The notes beneath the pieces are model-generated. The model was not told where the DNA came from. It ran no database searches and was given only the letters and a program-made list of their open reading frames with translations. The translations under genes and the position numbers were made by a program. From an uncultured Veillonellaceae bacterium (GTDB lineage: Bacteria > Bacillota > Negativicutes > Veillonellales > Negativicoccaceae), in assembly GCA_945876385.1 (NCBI GenBank), contig CAMCNU010000002.1, positions 1 through 64,000 of the forward strand: a DNA stretch of 64,000 nucleotides, read 5' to 3'. Positions 1-64,000 of the stretch are shown here, one piece after another (the stretch's first letter is position 1; every line of letters begins with the position of its first letter).

Positions 1-67
1 CGTTCATATTGCCTCCTGCGGTGATGGTGACGGTATCCCCGTTAATGAGTGTCGGAGTATAAGCCAT
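1..67 (-). CDS. Hemagglutinin-repeat (FhaB/CdiA-like) fragment, cut by window edge
   Basis: The frame starting at an ATG at position 67 runs off the left edge and reads MAYTPTLINGDTVTITAGGN, followed by Met-Asn. The NGDTVTITAGGN stretch is typical of the beta-helical repeats of filamentous haemagglutinin/CdiA exoproteins secreted by two-partner systems. There is no clear ribosome site before this ATG and an in-frame TGA lies about 50 nt upstream, so this may be the start of a displaced or truncated module rather than a full gene. It follows two small membrane-protein genes on the same strand. The family guess rests on about 20 residues. Confidence 0.4.
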   Translation of the reverse strand, partial: MAYTPTLINGDTVTITAGGNMN

Positions 68-87
68 CTGATAGGCAGTCTGCTTTA

Positions 88-549
88 TCAAAGACCATAT
101 CTCGTATAAAAATCATTAAAATAAATATCTAAAGATATTTCTGCATCACTGCCGATTGTATCTTTCATCACCATCATACTAATTCCATATTGATTATCCA
201 TCACCGCATAACTGCGGTAGTAATAATTTTCTCTATCGATACACTCGTCTACGTTCCATCTATCTTTTTCCTTTTCCTCTAGTAAATGCACTACCTTCTC
301 CGGTGATAAATCAACTATAATTTGTTTTTCTAAAGACAATCGATAACCTCCTCTAGCAATTTCACTGTGTTCACTTTTAGTATGTAGATATAGTATACCA
401 AGCTCCTGCTGATACACTTTTTCAAGTGTATCAGCACGTGCTTGTATTTTATCGGTAAAAAACATCCCGTAAACAAAAGTAGAGATGAAGTAAGAAATTC
501 CAAATAAAAACCACCCTACAGCAAAGCAGTTAAAGACTTTACGCATCAT
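88..549 (-). CDS. Small membrane-anchored protein of unknown function
   Basis: 153 residues. I start it at the first of two ATGs (MMRKVF); the stop of the upstream gene overlaps it as TGATG and AGGGGAG lies just upstream. One hydrophobic segment (about residues 8-30) is followed by a charged soluble part with several Tyr-rich stretches (for example ENYYYRSY). No family is recognised. The gene is clearly more AT-rich than the window average and sits between another small membrane protein and a hemagglutinin-repeat fragment. That context resembles immunity or accessory genes of contact-dependent systems, but this is inference only. Confidence 0.6.
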   Translation of the reverse strand: MMRKVFNCFAVGWFLFGISYFISTFVYGMFFTDKIQARADTLEKVYQQELGILYLHTKSEHSEIARGGYRLSLEKQIIVDLSPEKVVHLLEEKEKDRWNVDECIDRENYYYRSYAVMDNQYGISMMVMKDTIGSDAEISLDIYFNDFYTRYGL

Positions 550-1076
550 CAAATTCTCCCCTTCAATGCCGTCCACGTAAAATCAAACGCTACTCCTGCT
601 GTCATACCGGCCTGAATACTTGCAACACCACCATGCTGTCCAAACGATATGCTCCCTCCGATTCCACCTACTGCAGAAAATCGGAATACATTCTGCAATT
701 CCTCGACCAGTTCACCAATGTCTTTTTGTGTAAGCAACCGATGTTCATAATTTTGAGCAATACGTCTCCATGCCGAACGACCATGCCTTTCTTGGTCGAT
801 AAGCTCTATTTGGGTAACAAAAAAGGAAGGCACGCCGTTCGGAGAGCTCGCTGCTGACGAATCTTCCGGCATGTCTTCCTGTATGGTGTAGGGTGAGTGC
901 AATGCATGTACTTGTCGTTCAAACACGCGGCGCGCTTGTTCGTGTTGCTCATCGCCGGCAGCCATGACGACCGACAATAATGAGAACACCAAAATAGTTG
1001 TCACGATGCCTATCGCGATAACTTCGGCTGATACCATGTCCCCTTGTGCGAGTGTTCTTTTTCCCTTGTCGCGCAT
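549..1076 (-). CDS. Membrane-anchored protein of unknown function
   Basis: 175 residues. It starts at an ATG preceded by GAGG. A single transmembrane helix lies near residues 18-40, followed by a soluble Gln/Glu/Arg-rich part and a Gly-rich C-terminal stretch (GGIGGSISFGQHGG) ending in FDFTWTALKGRI. It overlaps the next gene by one base (TGATG), so the two are co-translated. No family is recognised. A good promoter (1127-1155) precedes it, so this pair has its own transcript, reading towards the hemagglutinin-repeat fragment at the window edge. Confidence 0.6.
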   Translation of the reverse strand: MRDKGKRTLAQGDMVSAEVIAIGIVTTILVFSLLSVVMAAGDEQHEQARRVFERQVHALHSPYTIQEDMPEDSSAASSPNGVPSFFVTQIELIDQERHGRSAWRRIAQNYEHRLLTQKDIGELVEELQNVFRFSAVGGIGGSISFGQHGGVASIQAGMTAGVAFDFTWTALKGRI

Positions 1077-1126
1077 GGATATCCTCGTCGCATGAAGTGA
1101 ATCTATGATTTCCCACTATATTGTTT

Positions 1127-1155
1127 AGTATACTCCACTAATTCTAGTTTTTCAA
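1127..1155 (-). promoter_or_regulatory. Sigma-A-type promoter of the small membrane-protein pair
   Basis: On the minus strand TTGAAA (1150-1155) and TATACT (1127-1132) are separated by 17 nt, upstream of the gene starting at 1076. Confidence 0.55.
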
Positions 1156-1331
1156 TTCAACAATATGTAGTCTACTTCTCCAAAGTGTCACATATGTCTT
1201 AGCACATTACCCTTCATTAAGAATCGGCAAGAGTATACTTTTCAGGGCTTGTGCGGCGGATACGTCCTCGTGCAGATAAGGCACAGCGGTGCTGTATACA
1301 GTATTTTTTTGCCGCGCAGGTAATATTTCGT

Positions 1332-1360
1332 TTGCATTCCGTGTATCAGGGTGATATAAT
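1332..1360 (+). promoter_or_regulatory. Promoter of the TAXI-TRAP operon
   Basis: TTGCAT (1332-1337) and TATAAT (1355-1360) with a 17-nt spacer. The predicted transcript starts near 1367, leaving a leader of about 145 nt before the binding-protein gene. Between the gene at 1076 and this promoter (about 1160-1330) I see no convincing gene. Confidence 0.65.
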
Positions 1361-1366
1361 AACCGT

Positions 1367-1511
1367 AATTCAACACCAAGGGAAATTAAATAGTTCATAC
1401 CCTGGCGGTATGAGTCGACAACGGAGTCGGCGTACGCTCGTATGCCGGTTTTGTGCGGGAGCGCAGGCTCCTTTTTTTATTTCCCTATTTGCAGTCACGG
1501 AAAGGATGAGT
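1367..1511 (+). promoter_or_regulatory. Structured 5' leader with terminator-like hairpin (candidate attenuator)
   Basis: The leader can form a CATACC/GGTATG hairpin, then a GGCGTACG/CGTATGCC hairpin (one G-U pair), then a short G+C stem GGAGC/GCTCC (1458-1471) followed directly by seven T residues. The last element looks like an intrinsic terminator placed about 35 nt before the start codon. I do not recognise a known riboswitch consensus. A regulatory role is inferred from layout. Confidence 0.4.
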
Positions 1512-2468
1512 ATGATGAAACGTTCTCTCGTAAAGATGGTCGCGTTGGCGACAGGTATCGCGGTCATGGCGGCAGTGGCCGGTTGCGGTGACGGTGCCAA
1601 GCAGCAGTATTTGAATATCGGTACGGGCGGCACGGCCGGTACGTATTATCCGCTGGGCGGGGCGATTGCGGAAATCATCAACAAAAACATTCCGGGTGCC
1701 AATGCCAGCACGGAAAGCACGGGCGCGTCGGTGGCCAATATCAATATGCTCAAGGATCATGCGATTGATTTGGCGTTTGTCCAAAATGATATCGCCTATT
1801 ATGCGGCGAACGGGATTGAGATGTTTGACGGGAAGAAAGTCGATTCGATTCGCGGGATTGCGACGCTCTATCCGGAAACGATTCAGCTGGTGACGCTCGA
1901 GAAGAACGGCATTCGGACGATTGCGGATTTGCGCGGGAAACGGGTCGCGGTCGGCGCGCCGGGCAGCGGTGCGGAAGCCAATGCGCGGCAGATTTTGCAG
2001 GCGGCGGGCTTGTCCTATAACGATATCGACGTACAGTATCTGTCGTTCGGCGAAGCGTCGGGCGCGCTGAAGGACGGCAATGTGGATGCGGCATTTGTCA
2101 CGGCGGGGTTCCCGACGGCGGCAGTGCAGGATGTGTCGGCGACACAGCCGATCACGCTGGTGGGGCTCGATGACGCGACGGCCGATGCGCTGGTGGCGCA
2201 GTATCCGTACTATACCAAGACGGTCATTCCCGCCGGCACGTATGACGGTGTGACGTCGGATATCGCGACGGTATCGGTCATGGCGATGATCGTGGCGACG
2301 GACAAGATGACCGATGCGCAAGGCTATGATATCACGAAGGCGATTTTCAACAATTTGGATCGGATTGCGGCGGCGCATGCGGTCGGTAAGCTCATCACGA
2401 AAGACGGCGCGATGAAAGGGATGCCGCTGACGATGAATGCGGGTGCGGAAAAGGCGCTGAAGGAATAA
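1512..2468 (+). CDS. TAXI family TRAP transporter solute-binding lipoprotein
   Basis: 318 residues from ATGATGAAACG; earlier in-frame codons lie upstream of the ribosome site (GGAAAGGA at about 1499-1506), so I reject them. A lipoprotein signal (KMVALATGIAVMAAVAGC) is followed by the TAXI-family hallmark NIGTGGTAGTYYPLGGAIA and the GAPGSGAEANARQILQAAGL segment. The protein is expected to sit outside the inner membrane and hand its ligand (glutamate-, 2-oxoglutarate- or succinate-like acids in studied relatives) to the fused membrane subunit encoded two genes downstream. It overlaps the DUF1850 gene by one base (TAATG). The substrate cannot be read from sequence. Confidence 0.9.
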   Translation: MMKRSLVKMVALATGIAVMAAVAGCGDGAKQQYLNIGTGGTAGTYYPLGGAIAEIINKNIPGANASTESTGASVANINMLKDHAIDLAFVQNDIAYYAANGIEMFDGKKVDSIRGIATLYPETIQLVTLEKNGIRTIADLRGKRVAVGAPGSGAEANARQILQAAGLSYNDIDVQYLSFGEASGALKDGNVDAAFVTAGFPTAAVQDVSATQPITLVGLDDATADALVAQYPYYTKTVIPAGTYDGVTSDIATVSVMAMIVATDKMTDAQGYDITKAIFNNLDRIAAAHAVGKLITKDGAMKGMPLTMNAGAEKALKE

Positions 2469-2989
2469 TGCGGCGCGCGGCCATCATCACGGCCGTTCTC
2501 GTCGCCCTGTGTGTCGGTGCGTCGGTCGCGTGGTGGCGGACGGCGGGCGCGGTACCGACGATGTACGCGCTCACCGCGACGCGCTGTGACACGCTGGGGA
2601 CGGCGCACCCGGATACAAGGCTCGAGATTCGCTTTCGGCATTCGGTACAACAAACCATAGTGACGGAGTATCTGGCGGTCAACGCCGCCGCGGACGGGTT
2701 CGTCCTGACGGGGACGAAGTATCGTTCGTACGGCGTGGGGTTGCCGTTTTTGCCGGAGGAAGGTACGTTTCGGCGTGAGGGCGATGATTTTGTGCTGACG
2801 GACATGCATCGCCCGCTCCCGTCGCTGCGTGTGGGGGTCGGTGTCGGCACGGAGCTGACGCTCTCCACGGCGCAAGGGTCGCTTGCGCTGTATCGCATCT
2901 ATCCGGCGGGGACGGCGGTACGCATCGGTATCGCCCCGTATCGGCAAGTGCTGGCGGCGATGTGGCGGCCGCAACTATTAGCAGAATGA
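2468..2989 (+). CDS. DUF1850 protein, TRAP-associated
   Basis: 173 residues. An N-terminal hydrophobic segment (AAIITAVLVALCVGASVAWW) suggests a membrane anchor or signal. The RFRHSVQQT...TEYLAV motif and the short beta-rich body fit DUF1850, a family commonly encoded between TAXI binding proteins and their fused permeases. The start codon overlaps the stop of the binding-protein gene and the permease follows after 6 nt, so it is a middle gene of a three-gene transport operon. Its role is unknown; the family association is established, the function is not. Confidence 0.8.
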   Translation: MRRAAIITAVLVALCVGASVAWWRTAGAVPTMYALTATRCDTLGTAHPDTRLEIRFRHSVQQTIVTEYLAVNAAADGFVLTGTKYRSYGVGLPFLPEEGTFRREGDDFVLTDMHRPLPSLRVGVGVGTELTLSTAQGSLALYRIYPAGTAVRIGIAPYRQVLAAMWRPQLLAE

Positions 2990-2995
2990 GGTACT

Positions 2996-4909
2996 ATGAT
3001 GACAACGACAACCAAGGCAGCCCCCGTGCTGCCGGATGACAATCGGCATTTGGCCGAATACAGCGGTCTGACGGGAAAAATCGTCGCGGCAATTGCGATT
3101 TGTTTTTCTCTATTTCAACTATATACGGGACTGTTCGGCGTATTGGACGCACAATTACAGCGTGCCGTCCATCTGGGGTTCGGCTTGGTGCTGATTTTCC
3201 TCTTGTATCCGACGCGGCGGCGCTGGCTGAGCCGGCGGTTTCCGCATCCGGCGGATATCGCACTCGCGCTGCTCGGCGGGGCGGCACCGGGGTACTTGAT
3301 TGTCCAGTATCACGAGCTGGTCCTGCGCGCAGGCAATATCAGCGGCACGGATTTTGCCGTGGGGCTGTTGGGCGTACTGCTCGTCATCGAAGCCGCGCGA
3401 CGGGTCGTCGGTATCCCGATGGTATCGGTCGTACTCGTGTTCTTGGCGTATGCCTTTGCCGGGCCGTATATCCCGGGAATTTTGGGGCATCGCGGCGTCA
3501 CGCTTGAGCAGCTGGTCGGGCATCTCTTCTATACGACGGAAGGGATTTTCGGCATTCCGCTCGGGGTATCGAGTACCTTTATTTTCCTGTTTATCCTGTT
3601 CGGCGCGTATCTCGAATCGACGGGATTGGGGCATTTTTTCATTGATATCGCCAACGCGATTGCCGGCTGGGCGCGCGGCGGTCCGGCAAAGGTCGCCGTG
3701 CTCTCCAGCGGGCTCATGGGGACGGTCTCCGGCTCGTCGGTCGCCAATGTCGCCGGCACGGGGAGCTTTACCATTCCGATGATGAAAAAACTCGGCTATG
3801 ACCGCAACTTTGCCGGCGCGGTCGAAGCCGCCGCCTCGACGGGCGGCCAGCTGATGCCGCCGATCATGGGGGCGGCCGCGTTCCTGATGGCGGAGTTTGT
3901 CAATGTGCCGTACATGGAAGTCGTCAAAGCGGCGACGATTCCGGCGATTTTGTATTTTCTCGGGATTTGGCTGGGTGTGCATTTTGAGGCGCGGCGCAAA
4001 AACCTGCGCGGTATCCCCCGCACGGAGCTGCCGAAGACGTCGTCCATCTTGCATGAACGCGGCCATCTGGCGCTCCCGCTGATTGTCATCATCTACCTGC
4101 TGGTCGCCGGCTACACGCCGATGCGCGCCGCACTGGTGGGGATATTTATGTCGATTGTCGCGGCGATGCTGCGGCGCAACACACGCATGTCGGCGGCGCA
4201 AATCGTACAGGGTCTCATCGACGGCGCCAAGGGCGTGCTGTCGGTACTGGCGGCCTGCGCGGCGGCGGGTGTCATCATCGGCGTCGTCACCAAGACGGGC
4301 GTCGGGATGAAGATGGGCTCATTCCTGCTGGATTTGTCGGGCGGGATGTTCTTGCCGATTCTCTTCTTTACGATGCTGACGTCCATCATCCTCGGTATGG
4401 GTGTACCGACGACGGCCAACTACGTCATCACCTCGACGATTGCCGCACCGGCGTTGATGGATTTCGGCGTGCCGGCACTGGCCGCGCACATGTTTGTCTT
4501 TTACTTCGGGATTATCGCCGACGTCACCCCGCCGGTCGCGCTGGCGGCGTATGCGGGCGCGGCGATATCCGGCGGGAACGCGCTCAAGACGGGCGTCAAT
4601 GCGTCGAAGCTGGCGATCGCGGCGTTTCTCATCCCCTACATGTTCGTCATGTCGCCCGCCATGCTGATGATTGATGCCGACGCGCTCTCGATTATCTGGA
4701 TACTCATCACGGCGATTATCGGGATGGTCGCGCTGAGCTCGTCGATGATCGGCTACTTCATCGTCAAGGAAAGCGCGTGGGAACGTATCGCCTTTGCCGT
4801 CGGCGGCCTGCTCCTCATCAAGCCGGGCACTGTCACCGACCTCACGGGGATTGCCATCGTCGCCGCACTGATTGCTTACCAGTGGTGGCGCAGCAAAAAA
4901 ACCGCGTAA
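2996..4909 (+). CDS. TRAP transporter 4TM/12TM fusion permease (DctQM-like)
   Basis: 637 residues, hydrophobic throughout. The first third holds four membrane helices corresponding to the small DctQ-like subunit. The rest is DctM-like, with SSGLMGTVSGSSVANVAGTGSFTIPMM and GMGVPTTANYVITSTIAAPAL as family signatures. It would form the ion-coupled channel of the TAXI TRAP system with the lipoprotein encoded upstream, in the inner membrane. Length matches fused TAXI-type permeases. Start ATGATG at 2996/2999; GAGG lies just upstream. An intrinsic terminator follows directly. Confidence 0.92.
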   Translation: MMTTTTKAAPVLPDDNRHLAEYSGLTGKIVAAIAICFSLFQLYTGLFGVLDAQLQRAVHLGFGLVLIFLLYPTRRRWLSRRFPHPADIALALLGGAAPGYLIVQYHELVLRAGNISGTDFAVGLLGVLLVIEAARRVVGIPMVSVVLVFLAYAFAGPYIPGILGHRGVTLEQLVGHLFYTTEGIFGIPLGVSSTFIFLFILFGAYLESTGLGHFFIDIANAIAGWARGGPAKVAVLSSGLMGTVSGSSVANVAGTGSFTIPMMKKLGYDRNFAGAVEAAASTGGQLMPPIMGAAAFLMAEFVNVPYMEVVKAATIPAILYFLGIWLGVHFEARRKNLRGIPRTELPKTSSILHERGHLALPLIVIIYLLVAGYTPMRAALVGIFMSIVAAMLRRNTRMSAAQIVQGLIDGAKGVLSVLAACAAAGVIIGVVTKTGVGMKMGSFLLDLSGGMFLPILFFTMLTSIILGMGVPTTANYVITSTIAAPALMDFGVPALAAHMFVFYFGIIADVTPPVALAAYAGAAISGGNALKTGVNASKLAIAAFLIPYMFVMSPAMLMIDADALSIIWILITAIIGMVALSSSMIGYFIVKESAWERIAFAVGGLLLIKPGTVTDLTGIAIVAALIAYQWWRSKKTA

Positions 4910-4921
4910 GCCGAATGAATA

Positions 4922-4953
4922 GCGGATACCGCTTGGCGGTATCCGCGTTTTTT
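4922..4953 (+). terminator. Intrinsic terminator of the TAXI-TRAP operon
   Basis: Perfect 11-bp stem GCGGATACCGC/GCGGTATCCGC with a 3-nt loop, then a T run. Confidence 0.9.
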
Positions 4954-5005
4954 GTCCCCGCCGCTTGTATCTTGCGATATCGGCAACTATGAATTCCCGC
5001 GATGC

Positions 5006-5034
5006 TTTATCGGCGGGCGCGGTTTTGTTATAAT
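5006..5034 (+). promoter_or_regulatory. Promoter of citC
   Basis: Perfect -10 TATAAT at 5029-5034; the -35 (TTTATC, 5006-5011, 17-nt spacing) is weak. The transcript would begin about 25 nt before the start codon. Confidence 0.5.
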
Positions 5035-5063
5035 ACAGGTAGAAGCATCGAAGGAGGATGATT

Positions 5064-6101
5064 ATGTACAACAAACGACAGTTGGATTTGCAACATGCCG
5101 ACGACAAGCGCCGATTGATGGCACTGCTCACGCAGTTTGAATTGACGTTTTCGGAGGATACGGTCGATTATACAGCAGGTATTTTTGACGGGGAGGAATT
5201 GATTGCGACCGCTTCGCTCAGCGGACGGGTATTCCGCAATATTGCGATTTCGCCCGATTATCAGGGGCAGGGGCTGACGCATCAACTGATTGAGATGCTG
5301 GAGGCGGAGGCGGCGCGCCGCGATATCACGGGATTCCAGATTTTCACAAAGCCCGCCAAGGTGCCGGTATTTGAGCATGCGGGATTTTCCTGCGTGGCGG
5401 TCGCCGAACCGTATGCGGCGCTGCTGGAGAAGGGGACGCCCTCGCTGGAGGATTTTCTTGCGCATGTGAAGGGTATCGTCGGCGCACCGAAAGGCGCGGT
5501 CCGCGGCTCGATTGTCATGAATTGCAATCCCTTTACCCGCGGGCATCGGGCGCTGGTCGAGTACACGTCGCAGCATTGTGATGATGTGGTGCTCTTCGTC
5601 GTGCAGGAGGATCGCTCGCTCTTCCCCTTTGCCGATCGCTTGGAACTGGTGCGGCAGGGTGTACAGGATTTGGGCAATGTCCACGTCGTCTCGGGCGGCG
5701 AGTATATCATCTCGAATGCGACGTTCCCGACGTACTTCATCAAGGGGACGGAGGCGCTTGACGCCCAGACGAAGCTCGATGCGACGGTGTTTGCGGAGCG
5801 CATCGCGCCGGCGCTGGGTATCAACGTCCGCTATGTCGGTGAAGAGCCGACGGACAATACCACCAATGCCTACAATACGGCACTGGGCAAGGTCTTGCCG
5901 ATGAACGATATGGATTTCCGCATCATTCCGCGCAAGCAGGAAGGCGGCAGTATCATCAGCGCGTCGAAAGTCCGTGCGGCACTTGCCGAGGACAACTGGG
6001 CGCGCGTCGAAGAGTTTGTCCCGCCGACGACACTCGCGTACCTGCGTTCGGAAAAGGGCGCGCAAGTGATTGCCAAAATCAAGGCACACTTCAACAAATA
6101 A
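5064..6101 (+). CDS. citC: [Citrate (pro-3S)-lyase] ligase
   Basis: 345 residues. I choose the ATG at 5064 because GAAGGAGG lies 6 nt upstream; the ATG at 5058 abuts that site. The N-terminal ~120 residues form a GNAT-like domain (NIAISPDYQGQGLTHQLIEM). The C-terminal half is a nucleotidyltransferase fold with MNCNPFTRGHRALVEY, PTYFIKGTEALDAQ and the ISASKVR motif. CitC acetylates the phosphoribosyl-dephospho-CoA group of the citrate lyase acyl carrier protein using acetate and ATP. No citD, citE, citF, citX or citG lies nearby, so this is an isolated copy with its own promoter and terminator. Confidence 0.9.
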   Translation: MYNKRQLDLQHADDKRRLMALLTQFELTFSEDTVDYTAGIFDGEELIATASLSGRVFRNIAISPDYQGQGLTHQLIEMLEAEAARRDITGFQIFTKPAKVPVFEHAGFSCVAVAEPYAALLEKGTPSLEDFLAHVKGIVGAPKGAVRGSIVMNCNPFTRGHRALVEYTSQHCDDVVLFVVQEDRSLFPFADRLELVRQGVQDLGNVHVVSGGEYIISNATFPTYFIKGTEALDAQTKLDATVFAERIAPALGINVRYVGEEPTDNTTNAYNTALGKVLPMNDMDFRIIPRKQEGGSIISASKVRAALAEDNWARVEEFVPPTTLAYLRSEKGAQVIAKIKAHFNK

Positions 6102-6115
6102 TTCGCACTAAAAAA

Positions 6116-6141
6116 ACTCACCGCCGTGGCGGTGAGTTTTG
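6116..6141. terminator. Bidirectional terminator between citC and the alcohol-dehydrogenase paralogue
   Basis: Inverted repeat ACTCACCGCC/GGCGGTGAGT flanked by A residues on one side and T residues on the other, between convergent genes. Confidence 0.85.
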
Positions 6142-6158
6142 TATTTGTCCGTATATAC

Positions 6159-7349
6159 TTATTCCAAGTAGGAGACCGCTTCATCAAAGATGTCTTTGAC
6201 TTCTTCGCGGGTGAGGACTTTGAAGGCGCCGATTTGGCTTTCGCCGTCCATGACTCTGTCGGTCAGCGCCTCGGTATCGAAGACGACGTCGCCGATTTGC
6301 TGGCGGGCGCGTTCGCCGAGCATGCCCATCGCGCGGAAGATGTCTTCCGTAAAGGTAATGGCTTCTTTGGCGATGTCTTCCTGCGTGCCGAATTCACGCG
6401 GCAGGTTCCAGACAGTACGACCGTAGCGGTAGAAGCGGAATACGTCGGCTTTGTAGACGTATTTTGCCCAGGCCGCCCATGACATGGCCAGCGCAATGCC
6501 TTGCGGGACATTGTACATGCCCAAGAGTTCTTTTTGCATGTTGTGGACGGTGAGGTCGCCCCAGCCGTTGCCGCAACCGGTCAGATCGTTGTGCGCCAGT
6601 GCGCTGGCCCACATGACATTGGCGCGCGCCTCATAGTTGTTCGGCTCTTCCATGATAATCTGCGAGTTGCGGATGACGACGCGCATCAGGACTTCGCAGA
6701 TGTTGTCGGTAAGTTCCATCGTGCTGTCGTGCGTGAAGTAGCGTTCCATGGTGAGCATGAGGATTTCCATAATCCCGCCGAGCAGCTCATCCATCGGCAA
6801 GGTAAAGGTCAGCATCGGATTCATCACGGCCAGTTGCGGACGGGTGTCCTGATGGTACAGGATTTTCGCCGAGCGTTTCGCTTTGTTTGTCAGCTGGCTG
6901 ATGGCGCTCATTTCCCCGCCGCCCGCGACGTTGGTCGAAACCACGCCGATCGGCAAAATCGTCTTCGGGGTGCGTTCTTTCGTATAGTATTCCCAGATAT
7001 CGCCGTCATTCGGTATGCCGATGGCGATTGCTTTGGCCAGGTTGATGACGGCACCGCTGCCGATCGCCAAAATATAGTCGACATTTTCGATGCGACCGAG
7101 TGCGATACCTTCGTTGGCCTTCGCCCGTGTTGCCGGCGGATACGCCCCGCCGACATCATTGTACTGGATGCCCGCTTCTTCCAATGATTTGACTACACGT
7201 TCATAGAGACCTTTGCAACGTTCCGCTTGCCGACCGTGAATAATCAGGACTTTTTTTGCGCCCCGCTCACACAGCAGCTTGCCGACTTCACGTTCACGAT
7301 CCGTACCGAATACGACTTTCGTCGGTACGTGATAAGTAAAGTTTTTCAT
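6159..7349 (-). CDS. Iron-type alcohol dehydrogenase paralogue with degenerate metal and cofactor sites
   Basis: 396 residues, full length for the YqhD/butanol-dehydrogenase branch of group III alcohol dehydrogenases. The fold is clear: PTKVVFGTDREREVGKLL at the start, the NPMLTFTLP block, RANVMWASALAHN, and WAAWAKYVY. The catalytic residues are not kept. Compared with YqhD-type enzymes, the four metal ligands Asp, His, His, His are replaced by Glu (GGIME), Leu (ILMLTMERY), Lys (MQKELLG) and Gln (NVPQGIAL). The nucleotide loop GGGSxxD reads GSGAVIN. I therefore expect no classical Zn/Fe alcohol dehydrogenase activity. It has its own promoter with an inverted repeat and lies downstream of a LysR gene on the same strand. 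Confidence 0.85.
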   Translation of the reverse strand: MKNFTYHVPTKVVFGTDREREVGKLLCERGAKKVLIIHGRQAERCKGLYERVVKSLEEAGIQYNDVGGAYPPATRAKANEGIALGRIENVDYILAIGSGAVINLAKAIAIGIPNDGDIWEYYTKERTPKTILPIGVVSTNVAGGGEMSAISQLTNKAKRSAKILYHQDTRPQLAVMNPMLTFTLPMDELLGGIMEILMLTMERYFTHDSTMELTDNICEVLMRVVIRNSQIIMEEPNNYEARANVMWASALAHNDLTGCGNGWGDLTVHNMQKELLGMYNVPQGIALAMSWAAWAKYVYKADVFRFYRYGRTVWNLPREFGTQEDIAKEAITFTEDIFRAMGMLGERARQQIGDVVFDTEALTDRVMDGESQIGAFKVLTREEVKDIFDEAVSYLE

Positions 7350-7393
7350 GTCTCCCTCTCCTTTTTTTGTGCAGTATGCAGTACTTTAATTTG

Positions 7394-7436
7394 ATTATAT
7401 CTCTAAACGGATTTTTATTCAAATTTTTATCCGTTT
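7394..7436 (-). promoter_or_regulatory. Promoter plus inverted repeat before the alcohol-dehydrogenase paralogue
   Basis: On the minus strand TTGAAT (7417-7422) and TATAAT (7394-7399) are 17 nt apart. A perfect 8-bp inverted repeat AAACGGAT/ATCCGTTT (arms 7405-7412 and 7429-7436) brackets the -35 element, the expected position for a regulator site. The LysR gene immediately upstream is the obvious candidate regulator, by inference. Confidence 0.6.
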
Positions 7437-7453
7437 CGGCGGACATCCGATAC

Positions 7454-8329
7454 TCAGTCGTGTTCTTGAATAAACGAGATGAAGCGTTTGGCAATCGTCG
7501 TGAGTTTGCGGTCTTTGACGCCGTACATATGCTCGGCACCGAGCATTTCTTCACGGGCGAGCGGGACTTGCCGCAAACCCGCCTCCGCCGCACCTTCGCC
7601 GACGATGACCGCCACACCGAGTCCGCGCCGCGCCCAGTGGGCGGCGAGCGCATTGGTACTGCAGATGCTGCGGATATCGCTCTCGAGTCCCCGTTCGCGG
7701 AAAAACGCCTCCAGCTTGGCGTGGACACTGCGGGTCACGCACAGCGGCATATTCGCCAAGTCCTTAATCAGCAGTTCTTTCTTCGTTTCGGGGATCCAGC
7801 TTTCCTGCTCGCCGATCAGGGCGTTGAGCTGTCGGTAGCGGATATGAATCAGGTCAAAGAGATAGCCGCGGCTGATGGGTTCATTCATCACGCCGATGTC
7901 GGCCAGTCCTTCGAGCAGGTATTCCGCCTGTACGTCGACATTGCCTTCATAAAAGACGCACCGAAATTCGGGGTGCGCTTCGGAAAAGGGCAGGATGTAG
8001 TCATCGATAAAGCCCTGCACCGCGCCCGGCGTAATCGCCACCCGCAAGGTGCCCGCGCCGCCCGCCGAGACATGCGCCACTTCGTCTTTCAAGTCATCCG
8101 CCAGGCGGATGAGGTCTTTAGCGCGACGATAAAACAGTTCCCCCGCCTCGGTGAGCTCGATGCGCCGCCCGCCCCGATGGGTAATAATCAGCCGCGCACC
8201 GTAATTATGCTCAATCTGCTTGAGTTGCGCGCTGAGCGCCGGCTGCACCATACTCAATTTTTTCGCCGCTTCGGTCAGGGTTTGTGAATCGACAATCATA
8301 ATAAAATTACGAAAATATTCTATATCCAT
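7454..8329 (-). CDS. LysR-family transcriptional regulator
   Basis: 291 residues. The N-terminal winged helix-turn-helix ([20 protein letters not shown], then [20 protein letters not shown]) is typical, followed by a type-2 periplasmic-binding-like effector domain from about residue 90. The start ATG is preceded by GGAGG. Ligand and targets are unknown; the next gene on the strand, an alcohol-dehydrogenase paralogue with an inverted repeat in its promoter, is a plausible target. The same reading frame is open upstream through the frameshifted radC, which looks coincidental. Confidence 0.92.
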
Positions 8330-8346
8330 ACCCGCCTCCGTGTGTA

Positions 8347-8390
8347 AACGATATTTCCCCGTATCGTTGATTGGTGTTGCTTGTATTATA
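8347..8390 (-). promoter_or_regulatory. lysR -10 element and inverted repeat
   Basis: TATAAT on the minus strand at 8385-8390 overlaps the end of radC. Between it and the lysR start lies a perfect 7-bp inverted repeat AACGATA/TATCGTT (arms 8347-8353 and 8362-8368), a possible autoregulatory site or leader hairpin. Confidence 0.45.
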
Positions 8391-9049
8391 ACAGACCTTT
8401 GCGCCGCATGCTGACAAAGACGCCGTCCCCGATGATGACATGGTCGAGTATCGGGATGTCGAGCAGCTCGCCCGCCTGCACCAGTCGCTTTGTCGTGCGG
8501 ATATCCGCCGCCGACGGTTCGGGGCTGCCGCTCGGATGGTTGTGCACGAGGATACAGGATGCCGCATTCCAGCCGAGTGCATCGGCAAAAATCATCCGTG
8601 CCTCCGCCGTGCTCGACGACAACCCGCCGCGCGATTTCATCACCGCCGCCAGCAGGCGGTTTTTCGTCGAGAGGTAGCAGCAGTAAAATTCCTCGTAGGG
8701 CAAGTACTGCATCTGGGGCATAAAGTAGGCCGCAATCCGCTCCGGATCGGAAAAGTCCGCCCGCGTATCCGCCGCCCGATGCCGCGCGAGGCGCCGCCCC
8801 AGCTCGACCGCCGCACACAATGTCGCCGCCTTGTCCGGAGCGATGCCGGTGATTTCCGTCAGTTCGTTCCAGATGCCCGTCAAAGAGCCGCTCGTGCGTC
8901 TCGCGCGCAATCTCGAGCACCGACATACCGGCCCGCCCCGTCCGCAGCAAAATCGCGATGAGCTCGACATCGGTGAGCATCTCCGCACCGCCGCGGAGCA
9001 GTTTCTCCCGCGGGCGTTCTTCTTCCAGCAAGTCCCTGATTCGTGCCAT
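8386..9049 (-). pseudogene. radC: RadC-family JAMM protein, frameshifted
   Basis: The N-terminal part ([20 protein letters not shown] ... [23 protein letters not shown]) is in one frame from the ATG at 9049. The rest ([21 protein letters not shown] to the end) is in another, with the switch near 8885-8895. The C-terminal half keeps the JAMM metal motif [15 protein letters not shown] single missing base would explain it; there is no homopolymer at the junction. Either a real pseudogene or an assembly error. RadC proteins, despite the name, have no proven repair role. It overlaps maf by one base (TAATG). Confidence 0.8.
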
Positions 9050-9612
9050 TACCACTCCACTCCGTGCTGCGCCATACGCGCCTGCAAAAACCGCACCGGC
9101 AGGCCGATGACATTCGTCAGACTGCCGCGGCGCGCCGTCACAAAAGCGCCCGCCGCACCTTGGATACCGTAGGCGCCTGCTTTGTCCGTCCATTCCTCCG
9201 TCGCCAGATACGCCTCGATCTCGGCGTCCGTGAGTGCGCGCCACGTGAGCTCTGTCGTCACGCACCAGGTATGCGCCGCCGCCTCCGTCACGAGCGCCAG
9301 TCCCGTAAGGACGGTATGCGTATCGCCCGCCAACTCGCGAATCATACGCCGCGCGTCCTCCTTGTCACGCGGCTTGCCCAGCACCTCGCCCGCATGGACG
9401 ACGACGGTATCCGCCCCGACCACGGCCACGCCGTCCGCCCGCCGACGGGCGACATCACGCGCCTTCCCCAGCGCCTGCCGCCGCACCAGCTCTTCGGGTG
9501 TGACGGGCGCGGTATTGTCCTCGATATACGCGGACGCGTCAATCTCCACGCTCGCGCCCGCATCCTTCACCAATGCCGCGCGCCGCGGCGACGCCGATGC
9601 CAAAATCCACAT
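9049..9612 (-). CDS. maf: Maf family nucleotide pyrophosphatase
   Basis: 187 residues. It starts [19 protein letters not shown], the standard Maf opening with the SASPRR phosphate-binding motif, and keeps [22 protein letters not shown] and the [10 protein letters not shown] signature. Maf proteins hydrolyse non-canonical or modified nucleoside triphosphates (dTTP/UTP-type) and have been linked to septum formation. It starts 1 nt after the DUF4321 gene and overlaps radC by 1 nt. The maf-radC-DUF4321 grouping is common in Firmicutes. Confidence 0.93.
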
Positions 9613-9613
9613 G

Positions 9614-9883
9614 CTACCACCGCCGAAACAGCCACGCCGCGATGAAAATCCCGATGATACTGAGCAGGTTCGGCGCAAAGCGAATCCCGAAGTCCAGCGT
9701 CAAGATGTACAGGTTCAAGCGGATATTGCTGACGTCAATCAGGACATACTGCTTGACCAGGTAGGGCATGATACCCGCCAGCGACACCTGCGCCAGCAAA
9801 TCACCGAGCAAGCCGCCGATGAGCGCCCCGGCCAGCAAAAACAAGAGCAGCATCAAAATGCCGCGCGAACCGCCCCAGCGCAT
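9614..9883 (-). CDS. DUF4321 small membrane protein
   Basis: 89 residues: two hydrophobic helices (about residues 8-35 and 65-85) with GGLLGDLLAQ near the first and LTLDFGIRFAPNLLSIIGI before the second, as in DUF4321 proteins that often precede maf. The ATG overlaps the upstream stop as TGATG. Function unknown. Confidence 0.8.
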   Translation of the reverse strand: MRWGGSRGILMLLLFLLAGALIGGLLGDLLAQVSLAGIMPYLVKQYVLIDVSNIRLNLYILTLDFGIRFAPNLLSIIGIFIAAWLFRRW

Positions 9884-10584
9884 CAATCCACCTTCTTCGC
9901 CGCGGCGGTCTGCGCCGCTTTTTCTTTCGCATCCAGCCGGTTGCTTTCATCGACCAGCACGAGGTACGTCGTTTCTTCTTCCGTAATCGCCACCCGTCCC
10001 GGCATGTATTCGTTCATCCCGAGCAAGAATTGGGGGTCGGCTTTGAAAATCACGCGGCCGAATTTCGGCTTTTTCGCCCCGCGGGGGATTTTATAAAACA
10101 ACGCCAAGAGCGGCCGCGAATCAATCAGCGAGTACCAGCGCCATTTGTAACGGAATTTGACGTTGTTCGCCAGACGCGCCTTGTGTTCGTGGACGCCGTA
10201 GATATTTTCATACAAAATGTCATGCCGCTTGTGCCCGAAGGGCGTCCGATAGGTCACGACCAGCGCGTTTTCCGTCAAGCGGAAATGATAATTGATCATC
10301 GCCTGACTGAGCAGGATATACAGCGCAAACAGCACGAAAAAGACACTCGCATAGTTAATACTCTGCCAGATATTGCCCGTAATGCGGTAGTTGTCCAGCA
10401 TGCGGAACCCGTCCCACACAAAAAACGCAAAAATCAGCCCGACAATCAGGATGATATGCCAATAACTCCCGTTCACGGACTCCGACTCGTCCTCGTATAT
10501 CGGCTCGCCCTGGACGGCCAGCAACGCCTTGGGGAATACGGGGTTGTCCGTCGTCCCCTGTCGCTCATTCATGTCTTCGTTCAT
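9883..10584 (-). CDS. Membrane protein of unknown function
   Basis: 233 residues from the ATG at 10584 (ATGA overlap with the upstream stop; GGGAGG 6 nt before). Two transmembrane helices (about residues 40-60 and 80-103) are followed by a soluble domain. The GHKRHDILYENIYGVHEHKA segment and an aromatic-rich stretch (FRYKWRWYSLIDSR) recall PH-like domains of bacterial membrane proteins, but I do not recognise the family. It lies in an operon with a HAD phosphatase, DUF4321, maf and radC. Confidence 0.7.
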   Translation of the reverse strand: MNEDMNERQGTTDNPVFPKALLAVQGEPIYEDESESVNGSYWHIILIVGLIFAFFVWDGFRMLDNYRITGNIWQSINYASVFFVLFALYILLSQAMINYHFRLTENALVVTYRTPFGHKRHDILYENIYGVHEHKARLANNVKFRYKWRWYSLIDSRPLLALFYKIPRGAKKPKFGRVIFKADPQFLLGMNEYMPGRVAITEEETTYLVLVDESNRLDAKEKAAQTAAAKKVD

Positions 10585-11288
10585 TTCCATCCTCCCGTTG
10601 TCGCTTCGGCACGGCCGAGCAACGCCTCCATTTCCTGCGGCGGCGGCAATTGCGGCAAGACCTGCCACGGTCGATACGCCGCCAACTGCGCCGCCGTCCG
10701 TGTCCCGGTCGCCACCGCCACCGTATACGCCCCGACGGCTTGCCCGCAGCGGATATCGTGCTCGGTATCGCCGATAATGAACACCCGCTCCAGCCGCTCG
10801 CCCCATTTGGCTTCAGCCAGTCGCCGCGCCCGTGCCGCCACCTCGATGCGGTCAAAATCCTCTTCCGCAAACGCGCTGTGCGCAAAATCAAAATACTTCG
10901 CCAAACCGTAATAGGACAGCTTCAAATTCGCCCCCGTGCGGCTGTTGCCCGTCAGCAGCAGCTGGTCGTAGCCGTCCAGTGCGGCAAAGTGGGCGAGATT
11001 GTCCCGTACATGCGGCAACAGGTAGCCTTCGATTTGCTGCATACAGCTGAGCAGGACTTCCTCATAGCGCCGCCCGAACCGCTGAATCTCCGCCATCGTC
11101 GGCTCGCGCCCCGTCGCCTGCCGCAAAATCGCCCGACAGATATAGTTGTCCGTCCGGCCGCCCGCATCGAACTTCGGCAACGGCGTGTCTTCGCCCGCCA
11201 TCTCGGCCAGTGTCCGCGCAATCGCCATAAACCCGGCATGCCCCGTCATGACGAGCGTCTGGTCGATATCCCAAAACAATACGTTCAT
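10581..11288 (-). CDS. HAD-superfamily phosphatase, phosphoglycolate phosphatase-like
   Basis: 235 residues. HAD motif I is DIDQTL (residues 7-12, both Asp present), motif II is LLTGNSRTG, and the motif III/IV area contains KWGERLERVFIIGDTEHDI. The helical cap between motifs I and II has the size of type-1 caps (Gph/PGP-like). It probably removes phosphate from a small metabolite in the cytoplasm; the substrate cannot be read. It overlaps the lipoprotein gene upstream and the membrane-protein gene downstream by 4 nt. Confidence 0.85.
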   Translation of the reverse strand: MNVLFWDIDQTLVMTGHAGFMAIARTLAEMAGEDTPLPKFDAGGRTDNYICRAILRQATGREPTMAEIQRFGRRYEEVLLSCMQQIEGYLLPHVRDNLAHFAALDGYDQLLLTGNSRTGANLKLSYYGLAKYFDFAHSAFAEEDFDRIEVAARARRLAEAKWGERLERVFIIGDTEHDIRCGQAVGAYTVAVATGTRTAAQLAAYRPWQVLPQLPPPQEMEALLGRAEATTGGWK

Positions 11289-11863
11289 ATGCGCTCCTTA
11301 TTGACCGCCCGCCATTGTACCTGCCCGTCGACGGCCGCCAGCAGTGCTTCGCCTTCGGCATCGCCTGTCGGGTATTGGTACATAATCCGCCAGAGCGTAC
11401 CGTCATGGACGACGATGTACGCCCGTCCCGTCAAGGGTACCGGCCCGTTTTTCGTCGGCTGGGTGTAAGTATAGTCCACCCGCGCCGCCGGCTGTCCCGC
11501 CAGCTGTGCCGCGCTCGGTGTCGCGACCGCGCCGGCATTGTCCTGCAAGGTCGCCACGAGGTACGCCTGCGCCGCCGCCACATCCCCCGCATCGACCGCG
11601 GGGGCCGCCTCGACGATCGTCTGGAAATGCGCATTGGCATTGTACGCCGTCAACTCCTGCGGTGCTTGCGCTTGCAGCTCGGCCTCGCGCCGCACTTGAA
11701 GTTCAAACGGCAACAGCAATTCAACCACGCTTTGGCCGAAATACAAACGCGCCGTCCCGAAACTGTATGTATCTTCCACATTGCGCGGACCGCAGCCGCC
11801 GAGCATCGCCACCAGCAATATCGCCACCAGCGATGTAGGCCACGCCCCCCATCGAATCTTCAT
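11285..11863 (-). CDS. Putative lipoprotein
   Basis: 192 residues from the ATG at 11863 (AGAGGTGA upstream). The signal peptide ends in a lipobox (LLVAMLGGC), so the mature protein should be lipid-anchored. The remainder is an alpha/beta domain of about 150 residues ending with TGRAYIVVHDGTLWRIMYQY, similar in feel to small periplasmic domains that carry a conserved Trp-Arg. Family not recognised. A -10 TATAAT at 11884-11889 makes it the first gene of the operon running to radC. Confidence 0.75.
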   Translation of the reverse strand: MKIRWGAWPTSLVAILLVAMLGGCGPRNVEDTYSFGTARLYFGQSVVELLLPFELQVRREAELQAQAPQELTAYNANAHFQTIVEAAPAVDAGDVAAAQAYLVATLQDNAGAVATPSAAQLAGQPAARVDYTYTQPTKNGPVPLTGRAYIVVHDGTLWRIMYQYPTGDAEGEALLAAVDGQVQWRAVNKERI

Positions 11864-11937
11864 CAATCTGTCACCTCTGCCCTATTATAACACAGGACCC
11901 CGATTCGGCGCGCATCTTTTGTCCGCAAGTCCCCACG

Positions 11938-11967
11938 AAAAAAGCGGAGACACCATGGTCCCCGCTT
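11938..11967 (-). terminator. Terminator of thrS
   Basis: On the minus strand AGCGGGGAC/GTCTCCGCT stem followed by TTTTTT, 54 nt after the thrS stop. Confidence 0.85.
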
Positions 11968-12020
11968 CTTCTCTATCGTGCGTCGTCGCGCGCATCTTCA
12001 GTGAAAATCAAACACCCGCC

Positions 12021-13934
12021 TCAGGCATTGACCGTGCGCTTGCGTACTTCTTCCGTAATCTGCGCGATGACGTCACTGAGTGCGACGCCGTTCGTTTCTG
12101 CGCCGTCGCGTGCCCGTACCGACACCGTCTTGCCTTCGACTTCCCGATTGCCCAAAATCAGCATGTACGGTACTTTTTCCAGCTGCGCGCCGCGAATCTT
12201 GTAGCCGAGCTTTTCATTGCGTTCATCCACTTCGACGCGAATTCCCGCCGCCGCCATCGCCTGCGCCACCTCCTGCGCATAGTCGAGCTGATGCTCCGTC
12301 ACCGGAATCACCTTGACCTGTACCGGTGCCAGCCACGTCGGGAACTTGCCCGCATAGTGCTCAATCAAAATCCCGATGAACCGCTCGATACTGCCGAAAC
12401 CGGCGCGGTGCAACATGACCGGACGATGCTTTTCACCGTCTTCGCCGATATAGGTGACATCAAACCGTTCCGGCATCTGCATATCCAGCTGAATCGTCCC
12501 GCACTGCCAGGTCCGGCCGAGCGAGTCTTTGATATGGAAGTCGAGCTTCGGCCCGTAAAACGCGCCGTCGCCTTCATTGACACGGTATTCCACGCCGGAC
12601 GATTCCATCGCTTCACGCAAGGTCTCCGTCGCCAGCTCCCAGATTTTTTCATCGCCCATCGCGTCGTCGGGACGGGTCGAGAGCTCGACGCGATACTCCA
12701 GCCCGAACGCTTTGTAAATCCGGTCGAAGAGTTCAAAGACTTTCAAAATCTCTTCCTTCATCTGACTCGGCAAGATGAAGAGATGCGCATCGTCCTGCGT
12801 GAAACAACGGACGCGGAACAGCCCGTGCAACGCGCCGTGCAGCTCATGTCGATGCACCAGACCGAGCTCGGCGACCCGCATCGGCAAATCGCGGTAGCTG
12901 CGCAGGTCGTTTTTGAAGTACAAAATCCCGCCCGGGCAGTTCATCGGCTTGACCGCATAGTCTTCGCCGTCGATTTTCGTAAAGTACATATTGTCGCGAT
13001 AATGATCCCAGTGTCCCGACTGCATCCACAAGTCGCGATTGAGGATAATCGGCGTCTGGATTTCGTCATAGCCGTATTCGCGATGCAGTTCCCGCCACAG
13101 ACCGAGCAGGTTGTTGCGCAAAATCATGCCTTTCGGATGGAAAAACGGGAATCCCGGCCCTTCCGGCTGAAAGCTGAACAAATCGAGTTCCTTGCCCAAT
13201 TTCCGATGGTCGCGCCGCTCCGCTTCGGCCAGCATGAACAGGTACTCGTCGAGCGCCTCTTGCGTCGGGAACGCCGTCCCGTAGATGCGCTGCAGCATCT
13301 TGTTCTTTTCGTCGCCGCGCCAGTACGCGCCCGCCACGCTCATCAGCTTGAACGCCTTGACCTTGCCCGTGGACGGTACGTGTCCGCCCGCACAGAGGTC
13401 GGTGAATTCGCCCTGCGTATACAGCGTGAGCACCGCATCTTCCGGCAAGTCGCGCACCAATTCATACTTGTAGGTGTCATCCTTGTCGGCAAAAAGCTTG
13501 AGCGCGTCCGCGCGAGCGATCTCGCGATGCATCAGCGGATAATTTTCTTTGACGATTTTCGCCATTTCCTGTTCGATTTTCGGAAAATCTTCCGGACTGA
13601 ACACATGCTCCGTGTCCATGTCATAGTAAAATCCGTTGTCAATCGCCGGCCCGATGGCGAGTTTTGTGTCCGGCCAAAGCCGCAAAATCGCCTGCGCCAT
13701 GATGTGCGATGCGGTATGCCGAAGCGCCCGCACCCCTTCGTCGTCGGCCAGCGTGAAAAATTCGACTTTCGTCCCGTCCGTCAGGGCGTGGTCGAGGTCG
13801 GTCCGCTTGCCGTCCACCAGTGCGACGACCGCTTTTTTGCCCAAGCTGTTGCTGATGGCTTTGGCCGCCTCGTGCAATGTCATCCCGTCCGCAAACTCGC
13901 GGACACTGCCGTCCGCCAATGTAATCTGTACCAT
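12021..13934 (-). CDS. thrS: Threonine--tRNA ligase
   Basis: 637 residues from MVQITLADGSVREF (GGGAGG 5 nt upstream). Domain order is standard: TGS (1-60), editing domain with HTASHIMAQAILRLWP and the DGFYYDM-type motif, class II catalytic core (FPFFHPKGMILRNNL, MNCPGGILYF with the zinc Cys, RVRCFTQDDAHLF, GFGSIERFIGILIEHY) and the C-terminal anticodon domain (VKVIPVTEHQLDYA). It charges tRNA-Thr in the cytoplasm. Expression should depend on uncharged tRNA-Thr through the T-box leader upstream. Confidence 0.97.
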   Translation of the reverse strand: MVQITLADGSVREFADGMTLHEAAKAISNSLGKKAVVALVDGKRTDLDHALTDGTKVEFFTLADDEGVRALRHTASHIMAQAILRLWPDTKLAIGPAIDNGFYYDMDTEHVFSPEDFPKIEQEMAKIVKENYPLMHREIARADALKLFADKDDTYKYELVRDLPEDAVLTLYTQGEFTDLCAGGHVPSTGKVKAFKLMSVAGAYWRGDEKNKMLQRIYGTAFPTQEALDEYLFMLAEAERRDHRKLGKELDLFSFQPEGPGFPFFHPKGMILRNNLLGLWRELHREYGYDEIQTPIILNRDLWMQSGHWDHYRDNMYFTKIDGEDYAVKPMNCPGGILYFKNDLRSYRDLPMRVAELGLVHRHELHGALHGLFRVRCFTQDDAHLFILPSQMKEEILKVFELFDRIYKAFGLEYRVELSTRPDDAMGDEKIWELATETLREAMESSGVEYRVNEGDGAFYGPKLDFHIKDSLGRTWQCGTIQLDMQMPERFDVTYIGEDGEKHRPVMLHRAGFGSIERFIGILIEHYAGKFPTWLAPVQVKVIPVTEHQLDYAQEVAQAMAAAGIRVEVDERNEKLGYKIRGAQLEKVPYMLILGNREVEGKTVSVRARDGAETNGVALSDVIAQITEEVRKRTVNA

Positions 13935-13954
13935 GTCTGCCTCCCTTTCTGCAT

Positions 13955-14191
13955 AAAAAAACTTTCGCCCCCCCCATGGGACGAAAGTCATTTCGCGGTT
14001 CCACCCAAATTAATCCGTACGGATTCACTTGTTTGTACGATAACGGGTACACCCGGGACGACTTACTCGATTCCGCCGTCCGGCTCCAAGGGGGTAGTAC
14101 CCGTCGTTTTGACCGATGCTTCCAGCCGCGGCATCGTTCTCTGTCGTCAAAAGGGAAACGGAACCTTGTCCTTATCCTCGCCTGCATATTG
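13955..14191 (-). promoter_or_regulatory. T-box leader of thrS
   Basis: The T-box core GGGTGGAACCGCG lies at 13994-14006. The A after GGGTGG pairs with a U discriminator base, as in tRNA-Thr. Upstream is a Stem-I-like region; GGTACTACCCCC carries ACT/ACC threonine codons that could serve as specifier. Downstream is the terminator stem ACTTTCG/CGAAAGT plus a T run (13955-13988). Confidence 0.9.
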
Positions 14192-14196
14192 CTATT

Positions 14197-14225
14197 ATTG
14201 TACGCCGGAGGCGTCACATTGTCAA
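14197..14225 (-). promoter_or_regulatory. Promoter of the thrS T-box transcript
   Basis: TTGACA (14220-14225) and TACAAT (14197-14202) on the minus strand, 17-nt spacer. Confidence 0.75.
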
Positions 14226-14239
14226 GTACGGGCGGAATG

Positions 14240-14902
14240 TCACCCGCGCGCCGCCCGTGCGACCGCGGCGTAATCCTTGATGATGACGATCGGCGTCATC
14301 TCACCCGCATTGCCGAAGGGATTGTCGATAAGGATTTGCGCGACTTCCGCCGCATCGATACCGCGGCTCTTGCCGAGCACGGCACTGCGTTTGAGGTCGT
14401 TCACATCGGCGACGACCGCCCCGTAGCAGCCCAGTCGTTTCACCATCTCGTCACAGACGCGATCGGCGTCCCGCGGCCCGTAGACAATGCATTTGTCAAA
14501 GGGCGGCATCGTCCCCGTCACGTCATCGACGAACGACGCCTGCCGGCAATGCGCATACCAGACGCCGCGACGGCCGAACAGCTTGGCGATAAAGCCGACG
14601 ACAAACCAAAACAGCATTTTCCATTCGCCTTCTTTTTCCATCGCCGACTGCATGCCGTAGACGGAGGCCATCGAGCCTTCCGCCGGGACAAATCGGTTCA
14701 TCAGCCGCGCCTGCCACGACGGACGGAGCAGCTCGGGGCGGGTAAATTCCCCCTGCGTAATCGCCACCACGCTTTCCGCCACGCACACGATGTCATCGGA
14801 GCCGACCAGATGCCCGCCGTACTGTTCCACCGCCTCGACGATACGGTCGTCGTCGGTCAGCACGCGCGTCTTGACCGGTACCAGTGTAAGTTTCGGTTTC
14901 AT
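14240..14902 (-). CDS. Coenzyme F420-0:L-glutamate ligase-like protein (CofE family)
   Basis: 220 residues from an ATG that overlaps the upstream stop (ATGA). The opening KLTLVPVKTRVLTDDDRIVE and the block VGSDDIVCVAESVVAITQGE are hallmarks of the CofE/FbiB ligase fold, with a later KRSAVLGKSRGID segment. CofE adds gamma-linked glutamate to F420-0. No F420 biosynthesis gene is in the window and Negativicutes are not known F420 producers, so the real substrate is probably another acid. It is last in an operon with a membrane protein, murI and a thioesterase. Confidence 0.75.
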   Translation of the reverse strand: MKPKLTLVPVKTRVLTDDDRIVEAVEQYGGHLVGSDDIVCVAESVVAITQGEFTRPELLRPSWQARLMNRFVPAEGSMASVYGMQSAMEKEGEWKMLFWFVVGFIAKLFGRRGVWYAHCRQASFVDDVTGTMPPFDKCIVYGPRDADRVCDEMVKRLGCYGAVVADVNDLKRSAVLGKSRGIDAAEVAQILIDNPFGNAGEMTPIVIIKDYAAVARAARG

Positions 14903-15501
14903 CGCCGTGTCACCCCCTTGCGCAGCCATTCGCTGCGAATATCATCGCCCGTCAATGTCAGGCGGGTCTTGTCATAGTACCAATCACTGCGGCCGAGTAC
15001 CTGGTAGATGATGTCGAAATCCGCTTTGCCGAACTCGGCAATCGCTTCCGTCAGACTGCCGCGCACCGCCTCGAGCGTGATTTCCACCCGCGCGGGCAAG
15101 CCCGTCCGCGCCGGCACGAGGACCGCCTCCCAGTATTCATCCGTCCGCGGGGCATCGGTCGGCGTCAACCGCACCCGCATCCGCAGATTCGGGTACTGCT
15201 CGGCAGGCAAGTACGCACGCCCGATGCAGTCCATAATCGTCCCCTGCTGCTTGCCGTCATTGTACAAGATGACTTCGGCCACCAGCACCAGCCGATGCGC
15301 GGTCGCCTCTTCCAGCGCGAACCGCACCGCCCCCGGCGGCAAGGCCGCGCGCGGCGCGCGGCGTAAGCGCGATGCGCCTGCCGGCCGCACCGTAAAATGC
15401 ATATCGCCCTGCCACAGGCAAAACAGCGTATACGCCACATAGCCTGCCGTCACTAGCGCCAGCAGTATCATGACGAGTTGTAAACCGGTATACATACTCA
15501 T
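14899..15501 (-). CDS. Membrane-anchored protein of unknown function
   Basis: 200 residues: one N-terminal transmembrane helix (about residues 6-30), then an Arg-rich linker (SRLRRAPRAA) and a cytoplasmic or periplasmic domain with VLVAEVILYNDGKQQG and ADFDIIYQVLGRSDWYYDK. It overlaps murI and the CofE-like gene by 4 nt each (ATGA), so it is translated with them. No family is recognised. Confidence 0.65.
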   Translation of the reverse strand: MSMYTGLQLVMILLALVTAGYVAYTLFCLWQGDMHFTVRPAGASRLRRAPRAALPPGAVRFALEEATAHRLVLVAEVILYNDGKQQGTIMDCIGRAYLPAEQYPNLRMRVRLTPTDAPRTDEYWEAVLVPARTGLPARVEITLEAVRGSLTEAIAEFGKADFDIIYQVLGRSDWYYDKTRLTLTGDDIRSEWLRKGVTRR

Positions 15502-16259
15502 AGTACGCCTCTTTTCTCACTGATGGCGACGACTTCCCACAGGTTCTCGGCATAGGCCGTCGCCCGCAATCCGCCCGCCGCCCGTTCATCCGTAAAACAC
15601 AGTCGCACACTGCCCGGCTCGGTCGCGCCGTCCGTCCGCCGGACGACTTCCTGCGCCACCTGCGCCGCCGGATCGATCCAGCGGCAATGCGGCGCCGCCG
15701 CCTGCCACAAGTCCGCGACCAAGGGGTAATGCGTACACGCCCACAACACCGTATCGACATCGCCCCAGCCCTGCACCGCGGCCGCAATCAACGCCGCCGC
15801 CCGGGCACGGTCTCCCCGCTCAATCGCCGCCGCCAGTCCCTCTACCGCCGTCTCCGTCACCCGCACGTGCGGACACCGCCGCGCCAGCGCCTCGCGATGG
15901 ACATGCGTAGCAATCGTCGCGGGCGTCGCCGCAATCGCGACATGCCGTGCGGTCTCCAGCGCCGGTATCTCGCTCGGCATCCCGATGCAGGGCACATCCG
16001 TCTCCCGCGCCAAGACGTCAAGCGCCGTAAACGTAATCGTATTGCAGGCAATGACCAGCACGGTCGCGCCTTCGCCCAGCAGGTAGTGCAGGCCCTCCCG
16101 CGCCATCGCCGTAATCCGCGCCGCCGACTCGCTGCCGTACGGATTGCGCGCCGTATCGCCCAGGTATACGTACGCCGCCCCCGGCAGCGCCCGCTCGAGC
16201 GCCGCAAGCACCGTCAAGCCGCCGACCCCCGAATCCAATACCCCGATGACCGATCTCAC
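15498..16259 (-). CDS. murI: Glutamate racemase
   Basis: 253 residues. The start is a GTG overlapping the previous stop as GTGA; it gives the usual opening VIGVLDSGVGGLTVL. Both catalytic cysteines are present (IACNTITFT and WACTHYPL), as are YLGDTARNPYG and the GMPSEIPALE segment. It supplies D-glutamate for peptidoglycan. A 4-nt overlap couples it to the thioesterase gene upstream and the membrane protein downstream. Confidence 0.95.
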   Translation of the reverse strand: MRSVIGVLDSGVGGLTVLAALERALPGAAYVYLGDTARNPYGSESAARITAMAREGLHYLLGEGATVLVIACNTITFTALDVLARETDVPCIGMPSEIPALETARHVAIAATPATIATHVHREALARRCPHVRVTETAVEGLAAAIERGDRARAAALIAAAVQGWGDVDTVLWACTHYPLVADLWQAAAPHCRWIDPAAQVAQEVVRRTDGATEPGSVRLCFTDERAAGGLRATAYAENLWEVVAISEKRGVL

Positions 16260-16666
16260 TCGGCCTCCACATACGGGGTAAACTTCGTATAATACGCCAT
16301 CGGCATACGGCTGATACGCCCCGTGTCCGACTTGGTGAATGTCCCCTTCGTCAGTCCCGTACAAATCCGCGTGTCATCCGCCGGCCGCACCACCTCATAG
16401 CGGAACACCATCTGCGCCCGCGTCAGCTTGACCAGCCGCAGCCGCACTTCCAACTCGTCATCATAATGCGACGAATGAATATAATCGCATTCCACATGCA
16501 AAATCGGAAATACATAGCCGTCATTCATCAAATCGACCAACGACACGCCGACCGACCGGAAAAACTCCACCCGCGCCGCTTCAAACCACAAAATATAATT
16601 GGCATGGTGGGTCACCTGCATGCCGTCCGTATGATAAAACCGTACACGTAACCGGTGCGTATACAT
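16256..16666 (-). CDS. YbgC/FadM-like acyl-CoA thioesterase
   Basis: 136 residues from the ATG at 16666 (AAGGGG about 8 nt upstream; a GTG two codons earlier is the alternative). Hot-dog-fold motif HTDGMQVTHHANYILWFEAAR carries the catalytic Asp and the conserved Asn-Tyr/Phe-Glu. The family hydrolyses short to medium acyl-CoA. It is first in a four-gene operon with murI. Confidence 0.85.
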   Translation of the reverse strand: MYTHRLRVRFYHTDGMQVTHHANYILWFEAARVEFFRSVGVSLVDLMNDGYVFPILHVECDYIHSSHYDDELEVRLRLVKLTRAQMVFRYEVVRPADDTRICTGLTKGTFTKSDTGRISRMPMAYYTKFTPYVEAE

Positions 16667-16775
16667 CTTCACGTCCCCTTCCCGCTCCCCGACCGCGACC
16701 GGGGAATCCTATTTATTGTACCCGCCTGCCCTGTAAATGTCAAAATCGCGCCCGTCGGGCGGGCATACCCGCCGC

Positions 16776-16804
16776 TTGCCACACCCGGCCCGGTTGCGTA
16801 TACT
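16776..16804 (+). promoter_or_regulatory. Promoter of the small zinc-ribbon gene
   Basis: TTGCCA (16776-16781) and TATACT (16799-16804), spacer 17 nt, just upstream of an AGGAGG ribosome site. Confidence 0.65.
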
Positions 16805-16823
16805 GGTAGCAGGAGGAACGCTC

Positions 16824-17006
16824 ATGAACCATATCCTGATTTGTCCGTATTGCAAAAAAGAACTCGCGCTCTTTCAAAGCCAGATCGAGCGCCGCCGCGG
16901 CCACATCAAGTGCATCGGTTGCGGCACCCGCATTCCCTACGATCTCGACCGTCGTACTCGGCCGCGCCGCATCGCCGTGCCGCCGGAGGGGCCGCGCGAG
17001 CCGTGA
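16824..17006 (+). CDS. Small zinc-ribbon protein
   Basis: 60 residues, starting MNHILICPYCKKELALF. Two Cys pairs, CPYC (residues 7-10) and CIGC (31-34), spaced as in a minimal zinc ribbon, followed by a basic, Arg/Pro-rich tail (RRTRPRRIAVPPEGP). A strong AGGAGG site, a consensus promoter and a bidirectional terminator make it a genuine stand-alone gene, divergent from murI and convergent with the DUF1232 gene. Nucleic-acid binding is plausible from charge, not shown. Confidence 0.7.
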   Translation: MNHILICPYCKKELALFQSQIERRRGHIKCIGCGTRIPYDLDRRTRPRRIAVPPEGPREP

Positions 17007-17009
17007 CAA

Positions 17010-17046
17010 GAAAAACCTCTCATTTCTCGGGAAATGAGAGGTTTTT
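17010..17046. terminator. Bidirectional terminator between zinc-ribbon and DUF1232 genes
   Basis: AAAAACCTCTCATTTC and its complement around a 4-nt loop (TCGG); A and T runs on the two sides serve both strands. Confidence 0.9.
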
Positions 17047-17052
17047 GTGTAC

Positions 17053-17388
17053 TCAGAACGGGAAAAACCGTTTGGCCGCCAGTACATGTTCCGGTAGAAT
17101 ATACGCACGCGCCAGACGCATCGCCGCCGCAATCACCGCCGTATCATCAAGCCAGCCGAGGCCGAGAATGACATCGGGCAGGACATCGACGGGGGTCAAG
17201 AGATAGCCGATGGCGCCGAGCAGCGCGACCCGTACATAGACAGGCGTGCGCGCATCCCGCAGGCAGAAGAACATCGTCAATCCTTCCCGCAAAAACGACA
17301 TCCGCCGTCCCACCGTACCGAAGTAGCGAAACATTTTTTTCGCGGAGTACAGGCGTACCAAGTATCGCATCATCTTTCCGATGGCCAC
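17053..17388 (-). CDS. DUF1232 (YkvA-like) membrane protein
   Basis: 111 residues with a GTG start preceded by GGAGG at good spacing. The core YVRVALLGAIGYLLTPVDVLPD, then GWLDDTAVIAAAMRLA, is the DUF1232 signature (the LxPxDxxPD and DD motifs). These small membrane-associated proteins have no settled function. The gene begins 12 nt after the His-rich/DUF697 gene, so the two probably form one operon. Confidence 0.85.
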   Translation of the reverse strand: MAIGKMMRYLVRLYSAKKMFRYFGTVGRRMSFLREGLTMFFCLRDARTPVYVRVALLGAIGYLLTPVDVLPDVILGLGWLDDTAVIAAAMRLARAYILPEHVLAAKRFFPF

Positions 17389-17400
17389 GTGTCAACCTCC

Positions 17401-19020
17401 TCAGGATTTCAGTTTCTTCGCGACGTCCTGCGCCACGGATTCGGCTTTGTCTTTGGCGTCACTGACCGCATCCGCGACATCGTCGGCGATGTCTTCGGCT
17501 TTGTCTTTGGCATCGCTGACCGCGTCCGCGACATCATCGGCGACATCTTCCGCCTTGTCTTTCGCCGCGGCCGCCGCATCCTTGACGTCGGCTTTGACAT
17601 CGTCCGCCGCCTCGCCCATCGCGTCTTCGACCGCCCGCGCATCGCGCTTGAATTCTTCCGCTTTTTCCTGCACGCGTTCCTTGAATTGCGCATGGTGCTC
17701 CTGCGCCTGTTCTTTCAAGTCCGCGGCTTTTTCTTTGACTTGTTCTTTCAGGTCGGCCGCTTTTTCCTTGGCCTGGTCTTTCCAGTCTTCGCTGTCGTCT
17801 TTGATTTCATCGACTTTGCGATCCAAGCGTTCTTTCCAATCCTCCGCCGTTTCCTGTGCCTGTTCTTTGGCTTTGGCGGCGCGTTCTTTCGCTTCTTCGG
17901 CGACTTCGCTGACTTTTTCTTTCCACTCCGCCGCCAATTCTTCCGTCGTTTCTTTCGTCACTTCGAGGACCCCCTTCGCCAATGCTTTTTTATCGTCAAT
18001 CGCTGCCTGCGATACACCGAGCATCAAGAGCAAATCGGTGAACGCTTTGTCCGCCACGCGCGCCGCTTTGCTGATACCGCGGCCGGCGGTTTCTTTCATT
18101 TCTTCTTTCGCTTCGGCGGCAAATTGCTTCGTTTCATCGCCGAGCGGTTCGTCTTTTTTGACATTGTCCGCCAACTCTTCGACTTTGGCTTCGCCTTCCG
18201 CCTTGAGGTCGGAGAATTTTTCTACATAGGGCTGCATGTCGACCGGCATGCCGTCTTTGACCCACGACTGGGCGACACGCCCCAATCCGTACGTGACGGA
18301 AATCGCGACCGGTACCGACAACCCCGGCAACGGAATCATCGCCAGGGCGACTTTGCCGACGACCCGCGCGCCGAACGCGCCGAGGAATCCCATAATCGCC
18401 CGATCGGAGAGCTTGACACCGTAAATCTTCGCCAAACGACCGATCATGTAGACTTCGTTGGCCATCAGCGCAATCCCGCTCACCAGCGGCGTCAACGCCA
18501 AGACACCCGCACGTGCCGCCCCCCAGCGGATGAGGTTTTCGGCCGCTTCGTCTTCTTCGTTGACCGGATTGACGCCATCAGCATGTGTGCGCCGTGTGCC
18601 GTCACTGTCCGCACGCCGATGCGGGCAACGTCCGCCCGGTTTCGGATCGTCGTGCGTACGCCGGGTGCCGTCGCTGTCTTCGCGCCGATGCGGGCAACGT
18701 CCGCCCGTTTCTGCCGCCGCTTCGTGCGCCGCATGACCGCCGCAATGACCGTGGCCGCCGTGTGCCTCGCCGTCGCCGTGCCGACCGCAGCAATGGCCGT
18801 GCCCGTGATGCGCGCCTTCGCCGTCGCCGTGATGACCGCCGCAATGGCCGTGCCCGTGATGACCTTCCTCACCGTCGCCGTGATGACCGCAACCGTGATG
18901 ATGATGCCCCGTACCGCCTTCCCGGCGATGCGGGCAGCGCCCTTCCCGTGTCTGTGTATCCGTTTCTCCCGTGGCCACGACTTCTTCCGAAATCATGTCT
19001 TCATGTTCGTGTTGTTTCAT
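17401..19020 (-). CDS. His/Cys-rich protein with DUF697-like domain and LEA-like repeat tail
   Basis: 539 residues with three very different parts. Residues 1-150: acidic start, then three tandem His/Gly/Cys repeats (HHGDGEEGHHGHGHC type, residues 39-96) and three copies of GRCPHRR (27-33, 107-113, 130-136). Residues about 160-255: helical hydrophobic domain (GVLALTPLVSGIALMANEVY, then RLAKIYGVKLSDRAIMGFLG) matching the DUF697/YcjF type. Residues about 260-539: charged amphipathic repeats rich in Ala/Lys/Glu/Asp (KDKAEDVADDVADAVSDA) like LEA or apolipoprotein helices. The first part looks metal-binding, the middle membrane-associated, the tail surface-binding or protective. AAAGGAG precedes the ATG. 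Start, frame and terminator with the DUF1232 gene downstream look sound; the combination is one I do not recognise. Confidence 0.8.
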   Translation of the reverse strand: MKQHEHEDMISEEVVATGETDTQTREGRCPHRREGGTGHHHHGCGHHGDGEEGHHGHGHCGGHHGDGEGAHHGHGHCCGRHGDGEAHGGHGHCGGHAAHEAAAETGGRCPHRREDSDGTRRTHDDPKPGGRCPHRRADSDGTRRTHADGVNPVNEEDEAAENLIRWGAARAGVLALTPLVSGIALMANEVYMIGRLAKIYGVKLSDRAIMGFLGAFGARVVGKVALAMIPLPGLSVPVAISVTYGLGRVAQSWVKDGMPVDMQPYVEKFSDLKAEGEAKVEELADNVKKDEPLGDETKQFAAEAKEEMKETAGRGISKAARVADKAFTDLLLMLGVSQAAIDDKKALAKGVLEVTKETTEELAAEWKEKVSEVAEEAKERAAKAKEQAQETAEDWKERLDRKVDEIKDDSEDWKDQAKEKAADLKEQVKEKAADLKEQAQEHHAQFKERVQEKAEEFKRDARAVEDAMGEAADDVKADVKDAAAAAKDKAEDVADDVADAVSDAKDKAEDIADDVADAVSDAKDKAESVAQDVAKKLKS

Positions 19021-19071
19021 AGACTGTCACTCCTTTGACCAATCCCATGTATCCGTTCTATCTATGACTTT

Positions 19072-19114
19072 ATTATATCATATTTTTCGATATCCTGTCG
19101 CCTGTCAGGCGACA
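19072..19114 (-). promoter_or_regulatory. Promoter with palindromic operator-like site
   Basis: TATAAT on the minus strand at 19072-19077. The -35 position is covered by a perfect inverted repeat TGTCGCCTGTCAGGCGACA (19096-19114: 9-bp arms, 1-nt centre). Placement over -35 suggests a repressor or metal-responsive regulator site; a hairpin in DNA is an alternative. Confidence 0.5.
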
Positions 19115-19175
19115 AGCCTGCCGCCACGTATCGACCGCATCGCCCCGATGCCTGCCGCACGGCACTCTTACCGCA

Positions 19176-19203
19176 AAAAAACGGCGACATCTCGCCGTTT
19201 TTT
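19176..19203. terminator. Terminator of the SDR/TauE/deacetylase operon
   Basis: ACGGCGA/TCGCCGT stem with a CATC loop, A run on one side and T run on the other; 4 nt past the SDR stop. Confidence 0.85.
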
Positions 19204-19206
19204 GTC

Positions 19207-19926
19207 TTATCTGGCCGTCAGGCCGCCGTCCACCGTCCACCATGCGCCGGTGACAAAGCCCGCCGCCGATGACAGCAAAAAATCAATCACCGCCGCGACT
19301 TCTGCCGCCGTGCCGATCCGACCGAGCGGGTAGAGCGCGCCCAATTCCGCCCGCTCCCGTTCCGTCGGGTACAGTGCACGCGTCGCGGGCGTGTCGATGT
19401 CACCGGGCAGGACGCAATTCACCCGAATCCCGTAAATCGACCACTCCGCACTGAGCGAGCGACTGTATGCGGCGACCGCGCCCTTCGTCGCGGCGTAGGT
19501 GCTGGCGCCGACATTGCCGCTCACCGCGGCATCGGACGCGACGGTCACCACCGCCCCGCGCACACGCCGCAGGTAGGGCAGCATCGCGCGGCACAAATGC
19601 ATCGTCCCGTACAGATTGACCGCCATGTCCCGACAGACGGCATCCATCGTTTCTTCACCGGCGGGGCATTCCCGATAGCATCCCGCCGCCGTCACCAGAC
19701 CGACCGGCGTCCCGTGTGCCGCCGCCGTACGTACCGCCCGCTCGACATCGGCGGCGACGGTCACATCGCCCGCGACATAGACCCCCGTCGGGACCGCTTC
19801 ACACGCCGCCGCGCCCCGCGCCGCATCGCGCCCCATCATTACGGGGACGATGCCCCGCGCCGCCACCGCCGCCGCCGTCGCCAGACCGATACCGGACGTA
19901 CCGCCGGAAATCAATACCGTATCCAT
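19207..19926 (-). CDS. Short-chain dehydrogenase/reductase
   Basis: 239 residues from the second of two ATGs (GGGAGG 6 nt upstream; the first overlaps the upstream stop). Classical SDR motifs: cofactor loop SGGTSGIGLATAAA, catalytic Ser in TVASDAAVSG, YAATK (Tyr and Lys), NCVLPGDIDTPATR and the C-terminal FVTGAWWTVDGG. NAAG is replaced by VTAAGCYREC. An acidic residue after strand 2 is not obvious (MGRDAAR), which leans to NADP(H). The substrate is unknown; 3-oxoacyl-reductase-like by overall pattern. Confidence 0.88.
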   Translation of the reverse strand: MDTVLISGGTSGIGLATAAAVAARGIVPVMMGRDAARGAAACEAVPTGVYVAGDVTVAADVERAVRTAAAHGTPVGLVTAAGCYRECPAGEETMDAVCRDMAVNLYGTMHLCRAMLPYLRRVRGAVVTVASDAAVSGNVGASTYAATKGAVAAYSRSLSAEWSIYGIRVNCVLPGDIDTPATRALYPTERERAELGALYPLGRIGTAAEVAAVIDFLLSSAAGFVTGAWWTVDGGLTAR

Positions 19927-20708
19927 CATGCGCCTCCCGAGTATGACCACGCCAGCCGCACAATCAAGAGCCCCGTCACCACCATGAAAATCACCCGCAC
20001 AAATCCCGCGCCGCGTGTCATGGCCGTACGGGCGCCCACGTAGCCGCCCGCCGCCATGCCGCAAGCCATCACCGCGCCGTACAGGAGATGGACTTCGCCG
20101 ACCGTCAGAAAAAACAGCAGACTGCCCAGATTGCTCCCCATATTCAGCACGCGGCTGTTGCCCGACGCATGGACAAAATCAAATCCGAGCGCCACCAACG
20201 CCATCATAAAAAACGCGCCCGTCCCCGGTCCGATAAACCCGTCATAAAAGGAAAAGGCCACCGTTACCGCCGCCGCCACCAGCCAGATGCGCGGCCGTTC
20301 GCCCCGATAGCTTGCCTCCTGCCCGAACCGCTTGTGTCGCAAGACAAAACCGCTCACCGCAATCAGGGCCGCAATGATAATCGGCTCCAAGTACATCACC
20401 GGCACGTGCATGACGGTGTACGAACCGAGCGCGGCCGCGATGACTGCCAGCGGAAAGAGCCGCACGACCAGCCGCTTGCGGACGTGACCGTTGCGCCAAA
20501 ACGTCACACTGGCGGCCATCACGCCGGCAATCGCGGCCAATTTATTGGTGCCCAGTGCCGTCGTCGGGGGAATTCCCGTCAGCAGGACGGCCGGCAGGGA
20601 AATCACCCCGCCGCCGCCGACAATGGCGTCAATCCACGCCGCCAAAAACCCCGCGCCGAGCAAACACAGCAAGGTCCAGACGGAGGTATCTCCAATCCCG
20701 TATTCCAT
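19926..20708 (-). CDS. TSUP (TauE/SafE) family permease
   Basis: 260 residues, about eight membrane helices. Two half-motifs typical of the family are visible: GGGGVISLPAVLLTGIPPTTALGTNKLAA in the first half (given here as positions about 31-59) and GPGTGAFFMMALV followed by ASGNSRVLNMGSN in the second. The family exports or imports small sulfur- or carbon-containing anions; the substrate is not deducible. TGATG coupling to the SDR gene downstream; 4-nt spacing from the deacetylase gene. Confidence 0.88.
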   Translation of the reverse strand: MEYGIGDTSVWTLLCLLGAGFLAAWIDAIVGGGGVISLPAVLLTGIPPTTALGTNKLAAIAGVMAASVTFWRNGHVRKRLVVRLFPLAVIAAALGSYTVMHVPVMYLEPIIIAALIAVSGFVLRHKRFGQEASYRGERPRIWLVAAAVTVAFSFYDGFIGPGTGAFFMMALVALGFDFVHASGNSRVLNMGSNLGSLLFFLTVGEVHLLYGAVMACGMAAGGYVGARTAMTRGAGFVRVIFMVVTGLLIVRLAWSYSGGA

Positions 20709-20712
20709 CATC

Positions 20713-21966
20713 TCACCCGACCAACTCCGACACAAAGACCAATTCAATGCCCGCCTCGTCCAGCTCGCCCAGCATACTGCGAATCGCCGCGGCGGTCGAG
20801 CCCCGTGCATGCCCGATGGCAATCGCCGTACCCTCACGCTGCGCGATGCGGATCGCCTGCCGCAATTGGTCACAAATCGCCGCCTCGTCGGCGGAATTAT
20901 CCAAAAACAGCTCGTTGGCCGCCGTCGGGATGCCCATCTCCCGTGCGGTCGCCACCCCGACACTCGTCGCCGCCGTCCGGCTGTCGACGTAGAACAGATG
21001 CCGCGCCTGCGCTTCGGCCAGCACGGCCCGCATCACCCGCGCATCGGACGTCGCCTTTGACCCCTGATGATTATTAAACCCGACAATAAACGGAATCGCG
21101 TCCATCGCATCGGCCGCCGTTCGGCGAATCGTGCTGTCGCTCATCGAGGTCAGTATCGTCGTCGGTTCCTGCCCCGTACCGCTCATCGACTCCATCGGCA
21201 AGTGCAACATGATTTCCATACCGGCCGCATGCCCCTGCCGCGCCGCGGCGACACTCGACTCCAGTCCCGGTATCACCGCCAGCGAGAACCGCCGCCCGAG
21301 CGACTCCAGCACCGCCTGCGCCGCCAAATCATAGCCGCAATCGTCAATCACGATCGCCAGCTTGCCGCGGCCGCCCGCACTCGTCCGATGCGGCTTCACC
21401 GCGGCGGGTATCGCCACATCGCCGGACGTGACATCTCGGCGGTCAGTCTCGACGGTCGCGCCGCCCTCGCGGACATACAGCCGTGCCATGACCATCGTCA
21501 AATCCACCCCGTCGGGATCTTCATTCAGACGGATGTCGTAGCGCGTCGCGGGAGCGCCTTCCCATTCGGTCGGCTCCCCTTCGGAAACGGTCAGCACTCC
21601 GTCCGTCGGGGTCGCCGTCTGCAACAACAGCGGCCAGCGAATCGGCCGCTCCGTCGTGACGGTCATATCGCACACCGTCCAACGTATCCGGCCGCCCGTC
21701 GCCTCGCGCGGGGCTTCTTTCTCCGTCCCCGCGCCGCGGACGACCTGATGCCCCGCCCGTACCAACGCCTCGTCAATCCGCTTTTGGACATTGTCCGTGA
21801 CCGCCCGATAGTCGGCATCGCGTACCGTCACCTTCGCCCGCGGCTCGGCCTGCGGTTGCGTATACCACCAAAGTCCCAGCACCGCCGCCGCCAAGAGCGC
21901 GAGCAGCAGCCAGATGCCGCCGCCGCGACGCCGTGAAGCGCGCGGCCGTTGTTTTCGTCCTGCCAT
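20713..21966 (-). CDS. Divergent polysaccharide deacetylase family protein (YibQ-like)
   Basis: 417 residues. An Arg-rich start and one transmembrane helix (about residues 17-36) are followed by a variable region and, from about residue 200, the DUF610/YibQ domain: KLAIVIDDCGYDLAAQAVLE, LAVIPGLESS, EIMLHLPMES, GFNNHQGSKAT, LFYVDSRT and AIGHARGST. The NodB-like fold is kept but the metal motif is divergent, as in YibQ. Likely anchored to the inner membrane, facing the periplasm. GAGGGAC precedes the ATG; it heads the operon with TauE and SDR. Confidence 0.88.
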   Translation of the reverse strand: MAGRKQRPRASRRRGGGIWLLLALLAAAVLGLWWYTQPQAEPRAKVTVRDADYRAVTDNVQKRIDEALVRAGHQVVRGAGTEKEAPREATGGRIRWTVCDMTVTTERPIRWPLLLQTATPTDGVLTVSEGEPTEWEGAPATRYDIRLNEDPDGVDLTMVMARLYVREGGATVETDRRDVTSGDVAIPAAVKPHRTSAGGRGKLAIVIDDCGYDLAAQAVLESLGRRFSLAVIPGLESSVAAARQGHAAGMEIMLHLPMESMSGTGQEPTTILTSMSDSTIRRTAADAMDAIPFIVGFNNHQGSKATSDARVMRAVLAEAQARHLFYVDSRTAATSVGVATAREMGIPTAANELFLDNSADEAAICDQLRQAIRIAQREGTAIAIGHARGSTAAAIRSMLGELDEAGIELVFVSELVG

Positions 21967-22027
21967 ATACGTCCCTCTTTCTTCCTGCATTCTCTGTTAT
22001 TGTAGCCGTTTTCCGCCGCCAACACAA

Positions 22028-22050
22028 ATAAAGACTCCCGCAGGAGTCTT
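22028..22050 (-). terminator. Terminator of pyrFE
   Basis: AAGACTCC/GGAGTCTT stem with 4-nt loop followed by TTTATTT on the minus strand, 9 nt after the pyrE stop. Confidence 0.8.
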
Positions 22051-22059
22051 CGTGTATGC

Positions 22060-22650
22060 CTATGCTTTGAGATGTTTGCTGCCGCGTTCCGTCAGTGCCA
22101 CGCCGTCGCGACAGAGCGGGCACTCCGCCGGCGCGTAGGTCGCCACGTCGAGATGTACCAACGCCTCGACCGGCTCGCCGTCACGGACGCCGAAATCCGC
22201 CCGACCGCCCGAGCGGTCAATGAGAAGGCCCACCCCGACGAGCGTCGCGCCCGCCGCCCTGACGACATCGATGACCTCACGCACCGAGCCGCCCGTCGTC
22301 ACGACATCTTCGACCACGAGCACCCGTTCCCCCGGCGCCAGCGTAAAACCGCGCCGCAATGTCATGCGGCCGTGTTCGCGCTCCGTAAAAATCGCACGCG
22401 TCCCGAGCGCTTTGCCGACCTCATGCGCCAGCAAAATGCCCCCCGTCATCGGGCCGAGCACCGTATCGACTTTGTGCCCGGAAAAGCGCGCGGCCAGCTC
22501 CCGACAGAGCCGCTCCGTATACTTCGGCTGTTGCAACAAGTTGAATTTTTCCACATACATCGGACTGTGCAAGCCCGACGTCAAGAGAAAATGCCCGTCG
22601 AGCATCGCGCCCGTTTCCCGCAGCAATGCACTCATTTCCGCTTCCGTCAT
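22060..22650 (-). CDS. pyrE: Orotate phosphoribosyltransferase
   Basis: 196 residues. PRPP-binding motif VLVVEDVVTTGGSV, the FLLTSGLHSPMYVEKF opening and the FTEREHGRMTLRRGF flexible loop identify PyrE. It makes OMP from orotate and PRPP. A short Cys-containing C-terminal tail (PAECPLCRDG) is of the kind found in the longer Firmicute/archaeal-type enzymes. The ATG overlaps the pyrF stop (ATGA), so both are co-translated. Confidence 0.95.
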   Translation of the reverse strand: MTEAEMSALLRETGAMLDGHFLLTSGLHSPMYVEKFNLLQQPKYTERLCRELAARFSGHKVDTVLGPMTGGILLAHEVGKALGTRAIFTEREHGRMTLRRGFTLAPGERVLVVEDVVTTGGSVREVIDVVRAAGATLVGVGLLIDRSGGRADFGVRDGEPVEALVHLDVATYAPAECPLCRDGVALTERGSKHLKA

Positions 22651-23360
22651 TTTACTGCCTCCATTTCCCGTACAATCGCCAACGCCGCCGCCCGCGGATC
22701 GTCCGCCTCGGTAATCGGCCGCCCGACGACCAAGTGCGTCGCCCCCGCGGCCAATGCCGCCCGCGGCGTCGCGACCCGCTGCTGGTCTCCCCGACTTGCC
22801 CCCGCCGGTCGGACTCCCGGTGTCACAATGAGGAAATCCGCTCCCGCTGTGCGCCGTATCGCCGCTGCTTCTTCAGGCGAAGCAATCACGCCGTCCGCAC
22901 CGGCCGCACGTGCCACCTCGGCCAGCCGCACCGCCCGCTCCGCAATCGGTACGGGGCCTGCGACCTCATCCCATGTCGCCGCGTCAAAACTCGTCAGGCA
23001 GGTCACCGCAAGCAGCTGCGGGCGCGGTCTGCCGCACGCCGCCGCAGCCTCCTCCGCCGCCGCGCGTGCCGCCGCTATCATCGCGCGGCCGCCTTGGGCG
23101 TGAATCGTCAGCAAATCCACCCCCAGCTCCGTCAGCACCCGCACACTGCGCGCGACCGTATTCGGGATATCATACAATTTCAAATCCAAAAAAATCCGCT
23201 TCTCGCGCGCGGCCAGCATCGCAATCGCCGCCGCCCCCGACCGATAATACAGCTCCATGCCGACTTTGTAAAACGAAACCGCATCGCCCAGTCGCTCCGT
23301 CAGCGCTTCCGCCTGCGGCAAGGTCGGCACATCGAGCGCCACAATCAACCGTTCGTCCAT
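22647..23360 (-). CDS. pyrF: Orotidine 5'-phosphate decarboxylase
   Basis: 237 residues. Group I signature: VALDVPTLPQAEAL at the start, the catalytic FLDLKLYDIPNTVARS (Lys and Asp), LLTIHAQGG, and the phosphate-binding VTPGVRPAG and HLVVGRPITEA. It converts OMP to UMP. GGAGG lies 6 nt before the ATG. The gene begins 23 nt after a strong terminator hairpin and is probably controlled by read-through of it. Confidence 0.95.
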   Translation of the reverse strand: MDERLIVALDVPTLPQAEALTERLGDAVSFYKVGMELYYRSGAAAIAMLAAREKRIFLDLKLYDIPNTVARSVRVLTELGVDLLTIHAQGGRAMIAAARAAAEEAAAACGRPRPQLLAVTCLTSFDAATWDEVAGPVPIAERAVRLAEVARAAGADGVIASPEEAAAIRRTAGADFLIVTPGVRPAGASRGDQQRVATPRAALAAGATHLVVGRPITEADDPRAAALAIVREMEAVK

Positions 23361-23383
23361 GGTTCCTCCGTTTCCGTATACGC

Positions 23384-23409
23384 AAAAAAAGGCCGCCGCC
23401 GCGACCTTT
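23384..23409 (-). terminator. Attenuator-like terminator before pyrF
   Basis: Minus-strand stem AAGGTCGC/GCGGCCTT (one G-U pair), GGCG loop, then seven T residues, ending just before the pyrF ribosome site. Confidence 0.7.
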
Positions 23410-23415
23410 GGCTTC

Positions 23416-23466
23416 TCACAAATGAATACCGAAGTAGTTCAGAGCCATGACAATTAATGTACCCAT
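23416..23466 (-). CDS. Possible 16-residue leader peptide upstream of pyrF
   Basis: ATG to TGA encodes MGTLIVMALNYFGIHL. AGGAGG (23476-23481) lies 9 nt upstream of the ATG; a competing ATG directly after it gives only a 6-codon frame. The frame ends 7 nt before the terminator stem. Position between a consensus promoter and an attenuator suggests a translated leader. Whether it is made, and whether the peptide itself matters, is unknown. Confidence 0.45.
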   Translation of the reverse strand: MGTLIVMALNYFGIHL

Positions 23467-23555
23467 TGCAGCATTCCTCCTATATTATTCGATGCCTATT
23501 GCTAGGCTCAACCAACCGAGGATTTTGCCGATCCTCACTACTCCCTTTCGGATTA
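23467..23555 (-). promoter_or_regulatory. Structured 5' leader of pyrFE
   Basis: Transcribed leader with two clear hairpins: GAGGAT/ATCCTC and GCCTA/TAGGC closed by a GCAA (GNRA) tetraloop, before the AGGAGG and 16-codon frame. I do not see the consensus of the PyrR-binding loop. The region 23590-23740 upstream is AT-rich and holds no gene that I can see. Confidence 0.4.
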
Positions 23556-23560
23556 GCTAA

Positions 23561-23589
23561 AGTATAAATCAAACGTCATGGAAATGCAA
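23561..23589 (-). promoter_or_regulatory. Promoter of the pyrFE leader
   Basis: TTGCAT (23584-23589) and TATACT (23561-23566) on the minus strand with a 17-nt spacer. Confidence 0.65.
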
Positions 23590-23742
23590 CCCTTTCAAGC
23601 GGAATATTTCAATTTTTTAGTTACTTTTTCACTGAGATTAAGCACTTGGTCGCATCCTTTCCCTTTATTTCCTCATCCTTCCGTTTATTTTCACGATTTT
23701 TCTTTTGTTTTCGCTACACTTTCACAACCAAAATCCGCCCAT

Positions 23743-23768
23743 AAAAAAAGAGCGCCGCGCGCTCTTTT
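23743..23768 (-). terminator. Terminator of the 23.8-26.8 kb operon
   Basis: Minus strand AAGAGCGC/GCGCTCTT stem, GCG loop, then a T run. Confidence 0.85.
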
Positions 23769-23779
23769 CCCGAACAAAT

Positions 23780-24079
23780 TCAAATGCGTTCCTGCGTTTT
23801 CTTCGGAACCGTGACCAAGACGATATTGCGCCCGTCCTTGCGGACCTCGATACCGAAATCGACAATCTCGTCCCGATAGTACTCCATCTTGACCGCCAAA
23901 AGCAGCTCACCGATACGTTGCGCCGTCTTTTCCGGCAAAAAGCCGCGATAAAACTCCTCCCGCGCGGTCGGTGTCTGTGCCTGCGCCGTCTCGCGAGCGG
24001 CCGCCGGCGCGCTTCGTTCCGCCGCCGTCATCATCTCGCGATCGCTCAAGTTTTTCGGAATTTTGCGTTTTCCCGCCAT
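23780..24079 (-). CDS. Small basic protein of unknown function
   Basis: 99 residues, starting MAGKRKIPKNLSDREMM. An Ala-rich linker is followed by FYRGFLPEKTAQRIGELLLAVKMEYYRDEIVDFGIEVRKDGRNIVLVTVPKK, here cited as residues about 43-95, which looks like a compact alpha/beta unit. It follows the 310-residue exported protein by 3 nt, so it is the last gene of the operon. No family recognised. Confidence 0.65.
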   Translation of the reverse strand: MAGKRKIPKNLSDREMMTAAERSAPAAARETAQAQTPTAREEFYRGFLPEKTAQRIGELLLAVKMEYYRDEIVDFGIEVRKDGRNIVLVTVPKKTQERI

Positions 24080-24082
24080 CGC

Positions 24083-25015
24083 CTACTCCTTTCGGGGTGC
24101 GCTCTCCGCGGGCTGTGCCGCCCGTTCGCGAATCAACGCGGGCGTCACCTGCTCGACCGTGAGCGGTGTCGTGACCTTGGCCACGGACTCAAACCCGACC
24201 CCCAACTTACCGATATACATTTCTTCCACTTGTTTATCCTTGCCCAACCGCACCGCGTAAATCTGTTTGTCGTGATCGACGCCGATCAGCCGGAAGAAAC
24301 CCGGCGGGGAAATCGTGCGCCAGCTGCTGTCACTGCCGTTAAAGGCGTACATGACCCCTTCATCGGCATCGTCATAGAAGAACACGTCCCGATCGTAATA
24401 CACGTCGATATGACCGATATTTTCAGCTTGGACATAGATGCGCCGGGTGTCGTAGTTCGCATCCGTCCGATAAATGCGATACCGCTCCTCGCCGACTTTG
24501 ACCTTCATATAGACCGCGTTCGTCGCCGTCGAATACGCCATTGCCGTCACCTTCGCACCGGCCGGCACCCCTTCGATCGGCGTGTCCAGCTCATGCTCCG
24601 GACTGAGCGGATTGTACTGGGCGATGATGATATCGTCCGTCCCGCGCGCGTCGGGGTCATAGAGTGCCATCAGCACCAAGTTGCGATCCGGGAGCCACTC
24701 AAAAAACGACACCTCGCGCCCTTTGAGGTCGATTTTCTGGACGTCGCTTTTGTCCTGATTGTGATAAATCGTCACCGCCGTCGGCGTCACCATGGCCATG
24801 TACTCGCGGTTGTACGAATAGTAGCGCGTGCCCGTGCCCGTCACCTCGCCGAACATCTCCTCGGCGGGCGTCACGGTTTCCTCGCCCTGCGTGCCCGTCA
24901 CATAAAAATCCGAATCCGGGGCGAACTTGACGCTGTCCAAGTACCAGTAGACCGCCCCTTGCAAGGCAATCCCCGCCGCAAAACAGAGCAGCCATGTAGA
25001 TGTATGTCGTTTCAT
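24083..25015 (-). CDS. Membrane-anchored, beta-rich protein of unknown function
   Basis: 310 residues with an N-terminal signal/anchor (TSTWLLCFAAGIALQGAVYWYL). The rest is rich in short beta strands with Tyr/Asp (YYSYNREYMAMVTPTAVTIY, DIIIAQYNPLS, VFFYDDADEGVMYAF), suggesting a beta-propeller-like sensor domain outside the inner membrane. It lies directly downstream of a phosphodiester-glycosidase gene. No family recognised. Confidence 0.65.
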   Translation of the reverse strand: MKRHTSTWLLCFAAGIALQGAVYWYLDSVKFAPDSDFYVTGTQGEETVTPAEEMFGEVTGTGTRYYSYNREYMAMVTPTAVTIYHNQDKSDVQKIDLKGREVSFFEWLPDRNLVLMALYDPDARGTDDIIIAQYNPLSPEHELDTPIEGVPAGAKVTAMAYSTATNAVYMKVKVGEERYRIYRTDANYDTRRIYVQAENIGHIDVYYDRDVFFYDDADEGVMYAFNGSDSSWRTISPPGFFRLIGVDHDKQIYAVRLGKDKQVEEMYIGKLGVGFESVAKVTTPLTVEQVTPALIRERAAQPAESAPRKE

Positions 25016-25024
25016 GCCGCCCTC

Positions 25025-25972
25025 CTATTTCACGATAAACGCCGTCGGAATCATCCGCTCGCCGAGCAAGTCCGCCGGCTTGTTGACGACCTTGCCGTTC
25101 AGGTAGAGCGTCGAACTCGATCCGCCGTCCAGGTTGGCGGCGATATACGCGCCCTGCTCATACATGATATTTTGCAAATCGGCCAGCGTCGCCCCGATGG
25201 AATAGCCGATTTGCCGGCCGTCCACCACGACAAACAGTACCGTGCCGTCCCGCCGCTGACCGATAGCCGTCCGCGGGCCGATGCCCCAGCCGCCGTCACC
25301 GTCGGTAATCATCTTCATCCCGTTGACAATGAGCGGCGGGCCGAAGGTCAACCCCTCACGCGCCCCCAATCGGCGCAATTCCGCCTTGTTGTACGTCCCG
25401 GCAATCAAGTTCCCCGCCTCGGTAAAGCCGATGAAATCGACTTCCTCCACATCATCGACATCCTTGCCGAGCAAGTACTCGCCTTGATGCATGATAAATC
25501 CGTAAGGCAAGCGTCCCGTCCCCGTACCGTTCGGATCGTAAAAGCCGCCGCCGTTAATCGCCGCCACCGCGTCGTTGTTGCGGGCGATATTGCTCGTCGT
25601 GTCGCCTTTTTCATTGATATCCGCCGCCGTCGCGACCTGAATCCGCCGCGGGTCGGGAATCTCCAAAATATACCCGACGAACCGCTCCGACTCGATTTTG
25701 TGCAAGGTCAGCGTCTTATCCTCGCGCGCGGCAAACGTGAAAATATTTTGCTCGGGCGCCTGATCCATCCGCCCCAAGATGCGGTCCAAATCCTCCCGGT
25801 CAAACAACCAGGTAATATAATGCGGATGGCGGGAACGCAAAATCGCCCCCACCACCGCTTGTTTCAAATTGACAAACGGACCGAACAAGACCACAATCGG
25901 CGACGTCAAAATCCCGAAAATCAACGTCACCGCCAGCCATTTCAGTACCGTACGTTGCCATCCGTGTTTCAT
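25025..25972 (-). CDS. Phosphodiester glycosidase family (NAGPA-domain) exported protein
   Basis: 315 residues from the ATG at 25972 (GAGGTGA just upstream). An N-terminal membrane helix (about residues 10-35) precedes the NAGPA/DUF2233 domain: AAINGGGFYDPNG, LPYGFIMHQGEYL, GWGIGPRTAIGQRRDGTVLF and LDGGSSSTLYLNGKVVN. The family includes the lysosomal uncovering enzyme and bacterial exopolysaccharide-related proteins acting on phosphodiester-linked sugars. Probably periplasmic and involved with envelope glycans together with the deacetylase upstream. Confidence 0.88.
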   Translation of the reverse strand: MKHGWQRTVLKWLAVTLIFGILTSPIVVLFGPFVNLKQAVVGAILRSRHPHYITWLFDREDLDRILGRMDQAPEQNIFTFAAREDKTLTLHKIESERFVGYILEIPDPRRIQVATAADINEKGDTTSNIARNNDAVAAINGGGFYDPNGTGTGRLPYGFIMHQGEYLLGKDVDDVEEVDFIGFTEAGNLIAGTYNKAELRRLGAREGLTFGPPLIVNGMKMITDGDGGWGIGPRTAIGQRRDGTVLFVVVDGRQIGYSIGATLADLQNIMYEQGAYIAANLDGGSSSTLYLNGKVVNKPADLLGERMIPTAFIVK

Positions 25973-25979
25973 GCTCACC

Positions 25980-26777
25980 TCACAAGGACCGATAGTGATC
26001 GTGGGTCAACCGATCGGCAAAATGCTCCAAATCGACCCGATCGCCGATCCAAATCCGCTTCACTTCCAGCATCTCGTCGCCCGGGCGTACCCGTCCCGGA
26101 TTCATCGTCACCGCCAGCGTAATCCCGTTCTCACGCAAAACCTGTTTGACCGTATCGTCATACAACCCTACCGGATACGCAAAATAGCGATTGTCGATGC
26201 CCAATTCGTCCTTGAGCCACGCCTGCGTCCGACTGATTTCCTCGCGCTGGCGTTCTTCACTTTCATACGGCAGCTCCGGATGCGACCAGGTATGATTGGC
26301 AATCGTCACGCCGTTGTCGCGCATTTCTTTGAGCTGTGCCAATGTCGGCCGATTCGGTTGGTCGGTCATCCCGCCGATCATAAACAGCGTCCACGGGAAC
26401 CCGTATTCTTTAAGTATCGGATACACAATCGAATAGGTATCCGGATAGCCGTCATCAAACGTAATGCAGACCGGCTTCGGCGGCAACGGCTCATCATGGT
26501 CAATATACGCTTCCAGCTGGGCAAGCGTAATCGGGTGGTAGCCGTTGTCGTGGAGGTATTGCATCTGCTCGCGGAACAAATCTTCCCGCAAGACGGCATC
26601 ATTACCCGGAATATCGGCAATCATATGGTACATCAAGACCGACACCCCGTCCGCCCGCTCCGTCTGTACCGCAGGGGCCGGTGCGGCAGCCGGCGGCGGA
26701 AGTGCCTCGTCGGTCGCACAACCGACCGCCAGCAGCAACAACGCCGCTATCGCAATGAGTATTCCGTATCGTTTCAT
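25980..26777 (-). CDS. Polysaccharide deacetylase lipoprotein
   Basis: 265 residues. Lipobox ALLLLAVGC, then an Ala/Pro linker and a NodB-type domain: VSVLMYHMIAD, CITFDDGYPDTYSIVYPIL (catalytic DD), ANHTWSHPELP (HxxxH metal ligands) and YFAYPVGLYDDT. Metal and catalytic residues are intact, so an active de-N-acetylase of envelope or extracellular polysaccharide is likely. Start ATG at 26777 with AGGAG upstream. First gene of a four-gene operon. Confidence 0.92.
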   Translation of the reverse strand: MKRYGILIAIAALLLLAVGCATDEALPPPAAAPAPAVQTERADGVSVLMYHMIADIPGNDAVLREDLFREQMQYLHDNGYHPITLAQLEAYIDHDEPLPPKPVCITFDDGYPDTYSIVYPILKEYGFPWTLFMIGGMTDQPNRPTLAQLKEMRDNGVTIANHTWSHPELPYESEERQREEISRTQAWLKDELGIDNRYFAYPVGLYDDTVKQVLRENGITLAVTMNPGRVRPGDEMLEVKRIWIGDRVDLEHFADRLTHDHYRSL

Positions 26778-26890
26778 AACCGGTCGTCTCCTTATCTTCA
26801 TCACCGCTTGCGCGGACTGTAACACCCCTATTTTACACTAATCAAGGGTGAAATACAACGCGCGCCCGCGCGCATCGCCGCCCGCCGCGG

Positions 26891-27132
26891 CACATCGCCG
26901 CACACGCACGGGTATGCCGCCTTGCCGCAACACGCGACGCCATCGTCCCCCGCAACGTACACGCACAGGTATGCCGCAAAACGCAAGCGAGTACGGTCAC
27001 TACCCGTCGGATACGTCATACGCATGGCTCCATCTGTCCGTACCGCACGAGAGAAGGTCGTACATCGCCGCACACACACAGGTATGCCGTCTTGCCGTAA
27101 CACGCGACGCCATCGCCCCCGCGACGTACACA
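26891..27132. repeat. 72-bp imperfect direct repeat in a gene-free region
   Basis: Copy A at about 26892-26962 and copy B at 27062-27132 are offset by 170 bp and nearly identical (core GCCGTAACACGCGACGCCAT with a few changes). A shorter third piece (ACGTACACGCACAGGTATGC) sits at about 26954. The whole interval 26778-27402 has no convincing gene on either strand; open frames there lack ribosome sites and family motifs. Confidence 0.7.
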
Positions 27133-27402
27133 TATGCCCCCCCGAACGACAGCGGGAGATTGGTATCCGCGAAGTCACGTCCTGCAAAAACGGATGCGCC
27201 GCACACCCCATGCCCGTGTGTCTGTCACATCGCGCCGCCGTGCGCGTCCGCATCGACCGCCCCGCGCGCATCGCTGCACACGCCCGCACGGCTACGACTG
27301 CGGTGACACCGGATGCCCATGCGTATATCAATCCCGCTCACCGTCACCGAAACGACGAAAAGCGCCCCGCGCGAACACGCCTTCCGCCTTCTTGCGCATA
27401 CC

Positions 27403-27427
27403 AAAACACGCCCTCAACGAGAGCGTG
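27403..27427 (-). terminator. Terminator of the ATP synthase operon
   Basis: Minus-strand CACGCTCTC/GAGGGCGTG stem with a GTT loop, then TTTT; 13 nt after the atpC stop. Confidence 0.8.
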
Positions 27428-27439
27428 CTTGTTGTACGA

Positions 27440-27856
27440 TCAGTCGCGACGGCCCACTTGCAGACGAATGAGCGCGCGTTGCAATGCCCGTTCCGCCCGC
27501 AGCAAGTCGATGTCCGGCGTCGGTTTTTCGATGCGTGCCAACGCGCGTTCGCGTGCGCGCATGGCGCGTTCGACGTCGATATAGTCGGCCGTTTCCGCAT
27601 TTTGCGAAATAATCGTCACGACATTCTCTTTGACTTCGAGAAAACCGCCGAATACCGCCACCATATCTTCACCGGCCGCCGTCTTGACGCGAACCGGCCA
27701 AATCTGCAGTGCCGCTACCATCGGCTCGTGGCCTTTCATGATGCCGAATTCACCGTCCAGTGCCCGTCCCACGACCAGCTCGACATCGTCCTGTTGATAG
27801 GACGTGCCGTCCGGCGTGATGATGTTCACTTGGAGGGATGTCAGGTTCGTAGACAT
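27440..27856 (-). CDS. atpC: ATP synthase F1 subunit epsilon
   Basis: 138 residues. N-terminal beta sandwich with VNIITPDGTSYQQDDVELVV and GEFGIMKGHEPMVAALQI, then the C-terminal two-helix part (DYIDVERAMRARERALARIE). It regulates and couples the F1 rotor. Last gene of the atp operon, 3 nt after atpD. Confidence 0.95.
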   Translation of the reverse strand: MSTNLTSLQVNIITPDGTSYQQDDVELVVGRALDGEFGIMKGHEPMVAALQIWPVRVKTAAGEDMVAVFGGFLEVKENVVTIISQNAETADYIDVERAMRARERALARIEKPTPDIDLLRAERALQRALIRLQVGRRD

Positions 27857-27859
27857 AGA

Positions 27860-30174
<2,315 letters not shown>

Positions 30175-30180
30175 CTATGA

Positions 30181-31713
30181 TCACCCCACTACCGCTTGAT
30201 TTCTTGCCGCCTTAAACCGTGCCTTAAATTCATCAATGGCTGCTCTGAGCTGCGTTTCCGTATCCTCTTCGAGTTTTTTCGCTTCGCGAATCGCCCGACC
30301 GATTTCCGGATGCGCCGTATGCATGAAATTGAGCAGTTCATGTTCAAACGGAACGACTTCGTCCACTTCCAGATCGTCCAGGAAGCCGTTGATCGCCGCA
30401 AAGATGACCTGTACCTGGTCTTCGACCGCATACGGTGTGTATTGCGGCTGTTTCAGTACTTCGGTCAAGCGTTGCCCGCGATCGATTTGGGCTTTGGTCG
30501 CCGCGTCGAGGTCCGAACCGAATTGCGCAAACGCCGCCAATTCGCGGAACTGCGCCAAGTCCAGACGCAGCGAGCCGGCGACCTGTTTCATCGCCTTGAT
30601 CTGCGCGCTGCCGCCGACACGGGATACCGACAGACCGACGTTGATCGCCGGACGCACCCCCGAGTAGAAGAGCTCGGTTTCGAGGAAAATCTGCCCGTCG
30701 GTAATGGAAATGACGTTCGTCGGGATGTAGGCGCCGACGTCGCCGGCCAAGGTTTCGATAATCGGCAACGCCGTAATCGAACCGCCGCCGAGTTCCGGCG
30801 AGAGTTTGGCCGCCCGTTCGAGCAAACGGGAATGTAAGTAGAAGACGTCGCCCGGATACGCTTCACGTCCCGGCGGACGACGCAACAGCAAGGACATCGC
30901 ACGATAAGCGACCGCGTGTTTCGACAAGTCGTCATAGACGCACAATACCGCTTTGCCCTGGTACATAAAATGTTCCGCCATCGCGACACCGGCATACGGT
31001 GCGATGTACTGCATCGGCGAACCTTCCGATGCGCCGGCATGAACGACAATCGTGTAGTCCATGGCGCCCGCTTCGGTCAGCTTGTCGACCAGACGGGCGA
31101 CCGTCGCGTTTTTCTGCCCGATGGAGACATAGATACAGATGACGTCCTGTCCTTTTTGGTTCAAAATCGTATCGATGGCCACGGCGGTTTTCCCCGTGCT
31201 GCGGTCACCGATGATGAGTTCACGCTGGCCGCGGCCGATCGGTACCATCGAGTCAATCGATTTGATACCCGTCTGCAGCGGTTCGTTGACGGATTGGCGA
31301 TCGGCAATCCCCGGTGCCGGGAATTCCACACGACGATACGCTTCCGTCTTGATGTCGCCTTTGCCGTCGATGGGTTGTCCCAACGCGTTGACGACACGAC
31401 CGATCATGCCTTCGCCGACCGGTACCTGCATGACGCGACCGGTCCGTTTGACCGTGTCGCCTTCTTTGATATATTCCGCATTACCGAGCAAAACGGCACC
31501 GACATTGGATTCTTCCAAGTTCAGCGCCATGCCGAACACGCCGTGCGGCAGTTCGAGCAATTCGCCGGCCATACATTTTTCCAGACCGTAAATGTGGGCG
31601 ATACCGTCCCCGACTTCCAGGACCGAACCTACTTCGTCGACATTGAGGTCTGCTTGGTAATTCTCGATTTGTTGCTTAATCACCGATGTAATTTCATCCG
31701 GTTTGATTTTCAT
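30181..31713 (-). CDS. atpA: ATP synthase F1 subunit alpha
   Basis: 510 residues from [20 protein letters not shown] (GAGGTGA 8 nt upstream). Nucleotide-binding [44 protein letters not shown] and ISVSRVGG-type ([13 protein letters not shown]) motifs are intact. Non-catalytic nucleotide-binding subunit of F1. Confidence 0.97.
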
Positions 31714-31721
31714 TCCGTGTG

Positions 31722-32282
31722 TCACCTCAATTCGTTAGCATCTTGTTTCAGTAGAGTCGCTTTCATTTCCTGCAGCTGCCGGGTCATCGATCCGTCGATC
31801 ATGCGGTCGCCGATTGTGACAATCATGCCGCCCAGTATCGAAGGATCTACGGTTGTCGTCAGATAGACCGATTTGCCCGTCGCTTCATTCAGCCGTGCAA
31901 TCAGGTCGCGTTCTTCTTCATCCGTCAGCGCAATCGCTGTCCGCACGACGGCCTCTTGCACGTTGCGTGCCGCCTGCGAGCCCAGTACGTACATCTCCAC
32001 GATTTCTTCCAGCAAATCGATCCGGCCGCGGTCGATGACCACCGCCAAGAAACGTACGACCAGCGGATCGACAGTATCCGCAAACAGTTTTTCTACGACT
32101 TCTTTTTTCGCTTCCCGTGCCAGCAACGGATGATACAAAAATCCGGACAGTTCCCGATTTTCCCGTATCGCGTTTCGCACTTGCACGAGTTGCGTCTCAA
32201 CTTCTTCCAGCCGATTCGCTTCGGTTGCAATCGCAATCAGCGCACCGGCATATTTTTTGGCAAGCTCCCGGTTTCTCTTCAT
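31722..32282 (-). CDS. atpH: ATP synthase subunit delta
   Basis: 186 residues. Opening [20 protein letters not shown] and the C-terminal [20 protein letters not shown] segment are the delta/OSCP signatures. It forms the top of the peripheral stalk. One base separates it from atpF. Confidence 0.95.
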
Positions 32283-32283
32283 A

Positions 32284-32778
32284 TCATCGACCTACTTGCC
32301 GTTTATCCAACTTATCAATGCACTCCGCAATCAACTTCCGATTCATATCCGCATCCAAATTCTGCTTGAGCAATTGCGAGGCGACCGCCATTGACATATC
32401 CACCACGTCGGCGCGCAATTCTTTGACCAAAGCTTCGCGTTCTTCCGCCAGTTGGCGTTCCGCGATTTCTTTTTTGCGGTCGATTTCCGCACGAACGGCA
32501 TCGAGCTGGGCCTGCGTCTGGCGTTCCGCTTCCGCAATCGCCTGCTTGACGATGTCCTGCGCCTGTACCCGCGCGTCTTGCAACTGCGCTTCGTACTGTG
32601 CTTTCAACTCTTCCGCATGCTTGCGTGCCTGCTCCGCCCCTTCGAGGTCGTTGCGAATGCGTTCGCGACGGGCGTCGAGCGTGTTCATGAGCGGCGCAAA
32701 GCCGAATTTACCCAAAATGGCAATGAGGATAATAAAGTTGAGGATTTGAAAAAGTAACGTACCGTTGATCTCAACCAA
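32284..32778 (-). CDS. atpF: ATP synthase Fo subunit b
   Basis: 164 residues with a TTG start (no ATG is near; AGGAGGG lies 7 nt upstream of the TTG). One transmembrane helix (LFQILNFIILIAILGKFGFA) followed by a long charged coiled coil (ARRERIRNDLEGAEQARKHA onwards). Forms the peripheral stalk dimer. Confidence 0.95.
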   Translation of the reverse strand: MVEINGTLLFQILNFIILIAILGKFGFAPLMNTLDARRERIRNDLEGAEQARKHAEELKAQYEAQLQDARVQAQDIVKQAIAEAERQTQAQLDAVRAEIDRKKEIAERQLAEEREALVKELRADVVDMSMAVASQLLKQNLDADMNRKLIAECIDKLDKRQVGR

Positions 32779-32809
32779 TGAGATTCCCTCCTCACTAAAC
32801 TACACTCAA

Positions 32810-33073
32810 TTATTTCAGCAGGTCTACCAGCGGGTTCGCAAATACCAATACAATCGCGATAACCGACGCGATAATCGGAATCGATTCGATCAAGCCGATG
32901 CTGATCAAGAGGTTGACCAAGAGTTTTTGGCTCATTTCCGGTTGACGAGCCATTGCGTCCAATGCCGTCGATGCCGCTTTCGAGTCGCCGATTGCCGCAC
33001 CGATGGATGCCATGCCGGCGATTAACGCCGCCGAAAATGCCGATACCGCCAATACTAATGCAGTTGATTCCAT
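32810..33073 (-). CDS. atpE: ATP synthase Fo subunit c
   Basis: 87 residues, two helices joined by the conserved polar loop ARQPE. The ion-binding carboxylate is Glu63 followed by Ser64 (GLIESIPI), the pair used in Na+-binding rotors. The helix-1 position equivalent to Gln32 of Ilyobacter tartaricus is Asp30 (AAIGDSKAAS), giving two carboxylates per subunit. Ion specificity (Na+ or H+) is therefore open. AGGAGG lies before the ATG. Confidence 0.96.
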   Translation of the reverse strand: MESTALVLAVSAFSAALIAGMASIGAAIGDSKAASTALDAMARQPEMSQKLLVNLLISIGLIESIPIIASVIAIVLVFANPLVDLLK

Positions 33074-33155
33074 GATAATTTCCTCCTTGGGATGTTACAT
33101 ATTTTTTGATAGTTGTCCTTACCTGTCTTACCGCGGCACGCTGTGCCGTTCCATT

Positions 33156-33833
33156 TTAGTGGCCGCCTTCACCGATGGCACCACCCAAGTACGCCGTTAC
33201 CAAAATGGTAAAGATAAAGGCCTGAATCAAACCGATGACCAGCGAGAACACCAGCCAGATGATAGGTACACCGAAGGGCACGAGGTTCTGCAGGACCTCC
33301 AACAGAATTTCGCCCGCCAAAATGTTGCCGAATAGACGCATCGCCAATGTCAACGGCTTGGCGATTTCTTCAATGATGTTGATAATCACGAAGGGTGCGA
33401 ACGGCTGGAACCAGTGTTTTACATAATCGCCGACTCCCCGATTGCGTACATACAATATGTGCGTAATCAAGGACGCGCCGATGGCCATCCCCAATGTCGT
33501 ATTGAGGTCATTGGTCGGTGACACCAGCAGATGCGGCGTCGGCAGTAATCCCATTTCGTTGCCGACAAAAATGAAGAAAAATAGCGTCAGCAGCATGTAT
33601 ACCGCTTTCCGATAGTCCGGTCCCAATGTGCCTCGGAACTGATCGCACAGGGTCTCGACAATCATTTCCACGGCGTTTTGCACGCCTCCCGGCACCAGTG
33701 CCGGTTTGGCCACCGCCAGCCGAATCAGGATAAAGACCAACGCCGCGGTAATCCACGTCATGTAAATCGTATCCATATTGACTGCCATACCCAAGATATA
33801 TTGTACGTCATGTGTACCTGTATGTAGATGCAT
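33156..33833 (-). CDS. atpB: ATP synthase Fo subunit a
   Basis: 225 residues from MHLHTGTHDVQYILGM (GGAGGTGA upstream). Hydrophobic, with the essential Arg in LTLAMRLFGNILAGE and the C-terminal LVFSLVIGLIQAFIFTILVT helix. Forms the ion half-channels next to the c-ring. Confidence 0.96.
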   Translation of the reverse strand: MHLHTGTHDVQYILGMAVNMDTIYMTWITAALVFILIRLAVAKPALVPGGVQNAVEMIVETLCDQFRGTLGPDYRKAVYMLLTLFFFIFVGNEMGLLPTPHLLVSPTNDLNTTLGMAIGASLITHILYVRNRGVGDYVKHWFQPFAPFVIINIIEEIAKPLTLAMRLFGNILAGEILLEVLQNLVPFGVPIIWLVFSLVIGLIQAFIFTILVTAYLGGAIGEGGH

Positions 33834-33876
33834 AGCTTCACCTCCTCCCGTCAGGACATAGGTTGAATATATATGC

Positions 33877-34248
33877 TTAACGCCGTTGCAAGCCCACTTC
33901 CAAAAACAAAATGAGTTTGAACGACAACAAGCCGCAAACTGTCGCACCGAAATGCGCCGCGCCCGTTTTCAGCACGACCGTCAAAAAGACGACCGCCACC
34001 CACAAGCGCAAGGACGCCACCACCGCCAAGCGGCGTGTCAGTGTCGTCGGCTCCTCGCCCGCTCGGGCGACGATGAGCAGTACCAAGTACGCGAGATAGA
34101 GCAAGTTGAACGCCGACCCGAGCAGCCAGCCGCCGCTCCAGTGTCCGTAGCCCGATGCCCACAACGCGGCGGCCACGAGCACGGCCACAATCGCCTGCAG
34201 ACGCAACATGCGGCGCGCCCACGCAATCACATAGCTCCAGCGTGTCAT
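33877..34248 (-). CDS. atpI: ATP synthase subunit I-like membrane protein
   Basis: 123 residues with four predicted helices (LQAIVAVLVAAALWASGYG; SAFNLLYLAYLVLLIVARAG; LRLWVAVVFLTVVLKTG; TVCGLLSFKLILFLEVGL). Position directly before atpB and size fit AtpI, which assists c-ring assembly in some bacteria. The start overlaps the atpZ stop by 4 nt. Confidence 0.8.
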   Translation of the reverse strand: MTRWSYVIAWARRMLRLQAIVAVLVAAALWASGYGHWSGGWLLGSAFNLLYLAYLVLLIVARAGEEPTTLTRRLAVVASLRLWVAVVFLTVVLKTGAAHFGATVCGLLSFKLILFLEVGLQRR

Positions 34249-34454
34249 TTGCCCACCAAATCGCGAATCAGTATCCATAATCCGGCCACTCCGCCGCCCA
34301 GACCGCCCGCCATCGTCCCCCACGGGGAGCAGCCGGCCGCGACGTCGAGTTGATGTCCGGCGTATACACCCAGCACAATCGTACACAGCAAGGTCATGCC
34401 GGCGCCCGCGGCGATGCCGACAGCGCGCAGCCAATCCTGTTTTTCCGTTTTCAC
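34245..34454 (-). CDS. atpZ: AtpZ/AtpI-type small membrane protein
   Basis: 69 residues with a GTG start placed after GGAGGAGG. Two helices: GIAAGAGMTLLCTIVLGVYA and GGLGGGVAGLWILIRDLVG, the pattern of AtpZ proteins at the head of atp operons (some are linked to Mg2+/Ca2+ uptake). First gene of the ATP synthase cluster, 60 nt after wecB; a -10 TAAAAT before it is weak, so read-through from wecA-wecB is possible. Confidence 0.75.
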   Translation of the reverse strand: MKTEKQDWLRAVGIAAGAGMTLLCTIVLGVYAGHQLDVAAGCSPWGTMAGGLGGGVAGLWILIRDLVGK

Positions 34455-34514
34455 TGCGCACCTCCTCCACCGATAGCGGAGACCTCTCACATAACCCGTT
34501 TCATTTTATCACAA

Positions 34515-35666
34515 TTACGGCTGATTGGCTATCCAATCGGCGGGTTTTTCTCCCGTTTTACCGTAGATATACGCCAGCGCGTCGACAATCCGACGCGCGG
34601 CCGTGCCGTCGCCGTACGGATTGACCGCTTCCGCCATCTGCCGATACGCCGCCGCATCCGTCAACAAGCGATGCGCCGCCGTATAGACGCGCTCCTCGTC
34701 CGTACCGACGAGCGCCACCGTCCCCGCGGCGACCGCCTCCGGCCGTTCGGTCGTGTCGCGCAGGACCAGCACGGGTTTCCCCAGTCCCGGCGCTTCTTCC
34801 TGAATCCCGCCGGAATCGGTCAAGACCAGCGTCGCGCGCGCCATCAGCTTGGCAAAGGGCGAATACTCGAGCGGCTCAATCAGATGCACCTGCGGGATAT
34901 CCCCCAATTCTTCATGCACGACGCGGCGCACCGCCGGATTCTTATGGACGGGGAAGACGATATGCGTCCGCGGCACCTCCGTGACCAGTCGCCGAAGTGC
35001 CCGATAAATATGCCGCATCGGTTCGCCGAGATTTTCCCGCCGGTGTGTCGTCACCAGCACGACCCGGTCCCCATCCGCAAGGCCGTCCGCCCACGGCGCC
35101 GCGTCGGTATCCGCGCGCACCGCCGTCTGCAGTGCGTCGATGACGGTATTGCCCGTGACGAAAATCCGCTCGGGGGCAACCCCTTCCGCACGCAAATTGG
35201 CCGCCGCCGTCGGTGTCGGCGCAAAGTGCCAGCGGGCAATCGTCCCCGTCAAGCGGCGGTTCATCTCCTCGGGAAAGGGCGAATAGACATTCCCCGTCCG
35301 CAATCCCGCCTCGACATGGCCGACATCGATTTGTTCATAAAACGCGGCGAGTGCGCCGACAAAAGTCGTCGTCGTATCGCCGTGTACCAATACCGTGTCC
35401 GGACGCTCCTCTCGCAACACGTCGCGCAACCCGAGCAGCGCTTTGGCCGTCACATCGTACAATGTCTGCCCCGCCGCCATAATATTCAAATCATAGTCCG
35501 GTCGAATGGCGAACAGCGCCAGCACCTGATCGAGCATCTCCCGATGCTGTGCCGTCACGACCACCTTCACGTCAAACTCCGGCCGCGCCTTGAGCTGCCG
35601 CACGACCGGTGCCATCTTAATCGCTTCGGGACGTGTCCCGAATACCGTCATCACCCGAATTGGCAT
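34515..35666 (-). CDS. wecB: UDP-N-acetylglucosamine 2-epimerase (non-hydrolysing)
   Basis: 383 residues from MPIRVMTVFGTRPEAIKMAP (AAGGGTGG upstream of the ATG at 35666). Family motifs: VHGDTTTTFVGALAAFY, GHVEAGLRTGNVYSPFPEEM, VTTHRRENLGE, HKNPAVR and LTDSGGIQEEAPGLGKPVLV. It interconverts UDP-GlcNAc and UDP-ManNAc for surface glycans. It starts 14 nt after wecA in one operon. Confidence 0.96.
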   Translation of the reverse strand: MPIRVMTVFGTRPEAIKMAPVVRQLKARPEFDVKVVVTAQHREMLDQVLALFAIRPDYDLNIMAAGQTLYDVTAKALLGLRDVLREERPDTVLVHGDTTTTFVGALAAFYEQIDVGHVEAGLRTGNVYSPFPEEMNRRLTGTIARWHFAPTPTAAANLRAEGVAPERIFVTGNTVIDALQTAVRADTDAAPWADGLADGDRVVLVTTHRRENLGEPMRHIYRALRRLVTEVPRTHIVFPVHKNPAVRRVVHEELGDIPQVHLIEPLEYSPFAKLMARATLVLTDSGGIQEEAPGLGKPVLVLRDTTERPEAVAAGTVALVGTDEERVYTAAHRLLTDAAAYRQMAEAVNPYGDGTAARRIVDALAYIYGKTGEKPADWIANQP

Positions 35667-35680
35667 GGTGTCCACCCTTT

Positions 35681-36715
35681 CTACGATTTACGCTCCGGCG
35701 TCGTCGGCGCCAGCACGACGCCCAAGTTGCGGGCCCAGCACAGCCCGACCACGACCAGCGCCGCCACAATCAATCCGCCGAGCACCAAGTTCAAATGCAC
35801 GACCACCAGCGAAATCATACCCAAAAACGCCGTAATCGCATACATCAACAGCACCACTTGCTTTTGCGACAAGCCTTTGTCCAGCAAGCGGTGATGCAAA
35901 TGTCCGCGGTCCGGCGAGAAAATCGGCACCCCGCGCAAATAACGGCGCACAATCGCCAGCGCCGTGTCCATGATCGGCAAGCCCAGCGCAATAACCGGTA
36001 CGACAAGCGCCACCGTCGCCGCCGTCTTCATCACGCCCATAATCGATACCGCCGCCAAGACGTACCCGAGAAACATACTGCCCGTATCGCCCATAAAAAT
36101 CCGCGCCGGATTGAAATTGTACTGCAAAAAGCCGAGCGCCGCGCCCGCCATCGCGACCGTAATCAACGCGCTCGCCTGTTGCCCCATCTGGTAGGCGATC
36201 AAGGCCACCGACACCGCCGCAATCGAGGATACCCCCGCGGCCAAACCGTCCAGACCGTCAATCAAGTTGACCATGTTGGTAAATCCGACCACCCACAAAA
36301 TCGTCAGCGGCACGGAAATCAAGTTGCTGAGATAGATATACTGCTCCCCGAACGGATTCATCAACCATTCCATTTGCACGCCGAACGCCACCAAGATCGC
36401 GGCCGCGACAACCTGTCCCGCCAATTTGACTTTGGCGGGGATTTGGCAAATATCGTCCCAGATGCCCACCATGATGATGACGGTCGCGCCCGCCAACAGG
36501 CCGACGACATCCTGCGTCAGCGGCAGACTGTAAAGCACCGCCGCCATAAAGCCGAGGTAAATCCCCAACCCGCCCAAGCGCGGAATCACTTCATGATGCA
36601 CCTTGCGCGCATTGGGGTTGTCCATCGCACCGACACGCACCGCCAATTTTTTGACCGACGGTGTGACCGCATACGTCACCACCAACGCAATCGCAAACGC
36701 AATCAAATACGCCAT
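35681..36715 (-). CDS. wecA: Undecaprenyl-phosphate GlcNAc-1-phosphate transferase (WecA/TagO family)
   Basis: 344 residues, about ten membrane helices. Motifs of the MraY/WecA superfamily: GIWDDICQIPAKVKL (DD), NLIDGLDGLAAGVS, FNPARIFMGDTGSMFLGY and the cytoplasmic RGHLHHRLLDKG (HHR). It starts lipid-linked surface polysaccharide synthesis by moving GlcNAc-1-P to undecaprenyl phosphate. AGGAGG 8 nt before the ATG. The symbol is by family; tagO would be equally valid. Confidence 0.93.
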   Translation of the reverse strand: MAYLIAFAIALVVTYAVTPSVKKLAVRVGAMDNPNARKVHHEVIPRLGGLGIYLGFMAAVLYSLPLTQDVVGLLAGATVIIMVGIWDDICQIPAKVKLAGQVVAAAILVAFGVQMEWLMNPFGEQYIYLSNLISVPLTILWVVGFTNMVNLIDGLDGLAAGVSSIAAVSVALIAYQMGQQASALITVAMAGAALGFLQYNFNPARIFMGDTGSMFLGYVLAAVSIMGVMKTAATVALVVPVIALGLPIMDTALAIVRRYLRGVPIFSPDRGHLHHRLLDKGLSQKQVVLLMYAITAFLGMISLVVVHLNLVLGGLIVAALVVVGLCWARNLGVVLAPTTPERKS

Positions 36716-36784
36716 GCACCCAATCCTCCTTGTCAATCAGTTTCATTGTAGCACAATCGGCGCCAAATCCTAAATCCGGACACC

Positions 36785-36812
36785 AAAAAAACCTGCCCGT
36801 AAGCAGGTTTTT
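36785..36812. terminator. Terminator of the small outer-membrane protein gene
   Basis: AACCTGC/GCAGGTT stem with A run before and T run after; 5 nt past the stop codon. Confidence 0.85.
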
Positions 36813-36817
36813 CTCCG

Positions 36818-37330
36818 TCAGAAACGATAATTGAGTCCGACGCCGACCCCTTTGCGGTCTACCGTCTTGTCCCGATCCTGATACGTATAGTTGACGTCCA
36901 AATCAAATTGCGGGTTCAAATCGTACAGCGCGCCGACTTTGTATTCCTTTTCCGCGCTGCTGTACTTAAAGCTCGCATAGCCGTCAAACTTGTCCGACAG
37001 ATACGTCATCCCTTCGACACCGGCATAAAACTTGTGACCGACCTGATCGATGTCGCGATTGCCGACAGTGACATACACATTGTTGTTCAAACGATACTTC
37101 CCGTAAATATCGAGTTCGTTGCCTTCGTGAATCAACTTGCGATATTCCACGCCGACGACCACCTGATCGGCGACACTGTGTTCCGCATACAACGCGTGCG
37201 ATCCGTCCCGTGCGCCGTTGTAACCGTAGCCGACATGCGTGCCGCCTTCCGGTACATAGGTCACCGGCGCCGCCAGCGCCGCCATCGCCATGGCGCTCAA
37301 CCCCAATGTCAGACCGAGTATTTTTTTCAT
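36818..37330 (-). CDS. Small outer-membrane beta-barrel protein
   Basis: 170 residues. Clear signal peptide (KKILGLTLGLSAMAMAALA-AP) followed by alternating amphipathic strands with many aromatic girdle residues (GYASFKYSSAEKEYKVGALY, FDLDVNYTYQDRD) and a C-terminal Phe (VGVGLNYRF), the BAM recognition pattern. Eight strands would fit the length. Function (porin, adhesion or stabilisation) is unknown. AGGAGG lies upstream and TATAAT sits at 37366-37371. Confidence 0.85.
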   Translation of the reverse strand: MKKILGLTLGLSAMAMAALAAPVTYVPEGGTHVGYGYNGARDGSHALYAEHSVADQVVVGVEYRKLIHEGNELDIYGKYRLNNNVYVTVGNRDIDQVGHKFYAGVEGMTYLSDKFDGYASFKYSSAEKEYKVGALYDLNPQFDLDVNYTYQDRDKTVDRKGVGVGLNYRF

Positions 37331-37365
37331 TTCCGTACCTCCTCTCTCTTCTTCCGATTAGTTCT

Positions 37366-37371
37366 ATTATA
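37366..37371 (-). promoter_or_regulatory. -10 element of the outer-membrane protein gene
   Basis: TATAAT on the minus strand, 36 nt before the start codon; no good -35 is visible. Confidence 0.45.
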
Positions 37372-37456
37372 GCAAACTTCCGCACGGAAAAACACCGCCG
37401 CGGTCAATTTCCGCAAAAACTTTTTCCGTCGCAACGCACGACCGCCGCCAATCACG

Positions 37457-37462
37457 TATAAT
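37457..37462 (+). promoter_or_regulatory. -10 element of the hydroxyacid dehydrogenase gene
   Basis: TATAAT on the plus strand, 27 nt before the start codon, followed by AGGAGG; -35 not convincing. Confidence 0.45.
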
Positions 37463-37489
37463 ACCGGTAAGACTATCAGGAGGTGGAAA

Positions 37490-38440
37490 ATGACACATCA
37501 ATTGGCGATTTTAAATCGCGTCAAACCCGAACAACTGAGCGCCCTGCAAGCGCGGCATCCGCACACGACCATCACGGCGTACCCCGATGCAGCGAGCGCT
37601 CTGCCGCATCTGGCAAAAACCGACATCATCGCGTTGTGGGGATTTACCGACCCGACCCCGCTGCTGGAGGCCGCCCCGCATGTGCGCTGGCTGCATTCGC
37701 TCAGCGCAGGGGTCGAGCAGCTGCTCCCGCCCGCCGTCGTCAACAGTGACATCATCGTCACCAACTCCGGCGGCGTCCACGACCATCCCGTCGCCGAGCG
37801 GGTCATGGCGATGGCCCTGGCCTTGGCGCACGAGCTCCCCGCGTCGATTCGCGCGCAGGACCGGCATGAATGGAAACGGCTGGCGTTTCAGCCGCTGGAC
37901 GGACAGACCATGCTCATCGTCGGTTTCGGTCGTATCGGCAAGTCCGTCGCGGTGCGCGCCCGCGCCTTCGGTATGCATATCATCGCCGCCAAGCATCGAC
38001 CGACGCACGAACCGCTCGCCGACGAAGTCATCGCGGGCGGCGACCTTGCGGCCGCACTCGGTCGCGCCGACTATGTGGTCTGCGCCCTGCCGGGCACGCC
38101 CGACACGGACGGCTACTTTGACGAACACGCCTTTGCCGCGATGAAACCCGGCGCGACTTTTATCAATATCGGCCGCGGCTCGCAAGTCGACGAGCCCGCC
38201 CTCATCCGCGCCCTCGCAGACGGCCGCATCGGCGGCGCGGGGCTCGACGTCGTCGCCCGTGAACCGCTCGCGGCGGATTCACCGCTCTGGGACATGGAGC
38301 GGGTCATCATCACCGGCCACAGCGCCGCCAGCTCGCACGGATTTTTCACGCGCGTCCTGCGCCAGCTGGACCGCAACCTCACCCTTTTCGAGGCGGGGGA
38401 ACCCTTGGAATACGTCATCGATAAACAATTGCGCTATTGA
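37490..38440 (+). CDS. D-isomer-specific 2-hydroxyacid dehydrogenase
   Basis: 316 residues. Rossmann loop IVGFGRIGKSVAVRARAFG, the catalytic Arg in NIGRGSQVDEPALIRALADG, Glu in VVAREPLAADSPLW and His in TGHSAASSHGF. NAD(P)-dependent reduction of 2-oxo acids in the cytoplasm; the residue after strand 2 (AAKHRPT) is basic, which favours NADP(H). It lacks the extra domains of SerA. AGGAGGTGG precedes the ATG. Stand-alone gene on the plus strand. Confidence 0.92.
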   Translation: MTHQLAILNRVKPEQLSALQARHPHTTITAYPDAASALPHLAKTDIIALWGFTDPTPLLEAAPHVRWLHSLSAGVEQLLPPAVVNSDIIVTNSGGVHDHPVAERVMAMALALAHELPASIRAQDRHEWKRLAFQPLDGQTMLIVGFGRIGKSVAVRARAFGMHIIAAKHRPTHEPLADEVIAGGDLAAALGRADYVVCALPGTPDTDGYFDEHAFAAMKPGATFINIGRGSQVDEPALIRALADGRIGGAGLDVVAREPLAADSPLWDMERVIITGHSAASSHGFFTRVLRQLDRNLTLFEAGEPLEYVIDKQLRY

Positions 38441-38446
38441 CACGAC

Positions 38447-38479
38447 AAACGGCGACAACCTTTCGGTTGTCGCCGTTTT
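38447..38479. terminator. Bidirectional terminator between hydroxyacid dehydrogenase and phosphohexomutase genes
   Basis: 14-bp stem AAACGGCGACAACC and its complement, TTTC loop, T run; convergent genes on both sides. Confidence 0.9.
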
Positions 38480-38497
38480 ACGCTGCCTGTATGCCCG

Positions 38498-39877
38498 TCA
38501 CGCACCCGTCACAAAGGGGGCCACTACGGCCAGTACTTCGTCACGCTTGGCCGCCATCAATGCCGCATCGCCGCGCGTTTCGAGATTGAACCGCACCAGC
38601 GGCTCGGTATTGGACCCGCGCAAGTTGAACCGCCAATCGCCGAAATCCATACTCACGCCGTCCAGATGCTTGACCTCGTGTGCCTGCCCGGCATACGCGT
38701 CTTCCACCGCCGCCAAGACCTGCGCCGTCGAGGTCACCTGCCGATTGATTTCACCGCTGCACGGGTATGCCCGCGCCATCTCGGCGACCATCTCGGACAA
38801 CGGCAGCCCCGTATCCGACATGATTTGCACCACGATGAGCCACGGAATCATCCCGCTGTCGCAATAGGAGAAATCGCGGAAGAAATGATGCGCGCTCATC
38901 TCCGCCCCGTACAGACCGTCCACGCGACGCATCGTCTCTTTCATAAAGGCATGGCCGCCCTTTGATTCGACGGGGATACCGCCGTACGCGGCGCAAATCG
39001 CCTGCGTATTCCAATAGAGCCGCGGATCGTGAATGATTTTTTCGCCGGGATGCCGCTCCAAAAAGTATCGCGCCAAGAGTCCCAGCACATAGTACCCTTC
39101 GAGGAATGTACCCTGCTCGTCGATGAAAAAGCAACGGTCAAAATCGCCGTCCCAGGCGATACCGATATCCGCGCCGGTTTCTTTGACCGCCCGAATCGTG
39201 ACCTCGCGATTTTCCGCGAGCATCGGGTTGGGTACACCGTGCGGGAAGGTCGCGTCCGCGTCCATGTACAGCTCGGTCCACTGCAACGGCAGCCGTGTTT
39301 GCAACGACCGAAACGCAATCCCCGCACCGCCGTTGCCCGCATTGACCACCGCCTTGAGCGGCGCAATCGTGTCGGGCTTCACATACGCCAACAGCGAATC
39401 GATATAGTCATGCTGTATCTCAAGTGCCGTCACCTGTCCCCGCGTCGTCGGTGTCGGAAAATCGCGGTCGGCAAAAACACGCGCCTCGATGTCCTTCAGT
39501 CCCGTATCCGCGCTGATGGGTATCCCCTCTTCACGCACGAGCTTGAGCCCGTTGTAATCGACCGGGTTGTGACTGGCCGTCACCATAATCCCGCCGTCCA
39601 GTCCGTAGCGAAACGTCGCGTAGTACACCATCTCCGTCCCGCAGACGCCGATGTTGCGGACATTCGCCCCGCCGTCCAGCAGTCCTTCCGTGACCGCCTG
39701 CGCCAAGGCGGGGGAAGACTCGCGGATATCATAACCGACCGCGACATCACGCGGGTGATACTGCTCGACATAGGCGCGCCCGACGCGATACGCCAACGCC
39801 GCATCGACTTCGACCGGGACCAGACCGCGGATATCATACGCCTTGAAGCCGTCCCGACTGCGTTCACTCCACTTCAT
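38498..39877 (-). CDS. Phosphomannomutase/phosphoglucomutase
   Basis: 459 residues. Alpha-D-phosphohexomutase motifs: KAYDIRG at the start, the catalytic serine loop GGIMVTASHNPVDYNGLKL, metal loop AWDGDFDRCFFID, sugar-recognition loop AEMSAHHFFRDFSYCDSG and the C-terminal phosphate loop RGSNTEPLVRFN. It makes hexose-1-phosphates for envelope glycans. Its start overlaps the yerC stop by 14 nt, tying both to the same transcript. Confidence 0.95.
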   Translation of the reverse strand: MKWSERSRDGFKAYDIRGLVPVEVDAALAYRVGRAYVEQYHPRDVAVGYDIRESSPALAQAVTEGLLDGGANVRNIGVCGTEMVYYATFRYGLDGGIMVTASHNPVDYNGLKLVREEGIPISADTGLKDIEARVFADRDFPTPTTRGQVTALEIQHDYIDSLLAYVKPDTIAPLKAVVNAGNGGAGIAFRSLQTRLPLQWTELYMDADATFPHGVPNPMLAENREVTIRAVKETGADIGIAWDGDFDRCFFIDEQGTFLEGYYVLGLLARYFLERHPGEKIIHDPRLYWNTQAICAAYGGIPVESKGGHAFMKETMRRVDGLYGAEMSAHHFFRDFSYCDSGMIPWLIVVQIMSDTGLPLSEMVAEMARAYPCSGEINRQVTSTAQVLAAVEDAYAGQAHEVKHLDGVSMDFGDWRFNLRGSNTEPLVRFNLETRGDAALMAAKRDEVLAVVAPFVTGA

Positions 39878-40175
39878 CGGTCACCTCCGGCAAGCGTGCC
39901 AAAATCTTCACATACCCGTCCGCACCGAACCGCAGACAGCGCTTGACCCGACTGATCGTCGCCGAGCTCGCCCCCGTCAGCGCCTCAATCCGTTCATACT
40001 TTTCGCCGGCGGCCAAGAGGCGCGCGACCTCCAGTCGCATACTCAAGTCGCGCAACTCCGCCACCGTGCACAAATCTTCCAATAATTCATACGCTTCCTG
40101 CCGCGTCTCCAGCGACAGCAATGCCGTGACCAGTCTGTCAGTCAACGGATTTTCCAAGCGCGGATTCAGACTCAT
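39864..40175 (-). CDS. yerC: YerC/YecD-type TrpR-related regulator
   Basis: 103 residues from the ATG at 40175 (AAGGAGGG 6 nt upstream; an earlier ATG abuts it). TrpR-like helical fold: LSLETRQEAYELLEDLCTVA, ELRDLSMRLEVARLLAAGEK and the helix-turn-helix YERIEALTGASSATISRVKR. The family is widespread in Firmicutes; effector and targets are not established. A 10-bp inverted repeat sits exactly over its promoter, suggesting autoregulation. Co-transcribed with the phosphohexomutase gene. Confidence 0.9.
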   Translation of the reverse strand: MSLNPRLENPLTDRLVTALLSLETRQEAYELLEDLCTVAELRDLSMRLEVARLLAAGEKYERIEALTGASSATISRVKRCLRFGADGYVKILARLPEVTDEVE

Positions 40176-40187
40176 CGTCATCCCTCC

Positions 40188-40227
40188 TTACTCCTGTCAT
40201 TATAACTAATTACAGGAGTAAAGCCAA
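40188..40227 (-). promoter_or_regulatory. yerC promoter with 10-bp inverted repeat (candidate operator)
   Basis: Minus strand: TTGGCT (40222-40227), 17-nt spacer, TATAAT (40199-40204). Perfect inverted repeat TTACTCCTGT/ACAGGAGTAA, arms 40188-40197 and 40212-40221, so one arm fills the spacer between -35 and -10 and the other lies just after -10. The downstream arm is close to but separate from the ribosome site. Confidence 0.65.
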
Positions 40228-40236
40228 CCGCTCCGG

Positions 40237-41337
40237 TTAATCCGTGACGGAAGATGCCGCCTCGGGCACGGTATTTTTCTTGAGCAAAGTCCGTACGAAG
40301 ATGACCCCGACCATGAAGATACCGACATAGCCGACAAAGGGATAAATCAGCGATACCAACGCGCCGAACGGGAGCGACCCGCCGGTCATGAATACTGCCC
40401 CCAACGCCACCGTCAAGGCGACTTCCCATTTTTCCGGGACGTACTTCATGAATTCGTTTTTAATCAGCCAGTACATCGGTGCGGTCGTCGAGTAGATACC
40501 GAGCAAGATGATGACCGAGAACGTCATCGCGACCAACGGACTGATTTTGGCGCCCAGGTACAGATTCGGCACTTGCAGAGCGATGACTTCATTGAAGTTG
40601 GCCAGCATCCCGCACAACATCCCGAACACCGTAATCATCAAACACAGACCGCCCGTAAAGCCCGCAATTCCCGCTTCCTTGCGGCTGTTTGCCCGCGCGC
40701 CGAGTTCCGTGAAGAACACCGTCCCCGCCAGCATGTTGTAACAAAAGAACAAGACGCCCGCCTGCCACCAGCTGTCCGCCGGCTGTACCGCTTCGGCCGC
40801 CGCGGTCACGACGACATCCGCCGTGCCCGTGAAATCACGGAAAAAGGTCACCATCCCGACCGCCACCGTAAAGACGACAATCGCCGGTCCGATGGCACCG
40901 ATGATATCCACCATTCGGCGCAGACCGCCCAGCACCGTCACCATCGCCAAGAGTCCCATGCCCAGCACGCCCCACATCGCCGGCATTTGGAAAAACTCCT
41001 GCGTGATGGCCCCGCTGCCGGAAATCATGATGACGACGATACTGAAGATAAAGACCATCGTGAAATATTCCACCGCGCGGCCCAAGTACTCCCCGCAATA
41101 ATACCGAAACACCCGTCCCGGCCGCTTGAGTTGCAACGCATGCCCGTTCATCATCAAAATCGCGCCCAGACTGCAAAACAGTACCGCACTGATGACCGCG
41201 CCGTAAATCCCGTTCACTCCGTACGACACGAAAAACTGCAACACTTCCTGCCCCGTCGCAAAGCCCGAGCCGATGAGGTAGGCTACGTAGGCCCCGCTTA
41301 ATTTCAATACGTTTTTCCAACTGACTTGTCCGCTCAT
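40237..41337 (-). CDS. YkvI-family membrane transporter
   Basis: 366 residues from the ATG at 41337 (GGTGAG just upstream; an ATG four codons earlier overlaps the aminotransferase stop). About ten helices. The opening WKNVLKLSGAYVAYLIGSGFATGQEVLQFF (cited in part) with its unwound GSGFATGQE segment is the YkvI signature, related to branched-chain and other amino-acid permeases of the APC superfamily. Substrate unknown. It overlaps the aminotransferase gene upstream, implying a linked substrate. Confidence 0.85.
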   Translation of the reverse strand: MSGQVSWKNVLKLSGAYVAYLIGSGFATGQEVLQFFVSYGVNGIYGAVISAVLFCSLGAILMMNGHALQLKRPGRVFRYYCGEYLGRAVEYFTMVFIFSIVVIMISGSGAITQEFFQMPAMWGVLGMGLLAMVTVLGGLRRMVDIIGAIGPAIVVFTVAVGMVTFFRDFTGTADVVVTAAAEAVQPADSWWQAGVLFFCYNMLAGTVFFTELGARANSRKEAGIAGFTGGLCLMITVFGMLCGMLANFNEVIALQVPNLYLGAKISPLVAMTFSVIILLGIYSTTAPMYWLIKNEFMKYVPEKWEVALTVALGAVFMTGGSLPFGALVSLIYPFVGYVGIFMVGVIFVRTLLKKNTVPEAASSVTD

Positions 41338-41342
41338 GTGAC

Positions 41343-42680
41343 TCACCATCCCTGTCCGCCGACCTCATAGTCGGCCAACTTACCGTCTTCCCATTCTTGT
41401 AATGTTTCTTCGATGACATCCATCGCCCGATCGAGCTCTTCATAGGTAATCACGAGCGGCGGCTGGAACCGCAATACGCTCCCGCCGAAGGCAATCATGA
41501 CAACACCTTTTTCAAAGCAGCGATTGCAAATCGTCAACGCCGCTTCCGGTGCCTTCGTCTTGCGCACCTTGTCACTGACGATATCGATGCCCAGCGACAA
41601 GCCCAGACCGCGCACATCACCGACCGATGCAAACCGCTCTTTCCAGCCGTCCATACGCTGACGGGCGTACACGCCTTTTTCCGTGCTCTGCCGCAGCAAA
41701 TCCTCGCCTTCCAGCATATCGAGTACCGCGAGCGCCGCCGCACAGCAGACCGGATTGGCCGCCGTCGTAAATACATGCGCCGGTTTTTCCAGCGAGGTCA
41801 TAATCTCCTCGCGTCCGACCAACGCCGACAGCGGCAAGCCGCCCGCCAAGGATTTACCGTACACGACCAAGTCCGGTTCCACCCCGAAATGCTCGAGCGA
41901 GCACCACGTCCCCGTCCGGCCGAGTCCCTGCTGGACATCATCAACCGCAAAGAGGATACCGTGTTCCTTGCACAAGTCGTAAAGTGCGCGGAAGTAGCCG
42001 TCCACCGGCTCGAGCAACCCCCCGTCGCCCTGCAAGGTTTCCACGACCACGCAGGCCACTTCATCCGGCGGCAAGTACGTCGCGAGCATCTCCTTAAACG
42101 GCGCAAGATACTCTTCCACCGTGTTCGGCTCACCGGCGCCGTACATCCCGCGATAGCTGTCCGGGAACGGAATATGATGAAATCCCGGAAGCAAGGGACC
42201 GATCTTGCGGCGCATGTTCAAGCTGATGGCCGACATCGAAATCGACCCGTAGGTCGATCCGTGATACGCCCCGACAAAGGTGACGATATTCGGCCGGCCC
42301 GTATAGCCGCGTGCGAACTTAATCAACGCATCGTTGGAGTCCGACCCCGTCAGCCCGAAAATCGCGCGCTTCGGGAAATCGCCCGGTGTCAGCTCGCACA
42401 GACGATGCGCCAGCTTGACCAGCGGCTCATGGTACATATACGCCGGCGTATAATGCACCATCTTGCGTACCTGCGCGACAATCGCATCCACGACCGGTTG
42501 CGGTGTGTGGCCGACATTGAGCGCGCTCGCGCTCGTGAGCAAATCGATGTACTCCTTGCCGTCCACGTCGACCATCGTCGATCCGTGCGCGTGGTCGATG
42601 ACCAAGGGATAATACGGAATCCGTCCCGCCGGTGCGAAATATTGTGCGTCTTCTTGAATCACTGCTGCTGCTCTGCTCAT
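41343..42680 (-). CDS. Class-III pyridoxal-phosphate aminotransferase
   Basis: 445 residues; AAGGAGG 6 nt before the ATG. PLP-binding features: GLTGSDSNDALIKFARGYTGR, FVGAYHGSTYGS (His stacking on PLP), the DDVQQGLGRTGTWCSLEHFG block and the Schiff-base Lys in YGKSLAGGLPLSALVG. It belongs to the 4-aminobutyrate/ornithine/acetylornithine group with an omega-amino or long substrate likely. Co-transcribed with the YkvI transporter; upstream lies a terminator and an isoleucine-type T-box unit. Confidence 0.92.
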   Translation of the reverse strand: MSRAAAVIQEDAQYFAPAGRIPYYPLVIDHAHGSTMVDVDGKEYIDLLTSASALNVGHTPQPVVDAIVAQVRKMVHYTPAYMYHEPLVKLAHRLCELTPGDFPKRAIFGLTGSDSNDALIKFARGYTGRPNIVTFVGAYHGSTYGSISMSAISLNMRRKIGPLLPGFHHIPFPDSYRGMYGAGEPNTVEEYLAPFKEMLATYLPPDEVACVVVETLQGDGGLLEPVDGYFRALYDLCKEHGILFAVDDVQQGLGRTGTWCSLEHFGVEPDLVVYGKSLAGGLPLSALVGREEIMTSLEKPAHVFTTAANPVCCAAALAVLDMLEGEDLLRQSTEKGVYARQRMDGWKERFASVGDVRGLGLSLGIDIVSDKVRKTKAPEAALTICNRCFEKGVVMIAFGGSVLRFQPPLVITYEELDRAMDVIEETLQEWEDGKLADYEVGGQGW

Positions 42681-42814
42681 GATATCCTCCTTATGTACTC
42701 AATGATGACGATTACTCCTTACTGATTGCTGTGACCGATCGGACGTGGCGGCTACCCGCCGTCCAATCGCCGACTTGCCTGTGTCTGCATCGCGCTTCTC
42801 CGTTTTCGGCTAAC

Positions 42815-42848
42815 AAAAAAAAGCGACCCCGCTCTCGCAGGATCGCTT
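42815..42848 (-). terminator. Terminator between the T-box-controlled small gene and the aminotransferase
   Basis: Minus strand: 12-bp stem AAGCGATCCTGC/GCGGGGTCGCTT with a GAGA loop followed by eight T residues. A further hairpin (GAGTG/CACTC with CGCG/CGCG) lies just before it, at about 42866-42890. Confidence 0.9.
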
Positions 42849-42905
42849 GACCGCATCCATTCGAGAGTGTCGCGTTTCGCGTCACTCCCGACTCCGTCAT
42901 GCCCC

Positions 42906-43124
42906 CTATCGGGTGGCGATGATACTTCGTCCGTGTACCGCGAACCGCTCATGCATCATGTTCGCGATAATCATAAGGACAACGCGAACAAGGCCCGTAA
43001 TTCGAATGCTAAGCACAAGAAGAAGGGCAATCGTAAGAATAAGGAGACCCGAAAGGACACGGACGATAGCCGTGTTTGCCGCGTTCATGAAGTTGACCTT
43101 CTGATTCATGTTCATGCTGCCCAT
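42906..43124 (-). CDS. 72-residue hydrophobic protein under T-box control
   Basis: Starts MGSMNMNQKVNFMNAANTAI with AAAGGAG 9 nt upstream. The centre (residues about 20-54) is a Leu/Ile/Val-rich membrane segment interrupted by Arg (RVLSGLLILTIALLLVLSIR, then ITGLVRVVLMII). The tail is basic (HERFAVHGRSIIATR). Nine of its ten leucines use CTT, a codon that neighbouring genes use much less. It is the only gene between a T-box terminator and a second strong terminator. I do not recognise it; small membrane protein or long regulatory leader peptide are both open. Confidence 0.55.
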   Translation of the reverse strand: MGSMNMNQKVNFMNAANTAIVRVLSGLLILTIALLLVLSIRITGLVRVVLMIIANMMHERFAVHGRSIIATR

Positions 43125-43175
43125 TGTCGTGTGCTCCTTTCTTGCGATTGGCGTGTCCGCCCGGGGTACGGTAGC

Positions 43176-43403
43176 AAAAACGCCCCCGCAGGAATACTCC
43201 TGCAGGGGCGTAATGTACGCGGTACCACCCTGATTTATCACTTGTCGTCCGTAACGCCGACCGGCGGCATACGCTACTCGATTCACGTATACAGCTCCCG
43301 GGTGATGATTCCCGCCACCGTTTCTATCGACTTGCACCGACCGTCGACTCTCTGAGAGAAAGGATGATGACGATTTTTCCCGTTCCTCGCTTTTGATTAA
43401 TTG
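43176..43403 (-). promoter_or_regulatory. T-box leader, probably isoleucine-specific
   Basis: T-box core AGGGTGGTACCGCG at 43218-43231; the T after GGGTGG pairs with an A discriminator, as in tRNA-Ile. Typical upstream landmarks AGAGAG, GGTGCAAGTC and GGGAGCTG are present, and the specifier region GGGAATCATCACCC offers ATC codons. The terminator stem ACGCCCCTGCAGG/CCTGCGGGGGCGT with T run is at 43176-43211. Confidence 0.85.
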
Positions 43404-43408
43404 CAACA

Positions 43409-43437
43409 ATCATACCAAAGGTAACGCCCCTTGTCAA
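43409..43437 (-). promoter_or_regulatory. Promoter of the isoleucine-type T-box transcript
   Basis: TTGACA (43432-43437) and TATGAT (43409-43414) on the minus strand, 17-nt spacer. Confidence 0.8.
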
Positions 43438-43463
43438 GTCGTTTCCTCATTTTTTACTGCCGG

Positions 43464-45437
43464 CTATCTTTCCGCCGCTTCCGCCGCCGCGGCCAAGCGT
43501 TCCCATTTTTCGTAGTACGTCGCCAGCTCCTGCTGCGCCGCCGCCAGTGCGTCCGTCAGCTGTTGCCAGCGCGCCGCATCGCCGGGATCTGCCGCGCGCA
43601 ACTCCTGCGTATACATGCGAATCGTCGCTTCACTGCGGCTGATTTCCTGCTCCAGTCGCATGAGTTCCCGTGCCTCACGCTCCCCGAAGTGCACCGCCTT
43701 GGCGGAGTCTCGCGCAGACGTATCCGGCACAGACGGCGCAAGCGGCACGACCGTACGGGGCGCGTCCTCTTCGACCGCATTGTCCTCATCCGGTACGACG
43801 GCCGCCCCCGGGGCAATGACCGTGGACGGCTGCAAGGTACCCGTCTCAATCAGTTCCCGCCGTTTCGCCTTCCAATACGTATAGTTGCCGTGGTACTCAC
43901 GCATGCCGCCGTCCTCAAACGACAGCATCCGCGTCACCAGCCGATCGAGCAGGTAGCGGTCATGCGAAACGACGAGGTACGTCCCGCCGAATTCGCGCAG
44001 GGCGTCCTCGATGACTTCGCGCGTCGCGATGTCGAGATGATTTGTCGGTTCGTCGAGCAAAATCACATTCGGCGCCTCGAGCAGCAAGAGCAACAAATCC
44101 AGCCGCGCTTTTTCTCCGCCCGACAGCAGGTGAATCTCACGATACACCTCATCCCCGCGGAATAAAAAGCGTCCGAGGATATGCCGCGCTTCTTCTTCGC
44201 CGCACCCGGCGGCGTACATCACTTCTTTGAGTACCGTGTAGTCGGGGTGCAGGCGTTCATGCTCCTGGGAATAGTACCCCAACCGGACCCGATTGCCGAC
44301 CGTCACCCGCCCGCTGTCGGGGCGGCGTTTGCCCGCCAAAATCGAGAGCAACGTCGATTTACCGACGCCGTTCGGCCCGATGATACCGACGGTCTCGCCT
44401 TGCCGTATCAAGAGCGACAAATCGGTGAACACGGTGCGGCTCCCGTAGTGTACGGCCAAGTCTTCGGCGATGAGCACTTTGTCCGCCGTCCCCGTCGCCC
44501 GCGGAAAGTGAAAGGTCAGCGTCGTTTCATTCACGGGCGCATCCAGGCGTTCCAAGCGGTTGAGTTTGGATTGCCGGCCGCGCGCCTGCTTGGCTTTGAT
44601 ACCGGCCTTATATTTACGGATATATTCTTCTTCGCGGCGGATGTGTTCCTGCTGCTGCGCATACGCCCGCTCCGCCGCCTCCCGCCGCGCCGCCTTTTCC
44701 CGTACATAGTACGAATAGTTGCCGCGATAGTAGTGGAGTTTTGTCTGCGCCAGTTCGACGATGTCGGTCGTAATCGCATCCAAAAAATAGCGGTCGTGGG
44801 AAATCATCAGCACCCCGCCGCGAAACGCACGCAAATAGTCCTCCAGCCACTCCGTCATCTCGATGTCGAGATGGTTGGTCGGTTCGTCCAAAAGCAGAAA
44901 GTCCGGTTGCCGGACCAATGCCTTGGCAAGATTGAGGCGTGTCTTTTGCCCGCCGGAAAACGCCGACGCCGGCCGCTCCCAATCCGCGTCGGAAAACCCC
45001 AGCGCCTGCAAAATCCGCCGCGTCTTGGCCTCGTAATCATAGCCGCCGAGCCATTCAAACCGCTGCTGCAGCTGTCCGTAGCGGCGGACGGTGTCGTCGT
45101 CGGCACGGCCGTCATGCATGACCGCCGCCAATCGCTGCAACTCCGCTTGACACACCAGTAAATCCCTCCAGGCGATTTCCATTTCTTCGCGTACCGTACG
45201 CCCGCCGAAGTCGATATCCTGCTGCAGGTAGCCGACCGTCGCGCCGTCGGCAAACTTCACCGTACCTTCATCCGGCTCGAGAATCCCCAATATACATTTG
45301 AGAAACGTCGACTTGCCGGCACCGTTCGCCCCGACCAAGCCGATTCGCTGCTGCGGTGCCAAGCGCAGGTCGACGCCTTGCAGGACGGTATCAATGCCGA
45401 ATGATTTGCCCAGTCCCGTGACTCTAATTTCTTTCAT
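43464..45437 (-). CDS. ABC-F family ATP-binding protein
   Basis: 657 residues from the ATG at 45437 (GGAAGG 6 nt upstream). Two ABC domains with Walker A GLVGANGAGKSTFLK and GIIGPNGVGKSTLLS, signatures FSGGQKTRLNLAKAL and LSGGEKARLDLLLLL, and Walker B LLLDEPTNHLD / ILLDEPTNHLD. The basic interdomain linker (KYKAGIKAKQARGRQSKLNR) and a C-terminal coiled coil fit ribosome-acting ABC-F factors (YdiF/Uup/YfmR-like). No membrane domain. It overlaps the secretin gene's 3' end by 14 nt. Confidence 0.93.
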   Translation of the reverse strand: MKEIRVTGLGKSFGIDTVLQGVDLRLAPQQRIGLVGANGAGKSTFLKCILGILEPDEGTVKFADGATVGYLQQDIDFGGRTVREEMEIAWRDLLVCQAELQRLAAVMHDGRADDDTVRRYGQLQQRFEWLGGYDYEAKTRRILQALGFSDADWERPASAFSGGQKTRLNLAKALVRQPDFLLLDEPTNHLDIEMTEWLEDYLRAFRGGVLMISHDRYFLDAITTDIVELAQTKLHYYRGNYSYYVREKAARREAAERAYAQQQEHIRREEEYIRKYKAGIKAKQARGRQSKLNRLERLDAPVNETTLTFHFPRATGTADKVLIAEDLAVHYGSRTVFTDLSLLIRQGETVGIIGPNGVGKSTLLSILAGKRRPDSGRVTVGNRVRLGYYSQEHERLHPDYTVLKEVMYAAGCGEEEARHILGRFLFRGDEVYREIHLLSGGEKARLDLLLLLLEAPNVILLDEPTNHLDIATREVIEDALREFGGTYLVVSHDRYLLDRLVTRMLSFEDGGMREYHGNYTYWKAKRRELIETGTLQPSTVIAPGAAVVPDEDNAVEEDAPRTVVPLAPSVPDTSARDSAKAVHFGEREARELMRLEQEISRSEATIRMYTQELRAADPGDAARWQQLTDALAAAQQELATYYEKWERLAAAAEAAER

Positions 45438-46638
45438 ACTCATCCTTCCCGTCCGCGCCGTCTACCGTATGCGCCGTGACGAATATCATGACTTCTTCAT
45501 CCCGCCGCCGCTCATCCGTATGACGAAACAGCTTGCCCAAGAGGGGTATCTCCGCCAACAAGGGGACACGCCGCACCGTACTCTCGTGCTCGCGGTCAAT
45601 CAACCCGCCGATGACCAGCGGCTCCCCGTCGGGCAGGCAGACGGTCGTCTGCGCTTCCCGCGTGACAATCCGATAGGCGTTGAGTGAGGGCTCCAAGTAC
45701 GGTGTCGCGACTTCCGCATAAATCTGCGCCGTAATCCGGCCGTCCGCGCCGACATGCGGCGTATAGCGCAGGCGAATCCCCACATCGCGGTATTCCGTCG
45801 TCGTCACGACATCATCACCGCGACCGTGCTCGACGAGAACGGGGATTTTGTTGCCGATGAGAATACTCGCCTCATGCCCGTTCAGCGTCATGATATTCGG
45901 CCGCGCCAAAATCTCGGCATCACCGTCGGCGACCAGGGCATCCAGACGGGCGCGCACCAGCCACGTATACGGCATTCCGCCTGCCGCCTTCCCGAAGGTC
46001 AGCGCGCTGTAGCCCGCCGGTGTCGGTGTCGTCGCCGTCGAGATTCCCGACCAATCCCAATCCACACCGAGCTCTTTCGCCCGCTCGCGATGGACGGAGA
46101 CGACTTCCACCTCGACCTGTACCTGCCGCACCTCCCGATCGAGCGCCTCGACAATCGCCCGCGCCTGCGCGATTTCCCGACCGGTGCCGTAGACGATGAC
46201 GCTGCCCGCCGCCGGGTTGAGCCGGACCCGCTCCTCCGGCAAAATCGCCGTCAGATTGTCGCGAATCGTGGCGACATCCGCATGCCGAAGCGCAATCGCT
46301 TCCGCCCGCCGCGCCTGATGCTCGGCGACGTCTTTGGCATAGACGATGCGCGCCTTGCCCTGCCGCTCGATGACGACATTGCCCGCGGCCGCCGTCCACG
46401 CCAGCGCCTCTTCCGGCGTCGCGCCCGTCACATCAACCGTGACCGTACCGTCCACATCGCCCGCGATAACCAGATTGTCCCCGCACAGCCGTGCCAATCC
46501 GACCAATACATCACGCAACGGCGCTTGTCGGACGTGCATCTCAATCCCGCCCTCCGTCACGGTCATCGGTGCGGCCGCACCGACCGCGATTCCTGCCCAT
46601 AGCCACAGGCAACTTGCCCACATTACGATTGGTTTCAT
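45424..46638 (-). CDS. Secretin (PilQ/GspD-like outer-membrane channel)
   Basis: 404 residues. Signal peptide, then an STN-like/N-domain (EMHVRQAPLRDVLVGLARLC), an N1-type domain (AAGSVIVYGTGREIAQARAI) and the secretin core: VEVEVVSVHRERAKELGVDW, ARPNIMTLNGHEASILIGNK and the closing LVIGGLIDREHESTVRRVPLLAEIPLLGKLF (cited by its key part). Short for PilQ, with no AMIN domains. It starts with an ATGA overlap after a 135-residue exported protein; no pilM, pilN, pilO or ATPase genes are nearby. Confidence 0.92.
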   Translation of the reverse strand: MKPIVMWASCLWLWAGIAVGAAAPMTVTEGGIEMHVRQAPLRDVLVGLARLCGDNLVIAGDVDGTVTVDVTGATPEEALAWTAAAGNVVIERQGKARIVYAKDVAEHQARRAEAIALRHADVATIRDNLTAILPEERVRLNPAAGSVIVYGTGREIAQARAIVEALDREVRQVQVEVEVVSVHRERAKELGVDWDWSGISTATTPTPAGYSALTFGKAAGGMPYTWLVRARLDALVADGDAEILARPNIMTLNGHEASILIGNKIPVLVEHGRGDDVVTTTEYRDVGIRLRYTPHVGADGRITAQIYAEVATPYLEPSLNAYRIVTREAQTTVCLPDGEPLVIGGLIDREHESTVRRVPLLAEIPLLGKLFRHTDERRRDEEVMIFVTAHTVDGADGKDEYERN

Positions 46639-47042
46639 GCTTCCTCCGTCAGCGGTACCGTCACGACCGCCGTGCCCCGCACCAGTGTCACCTGCGCCGG
46701 AGCAATCGCCACCACCGTCCAGCCGCCGACGTTTTCCCCGCACGCCGTCACGGACGTTTCCCCTGCTGTCTCCCACAGTGCCAAGCGTTGCGCGCCCTGT
46801 TGTAAAATACCGCGCAAGACCGGCACCGTCATCGCTACCTGTCCCGACGACGACGGCACTGCCTCCTGCGCCGCCTCCGTATGCGCCGCGGTGACGGCCG
46901 CGCCCCACGGTGTCGCCAGGGCCGCGGCGCGCAGCGGTTTCGGCGTCGACACAGACGAAACGGGCAGTGTCTCCGCTCCCCGACTGCCCGTCATATATCC
47001 GCTCATGACGACGAGTATCGCCGTCGCGAGAAGTACTCTCAT
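46635..47042 (-). CDS. Exported protein, secretin partner (PilP-like by position)
   Basis: 135 residues from the ATG at 47042 (GGAGG upstream). N-terminal signal-like helix (RVLLATAILVVMSGYMTG), an Ala/Thr/Ser-rich linker, and a C-terminal beta domain (ETSVTACGENVGGWTVVAIA, VTLVRGTAVVTVPL). The layout resembles PilP/GspC-type periplasmic partners whose C-terminal domain docks on a secretin; overlap with the secretin gene supports this. Sequence similarity to PilP itself is not evident. Confidence 0.6.
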   Translation of the reverse strand: MRVLLATAILVVMSGYMTGSRGAETLPVSSVSTPKPLRAAALATPWGAAVTAAHTEAAQEAVPSSSGQVAMTVPVLRGILQQGAQRLALWETAGETSVTACGENVGGWTVVAIAPAQVTLVRGTAVVTVPLTEEA

Positions 47043-47052
47043 CACGCCTCCG

Positions 47053-48444
47053 TCAAAAATCTTTTGCCCACACATCGAGCCGCACCTGTCCCTGCTTGGC
47101 GCGATAGGTCAATTTCCCCACAAACGAATGCATATCCCGATACCACGTATAATCGACATCGTGCAACGTCCCGTGCGCCGTATCCCAGCGGCACAGGACA
47201 CCGACCGCATTAAGACGGTCGACCTGATACTTCGTGCCGATATAGACCGCCCGCTCAATCTCCCAGCGGTCAAACCGATACGGCGACACACCGCTCAAAT
47301 GGTGATCGTCCACCCCGCCCCACCACGACCAACGGTCGGATGCGGCATAGTCCGCCTGCACACGATAGTACCAATCATTGCGGGTAATCCGTCCGGCGCT
47401 GTAGCGATCTTGGCGAACGCCGAAGTGCGGCGTCAGTGTCCACTTTCTGCCAAGCCGAATCGGGTCGGCGCCGCCGTAGACATCCCAGCCGAAATGGTTT
47501 CCGCGCACCGTATCTTCATACCAGCGTCCCCAACTCGCCGTTGCCCCCGCATACCAACCGTCGCGGACATACAGCCGCCGGGTATTCCATTTGAGTTCCG
47601 GCCGCCGTTCCACCCAGACGGAATCATCGTTAAATACGCTTTCTTCCTTACCGTAATGAAGCGTCGCCGTCCAGTTCGGCGCACTGTAGCGTAGCCCGAT
47701 ATCCGGTTTCAAACCCGTCCGCGCGTACCAATCCGCCTGCACGACCACATCCCAGCGGTCACCGAGCGGGTACGACGGCGTCAGGCGCAGGCCGAACCCG
47801 TTGTGCTGGCGATAAATCGGCCGCGGTAAAAACGACATGAAACTCACATGCCGCTGATTTTTTTTGCCGACGCGGGCACGATATGTCCCCACCGTCGCCA
47901 AGCGCCAATTTTTAATATAAAACGACGCGTCATACGCCACCAATTTCCCCTCCGGAGAAATCGTGATTTCCCGCGCCTCCATGCGATAGTCCGGCACGCG
48001 CGCCATCGCGGACGGTGTCGTCACCATCCCGCGGGCAAGCCGCCCGCCGCCCGTGTCGTCATAGACCGCTTCTTCGCCGCGGACATAGAGCGCATCGTAC
48101 ACACCTTCCGCATGCGCCAGGGTCGCGCGTTTCGCCTTGCCGTCATAGCGGGCATCCGTCATCGTCATATCGATACCCGCCGCCGCATTCGTCCAATGCC
48201 CTTCCTGCGGTAAGCGATATTGCTCCGTGCGGATATTGCCCGTCAGAGCGGGCGTCCTCACGAGATGCTCACGCCAGCGGATTTCCACCGCCCCGCGCGC
48301 CTCGACATCGCCCGCCTTGCCGGCATAGCGCAGATAATCCGCATCAATCTGCAGGGGCGAAGGGGCGGCCGCCGGCGCGGCCCACACCGCCACCGGCACC
48401 AACGCCGCCGCCAACCACCCGCTTACCGTCACGCGTCGGTTCAT
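47053..48444 (-). CDS. lptD: LPS-assembly protein LptD-like (OstA domain plus beta-barrel)
   Basis: 463 residues. Signal peptide, OstA-type N-domain (LQIDADYLRYAGKAGDVEAR, then GAVEIRWREHLVRTPALTGN), and from about residue 190 a beta-barrel region rich in Trp/Tyr ending in VRLDVWAKDF. LptD inserts lipopolysaccharide into the outer leaflet. It is much shorter than the E. coli protein (about 780 residues), with a small barrel. ATGA overlap with the gene upstream; 10 nt before the PilP-like gene. Confidence 0.75.
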   Translation of the reverse strand: MNRRVTVSGWLAAALVPVAVWAAPAAAPSPLQIDADYLRYAGKAGDVEARGAVEIRWREHLVRTPALTGNIRTEQYRLPQEGHWTNAAAGIDMTMTDARYDGKAKRATLAHAEGVYDALYVRGEEAVYDDTGGGRLARGMVTTPSAMARVPDYRMEAREITISPEGKLVAYDASFYIKNWRLATVGTYRARVGKKNQRHVSFMSFLPRPIYRQHNGFGLRLTPSYPLGDRWDVVVQADWYARTGLKPDIGLRYSAPNWTATLHYGKEESVFNDDSVWVERRPELKWNTRRLYVRDGWYAGATASWGRWYEDTVRGNHFGWDVYGGADPIRLGRKWTLTPHFGVRQDRYSAGRITRNDWYYRVQADYAASDRWSWWGGVDDHHLSGVSPYRFDRWEIERAVYIGTKYQVDRLNAVGVLCRWDTAHGTLHDVDYTWYRDMHSFVGKLTYRAKQGQVRLDVWAKDF

Positions 48445-49757
48445 GATTCTTGCCGCACGATGACGACCGGCAATTCATCATCGTCCGTTTCCACCCGTTC
48501 GATTTTGACCGGTTCGTCTTCCGTCACGACGGTACTGACACGCTCCGCTTGCGCGGTGACCTTCGTCCGTGCGTCATCCGCGCGCTCTTTGCCCTCACCC
48601 CGTACGTCGGTCGTGTCTTGTTTCGCCTCGGTGCGCGCCGCCTGCACCGCCTGTGCGGCGTCGTCACGGACGTCCGCCGGTTTCGTTTCCGCCACCGCCG
48701 CGCTTTCCGGGCGGGTATCCGCCTTCAACACGGAATCCTTCCCGCCGATTTTCTCTTCCAGCACGGCCAATCCGTCTGCAGGGCGCGCTTTTTTCTCCTT
48801 GGCATCCGCCGTCGAAATCACGATATCCCGCGTCGTATACGTCGGGGCACCGCTGACCTGTGCAACACCGTACGCCGCCACCGTATCCTGCACCTGAATG
48901 AACAGCTCCGTGCCCGCCGGCATATCCACATCCGTCCCGCGCACAAAGTAGCCGCCGACCAACCCGATCGGTCCGAGTACCATCGCCCCGACCGCGGACG
49001 CGCCGACTGCCGCCGCCTCCCGTTTGAGCCGTTCCTGTGCCTCCGGCCCCAAGACGGTCGCTATCGGTTCATCGGCAATACCGAAGACCTGATTGAAGGC
49101 AATTTTGATTTCTCCGTTGCGACCGAACCGCCGCGGCTGTTTGACCTTGGTGATTTCCCCGTGGCCGACCGACCCTTTCGGCAGAACCAGGACATCATCG
49201 ACAAAGACATCCTCCGACACCGTAAAGCGGATGGCATCGCCTTCCTGACTGAGTTTCGTGCCGATATCCTGCGCCAGAGAAATCTTGAATACCGTCCCCG
49301 CCGGCACTTCGACCTGTTTCAATTCATAATGCTTGCCCCGGTACACCGTCTCTTCGAGTTCTTTGACCCGCGTCCGCAGCGAACCCGTCTTGAGCACGCC
49401 GTACACCGTCCGTTCCAGACCGCCCGCAATCTCGACAATCGGCCGATCCGTCACTTGATTTTGCAACTGCCACTCCAGCGTATGCAGGCGAATCGCCAAC
49501 GCCGGCTCGGTCGTGTCGCTTTTGATGACATCATCGTACAATGTATCGACCTGCTCCGCCAGACCCCCGTCACGAAACGTCCCGCCGTACACGTCATACT
49601 GCAGCTCGCTCAGCCGCGTCGTCAATGCGCCCGTCGTCGTCTGTCCGTACAGCGTCCGTTCCAATGCATCCGATTTTTCCGCTACCGTCAAGTCCGCCGC
49701 GACGGCCGGCCAAGCCAGCGTCGTCAGCAGGGCCGCCGCCCATATCCATTGTTTCAT
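48441..49757 (-). CDS. Exported protein with duplicated LERT-YG motif and Gly-zipper
   Basis: 438 residues with a signal peptide (WIWAAALLTTLAWPAVAA). Two copies of a ~28-residue unit, LERTLYGQTTTGALTTRLSE (32-51 onward) and LERTVYGVLKTGSLRTRVKE (114-133 onward), suggest an internal duplication. A middle domain (VPAGTVFKISLAQDIGTKLS) resembles the beta domains of outer-membrane-associated proteins, then a Gly-zipper-like AVGASAVGAMVLGPIGLVGG, then a charged, low-complexity Asp/Ala/Lys tail. Co-translated with LptD-like. Function unknown; an envelope role is likely. Confidence 0.7.
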   Translation of the reverse strand: MKQWIWAAALLTTLAWPAVAADLTVAEKSDALERTLYGQTTTGALTTRLSELQYDVYGGTFRDGGLAEQVDTLYDDVIKSDTTEPALAIRLHTLEWQLQNQVTDRPIVEIAGGLERTVYGVLKTGSLRTRVKELEETVYRGKHYELKQVEVPAGTVFKISLAQDIGTKLSQEGDAIRFTVSEDVFVDDVLVLPKGSVGHGEITKVKQPRRFGRNGEIKIAFNQVFGIADEPIATVLGPEAQERLKREAAAVGASAVGAMVLGPIGLVGGYFVRGTDVDMPAGTELFIQVQDTVAAYGVAQVSGAPTYTTRDIVISTADAKEKKARPADGLAVLEEKIGGKDSVLKADTRPESAAVAETKPADVRDDAAQAVQAARTEAKQDTTDVRGEGKERADDARTKVTAQAERVSTVVTEDEPVKIERVETDDDELPVVIVRQES

Positions 49758-49822
49758 ACGTCTCTCCCTCATCCGTAACCATCACCCCTGCCGCTCACTG
49801 CGGCGAGGCGACTGCGACCGCC

Positions 49823-50275
49823 TCAAATCCGTACGTCAATGATGGCCGACACCCCGACACCGTCGACACGATTGAGTTTCGTCGGGTTCTTGCTGTCGAC
49901 CGGCACCAAGCCGCGAATCCGGAACAATTGATCGTTGAAGCTGCCTTCCACCTGCGCCACCGCTTCCACCTTATCCACGGCCGCCTGCGGGCCGACGACT
50001 TGCGCCGCCCCGATGTATCCCTTATTGCCGATGCTGACGATCGGTACCACCTTGGTCGCATACGCCGTTTCCACGCCGCTCTGGCGAAGCAACGTATTAA
50101 TAAAACTGTCCAACTGCCCGGAGAACCGATCCACCAGGTAACCGACGCCGCCGACTTTCAGCACACCGCCGAGCAACCCGCCCAAATCGATTGCACCGAC
50201 CGTCGCGACCGTACTTGTCCCCAGCATACCCGCGACCAATACCGCTGCCAATGCCCGTTTCATCTGTTGTTTCAT
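49823..50275 (-). CDS. Exported protein of unknown function
   Basis: 150 residues from MKQQMKRALAAVLVAGMLGT with GGAGGAC upstream. After the signal peptide comes a Gly-rich stretch (IDLGGLLGGVLKVGGVGYLV) and a beta-rich domain with VVPIVSIGNKGYIGAAQVVG and NRVDGVGVSAIIDVRI at the end. It leads the outer-membrane operon, 66 nt before the 438-residue exported protein. No family recognised. Confidence 0.65.
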   Translation of the reverse strand: MKQQMKRALAAVLVAGMLGTSTVATVGAIDLGGLLGGVLKVGGVGYLVDRFSGQLDSFINTLLRQSGVETAYATKVVPIVSIGNKGYIGAAQVVGPQAAVDKVEAVAQVEGSFNDQLFRIRGLVPVDSKNPTKLNRVDGVGVSAIIDVRI

Positions 50276-50317
50276 TGTCCTCCGTCCTTTCTCTGTCACT
50301 GTCTTCGATACCGCACC

Positions 50318-51721
50318 TTACGCCTGCGCGGCTTCCTTATCCCGCTCCATCAGTGCGAGTTGCGCCTGAATCATAAGCGCACACTCGATACGCTTCTTTT
50401 GAATCTCACAACTGACATCATACGGCACATGGATATCTCCCGCAAACGTCTCGTTATTCGCATGGCAACCGCCCGAGCAATAAAACTTCGCCCAGCACCC
50501 CTTGCATGCGTCCTTGCGCAAGACGTGATTCTCCCGAAACTCCCGCGGGCTGTCCATATCCCTGAGCCCCGTTTTGACATTGCCGATGACATAGCCGTCG
50601 CGCCCGACAAACTGATGACAGGGATAAATATCACCGTTCGGCACGACCGCCATATACTCATGCCCCGCGCCGCAACCGCGCAACCGCTTTTGGATACACG
50701 GCCCGCGGTACAAGTCCATATTGAAATGGAAAAACGTAAACGGCCGCCCCTCGCGATAGCGCTCCAAATACGCCCGCGCCAGCTTTTCATATTCCGCAAA
50801 AATCTGCGGCAAATGCTCCTTGCGGATGGCAAACTCGTCATCCTCGCCGACCACCGGCTCCATCGACAACTCGTCAAAGCCCTGGTCGACCATGTCCAGC
50901 ACGTCCGTCGTGAAATCCAGATTCTTCGACGTAAACGTCCCGCGCACATAGTACTCCTCGCCGTTGCGGTGCGTCACCGCATACGCGAGATTATCCCGAA
51001 TCTGCCGATACGTCCCTTCACCGCCGACCCCCGGACGCATATCGTCATGCACCGCCTGCCGGCCGTCCAGGCTCAGTACCAGACTGATGTGGTTGTCATT
51101 GAAATACTGCACCTTCTTCTCATCGAGCAGCATCCCGTTCGTCGTAAGCGTCAACTTGAAAATCTTGCCGTGCTTCTTTTCCTGCGCGCGGATATAGTCC
51201 ACCGTCTGCTGCACCGTGTGAAAATTCATCAACGGCTCGCCGCCGAAAAAGTCAATCTCGCAATGCTGGCGCGGCCCGCTGTGCGCAATCAGAAAATCGA
51301 CCGCCCGCCGCGCCACGTCAAACGACATCAACTCCCGCCATTTCCCGTATCCGCCTTGGCCCGCGAAACAGTACTTACAGCGCAAATTGCAGTCATGCGC
51401 GATATTCAGGCAGAGCGCCTTGACAATCGGGCGTTCTTCCAACGCCACCGTAAACGAATCGTCCATCGGCGCATATAAAAACTCCCGCTCGATTAACTCA
51501 TCCACCTCCGCCAGCGCGGTTTCCACATCCGCCGCCGGATACCTGTCCGCCATGTACGCCAGCGCATCCGCGCGGTTCGTCCCGTCGTACACATCGAGCA
51601 ACTCATACGTCAACTCATCGGTCAAATGCACAATCCCGCTGTTGACATCCATCACAATATACAGCCCGTCCTGATAAAACTTGTGAATCAACGGCTGTAC
51701 CGCATCCTTATCCGTATTCAT
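50318..51721 (-). CDS. scfB: SCIFF peptide maturase (radical SAM, SPASM)
   Basis: 467 residues. Residues 1-90 form a RiPP-recognition-like domain. The radical SAM cluster motif is Cys111-x3-Cys115-x2-Cys118 (HDCNLRCKYCFAGQGGYGKW), with GGEPLMNF following. The C-terminal SPASM region carries RLRGCGAGHEYMAVVPNGDI, YPCHQFVGRD and KDACKGCWAKFYCSGGCHAN for auxiliary clusters. The enzyme forms thioether bridges in the SCIFF peptide encoded just upstream. A terminator hairpin lies between precursor and maturase genes. Confidence 0.95.
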   Translation of the reverse strand: MNTDKDAVQPLIHKFYQDGLYIVMDVNSGIVHLTDELTYELLDVYDGTNRADALAYMADRYPAADVETALAEVDELIEREFLYAPMDDSFTVALEERPIVKALCLNIAHDCNLRCKYCFAGQGGYGKWRELMSFDVARRAVDFLIAHSGPRQHCEIDFFGGEPLMNFHTVQQTVDYIRAQEKKHGKIFKLTLTTNGMLLDEKKVQYFNDNHISLVLSLDGRQAVHDDMRPGVGGEGTYRQIRDNLAYAVTHRNGEEYYVRGTFTSKNLDFTTDVLDMVDQGFDELSMEPVVGEDDEFAIRKEHLPQIFAEYEKLARAYLERYREGRPFTFFHFNMDLYRGPCIQKRLRGCGAGHEYMAVVPNGDIYPCHQFVGRDGYVIGNVKTGLRDMDSPREFRENHVLRKDACKGCWAKFYCSGGCHANNETFAGDIHVPYDVSCEIQKKRIECALMIQAQLALMERDKEAAQA

Positions 51722-51750
51722 ACTCCAACCCTTTCCGTATTTCCGTATGC

Positions 51751-51783
51751 AAAAAGGTCCTTTGCCGAAGCGGCAAAGGACCT
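51751..51783 (-). terminator. Terminator between scfA and scfB
   Basis: Minus strand: 12-bp stem AGGTCCTTTGCC/GGCAAAGGACCT with a 5-nt loop, then TTTTT. Partial read-through would give an excess of precursor transcript over maturase transcript. Confidence 0.9.
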
Positions 51784-51790
51784 CAGCAGA

Positions 51791-51940
51791 TCAGCGTTCG
51801 CGTTGTTTGCAGACCTGATTGCCGATCGTGCAACTTGTCTTGCACGCCGACTGACAGGACGTTTGGCATTCACCGCAACCGCCATGTTTGGCCGTCGTCT
51901 GAAGCGAGACCGTGTTCAAGGTCAAAATGTGTTTTGCCAT
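51791..51940 (-). CDS. scfA: SCIFF ranthipeptide precursor (six Cys in forty-five)
   Basis: 49 residues beginning MAKHILTLNTVSLQ and containing the invariant core CGECQTSCQSACKTSC, with Cys at 22, 25, 29, 33, 37 and 44, ending GNQVCKQRER. This is the SCIFF family almost residue for residue. GAGGAGG lies 9 nt upstream of the ATG. The precursor is expected to be crosslinked by the adjacent radical SAM enzyme; its biological role is not known. Confidence 0.95.
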   Translation of the reverse strand: MAKHILTLNTVSLQTTAKHGGCGECQTSCQSACKTSCTIGNQVCKQRER

Positions 51941-51969
51941 CTCCGCTACCTCCTCTGCTAGGTATACCC

Positions 51970-51998
51970 ATTATAGCATACCCGTCCGTGAGAACAAA
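51970..51998 (-). promoter_or_regulatory. Promoter of scfA
   Basis: TATAAT (51970-51975) and TTTGTT (51993-51998) on the minus strand, spacer 17 nt. Confidence 0.6.
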
Positions 51999-52007
51999 GA
52001 ACTCCGC

Positions 52008-52469
52008 TCAGGAAAACCACCAGCCTGCCGCCAGCAGCGGCAACACGAGCGCCCCCGCCGTCACCCCCAAGCACCCTTTCGGCTTGGCGGCGCGCATCCC
52101 CTCGCGGAAAAACCAATCATCCGCCGCCTTCATCATCGCCTCGTGACATGCGTGAAGCTCGGCTGCGACCTTCGACCACTCCGCCAACTCCTCATCGGAA
52201 AACGCCGCCCGTGTCGCCGCGTCCAACCGCGCCCACTGATCGGCAAACCGAATACGCACCTCGCGATAAATCTCCTCATCCATGCGCACCCGATACTGGT
52301 ACAACCCTTTCTGTCCCATCATCTTATACAGCATCTCGTCCTGCCCCATCTCGGTCAACACCGCCGAAACCGGCGGCACATGCGCATAATGTGACGCCGC
52401 CGCACCGAGCCACTGCAGATACTCCGCCATCGCTATCCGATACTCATCCACCAAATCCCGCTTTTCCAT
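52008..52469 (-). CDS. Helical protein with C-terminal membrane anchor, unknown function
   Basis: 153 residues with GAGGAG upstream of the ATG and TATAAT near 52499. Mostly helical and charged (KRDLVDEYRIAMAEYLQWLG, YREVRIRFADQWARLDAATR), with a hydrophobic C-terminal helix (CLGVTAGALVLPLLAAGWWF) that could be a tail anchor. It lies upstream of scfA but the scfA promoter separates them. No family recognised. Confidence 0.65.
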   Translation of the reverse strand: MEKRDLVDEYRIAMAEYLQWLGAAASHYAHVPPVSAVLTEMGQDEMLYKMMGQKGLYQYRVRMDEEIYREVRIRFADQWARLDAATRAAFSDEELAEWSKVAAELHACHEAMMKAADDWFFREGMRAAKPKGCLGVTAGALVLPLLAAGWWFS

Positions 52470-52617
52470 GCTGCACTCCTCTCACTGACTGTTACTCCTA
52501 TTATAACAGAACAACGACGACAATACGCGCCTCATTGCCCGCCGCCGCGTCCCCATCCGCGGATGAACACCGTAAACGAAGAAAATCATTTTTCTGCAAA
52601 AAAATTGAAAAAAAGGG

Positions 52618-52646
52618 ATGACAACAGAAAAATAGTTTGCTATAAT
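52618..52646 (+). promoter_or_regulatory. Promoter of the tRNA pair
   Basis: ATGACA (52618-52623) and TATAAT (52641-52646) with a 17-nt spacer, 10 nt before the first tRNA. Confidence 0.75.
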
Positions 52647-52655
52647 AATGTCTAT

Positions 52656-52732
52656 CGGGGCATGGCGCAGTTTGGTAGCGCGCTTGGTTCGGGACCAAGA
52701 GGTCGCAGGTTCAAATCCTGCTGCTCCGACCA
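52656..52732 (+). tRNA. tRNA-Pro (CGG anticodon)
   Basis: 77 nt including encoded CCA. Acceptor CGGGGCA/TGCTCCG, anticodon loop TTCGGGA flanked by CTTGG/CCAAG, T-arm GTTCAAATC. The anticodon CGG reads the proline codon CCG. Confidence 0.95.
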
Positions 52733-52741
52733 TTTTTATAG

Positions 52742-52815
<74 letters not shown>

Positions 52816-52825
52816 GATGCATACT

Positions 52826-52848
52826 ACGATGCCCCGGCATCGTTTTTT
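52826..52848 (+). terminator. Terminator of the tRNA operon
   Basis: ACGATGCC/GGCATCGT stem with a CC loop followed by TTTTT. Confidence 0.85.
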
Positions 52849-52871
52849 ATTGCATGCAATATGGCATACAA

Positions 52872-53122
52872 TGGTGCGAGACAGTATCTTATCGTCGCAC
52901 CAACACTGTACGGCAAGCGCTTCCGACCGACATCGACCGCCGGCCCCGCTGCCGCAAAACCGCTCGCCGAACCGCACCGTAGCGGGCAACATGATGACAG
53001 TAGTCGCGTCCGCCCGCGCCGTGTGCACGCCGGTGCCGCACATGCGGACACAACGCATCGTATCAGCGTCGTCACATGCCTTGCCGGCAACCAAAAACCG
53101 CACCCGTAGGGGTGCGGTTTTT
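52872..53122 (+). other. Gene-free interval with inverted repeat and terminator (possible small RNA)
   Basis: A TACAAT-like element at about 52868 is followed by a perfect 8-bp inverted repeat TGGTGCGA/TCGCACCA (52872-52879 and 52895-52902). The interval ends in a terminator that works on both strands. Open frames here have no ribosome sites or recognisable motifs. A short noncoding transcript is possible but unproven; it may equally be spacer. Confidence 0.25.
53093..53122. terminator. Bidirectional terminator downstream of the malic enzyme gene
   Basis: AAAAACCGCACCC/GGGTGCGGTTTTT around a short loop; about 60 nt past the malic enzyme stop on the minus strand. Confidence 0.85.
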
Positions 53123-53183
53123 CTATTTCCTGATTGCACAGCATCTATTGATCGGTGATAGCGCCGACATCATGACGCGTTGT

Positions 53184-54383
53184 TCAGTCGCGATACTGCT
53201 TCGGCAGCTCGGCGACGCGGGCGACGCCGCTCTTCATGGCGGCTTGGGCGACGGCTTTGGCCACCGTATGCGGTACTCGCGGATCGAAGACGTCGATGAC
53301 GACGTTGTCCGCGGCGAGTTCTTCGTCGCTGATGAGATGCGCCAACGCATGCGCGGCGGCGAGTTTCATGTCCATGTTAATCGCCCGTGCCTGTACGTCG
53401 AGCGCCCCGCGGAAGAGTCCGGGGAATACGCTGGAGTTGTTGACCTGGTTGGGCATGTCGCTGCGCCCCGTGCCGCAGACGGCGACGCCGGCGGCAATAG
53501 CTTCGTCATACATGATTTCCGGTACGGGGTTCGCCATGGCAAAGACGATGCTGTCCTTGGCGAGGAGTTTCATGTCTTCCGGCGTGAATGCGCCCGCGCG
53601 CGACGCGCCGAGCAATACATCCGCCCCCGTAATCGCGTCGTGATAGTCGCCTTGGCGATCCTCCGGATTGATCCGACGGACGATGTCGGCTTGCACGCGG
53701 TTCAGCCGGCTGCTGCCGCTGTGCATGATGCCCTTGCTGTTGAGCATCTTGATGTGGCGCGCGCCCGCCGCCCAGAGCAGATTCACGATGGCCGTACCGG
53801 CCGCGCCGGCACCGTTCATGACGATGTTTGCCGTCGCGATGTCTTTCTTCACATAGCGCAACGCACCGAGCACCGCCGCCACCGCCGCAATCGCCGTGCC
53901 GTGCTGGTCGTCATGAAAGACGGGGATATCGAGCCGTTCGATGAGTTCGTCTTCGATATCATAGCAGAGCGGCGATTCGATATCTTCCAAATTAATCCCC
54001 GCATAGTTCTTCGCCAGCAGTTCGACCGTGCGAATGAATTCGTCCTTGTCTTCCGTGTCGATGACGACGGGCAAGGCGTCAATATCGGCAAAGCGTTTGT
54101 AAATGGCGCATTTGCCTTCCATGACGGGCATCGCGGCGGCCGCCCCGATATTGCCGAGGCCGAGGACGCGCGTACCGTTGGAAATGACGGCGACGACATT
54201 ACCGCGCAAAGTCAAGTCAAACGACAAATCTTCCTTCTCTTTAATATGCAGACACGGCTCGGCCACGCCGGGCGTGTACGCCACCGCCAAGTCGTGGCGA
54301 TTATCCATCGCGACTTTCAGCGTCGTGCTCAAAATCCCGCGATGGGCCTTGCGCAATGCGATTGATTCCTGTTTCAAATCCAT
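53184..54383 (-). CDS. NAD(P)-dependent malic enzyme
   Basis: 399 residues, the short bacterial type without the phosphotransacetylase-like domain. Catalytic Tyr in AVAYTPGVAEPCL, Lys in MEGKCAIYKRFADIDALPVV, divalent-metal block NLEDIESPLCYDIEDEL and FHDDQHGTA, and the Rossmann loop IVMNGAGAAGTAIVNLL. It decarboxylates malate to pyruvate in the cytoplasm, a common step in lactate- or dicarboxylate-using anaerobes. Stand-alone or first of the downstream transcript; 15 nt after speD. Confidence 0.95.
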   Translation of the reverse strand: MDLKQESIALRKAHRGILSTTLKVAMDNRHDLAVAYTPGVAEPCLHIKEKEDLSFDLTLRGNVVAVISNGTRVLGLGNIGAAAAMPVMEGKCAIYKRFADIDALPVVIDTEDKDEFIRTVELLAKNYAGINLEDIESPLCYDIEDELIERLDIPVFHDDQHGTAIAAVAAVLGALRYVKKDIATANIVMNGAGAAGTAIVNLLWAAGARHIKMLNSKGIMHSGSSRLNRVQADIVRRINPEDRQGDYHDAITGADVLLGASRAGAFTPEDMKLLAKDSIVFAMANPVPEIMYDEAIAAGVAVCGTGRSDMPNQVNNSSVFPGLFRGALDVQARAINMDMKLAAAHALAHLISDEELAADNVVIDVFDPRVPHTVAKAVAQAAMKSGVARVAELPKQYRD

Positions 54384-54398
54384 ATCGGATTCCCCCTT

Positions 54399-55184
54399 TT
54401 AGACATCCTTCACTGTCGGCAGGTTTCTGCCGTAAAAAATTTCCGCCATCTCCTGTTTCAGCAAGCGGCGAATCCGTGACCTGTCGGTCGCGGACAGCTC
54501 GGCTTCCGTGACGTCAAACAGATAATCGTTCAAGTCAAATTCACGCAGCATCATCTTCGTATGAAAAATATTTTCCTGATAGACATTGACGTCAACAATA
54601 TTATAATCGCGCCGCAACGCCGCCGCAATATAGTGCTGAATGGAATTCATCCGATGGTCGATGTAAATTTTCTTGCCGCTGACTTCGCGGGTAAAACCGC
54701 GCACCCGGTAATCGATGATGGCGATATCGGTTTCAAAGCGTTGGAGCAGGAAATTCAGCGCATTGAGCGGCGAGATTTCCCCGCAGGTCGACACGTCGAT
54801 ATCCGCCCGAAAGGTGCATATCCCGTGGTGCGGGTGCTTCTCCGGATAGGTATGGACGGTGATGTGGCTCTTGTCCAAATGCATGACGACGTCTTCTTTT
54901 TCCGGTTCGGGGCGGCCTTCGGCGATGAGCATGGTCACACTCGCCCCCTGCGGCTCGTAGTCCTGCGCCGCGATATTGAGGATGTGCGCGCCGATGATGT
55001 CCGCGACCTCTTGCAGTGTCGCCGTCAGCCGCTCGGCACTGTACACCTCGTCGATATACTCCAAATACGCCTGCTGATGCGCGGGCGTCTTGGCATAGGA
55101 TACGTCATACATATTAAAACTGAGCGTTTTCGTCAAATTGTTGAAGCCGTAGAGCTTGAGCTTACGCGGTTTTACCGATGTCAA
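54399..55184 (-). CDS. speD: S-adenosylmethionine decarboxylase proenzyme
   Basis: 261 residues, E. coli-type. Start is TTG: similarity to SpeD ([20 protein letters not shown]) begins within a few residues of it and no ATG precedes that block; a GGGGGG-containing site lies upstream. The self-cleavage site is [13 protein letters not shown], where the Ser becomes the pyruvoyl group; the catalytic Cys is in [18 protein letters not shown]. Supplies decarboxylated AdoMet for spermidine. No speE neighbour. Confidence 0.94.
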
Positions 55185-55217
55185 TCCGATCCCCCCTTTA
55201 CGTCCTGTCGCGGCATG

Positions 55218-56561
55218 TCAGTCGGCCGGCGCGCCGTCACGCGCTTCGATTTTGGCCAGCAGCTGCCGCAATGCCTCCCCGCGATGACTGATGCGGTTCT
55301 TTTCGTCCAAATCGATTTCGGCCATGGTACAACCGCGGTCGTCCAGCCAAAAATGCGGGTCATAACCGAATCCGCCCGTCCCCTGCGGCGTATCGACGAT
55401 GCGTCCGCTGCAGCGGCCCGTGCCGGTGAGTGCGTGTCCGTCCGGCCACACCAGCGCCAGCGCACATTCATAATGCGCCGTCCGCTCCTCGGGCGGGACA
55501 TCCGCCAGCGCCGCCACGAGTTTGCGGTTGTTCGCCGCATCGTCGCCGTGCACACCCGCATAGCGCGCGGAGTAAATCCCCGGCGCGCCGCCGAGTGCAT
55601 CGACGACCAGTCCCGAATCGTCCGCCAAGGCGGGCAATCCCGTTTCTTGCATATAGTAAGTCGCTTTGAGGCGGGCGTTTTCCGCAAATGTCGTGCCCGT
55701 CTCTTCCGGTTCGGGGATGGCGGTGAGCTCGGCGATCGGGATGCCCGCATAGCCGACCGTTGCCAGCGCCGCCTGAAATTCGCGGATTTTCCCGGCATTG
55801 TGCGTCGCCAGGATAATCGCCGTATCCGCCTTGCTCCCGACGAGGTCGGCCAATTCGCCGAGCGCCTGCTGTTGTGCCGCCATCAATTCGCGAATGCCCG
55901 CCGCACCGTAGTCGAGCATTTGCGTAAGCTCCGCGCGGGAAAAAGTCGTCCCTTCGCCTGTACCCTGTATCTCGGCCAGTGTACCGTCGCCGAGCATGAC
56001 GATATTGACATCGGCATCGGCGGCGCTGTCTTCGTCATAGCACAGGTCGAGCAGTATCTCTCCGCCGACCTTGCCGACGCTCACCGCCGCACAATACTCG
56101 CGCACGGGGAACAGGCCTTCGCCGTCCCAGCGCGACGCAATCGCCTGCACCAGTGCGACGTACGCCCCCGTAATCGAGGCCGTGCGCGTCCCGCCGTCCG
56201 CCTGCAGCACATCGCAATCGAGGACAATCGAGCATTCCCCCAACGCCTGCAAATCCACCGCCGCCCGAAGCGAGCGACCGATGAGCCGCTGAATCTCCTG
56301 CGTCCGTCCCGATTGCTTGCCGCGTGCCGCCTCCCGCGCGGTACGGTCCTGCGTCGAGCGCGGCAACAGTGAGTACTCCGCCGTCACCCAACCGCCGCCC
56401 TTGCCCCGCAGCCAGCCCGGCACCTTCGGCTGAATCGTCGCCGTACAGAGCACCCGTGTGTCGCCCATGCTGATGAGCGCCGAGCCTTCCGCATATTTAT
56501 TCACTCCGACCTGAATCTCGACCGGCCGGATTTGCCCGTGTCCTCGTCCGTTTGCCCGCAT
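55218..56561 (-). CDS. rph: Bifunctional RNase PH / XTP-dITP pyrophosphatase
   Basis: 447 residues from [20 protein letters not shown] (GGGGGAG upstream). Residues 1-240: RNase PH ([60 protein letters not shown]), trimming tRNA 3' ends. Residues about 250-447: RdgB/HAM1 domain ([58 protein letters not shown]) that removes non-canonical purine triphosphates. The two are fused in one frame with a short linker; similar fusions are known in a few Firmicutes. Confidence 0.95.
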
Positions 56562-56575
56562 AGCTCCCCCTATCT

Positions 56576-57493
56576 TCAATCGTCGCCGATCATGCGCACT
56601 TCCGGTTCCAAATACACCCCGTGTGCCGCCATGATTTTCTCCTGTACCAATGCAATCAGTGCCTTGACATCGGCCGCCGTCGCCCCGTGGCGATTGATAA
56701 CGAAACCGGCATGACGCGTCGATACCTGCGCCCCGCCGACCGTCAATCCCTTCAGCCCCGTTTCGTCAATCAACGTCCCCGCAAAATACCCCGGCGGCCG
56801 CTTAAACGTCGAGCCGGCACTGGGGTATTCCAGCGGCTGCTTGTGTCGCCGCCGCGCCGTATAGTCGTCCATCCGCGCCCGAATGGCGGCGGCCTCGTCG
56901 GGTACCAGCACCATCGCCACCGACGTCACGAGGTCGCCCGTATCCTGAAACACACTGTGCCGATAGCCGAACGCCAATTCGCGCCCGCTGTACGAGACGC
57001 GCTCGCCCGTGCGGGTCACCGCCGTGACCTCGGTCACCACCGTACTCATCTCGCCGCCGTACGCGCCGGCATTCATCCAGACACCGCCGCCGAGCGTACC
57101 GGGTATCCCCACGGCAAATTCCAACCCCGACAATCCCTGCCGGGCGGCCAGCGTCGATACCCGTTGCATCCGGATACCGCCGCCTGCGCGCATCACCGTG
57201 CCGGAGACCGCAAGCGGCTGTGCCAGACGCCGCAGGCAAATCGTCACCCCGCGGATACCGCCGTCGCCCACCAGCACATTCGAACCGCCGCCGAGCACGG
57301 TCAACGGCTCGCCGGCCGCATGCACCGCCCGCAGGACATCGACCAGCTCGTCTTCGTCCGCCGGTTCGATATACACATCCGCCGGCCCGCCGATGGCAAA
57401 CGTCGTATGCCGCGCCATCGGCTCATCCGTGCGCACCGTGCCGCGCGTCACCGCCTGCGCAATCCGTACCTGCGCCGCCGACAGCGCGCTCAT
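56576..57493 (-). CDS. murB: UDP-N-acetylenolpyruvoylglucosamine reductase
   Basis: 305 residues, type IIa MurB. FAD-binding motifs [33 protein letters not shown] and [20 protein letters not shown]; catalytic Arg/Ser/Glu in [26 protein letters not shown] and the C-terminal [12 protein letters not shown]. It makes UDP-MurNAc for peptidoglycan. ATGA overlap with ylbF upstream. Confidence 0.96.
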
Positions 57494-57855
57494 TTACCGT
57501 CCGTCTCCTGCGCCTCAATATCCGGCATGCCGTCCTTTGTCGCATCACCGATGATTTTTTGAATATCGGCATAAATGACCTGCCAGCGGCCGAACGCATC
57601 GAGATATTCTTTCGCCGCGGCATTATTCTGCACCAATACCTGCAACTCCCGCCATTCATTCAGCACCGTCTCCTCGGGTGCCTTGCCCAACATTTGGCTA
57701 TACTGCATCTCCACCTGCAACGTCAAGTAGCGCGCAACCATCTTGGCCGTCGCGCCCTCGCCCGCCAATGCCGCCTTGGCCCGCACCAGCCGTTGCATTT
57801 CCGTACTTTGTGTCATCGCGCGCGCCAACCCGTGCGCCTCATCATACATGTTCAT
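57490..57855 (-). CDS. YlbF/YmcA family regulator
   Basis: 121 residues from MNMYDEAHGLARAMTQSTEM (AAAGGAG 6 nt upstream). Helical Com_YlbF domain with the pattern KMVARYLTLQVEMQYSQMLG and a C-terminal helix AKEYLDAFGRWQVIYADIQK. In Bacillus such proteins form a complex with RNase Y and steer mRNA processing, competence and biofilms. Overlaps trmL upstream by 14 nt and murB by 4 nt. Confidence 0.88.
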   Translation of the reverse strand: MNMYDEAHGLARAMTQSTEMQRLVRAKAALAGEGATAKMVARYLTLQVEMQYSQMLGKAPEETVLNEWRELQVLVQNNAAAKEYLDAFGRWQVIYADIQKIIGDATKDGMPDIEAQETDGK

Positions 57856-58345
57856 CGCCGTCTCCTTTCGGTATCTCGCCCTCCTGCCGCAATCCCGGGA
57901 ACCCCGTCTGCCGCAGCATCTCATACGAAATAATCGCCACCGCGTTACTCAAATTCAGCGACCGCGCTTCATCAATCATCGGAATGCGGATACACCGCTC
58001 CGGATGCGCCCTGAGGAGCTCCTCCGGCAATCCCTTTGTCTCCTTGCCGAACACCAGCACGTCATCTTCCCGGTACGTGACCGACGCATACGAGCGCCCG
58101 CCCTTCGTCGTCGCATACCAATACCGCGCCGTCGGCGGCAACGACGCCTCCAGTGCCTCGTAATTCGGGTGAATATGTAAATCGAGCAAGTCCCAGTAAT
58201 CCAGACCCGCCCGTTTCAAATACTTATCTTCCAGCGAAAACCCGAGCGGCTCGACCAAGTGCAGCGTCACATGATTCGCGGCGCACAAACGGGAAATATT
58301 CCCTGTATTGCCGGGGATTTCCGGCTCCACCAATACTACTTGCAT
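57842..58345 (-). CDS. trmL: tRNA (cytidine(34)-2'-O)-methyltransferase
   Basis: 167 residues. SPOUT-knot motifs: VLVEPEIPGNTGNISRLCAA, LVFGKETKGLPEELL, IRIPMIDEARSLNLSNAVAI (here in part). It methylates the wobble base of tRNA-Leu isoacceptors. First gene of the trmL-ylbF-murB-rph run. Confidence 0.94.
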   Translation of the reverse strand: MQVVLVEPEIPGNTGNISRLCAANHVTLHLVEPLGFSLEDKYLKRAGLDYWDLLDLHIHPNYEALEASLPPTARYWYATTKGGRSYASVTYREDDVLVFGKETKGLPEELLRAHPERCIRIPMIDEARSLNLSNAVAIISYEMLRQTGFPGLRQEGEIPKGDGDEHV

Positions 58346-58409
58346 AATCGCCTCCGTATACTATTTCATTGTATCACAGTCCTGCCGCTTTTGCCCATCT
58401 CCGCCATGT

Positions 58410-58433
58410 AAAAAAGCCCGCCGCCGCGGACTT
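58410..58433 (-). terminator. Terminator of yihY
   Basis: Minus strand AAGTCCGC/GCGGGCTT stem (one G-U) with GGCG loop, then TTTTTT, overlapping the stop codon. Confidence 0.8.
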
Positions 58434-59394
58434 ATTCACGATGTCGGTCCCGATAGGTCACCAGCCGTTCGCCGGGCAAATCGTAGACCAGTTTCATTTC
58501 GTTGCAGACGACAATGAGCTCGGCGCCCATGATGAGAATCAGCGACGTCAGATTGAACCAAATAAATAAAATCATCAACCCGACCAACGAACCGTACGTC
58601 GCGCCCATATTGGCGATATTGTTGACGTAAAAACTGTACGCCCCCGTCATTACCAGCCACAACAGCGTCGCCGCGCCCGACCCCGTCAGCGCAAACCGCC
58701 ACGGCAACCGCCGTTCACCGGCCCGCACGGGCCCCGGCGCGTAGCGGTAAAACACCGCAATGACGATGACCATCACCACAAACGGCACGAGATACTTCAC
58801 GACATCCCACAACGCCAAGAAATGATAATCCCCGCCGATAAATCCCGCCACCGCATGCACGATGGCATTGCCGAAGACCAGCACGCCGAGCGCGGTCAGC
58901 ATCGAACCGACGATCAGCAGCGTAAAGACGACGGATTTGAGCTTGACACGCCAATACGCCTGGCGATTTTTATCCGTATCAAATACCGTATCCATCGCCC
59001 GCACCAGTGTATCGACGCCTTTCGACGCCGACCACAGCGCCAGCACCATCGCCACCGACAGCACCGCCCCGCTCCGCGACTCGATAATCTGCACGATGAC
59101 CGGCCACAAAAACTCGCGCGTCTCCGCCGGCAAGTACGTCAGCAGCGCCACCAAATGGTCAATCTGCGTCGCCGCAAAGTACAGCACCATATTGAGCGCG
59201 ACAATCAGAAACGGCACCAACGCCAAAATCAGGTAATACGTCGCCTCCGCCGCCAGCGAGCCGACATCATGACGCATGTACCGCTCCACCAAGCCGCGGC
59301 AGAAAAAATACGTTTTGGAATGAATCCACCGTTGCACCCGCGGGTGCATTCGTAACCGCTGAAAAATACGGCTCACCTCCCAGTGTGATTTCAT
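58432..59394 (-). CDS. YihY/BrkB-family inner-membrane protein
   Basis: 320 residues from the ATG at 59394, about six helices. Motifs of the family: SLAAEATYYLILALVPFLIV, LWSASKGVDTLVRAMDTVFD, GPGPVRAGERRLPWRFAL-type loop (YAPGPVRAGERRLPWR) and the C-terminal GLMILFIWFNLTSLILIMGA. Function is unsettled (formerly called RNase BN). The start is uncertain: a TATAAT overlaps this ATG, and GGGAGGTGAG lies a few codons inside, so translation may begin later, possibly at the in-frame ATT near 59368. Confidence 0.85.
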   Translation of the reverse strand: MKSHWEVSRIFQRLRMHPRVQRWIHSKTYFFCRGLVERYMRHDVGSLAAEATYYLILALVPFLIVALNMVLYFAATQIDHLVALLTYLPAETREFLWPVIVQIIESRSGAVLSVAMVLALWSASKGVDTLVRAMDTVFDTDKNRQAYWRVKLKSVVFTLLIVGSMLTALGVLVFGNAIVHAVAGFIGGDYHFLALWDVVKYLVPFVVMVIVIAVFYRYAPGPVRAGERRLPWRFALTGSGAATLLWLVMTGAYSFYVNNIANMGATYGSLVGLMILFIWFNLTSLILIMGAELIVVCNEMKLVYDLPGERLVTYRDRHRE

Positions 59395-59423
59395 TATACC
59401 ATGGGTACACCGCGCTCGCTTGC

Positions 59424-59454
59424 CAAACGCAAACATCCGCCCGCAGGCGGATGT
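59424..59454 (-). terminator. Terminator of typA
   Basis: Minus strand ACATCCGCC/GGCGGATGT stem, TGCG loop, T-rich but interrupted tail (TTGCGTTTG). Confidence 0.65.
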
Positions 59455-59459
59455 CGGAC

Positions 59460-61277
59460 TTACTGATTATTTTTCTTCTTCATCGCTTTATAGCGTTCCT
59501 GCTTACTGAGGATGCGCTTGCGCAATCGAATCGACTTCGGCGTCACTTCCACCGTCTCATCGTCATTGATCCACTCCAGCGCCTCTTCCAACGAGAACCG
59601 GCGCGGCGGTGTCAGCCGTATCGCATCATCCGAACCGGACGCGCGCATATTCGACACGTGCTTTTTCTTGCACGGATTGACGTCCATGTCGTCCTCGCGC
59701 GCATTTTCGCCGACAATCATGCCCTCGTACACCTTTTCATTCGGCGCCAGGAACAGCGTCCCGCGCTCCTCGACATTCGCCAAACCGTACGCCGTCGTTT
59801 CGCCCGCTTCAAACGCCACCAGCGCCCCGCGTGTCCGCATCGGAATCGCCCCTTTGTACGGCGCGTACCCGTGGAATACATGGTACATGACCCCGTTGCC
59901 CTTCGTATTCGTCAAAAACTCATTACGGAATCCGATAAGCCCGCGCGCCGGAATGATGAACTCCATCCGCAGATACCCCGACAACTCCTGCATCCCGACG
60001 AGCTCCGCCTTGCGCGGGCCGAGACTCTCCATGACCGTCCCCATGAACTCCTGCGGCACGTCGATATTGAGCCGTTCCAACGGCTCGCACTTGTGACCGT
60101 TGATGGTTTTATAAATGACCGTCGGCTTGCCGACCTGCATTTCATACCCTTCACGACGCATCATCTCGATTAAAATCGACAAATGAAGCTCCCCGCGGCC
60201 GCTCACCTTGAACGCGTCGGCCGAATCCGTCTCCTCGACCTTCATCGCCACATTCGTCTGCACTTCCTTAAACAGACGCGCACGCAAATGACGGCTCGTG
60301 ACGAACTCGCCCTCTTGCCCCGCAAACGGGCTGTTATTGACCGCAAAGACCATCGACAACGTCGGCTCGTCGATATTAATCGCCGGCAACGCCTCCGGAT
60401 GCTCGGGATCGGTAATCGTCTCGCCGATATTGATATCCTTGAACCCGACCATCGCGACGATATCGCCCATATGCGCATCATTCGTATCCGTCCGTTGCAG
60501 ACCGCTGTACGTATAGAGCCGTCCCAGCTTGTCCTGGCGCAACCGATCGCCGTTCATAATCGCCACCTGCTGCCCCGCACGCACAAACCCGCGCACAATC
60601 CGGCCGATGGCAATCTTACCGACATAATCATCATAATCCAGCGTCGTCACCATAATCTGGAGCGGCGCCTCCATATCTCCCTCCGGCGCCGGAATCTCCT
60701 GAATCAGCGTCTGCATCAGCGGCTCGAGCGTCGTCGAATCGTCATCCATCGAGAGTTTCGCCACACCGGCACGCGCCGACGCGTAAATCACCGGGAAGTC
60801 GAGCTGATCGTCATCGGCATCCAGCTCGATAAACAAATCGAGAATCTCGCTCTCCACCTCCTTGACCCGCTGATCCGGACGGTCGATTTTATTAATCACG
60901 ACAATCGGCTTCAAATGCTGCTCCAGCGCCTTGCGCAAGACATACTTCGTCTGCGGCATCGGCCCCTCAAACGCATCCACCAACAGCACGACCCCGTCCA
61001 CCATATTCAAAATCCGTTCCACTTCGCCGCCGAAATCGGCATGCCCGGGCGTATCGACGATATTAATCTTCACCCCGTTGTACATGACTGCCGTATTCTT
61101 CGACAAAATCGTAATCCCGCGCTCGCGCTCCAAATCATTGGAATCCATGACCCGTTCCACGACCTTCTCATTGGCACGGAACACATGACTCTGGCGCAAC
61201 ATCGCATCCACCAACGTCGTTTTGCCGTGGTCGACGTGCGCAATAATCGCTACATTGCGGATATCATTTCGCTTCAT
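59460..61277 (-). CDS. typA: Translational GTPase TypA/BipA
   Basis: 605 residues from [20 protein letters not shown] (AAGGAG upstream; TATAAT near 61310). GTPase motifs: [40 protein letters not shown] and [12 protein letters not shown]-like domains follow, and the TypA-specific C-terminal domain with [20 protein letters not shown] and [19 protein letters not shown]. It binds ribosomes and helps assembly or translation under stress. Confidence 0.97.
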
Positions 61278-61405
61278 AATCGTCTCCTTCAACTCACCTA
61301 CTAAACTGGATTATTATATCACATTTCCGCCTGATAATACACCCCGCGCGTAACCGCCGCATACATCATCATTGTATTCGCCGGCTAAAGCCGACACTCG
61401 CATAT

Positions 61406-61450
61406 AAAAATGCGCAGTCAGCCATTCCATCCGCGCCGACTGCGCATTTT
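61406..61450 (-). terminator. Terminator of the YadA-like adhesin gene
   Basis: Minus strand ATGCGCAGTC...GACTGCGCAT stem with a long loop, then TTTTT. Confidence 0.8.
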
Positions 61451-61465
61451 CTTACCTACCGCCTA

Positions 61466-64000
61466 TTATCCGTTCACTACCGCTTTCTCCTTGAGCATTT
61501 CGACTTCCTTCAGCAACACTTCCATCTGTGCCGCCATCTTCCGATTCTGCTCACGAAGCGCAATCACTTCATCCGCCAGCGCCGTTACTTCTGCATTCCG
61601 TGTAACGGCCCGTTCATCACGTTTACCGACACGGAATGTCATGCCGACGTTGCTCATGATATCCGACCCGCGCCATGATAAACCGCCCGTCAACAGGAAA
61701 TCTCGATTGAAATAGTGGTATACACCGAGTGCAAGCGCATGCTCACCCTGATATCTGCCGACAGCCGCTGAAATCTGCGTCCGCTCCGTTCCGTCAAAAT
61801 CGAGCGGCTTCATACCGGCAAGCGCCGCCGCCATCGCCCCCGATTGATTAATCTTCGTATCGAGAGCTGCCATACCGCCCGCAACCCGTCCTTCAAATTC
61901 GCCGAAAGCACCACTCAGCGCACGGTACACGGTATCTCCTGTAGTCAGATTCCGGTCGCCTTTGGCCACCTCACCCGTGCCGAGTTTGGCTTGCCATGCG
62001 TTCACATCATCTGCAGACAGATTGCCGGCATTCTTGTCAGCCTTCGCCTTCAACGACTGATTGACATCCGCTTTGCTTGCTTTTTGCTCCAGCGCACGAT
62101 AAATTTTGTCACCGGTCACGCCTTTAGTAGTGTTAGCGGCTGTAATCTCGCCATCCAGCGAGGCATTACCCGCAACCACTCCGCTAATCGCTTTATTCAG
62201 CGTGTCGCCCGTAATCAGTCCCGTATTGCCGGCCGCGTTTGCTCCGTTGCCGAGTTTGGTCTGCCATGCCGTGACGTCATCGGTTGTGAGATTGCCTGCG
62301 TTCGTGTCCGCTTTCTTTTTCAATGCGTTATCTACGTCCGCTTTGTTCGCTTTGTTGGCAAGATCTTCCGCTACCGCCGCTTGCATCGCTTGTTTGCTGA
62401 CGTGCACTTTGTAGACAGTGGCGTCGCCTTCTATTTCCGTTGTCACGGTCGTGTTCGTACCGTCCGCTACTTTTACGCTGCCTTTGGCAAGGTCACGGAT
62501 GACCGTCTTGCCGGTGTCCGTCAGGTTGTCCATGTCCGTATTCGCTTTGTTGGCAATATCAGCTGCATTCGCTTTTCCTTGCAACGCTTCGTACACTTTA
62601 TCGCCCGTCACAAGCCCGGTGTTTCCTTGTGTGACCGTGCCGTCACCGAGTGCCGCTTGCCAGTTCGTCTTGTCGATGTTCGTTGCGTCTTTGTTGGCTT
62701 TCTTATTCAAGTCTGCAGTGAGCGTCGTCTGCAAGTTGTTGATTTTGTTGTAGACGGTATTGCCCGTGACTAATCCCGTATTACCTTCGGCTACTTCTCC
62801 CGTGCCGAGTTTGGCTTGCCATGCGGTGACGTCATCGGGCGTGAGATTACTCGCGTTCGTGTCCGCTTTCTTTTTCAGAGCAGCGTCTACGTCCGTTTTG
62901 TTCGCTTTGTTGGCGAGGTCATCTGCTACCGCGTCTTTCATCGCTTGTTTGCTGACGTGCACTTTGTAGACAGTGGCTTCGCCTTCCGTTTCCGTTGTCA
63001 CGGTCGTGTTCGTACCGTCCGCTACTTTTACGCTGCCTTTGGCAAGGTTGCGGATTTCTGTCTTACCTTCTTCAGTAATGTTCTTCAGATCCGTATTCGC
63101 TTTGCCGGCTACTTGGGCTGTGACGTCAATGTTTTGGATGGCACTGTGAAGTGTATCCCCCGTAATCAGTCCTGTATTCCCGGCTGCATTGGCGCCGTCA
63201 CCGAGTGCCGCTTGCCATTTCGTCTTGTCGATGTTCGTTGCGTCTTTGTTGGCTTTCAGTGAAAAGTCCGCGGTCAGCCTCGTCTGCAGGTTCTGGATTT
63301 TGTTGTAGACGGTATTGCCCGTGACTAAGCCCGTATTGCCTTCGGCTACTTCTCCCGTGCCGAGTTTGCCTTGCCATGCTGTGACGTCGCCAGGCGTGAG
63401 ATTGCCCGCGTTCGTGTCCGCTTTCTTTTTCAGAGCAGCGTCTACGTCCGTTTTGTTCGCTTTGTTGGCGAGGTCATCTGCTACCGCGTCTTTCATCGCT
63501 TGTGTGCTGACGTTGACTGCATAGGTCGTCGCATTGCCGTCCGTCCCTGTCGTGACGGTCGTGTTTTCGCCTTTGACTACTTTCACGCTGCCTTTGGCAA
63601 GGTTGCGGATTTCCGTCTTACCTTCTTCGGTAATGTTCTTCAGATCCGTATTCGCTTTGCCGGCTACTTGGGTTGTGACGTCAATGTTTTGGATGGCACT
63701 GTGAAGTGTATCCCCCGTAATCAGTCCTGTATTCCCGGCTGCATTGGCGCCGTCACCGAGTGCCGCTTGCCAGTTCGCTTTGTTAAACTTCGCAAAAGAA
63801 GCCGGCGTTTCAGCCAATGTGTTCAGCTGTTTGAAATTCACCGCATCATTGTCTTGCGTGGCATCCGCCACATGAATAATCCGGCGTTCCTTGCCCGTCG
63901 CACCGACAGATACCGTATTGTCTTCTCCCGTACTGTTGGCACCGAGCACTACCGCATTTCGGGCAGCCGTGGTCACATTCGCGCCAAGGACATACGTACG
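61466..64000 (-). CDS. YadA-like trimeric autotransporter adhesin, 5' end beyond window
   Basis: The frame is open to position 64000, giving 844 visible residues. Order: head-type repeats (NAVVLGANSTGEDNTVSVGA), a neck (RIIHVADATQDNDAVNFKQL), a long stalk of repeated units ending GNTGLITGDT / GNTGLVTGNTVYNKI with AWQAKLGTGEVAEG, and a C-terminal YadA anchor (AAVGRYQGEHALALGVYHYF to WRGSDIMSNVGMTFRVG). About 50 further residues follow the barrel, forming a predicted coiled coil (EVIALREQNRKMAAQMEVLL). It would trimerise in the outer membrane and mediate adhesion. Stalk contains long tandem DNA repeats. Confidence 0.93.
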   Translation of the reverse strand, partial: RTYVLGANVTTAARNAVVLGANSTGEDNTVSVGATGKERRIIHVADATQDNDAVNFKQLNTLAETPASFAKFNKANWQAALGDGANAAGNTGLITGDTLHSAIQNIDVTTQVAGKANTDLKNITEEGKTEIRNLAKGSVKVVKGENTTVTTGTDGNATTYAVNVSTQAMKDAVADDLANKANKTDVDAALKKKADTNAGNLTPGDVTAWQGKLGTGEVAEGNTGLVTGNTVYNKIQNLQTRLTADFSLKANKDATNIDKTKWQAALGDGANAAGNTGLITGDTLHSAIQNIDVTAQVAGKANTDLKNITEEGKTEIRNLAKGSVKVADGTNTTVTTETEGEATVYKVHVSKQAMKDAVADDLANKANKTDVDAALKKKADTNASNLTPDDVTAWQAKLGTGEVAEGNTGLVTGNTVYNKINNLQTTLTADLNKKANKDATNIDKTNWQAALGDGTVTQGNTGLVTGDKVYEALQGKANAADIANKANTDMDNLTDTGKTVIRDLAKGSVKVADGTNTTVTTEIEGDATVYKVHVSKQAMQAAVAEDLANKANKADVDNALKKKADTNAGNLTTDDVTAWQTKLGNGANAAGNTGLITGDTLNKAISGVVAGNASLDGEITAANTTKGVTGDKIYRALEQKASKADVNQSLKAKADKNAGNLSADDVNAWQAKLGTGEVAKGDRNLTTGDTVYRALSGAFGEFEGRVAGGMAALDTKINQSGAMAAALAGMKPLDFDGTERTQISAAVGRYQGEHALALGVYHYFNRDFLLTGGLSWRGSDIMSNVGMTFRVGKRDERAVTRNAEVTALADEVIALREQNRKMAAQMEVLLKEVEMLKEKAVVNG
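62640..63749 (-). repeat. Two tandem 555-bp repeats in the adhesin stalk
   Basis: Units at about 62640-63194 and 63195-63749 are nearly identical, with landmarks such as TGACGTCAATGTTTTGGATG or TGTTGTAGACGGTATTGCCC recurring exactly 555 bp (185 codons) apart. Shorter, diverged relatives of the unit continue to about 61950. Copy number could change by recombination without breaking the frame. Confidence 0.9.

Follow-up and report, generated by a model that had tools for sequence, protein, structure and literature searches.

A species-specific His/Cys-rich N-terminus on a conserved, uncharacterised DUF697-related protein of Negativicutes encoded beside a DUF1232 gene

The gene at 17401-19020 on the minus strand of the window (the whole 64-kb stretch of DNA analysed here) encodes a 539-residue protein in which a His/Cys-rich N-terminus confined to this species precedes a DUF697-related core and a long amphipathic tail, and the protein is a lineage-specific variant of a conserved, uncharacterised family. 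The reading frame is genuine, with an ATG start, 539 codons and an AAAGGAG-type ribosome site upstream; it sits within a series of minus-strand genes and is present as a single copy in the genome. All three parts of the layout proposed in the initial annotation were found. Of more interest than the metal-related part is the conserved family itself, together with DUF1232 as partner and the putatively exchangeable lipid-type modules.

The core (residues 155-278; 18187-18558, minus strand) is homologous to DUF697 as judged from alignment, and AlphaFold2 gives a confident five-helix model for it, with pLDDT mostly 83-97, falling to 69 from helix 3 to helix 4. Among 25 aligned proteins, core identity is 37-61% with 31 invariant columns; a LMANEVYMI-type stretch (residues 185-193) is invariant within the core, as is, in the same 25 homologues, a PLGDE motif at residues 292-296 (18133-18147, minus strand). 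A profile search detected the core in 119 of 380 Negativicutes genomes. The protein itself misses the DUF697 (PF05128) gathering score, with 19.9 against 27.7 bits, while homologues pass it (L035, 34.1 bits; L054, 36.1 bits), and the core is therefore called DUF697-related. Moreover, hhalign aligned it with the second DUF697 of GTPase proteins over 104 columns, with a probability of 96.6% and an E of 5.7e-10. The DUF697 relation suggested earlier is therefore retained, although the domain spans about 124 residues and not about 95. No solved structure matched the core convincingly, either in a sequence search or in Foldseek and VIA searches with the AlphaFold2 model; the candidate 9wjw_F, with a VIA Z of 7.3, was rejected because this value does not exceed the stated noise level of helical bundles. 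With a best 19-residue mean of 1.98, the hydrophobicity of the core is only moderate, and charged residues lie inside its helices, so the core may be a soluble bundle. Two other arrangements of the core were observed: a Sporomusaceae protein (L054:4986-6695) is a single chain in which the core comes before, and a second DUF697 after, a GTPase domain, and many Acidaminococcaceae (f5) genomes have a second copy, a paralogue of about 165-200 residues that is core-only and ends soon after PLGDE (e.g. L135, L136).

As the initial annotation had noted, a DUF1232 gene follows closely: its GTG start lies 12 nt after the stop of the core gene, and it encodes 111 residues (17053-17388, minus strand) that pass the DUF1232 (PF06803) gathering score of 23 with 43.6 bits. 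DUF1232 comes after the core gene in all genomes of the window's own family (f1, 4/4) and of two others (f3, 16/16; f4, 26/26), and in only 1 of 11 in f2; in the distant Negativicutes family G127, DUF1232 overlaps the end of the core gene. Because the pair is kept across families including this distant one, it is old and probably functional. The Veillonellales gene order, which is conserved over several families, is TauE, SDR, core gene, DUF1232, thioesterase, MurI (glutamate racemase), membrane protein and CofE-like, where neighbours other than DUF1232 and the thioesterase were named by eye. In addition, a small zinc-ribbon-like frame with CPYC..CxGC (16737-17006, plus strand) runs antisense between the thioesterase and DUF1232 genes; its likely start is the internal ATG of MNHILICPYCKKEL..., and Negativicoccus massiliensis has a homologue at the corresponding position (L032:6895-7155).

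Upstream of the core gene, a promoter-like site with -35 GCGACA and a -10 TATAAT preceded by TG (19072-19101, minus strand) was recognised by consensus match only, and orthologues show a comparable TATAAT-type box in their upstream regions. The palindrome earlier placed on the -35 is real: TGTCGCCTGTCAGGCGACA, a perfect 19-nt palindrome at 19096-19114, covers the -35 of this site and is a possible operator. No second perfect copy occurs in the genome, and the palindrome is not conserved, being absent upstream of three sister-genome orthologues; 8 palindromes of its class occur within the window. A palindrome regulon in its own genome was rejected, as the other sites have 3 mismatches and 3 sites were found against 2 for the reversed control.

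The C-terminal tail (residues 340-539; 17404-18003, minus strand) is of the apolipoprotein/YtxH-like amphipathic helix type, as it is in Veillonellales at large, with an 11/18-residue periodicity. Its hydrophobic periodicity of 3.6-3.67 lies above all 500 shuffles, identity peaks fall at lags 11, 18 and 22, and AlphaFold2 predicts, at moderate confidence, a helix about 170 residues long. The YtxH (PF12732) cut-off of 37.5 is passed by the whole protein (37.8) and by the tail alone (41.7), scores of a low-complexity helix for which homology is uncertain. The YtxH layout is a small protein with an N-terminal transmembrane segment and then repeats; here the repeats follow a core of about 124 residues in a protein of 539. 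Apolipoprotein A1/A4/E (PF01442) remains below its cut-off, with 44.5-55 bits against 90 (E 1e-14 for the tail alone), and LEA_4 (PF02987) is not listed for this protein, its relatives reaching 18.5-21.4 against 51.1. A sequence search of solved structures returned mainly apolipoproteins, on the tail. The proposed LEA/apolipoprotein-like character of the charged amphipathic tail is thus supported, although its length comes to about 200-240 residues and not about 280. Sister lineages encode an extra amphipathic YtxH/CsbD-like frame of 78-89 residues between the core gene and DUF1232 (L031:6034-6303, L032:6195-6500 region); it occurs in three sister genomes and is absent from the window. Fusion of such a small frame onto the tail was considered, for which composition alone is no proof.

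In Acidaminococcaceae homologues, the core and PLGDE are kept, while the tail is replaced by an alpha/beta C-terminal domain of about 185 residues (e.g. L049:5541-6095). This domain has no Pfam family above cut-off. Searched with VIA, its model gave YceB as the leading match (Z 6.3, rmsd 4.1, 126 residues), with P47, SPLUNC1, BPIFA1 and LBP at 4.5-4.9 and also OrfX; no Foldseek match had an E below 0.001, and hhalign against YceB gave only 5.8%. These best neighbours over the domain, with modest Z values, all belong to one superfamily, the tubular lipid-binding (TULIP) proteins. The first bacterial families of it to be described were YceB, P47 and OrfX2 (PMC6791001), and a TULIP-like assignment of the YceB/DUF1439 type may be taken as a lead from the model, at fold level only. 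If it holds, one and the same core is followed by either of two unrelated lipid-type modules, which would point to lipids or membrane surfaces as its field of action.

The His/Cys/Gly-rich, low-complexity N-terminal extension (residues 1-150; 18571-19020, minus strand) accounts for 29 of the protein's 31 His and for all 8 of its Cys; the remaining 389 residues have no Cys and 2 His, both in the tail. The three HHGDGE..HHGHGHC-type repeats and three GRCPHRR motifs described earlier are present. The repeats (HxGDGE..HxGHGHC with a 51-nt unit; residues 39-98; 18727-18906, minus strand) comprise HHGDGE at residues 46 and 63 and HHGHGHC at 54 and 71, and their third copy has the variants RHGDGE at 80 and HGGHGHC at 87. 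Exact GRCPHRR copies lie on the same strand at residues 27-33 (18922-18942), 107-113 (18682-18702) and 130-136 (18613-18633). The repetition is seen in the DNA as well, as 51 nt x 2.5 and as two 65-nt copies 69 nt apart. In a class search of 380 genomes, the N-terminus matched only itself (0/379 others), and no other fetched homologue frame has more than 5 His plus Cys before the core. A plasmid search gave no match, and a sequence search of solved structures gave nothing credible. Matches in a phylum sample of 398 genomes (best E 2.5e-4) were weak, several with stops, and were discarded as chance compositional matches.

Since this N-terminus is private to one species, a metal role does not belong to the family as a whole, and the metal function first proposed falls as a family trait. 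Within this species, metal binding is plausible, given a composition like that of metal tails and the mostly silent change between repeat copies. The segment would very likely bind metal in vitro, while buffering of metal in the living cell is doubtful. No metal-related gene adjoins the core gene. The genome has no HypB above cut-off and no SlyD-like FKBP, apart from one FKBP_C match in a 481-residue frame that is probably trigger factor, and these HypB and FKBP searches revealed no nickel-enzyme context.

An alternative for the N-terminus is neutral expansion, in which a disordered, fast-changing linker refills with tandem repeats that happen to be rich in His and Cys here and have no metal role. 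Homologue N-termini agree with it in that they are short and acidic, almost missing, or filled at the same place with unrelated repeats (AVAERPAA, GLPAEKEA, acidic Ala/Glu stretches), and so does the privacy of the segment, found in 1 of 380 genomes. Yet the copies of the CPHRR unit (GGRCPHRRxDSDGTRRTH) have changed at about half of their silent sites while the peptide was kept (pS 0.53-0.56, pN 0.05-0.13, p 1e-4 to 7e-4), a test that is biased for GRCPHRR because this motif was picked by peptide identity; the longer CPHRR unit and the His unit, both found at the DNA level, show the silent-change trend too, more weakly, with a pN/pS of about 0.26 (p 0.05) for the His-unit copies. Moreover, the concentration of His and Cys in the N-terminus is far from a general composition effect. 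Because the copies differ mostly silently, these patterns suggest that the N-terminus of this species is under selection and may be functional, and neutral expansion appears rather unlikely.

Two further alternatives concern the body of the protein. The core might be what is left of a DUF697 GTPase, its membrane domain, which after loss of the GTPase acts with one in trans; the Sporomusaceae fusion described above and a protein with a GTPase ahead of a core-like domain (L134) speak for such a history, but the genome has no other DUF697 protein and the gene neighbourhoods inspected showed no GTPase gene. This origin is rather improbable. Similarly improbable is a cytosolic LEA/YtxH-type protectant whose charged helix protects proteins or membranes under stress, with the core as a mere anchor or oligomerisation unit. 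The YtxH match above cut-off, the LEA_4 match below cut-off in a close relative and the small YtxH/CsbD-like frames of sister lineages are in its favour; however, conservation is far higher in the core than in the tail, and because Acidaminococcaceae and other families drop the tail and keep the core, the tail is unlikely to represent the ancestral function. Nothing ties the protein to desiccation or oxygen, and the dedicated stress role first proposed finds no support.

The preferred reading is a membrane-surface or lipid-handling protein. The protein is the orthologue, in Veillonellales, of an uncharacterised family of Negativicutes. Its compact helical core would sit in or on the cytoplasmic membrane, and its long C-terminal helix would, like apolipoprotein and YtxH helices, rest lengthwise on a membrane or lipid surface, while the small DUF1232 membrane protein encoded alongside would work with it. 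In this species, the disordered, fast-evolving N-terminus may have become a His/Cys/Asp-rich tail that, much as the metal tail does in SlyD, chelates a divalent metal (Ni, Zn, Cu or Co). A membrane- or lipid-surface role is the somewhat better bet, and the whole explanation, with a SlyD-tail-like metal-buffering extension added in this lineage, has about an even chance. A wider and quite speculative proposal is a Negativicutes-specific lipid-handling platform that builds or maintains the double-membrane envelope, combining a DUF697-type membrane core, DUF1232 and exchangeable, unrelated lipid-binding modules (an apolipoprotein-like helix or a TULIP-like domain), here coupled to metal status through the His/Cys tail.

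Near murI, diderm Firmicutes thus keep DUF697 and DUF1232 as a conserved pair of genes, and the exchange of a helix for a putative TULIP-like domain behind one core would be a concrete hint at a core function on lipids or membrane surfaces. In the open library searched, DUF697 is named in 6 papers and DUF1232 in 3, never in a title or abstract, and the main text of the Veillonella envelope papers examined mentions neither them nor YtxH. Veillonella parvula has transposon tools (PMC10665443) and probably belongs to f4, whose members carry the pair, so the pair should be testable in this species.

With regard to known systems, the N-terminus is, judged from its sequence, a metal-binding-type module and a neat case of its gain in one lineage, this species only. 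It resembles the SlyD metal tail and the His-rich segments of HypB and Hpn in being an unstructured segment rich in His, Cys, Asp and Glu that is attached to a domain of another kind; the SlyD of E. coli, for instance, binds up to 7 Ni(II) (PMC7055735). A SlyD-type metallochaperone combines an FKBP domain with a His-rich tail, whereas the present segment is N-terminal, shows no sequence match, and belongs to a protein with no FKBP match. The core is homologous to the DUF697 of GTPase-DUF697 proteins and of E. coli YcjF, but unlike the DUF697 GTPase proteins, the present protein lacks a GTPase, starts with a private N-terminus and ends in an amphipathic tail. As in YtxH, LEA_4 and apolipoprotein A1/A4/E helices, this tail is a long charged amphipathic helix with 11/18-residue periodicity, whereas here it is joined to a DUF697-type core.
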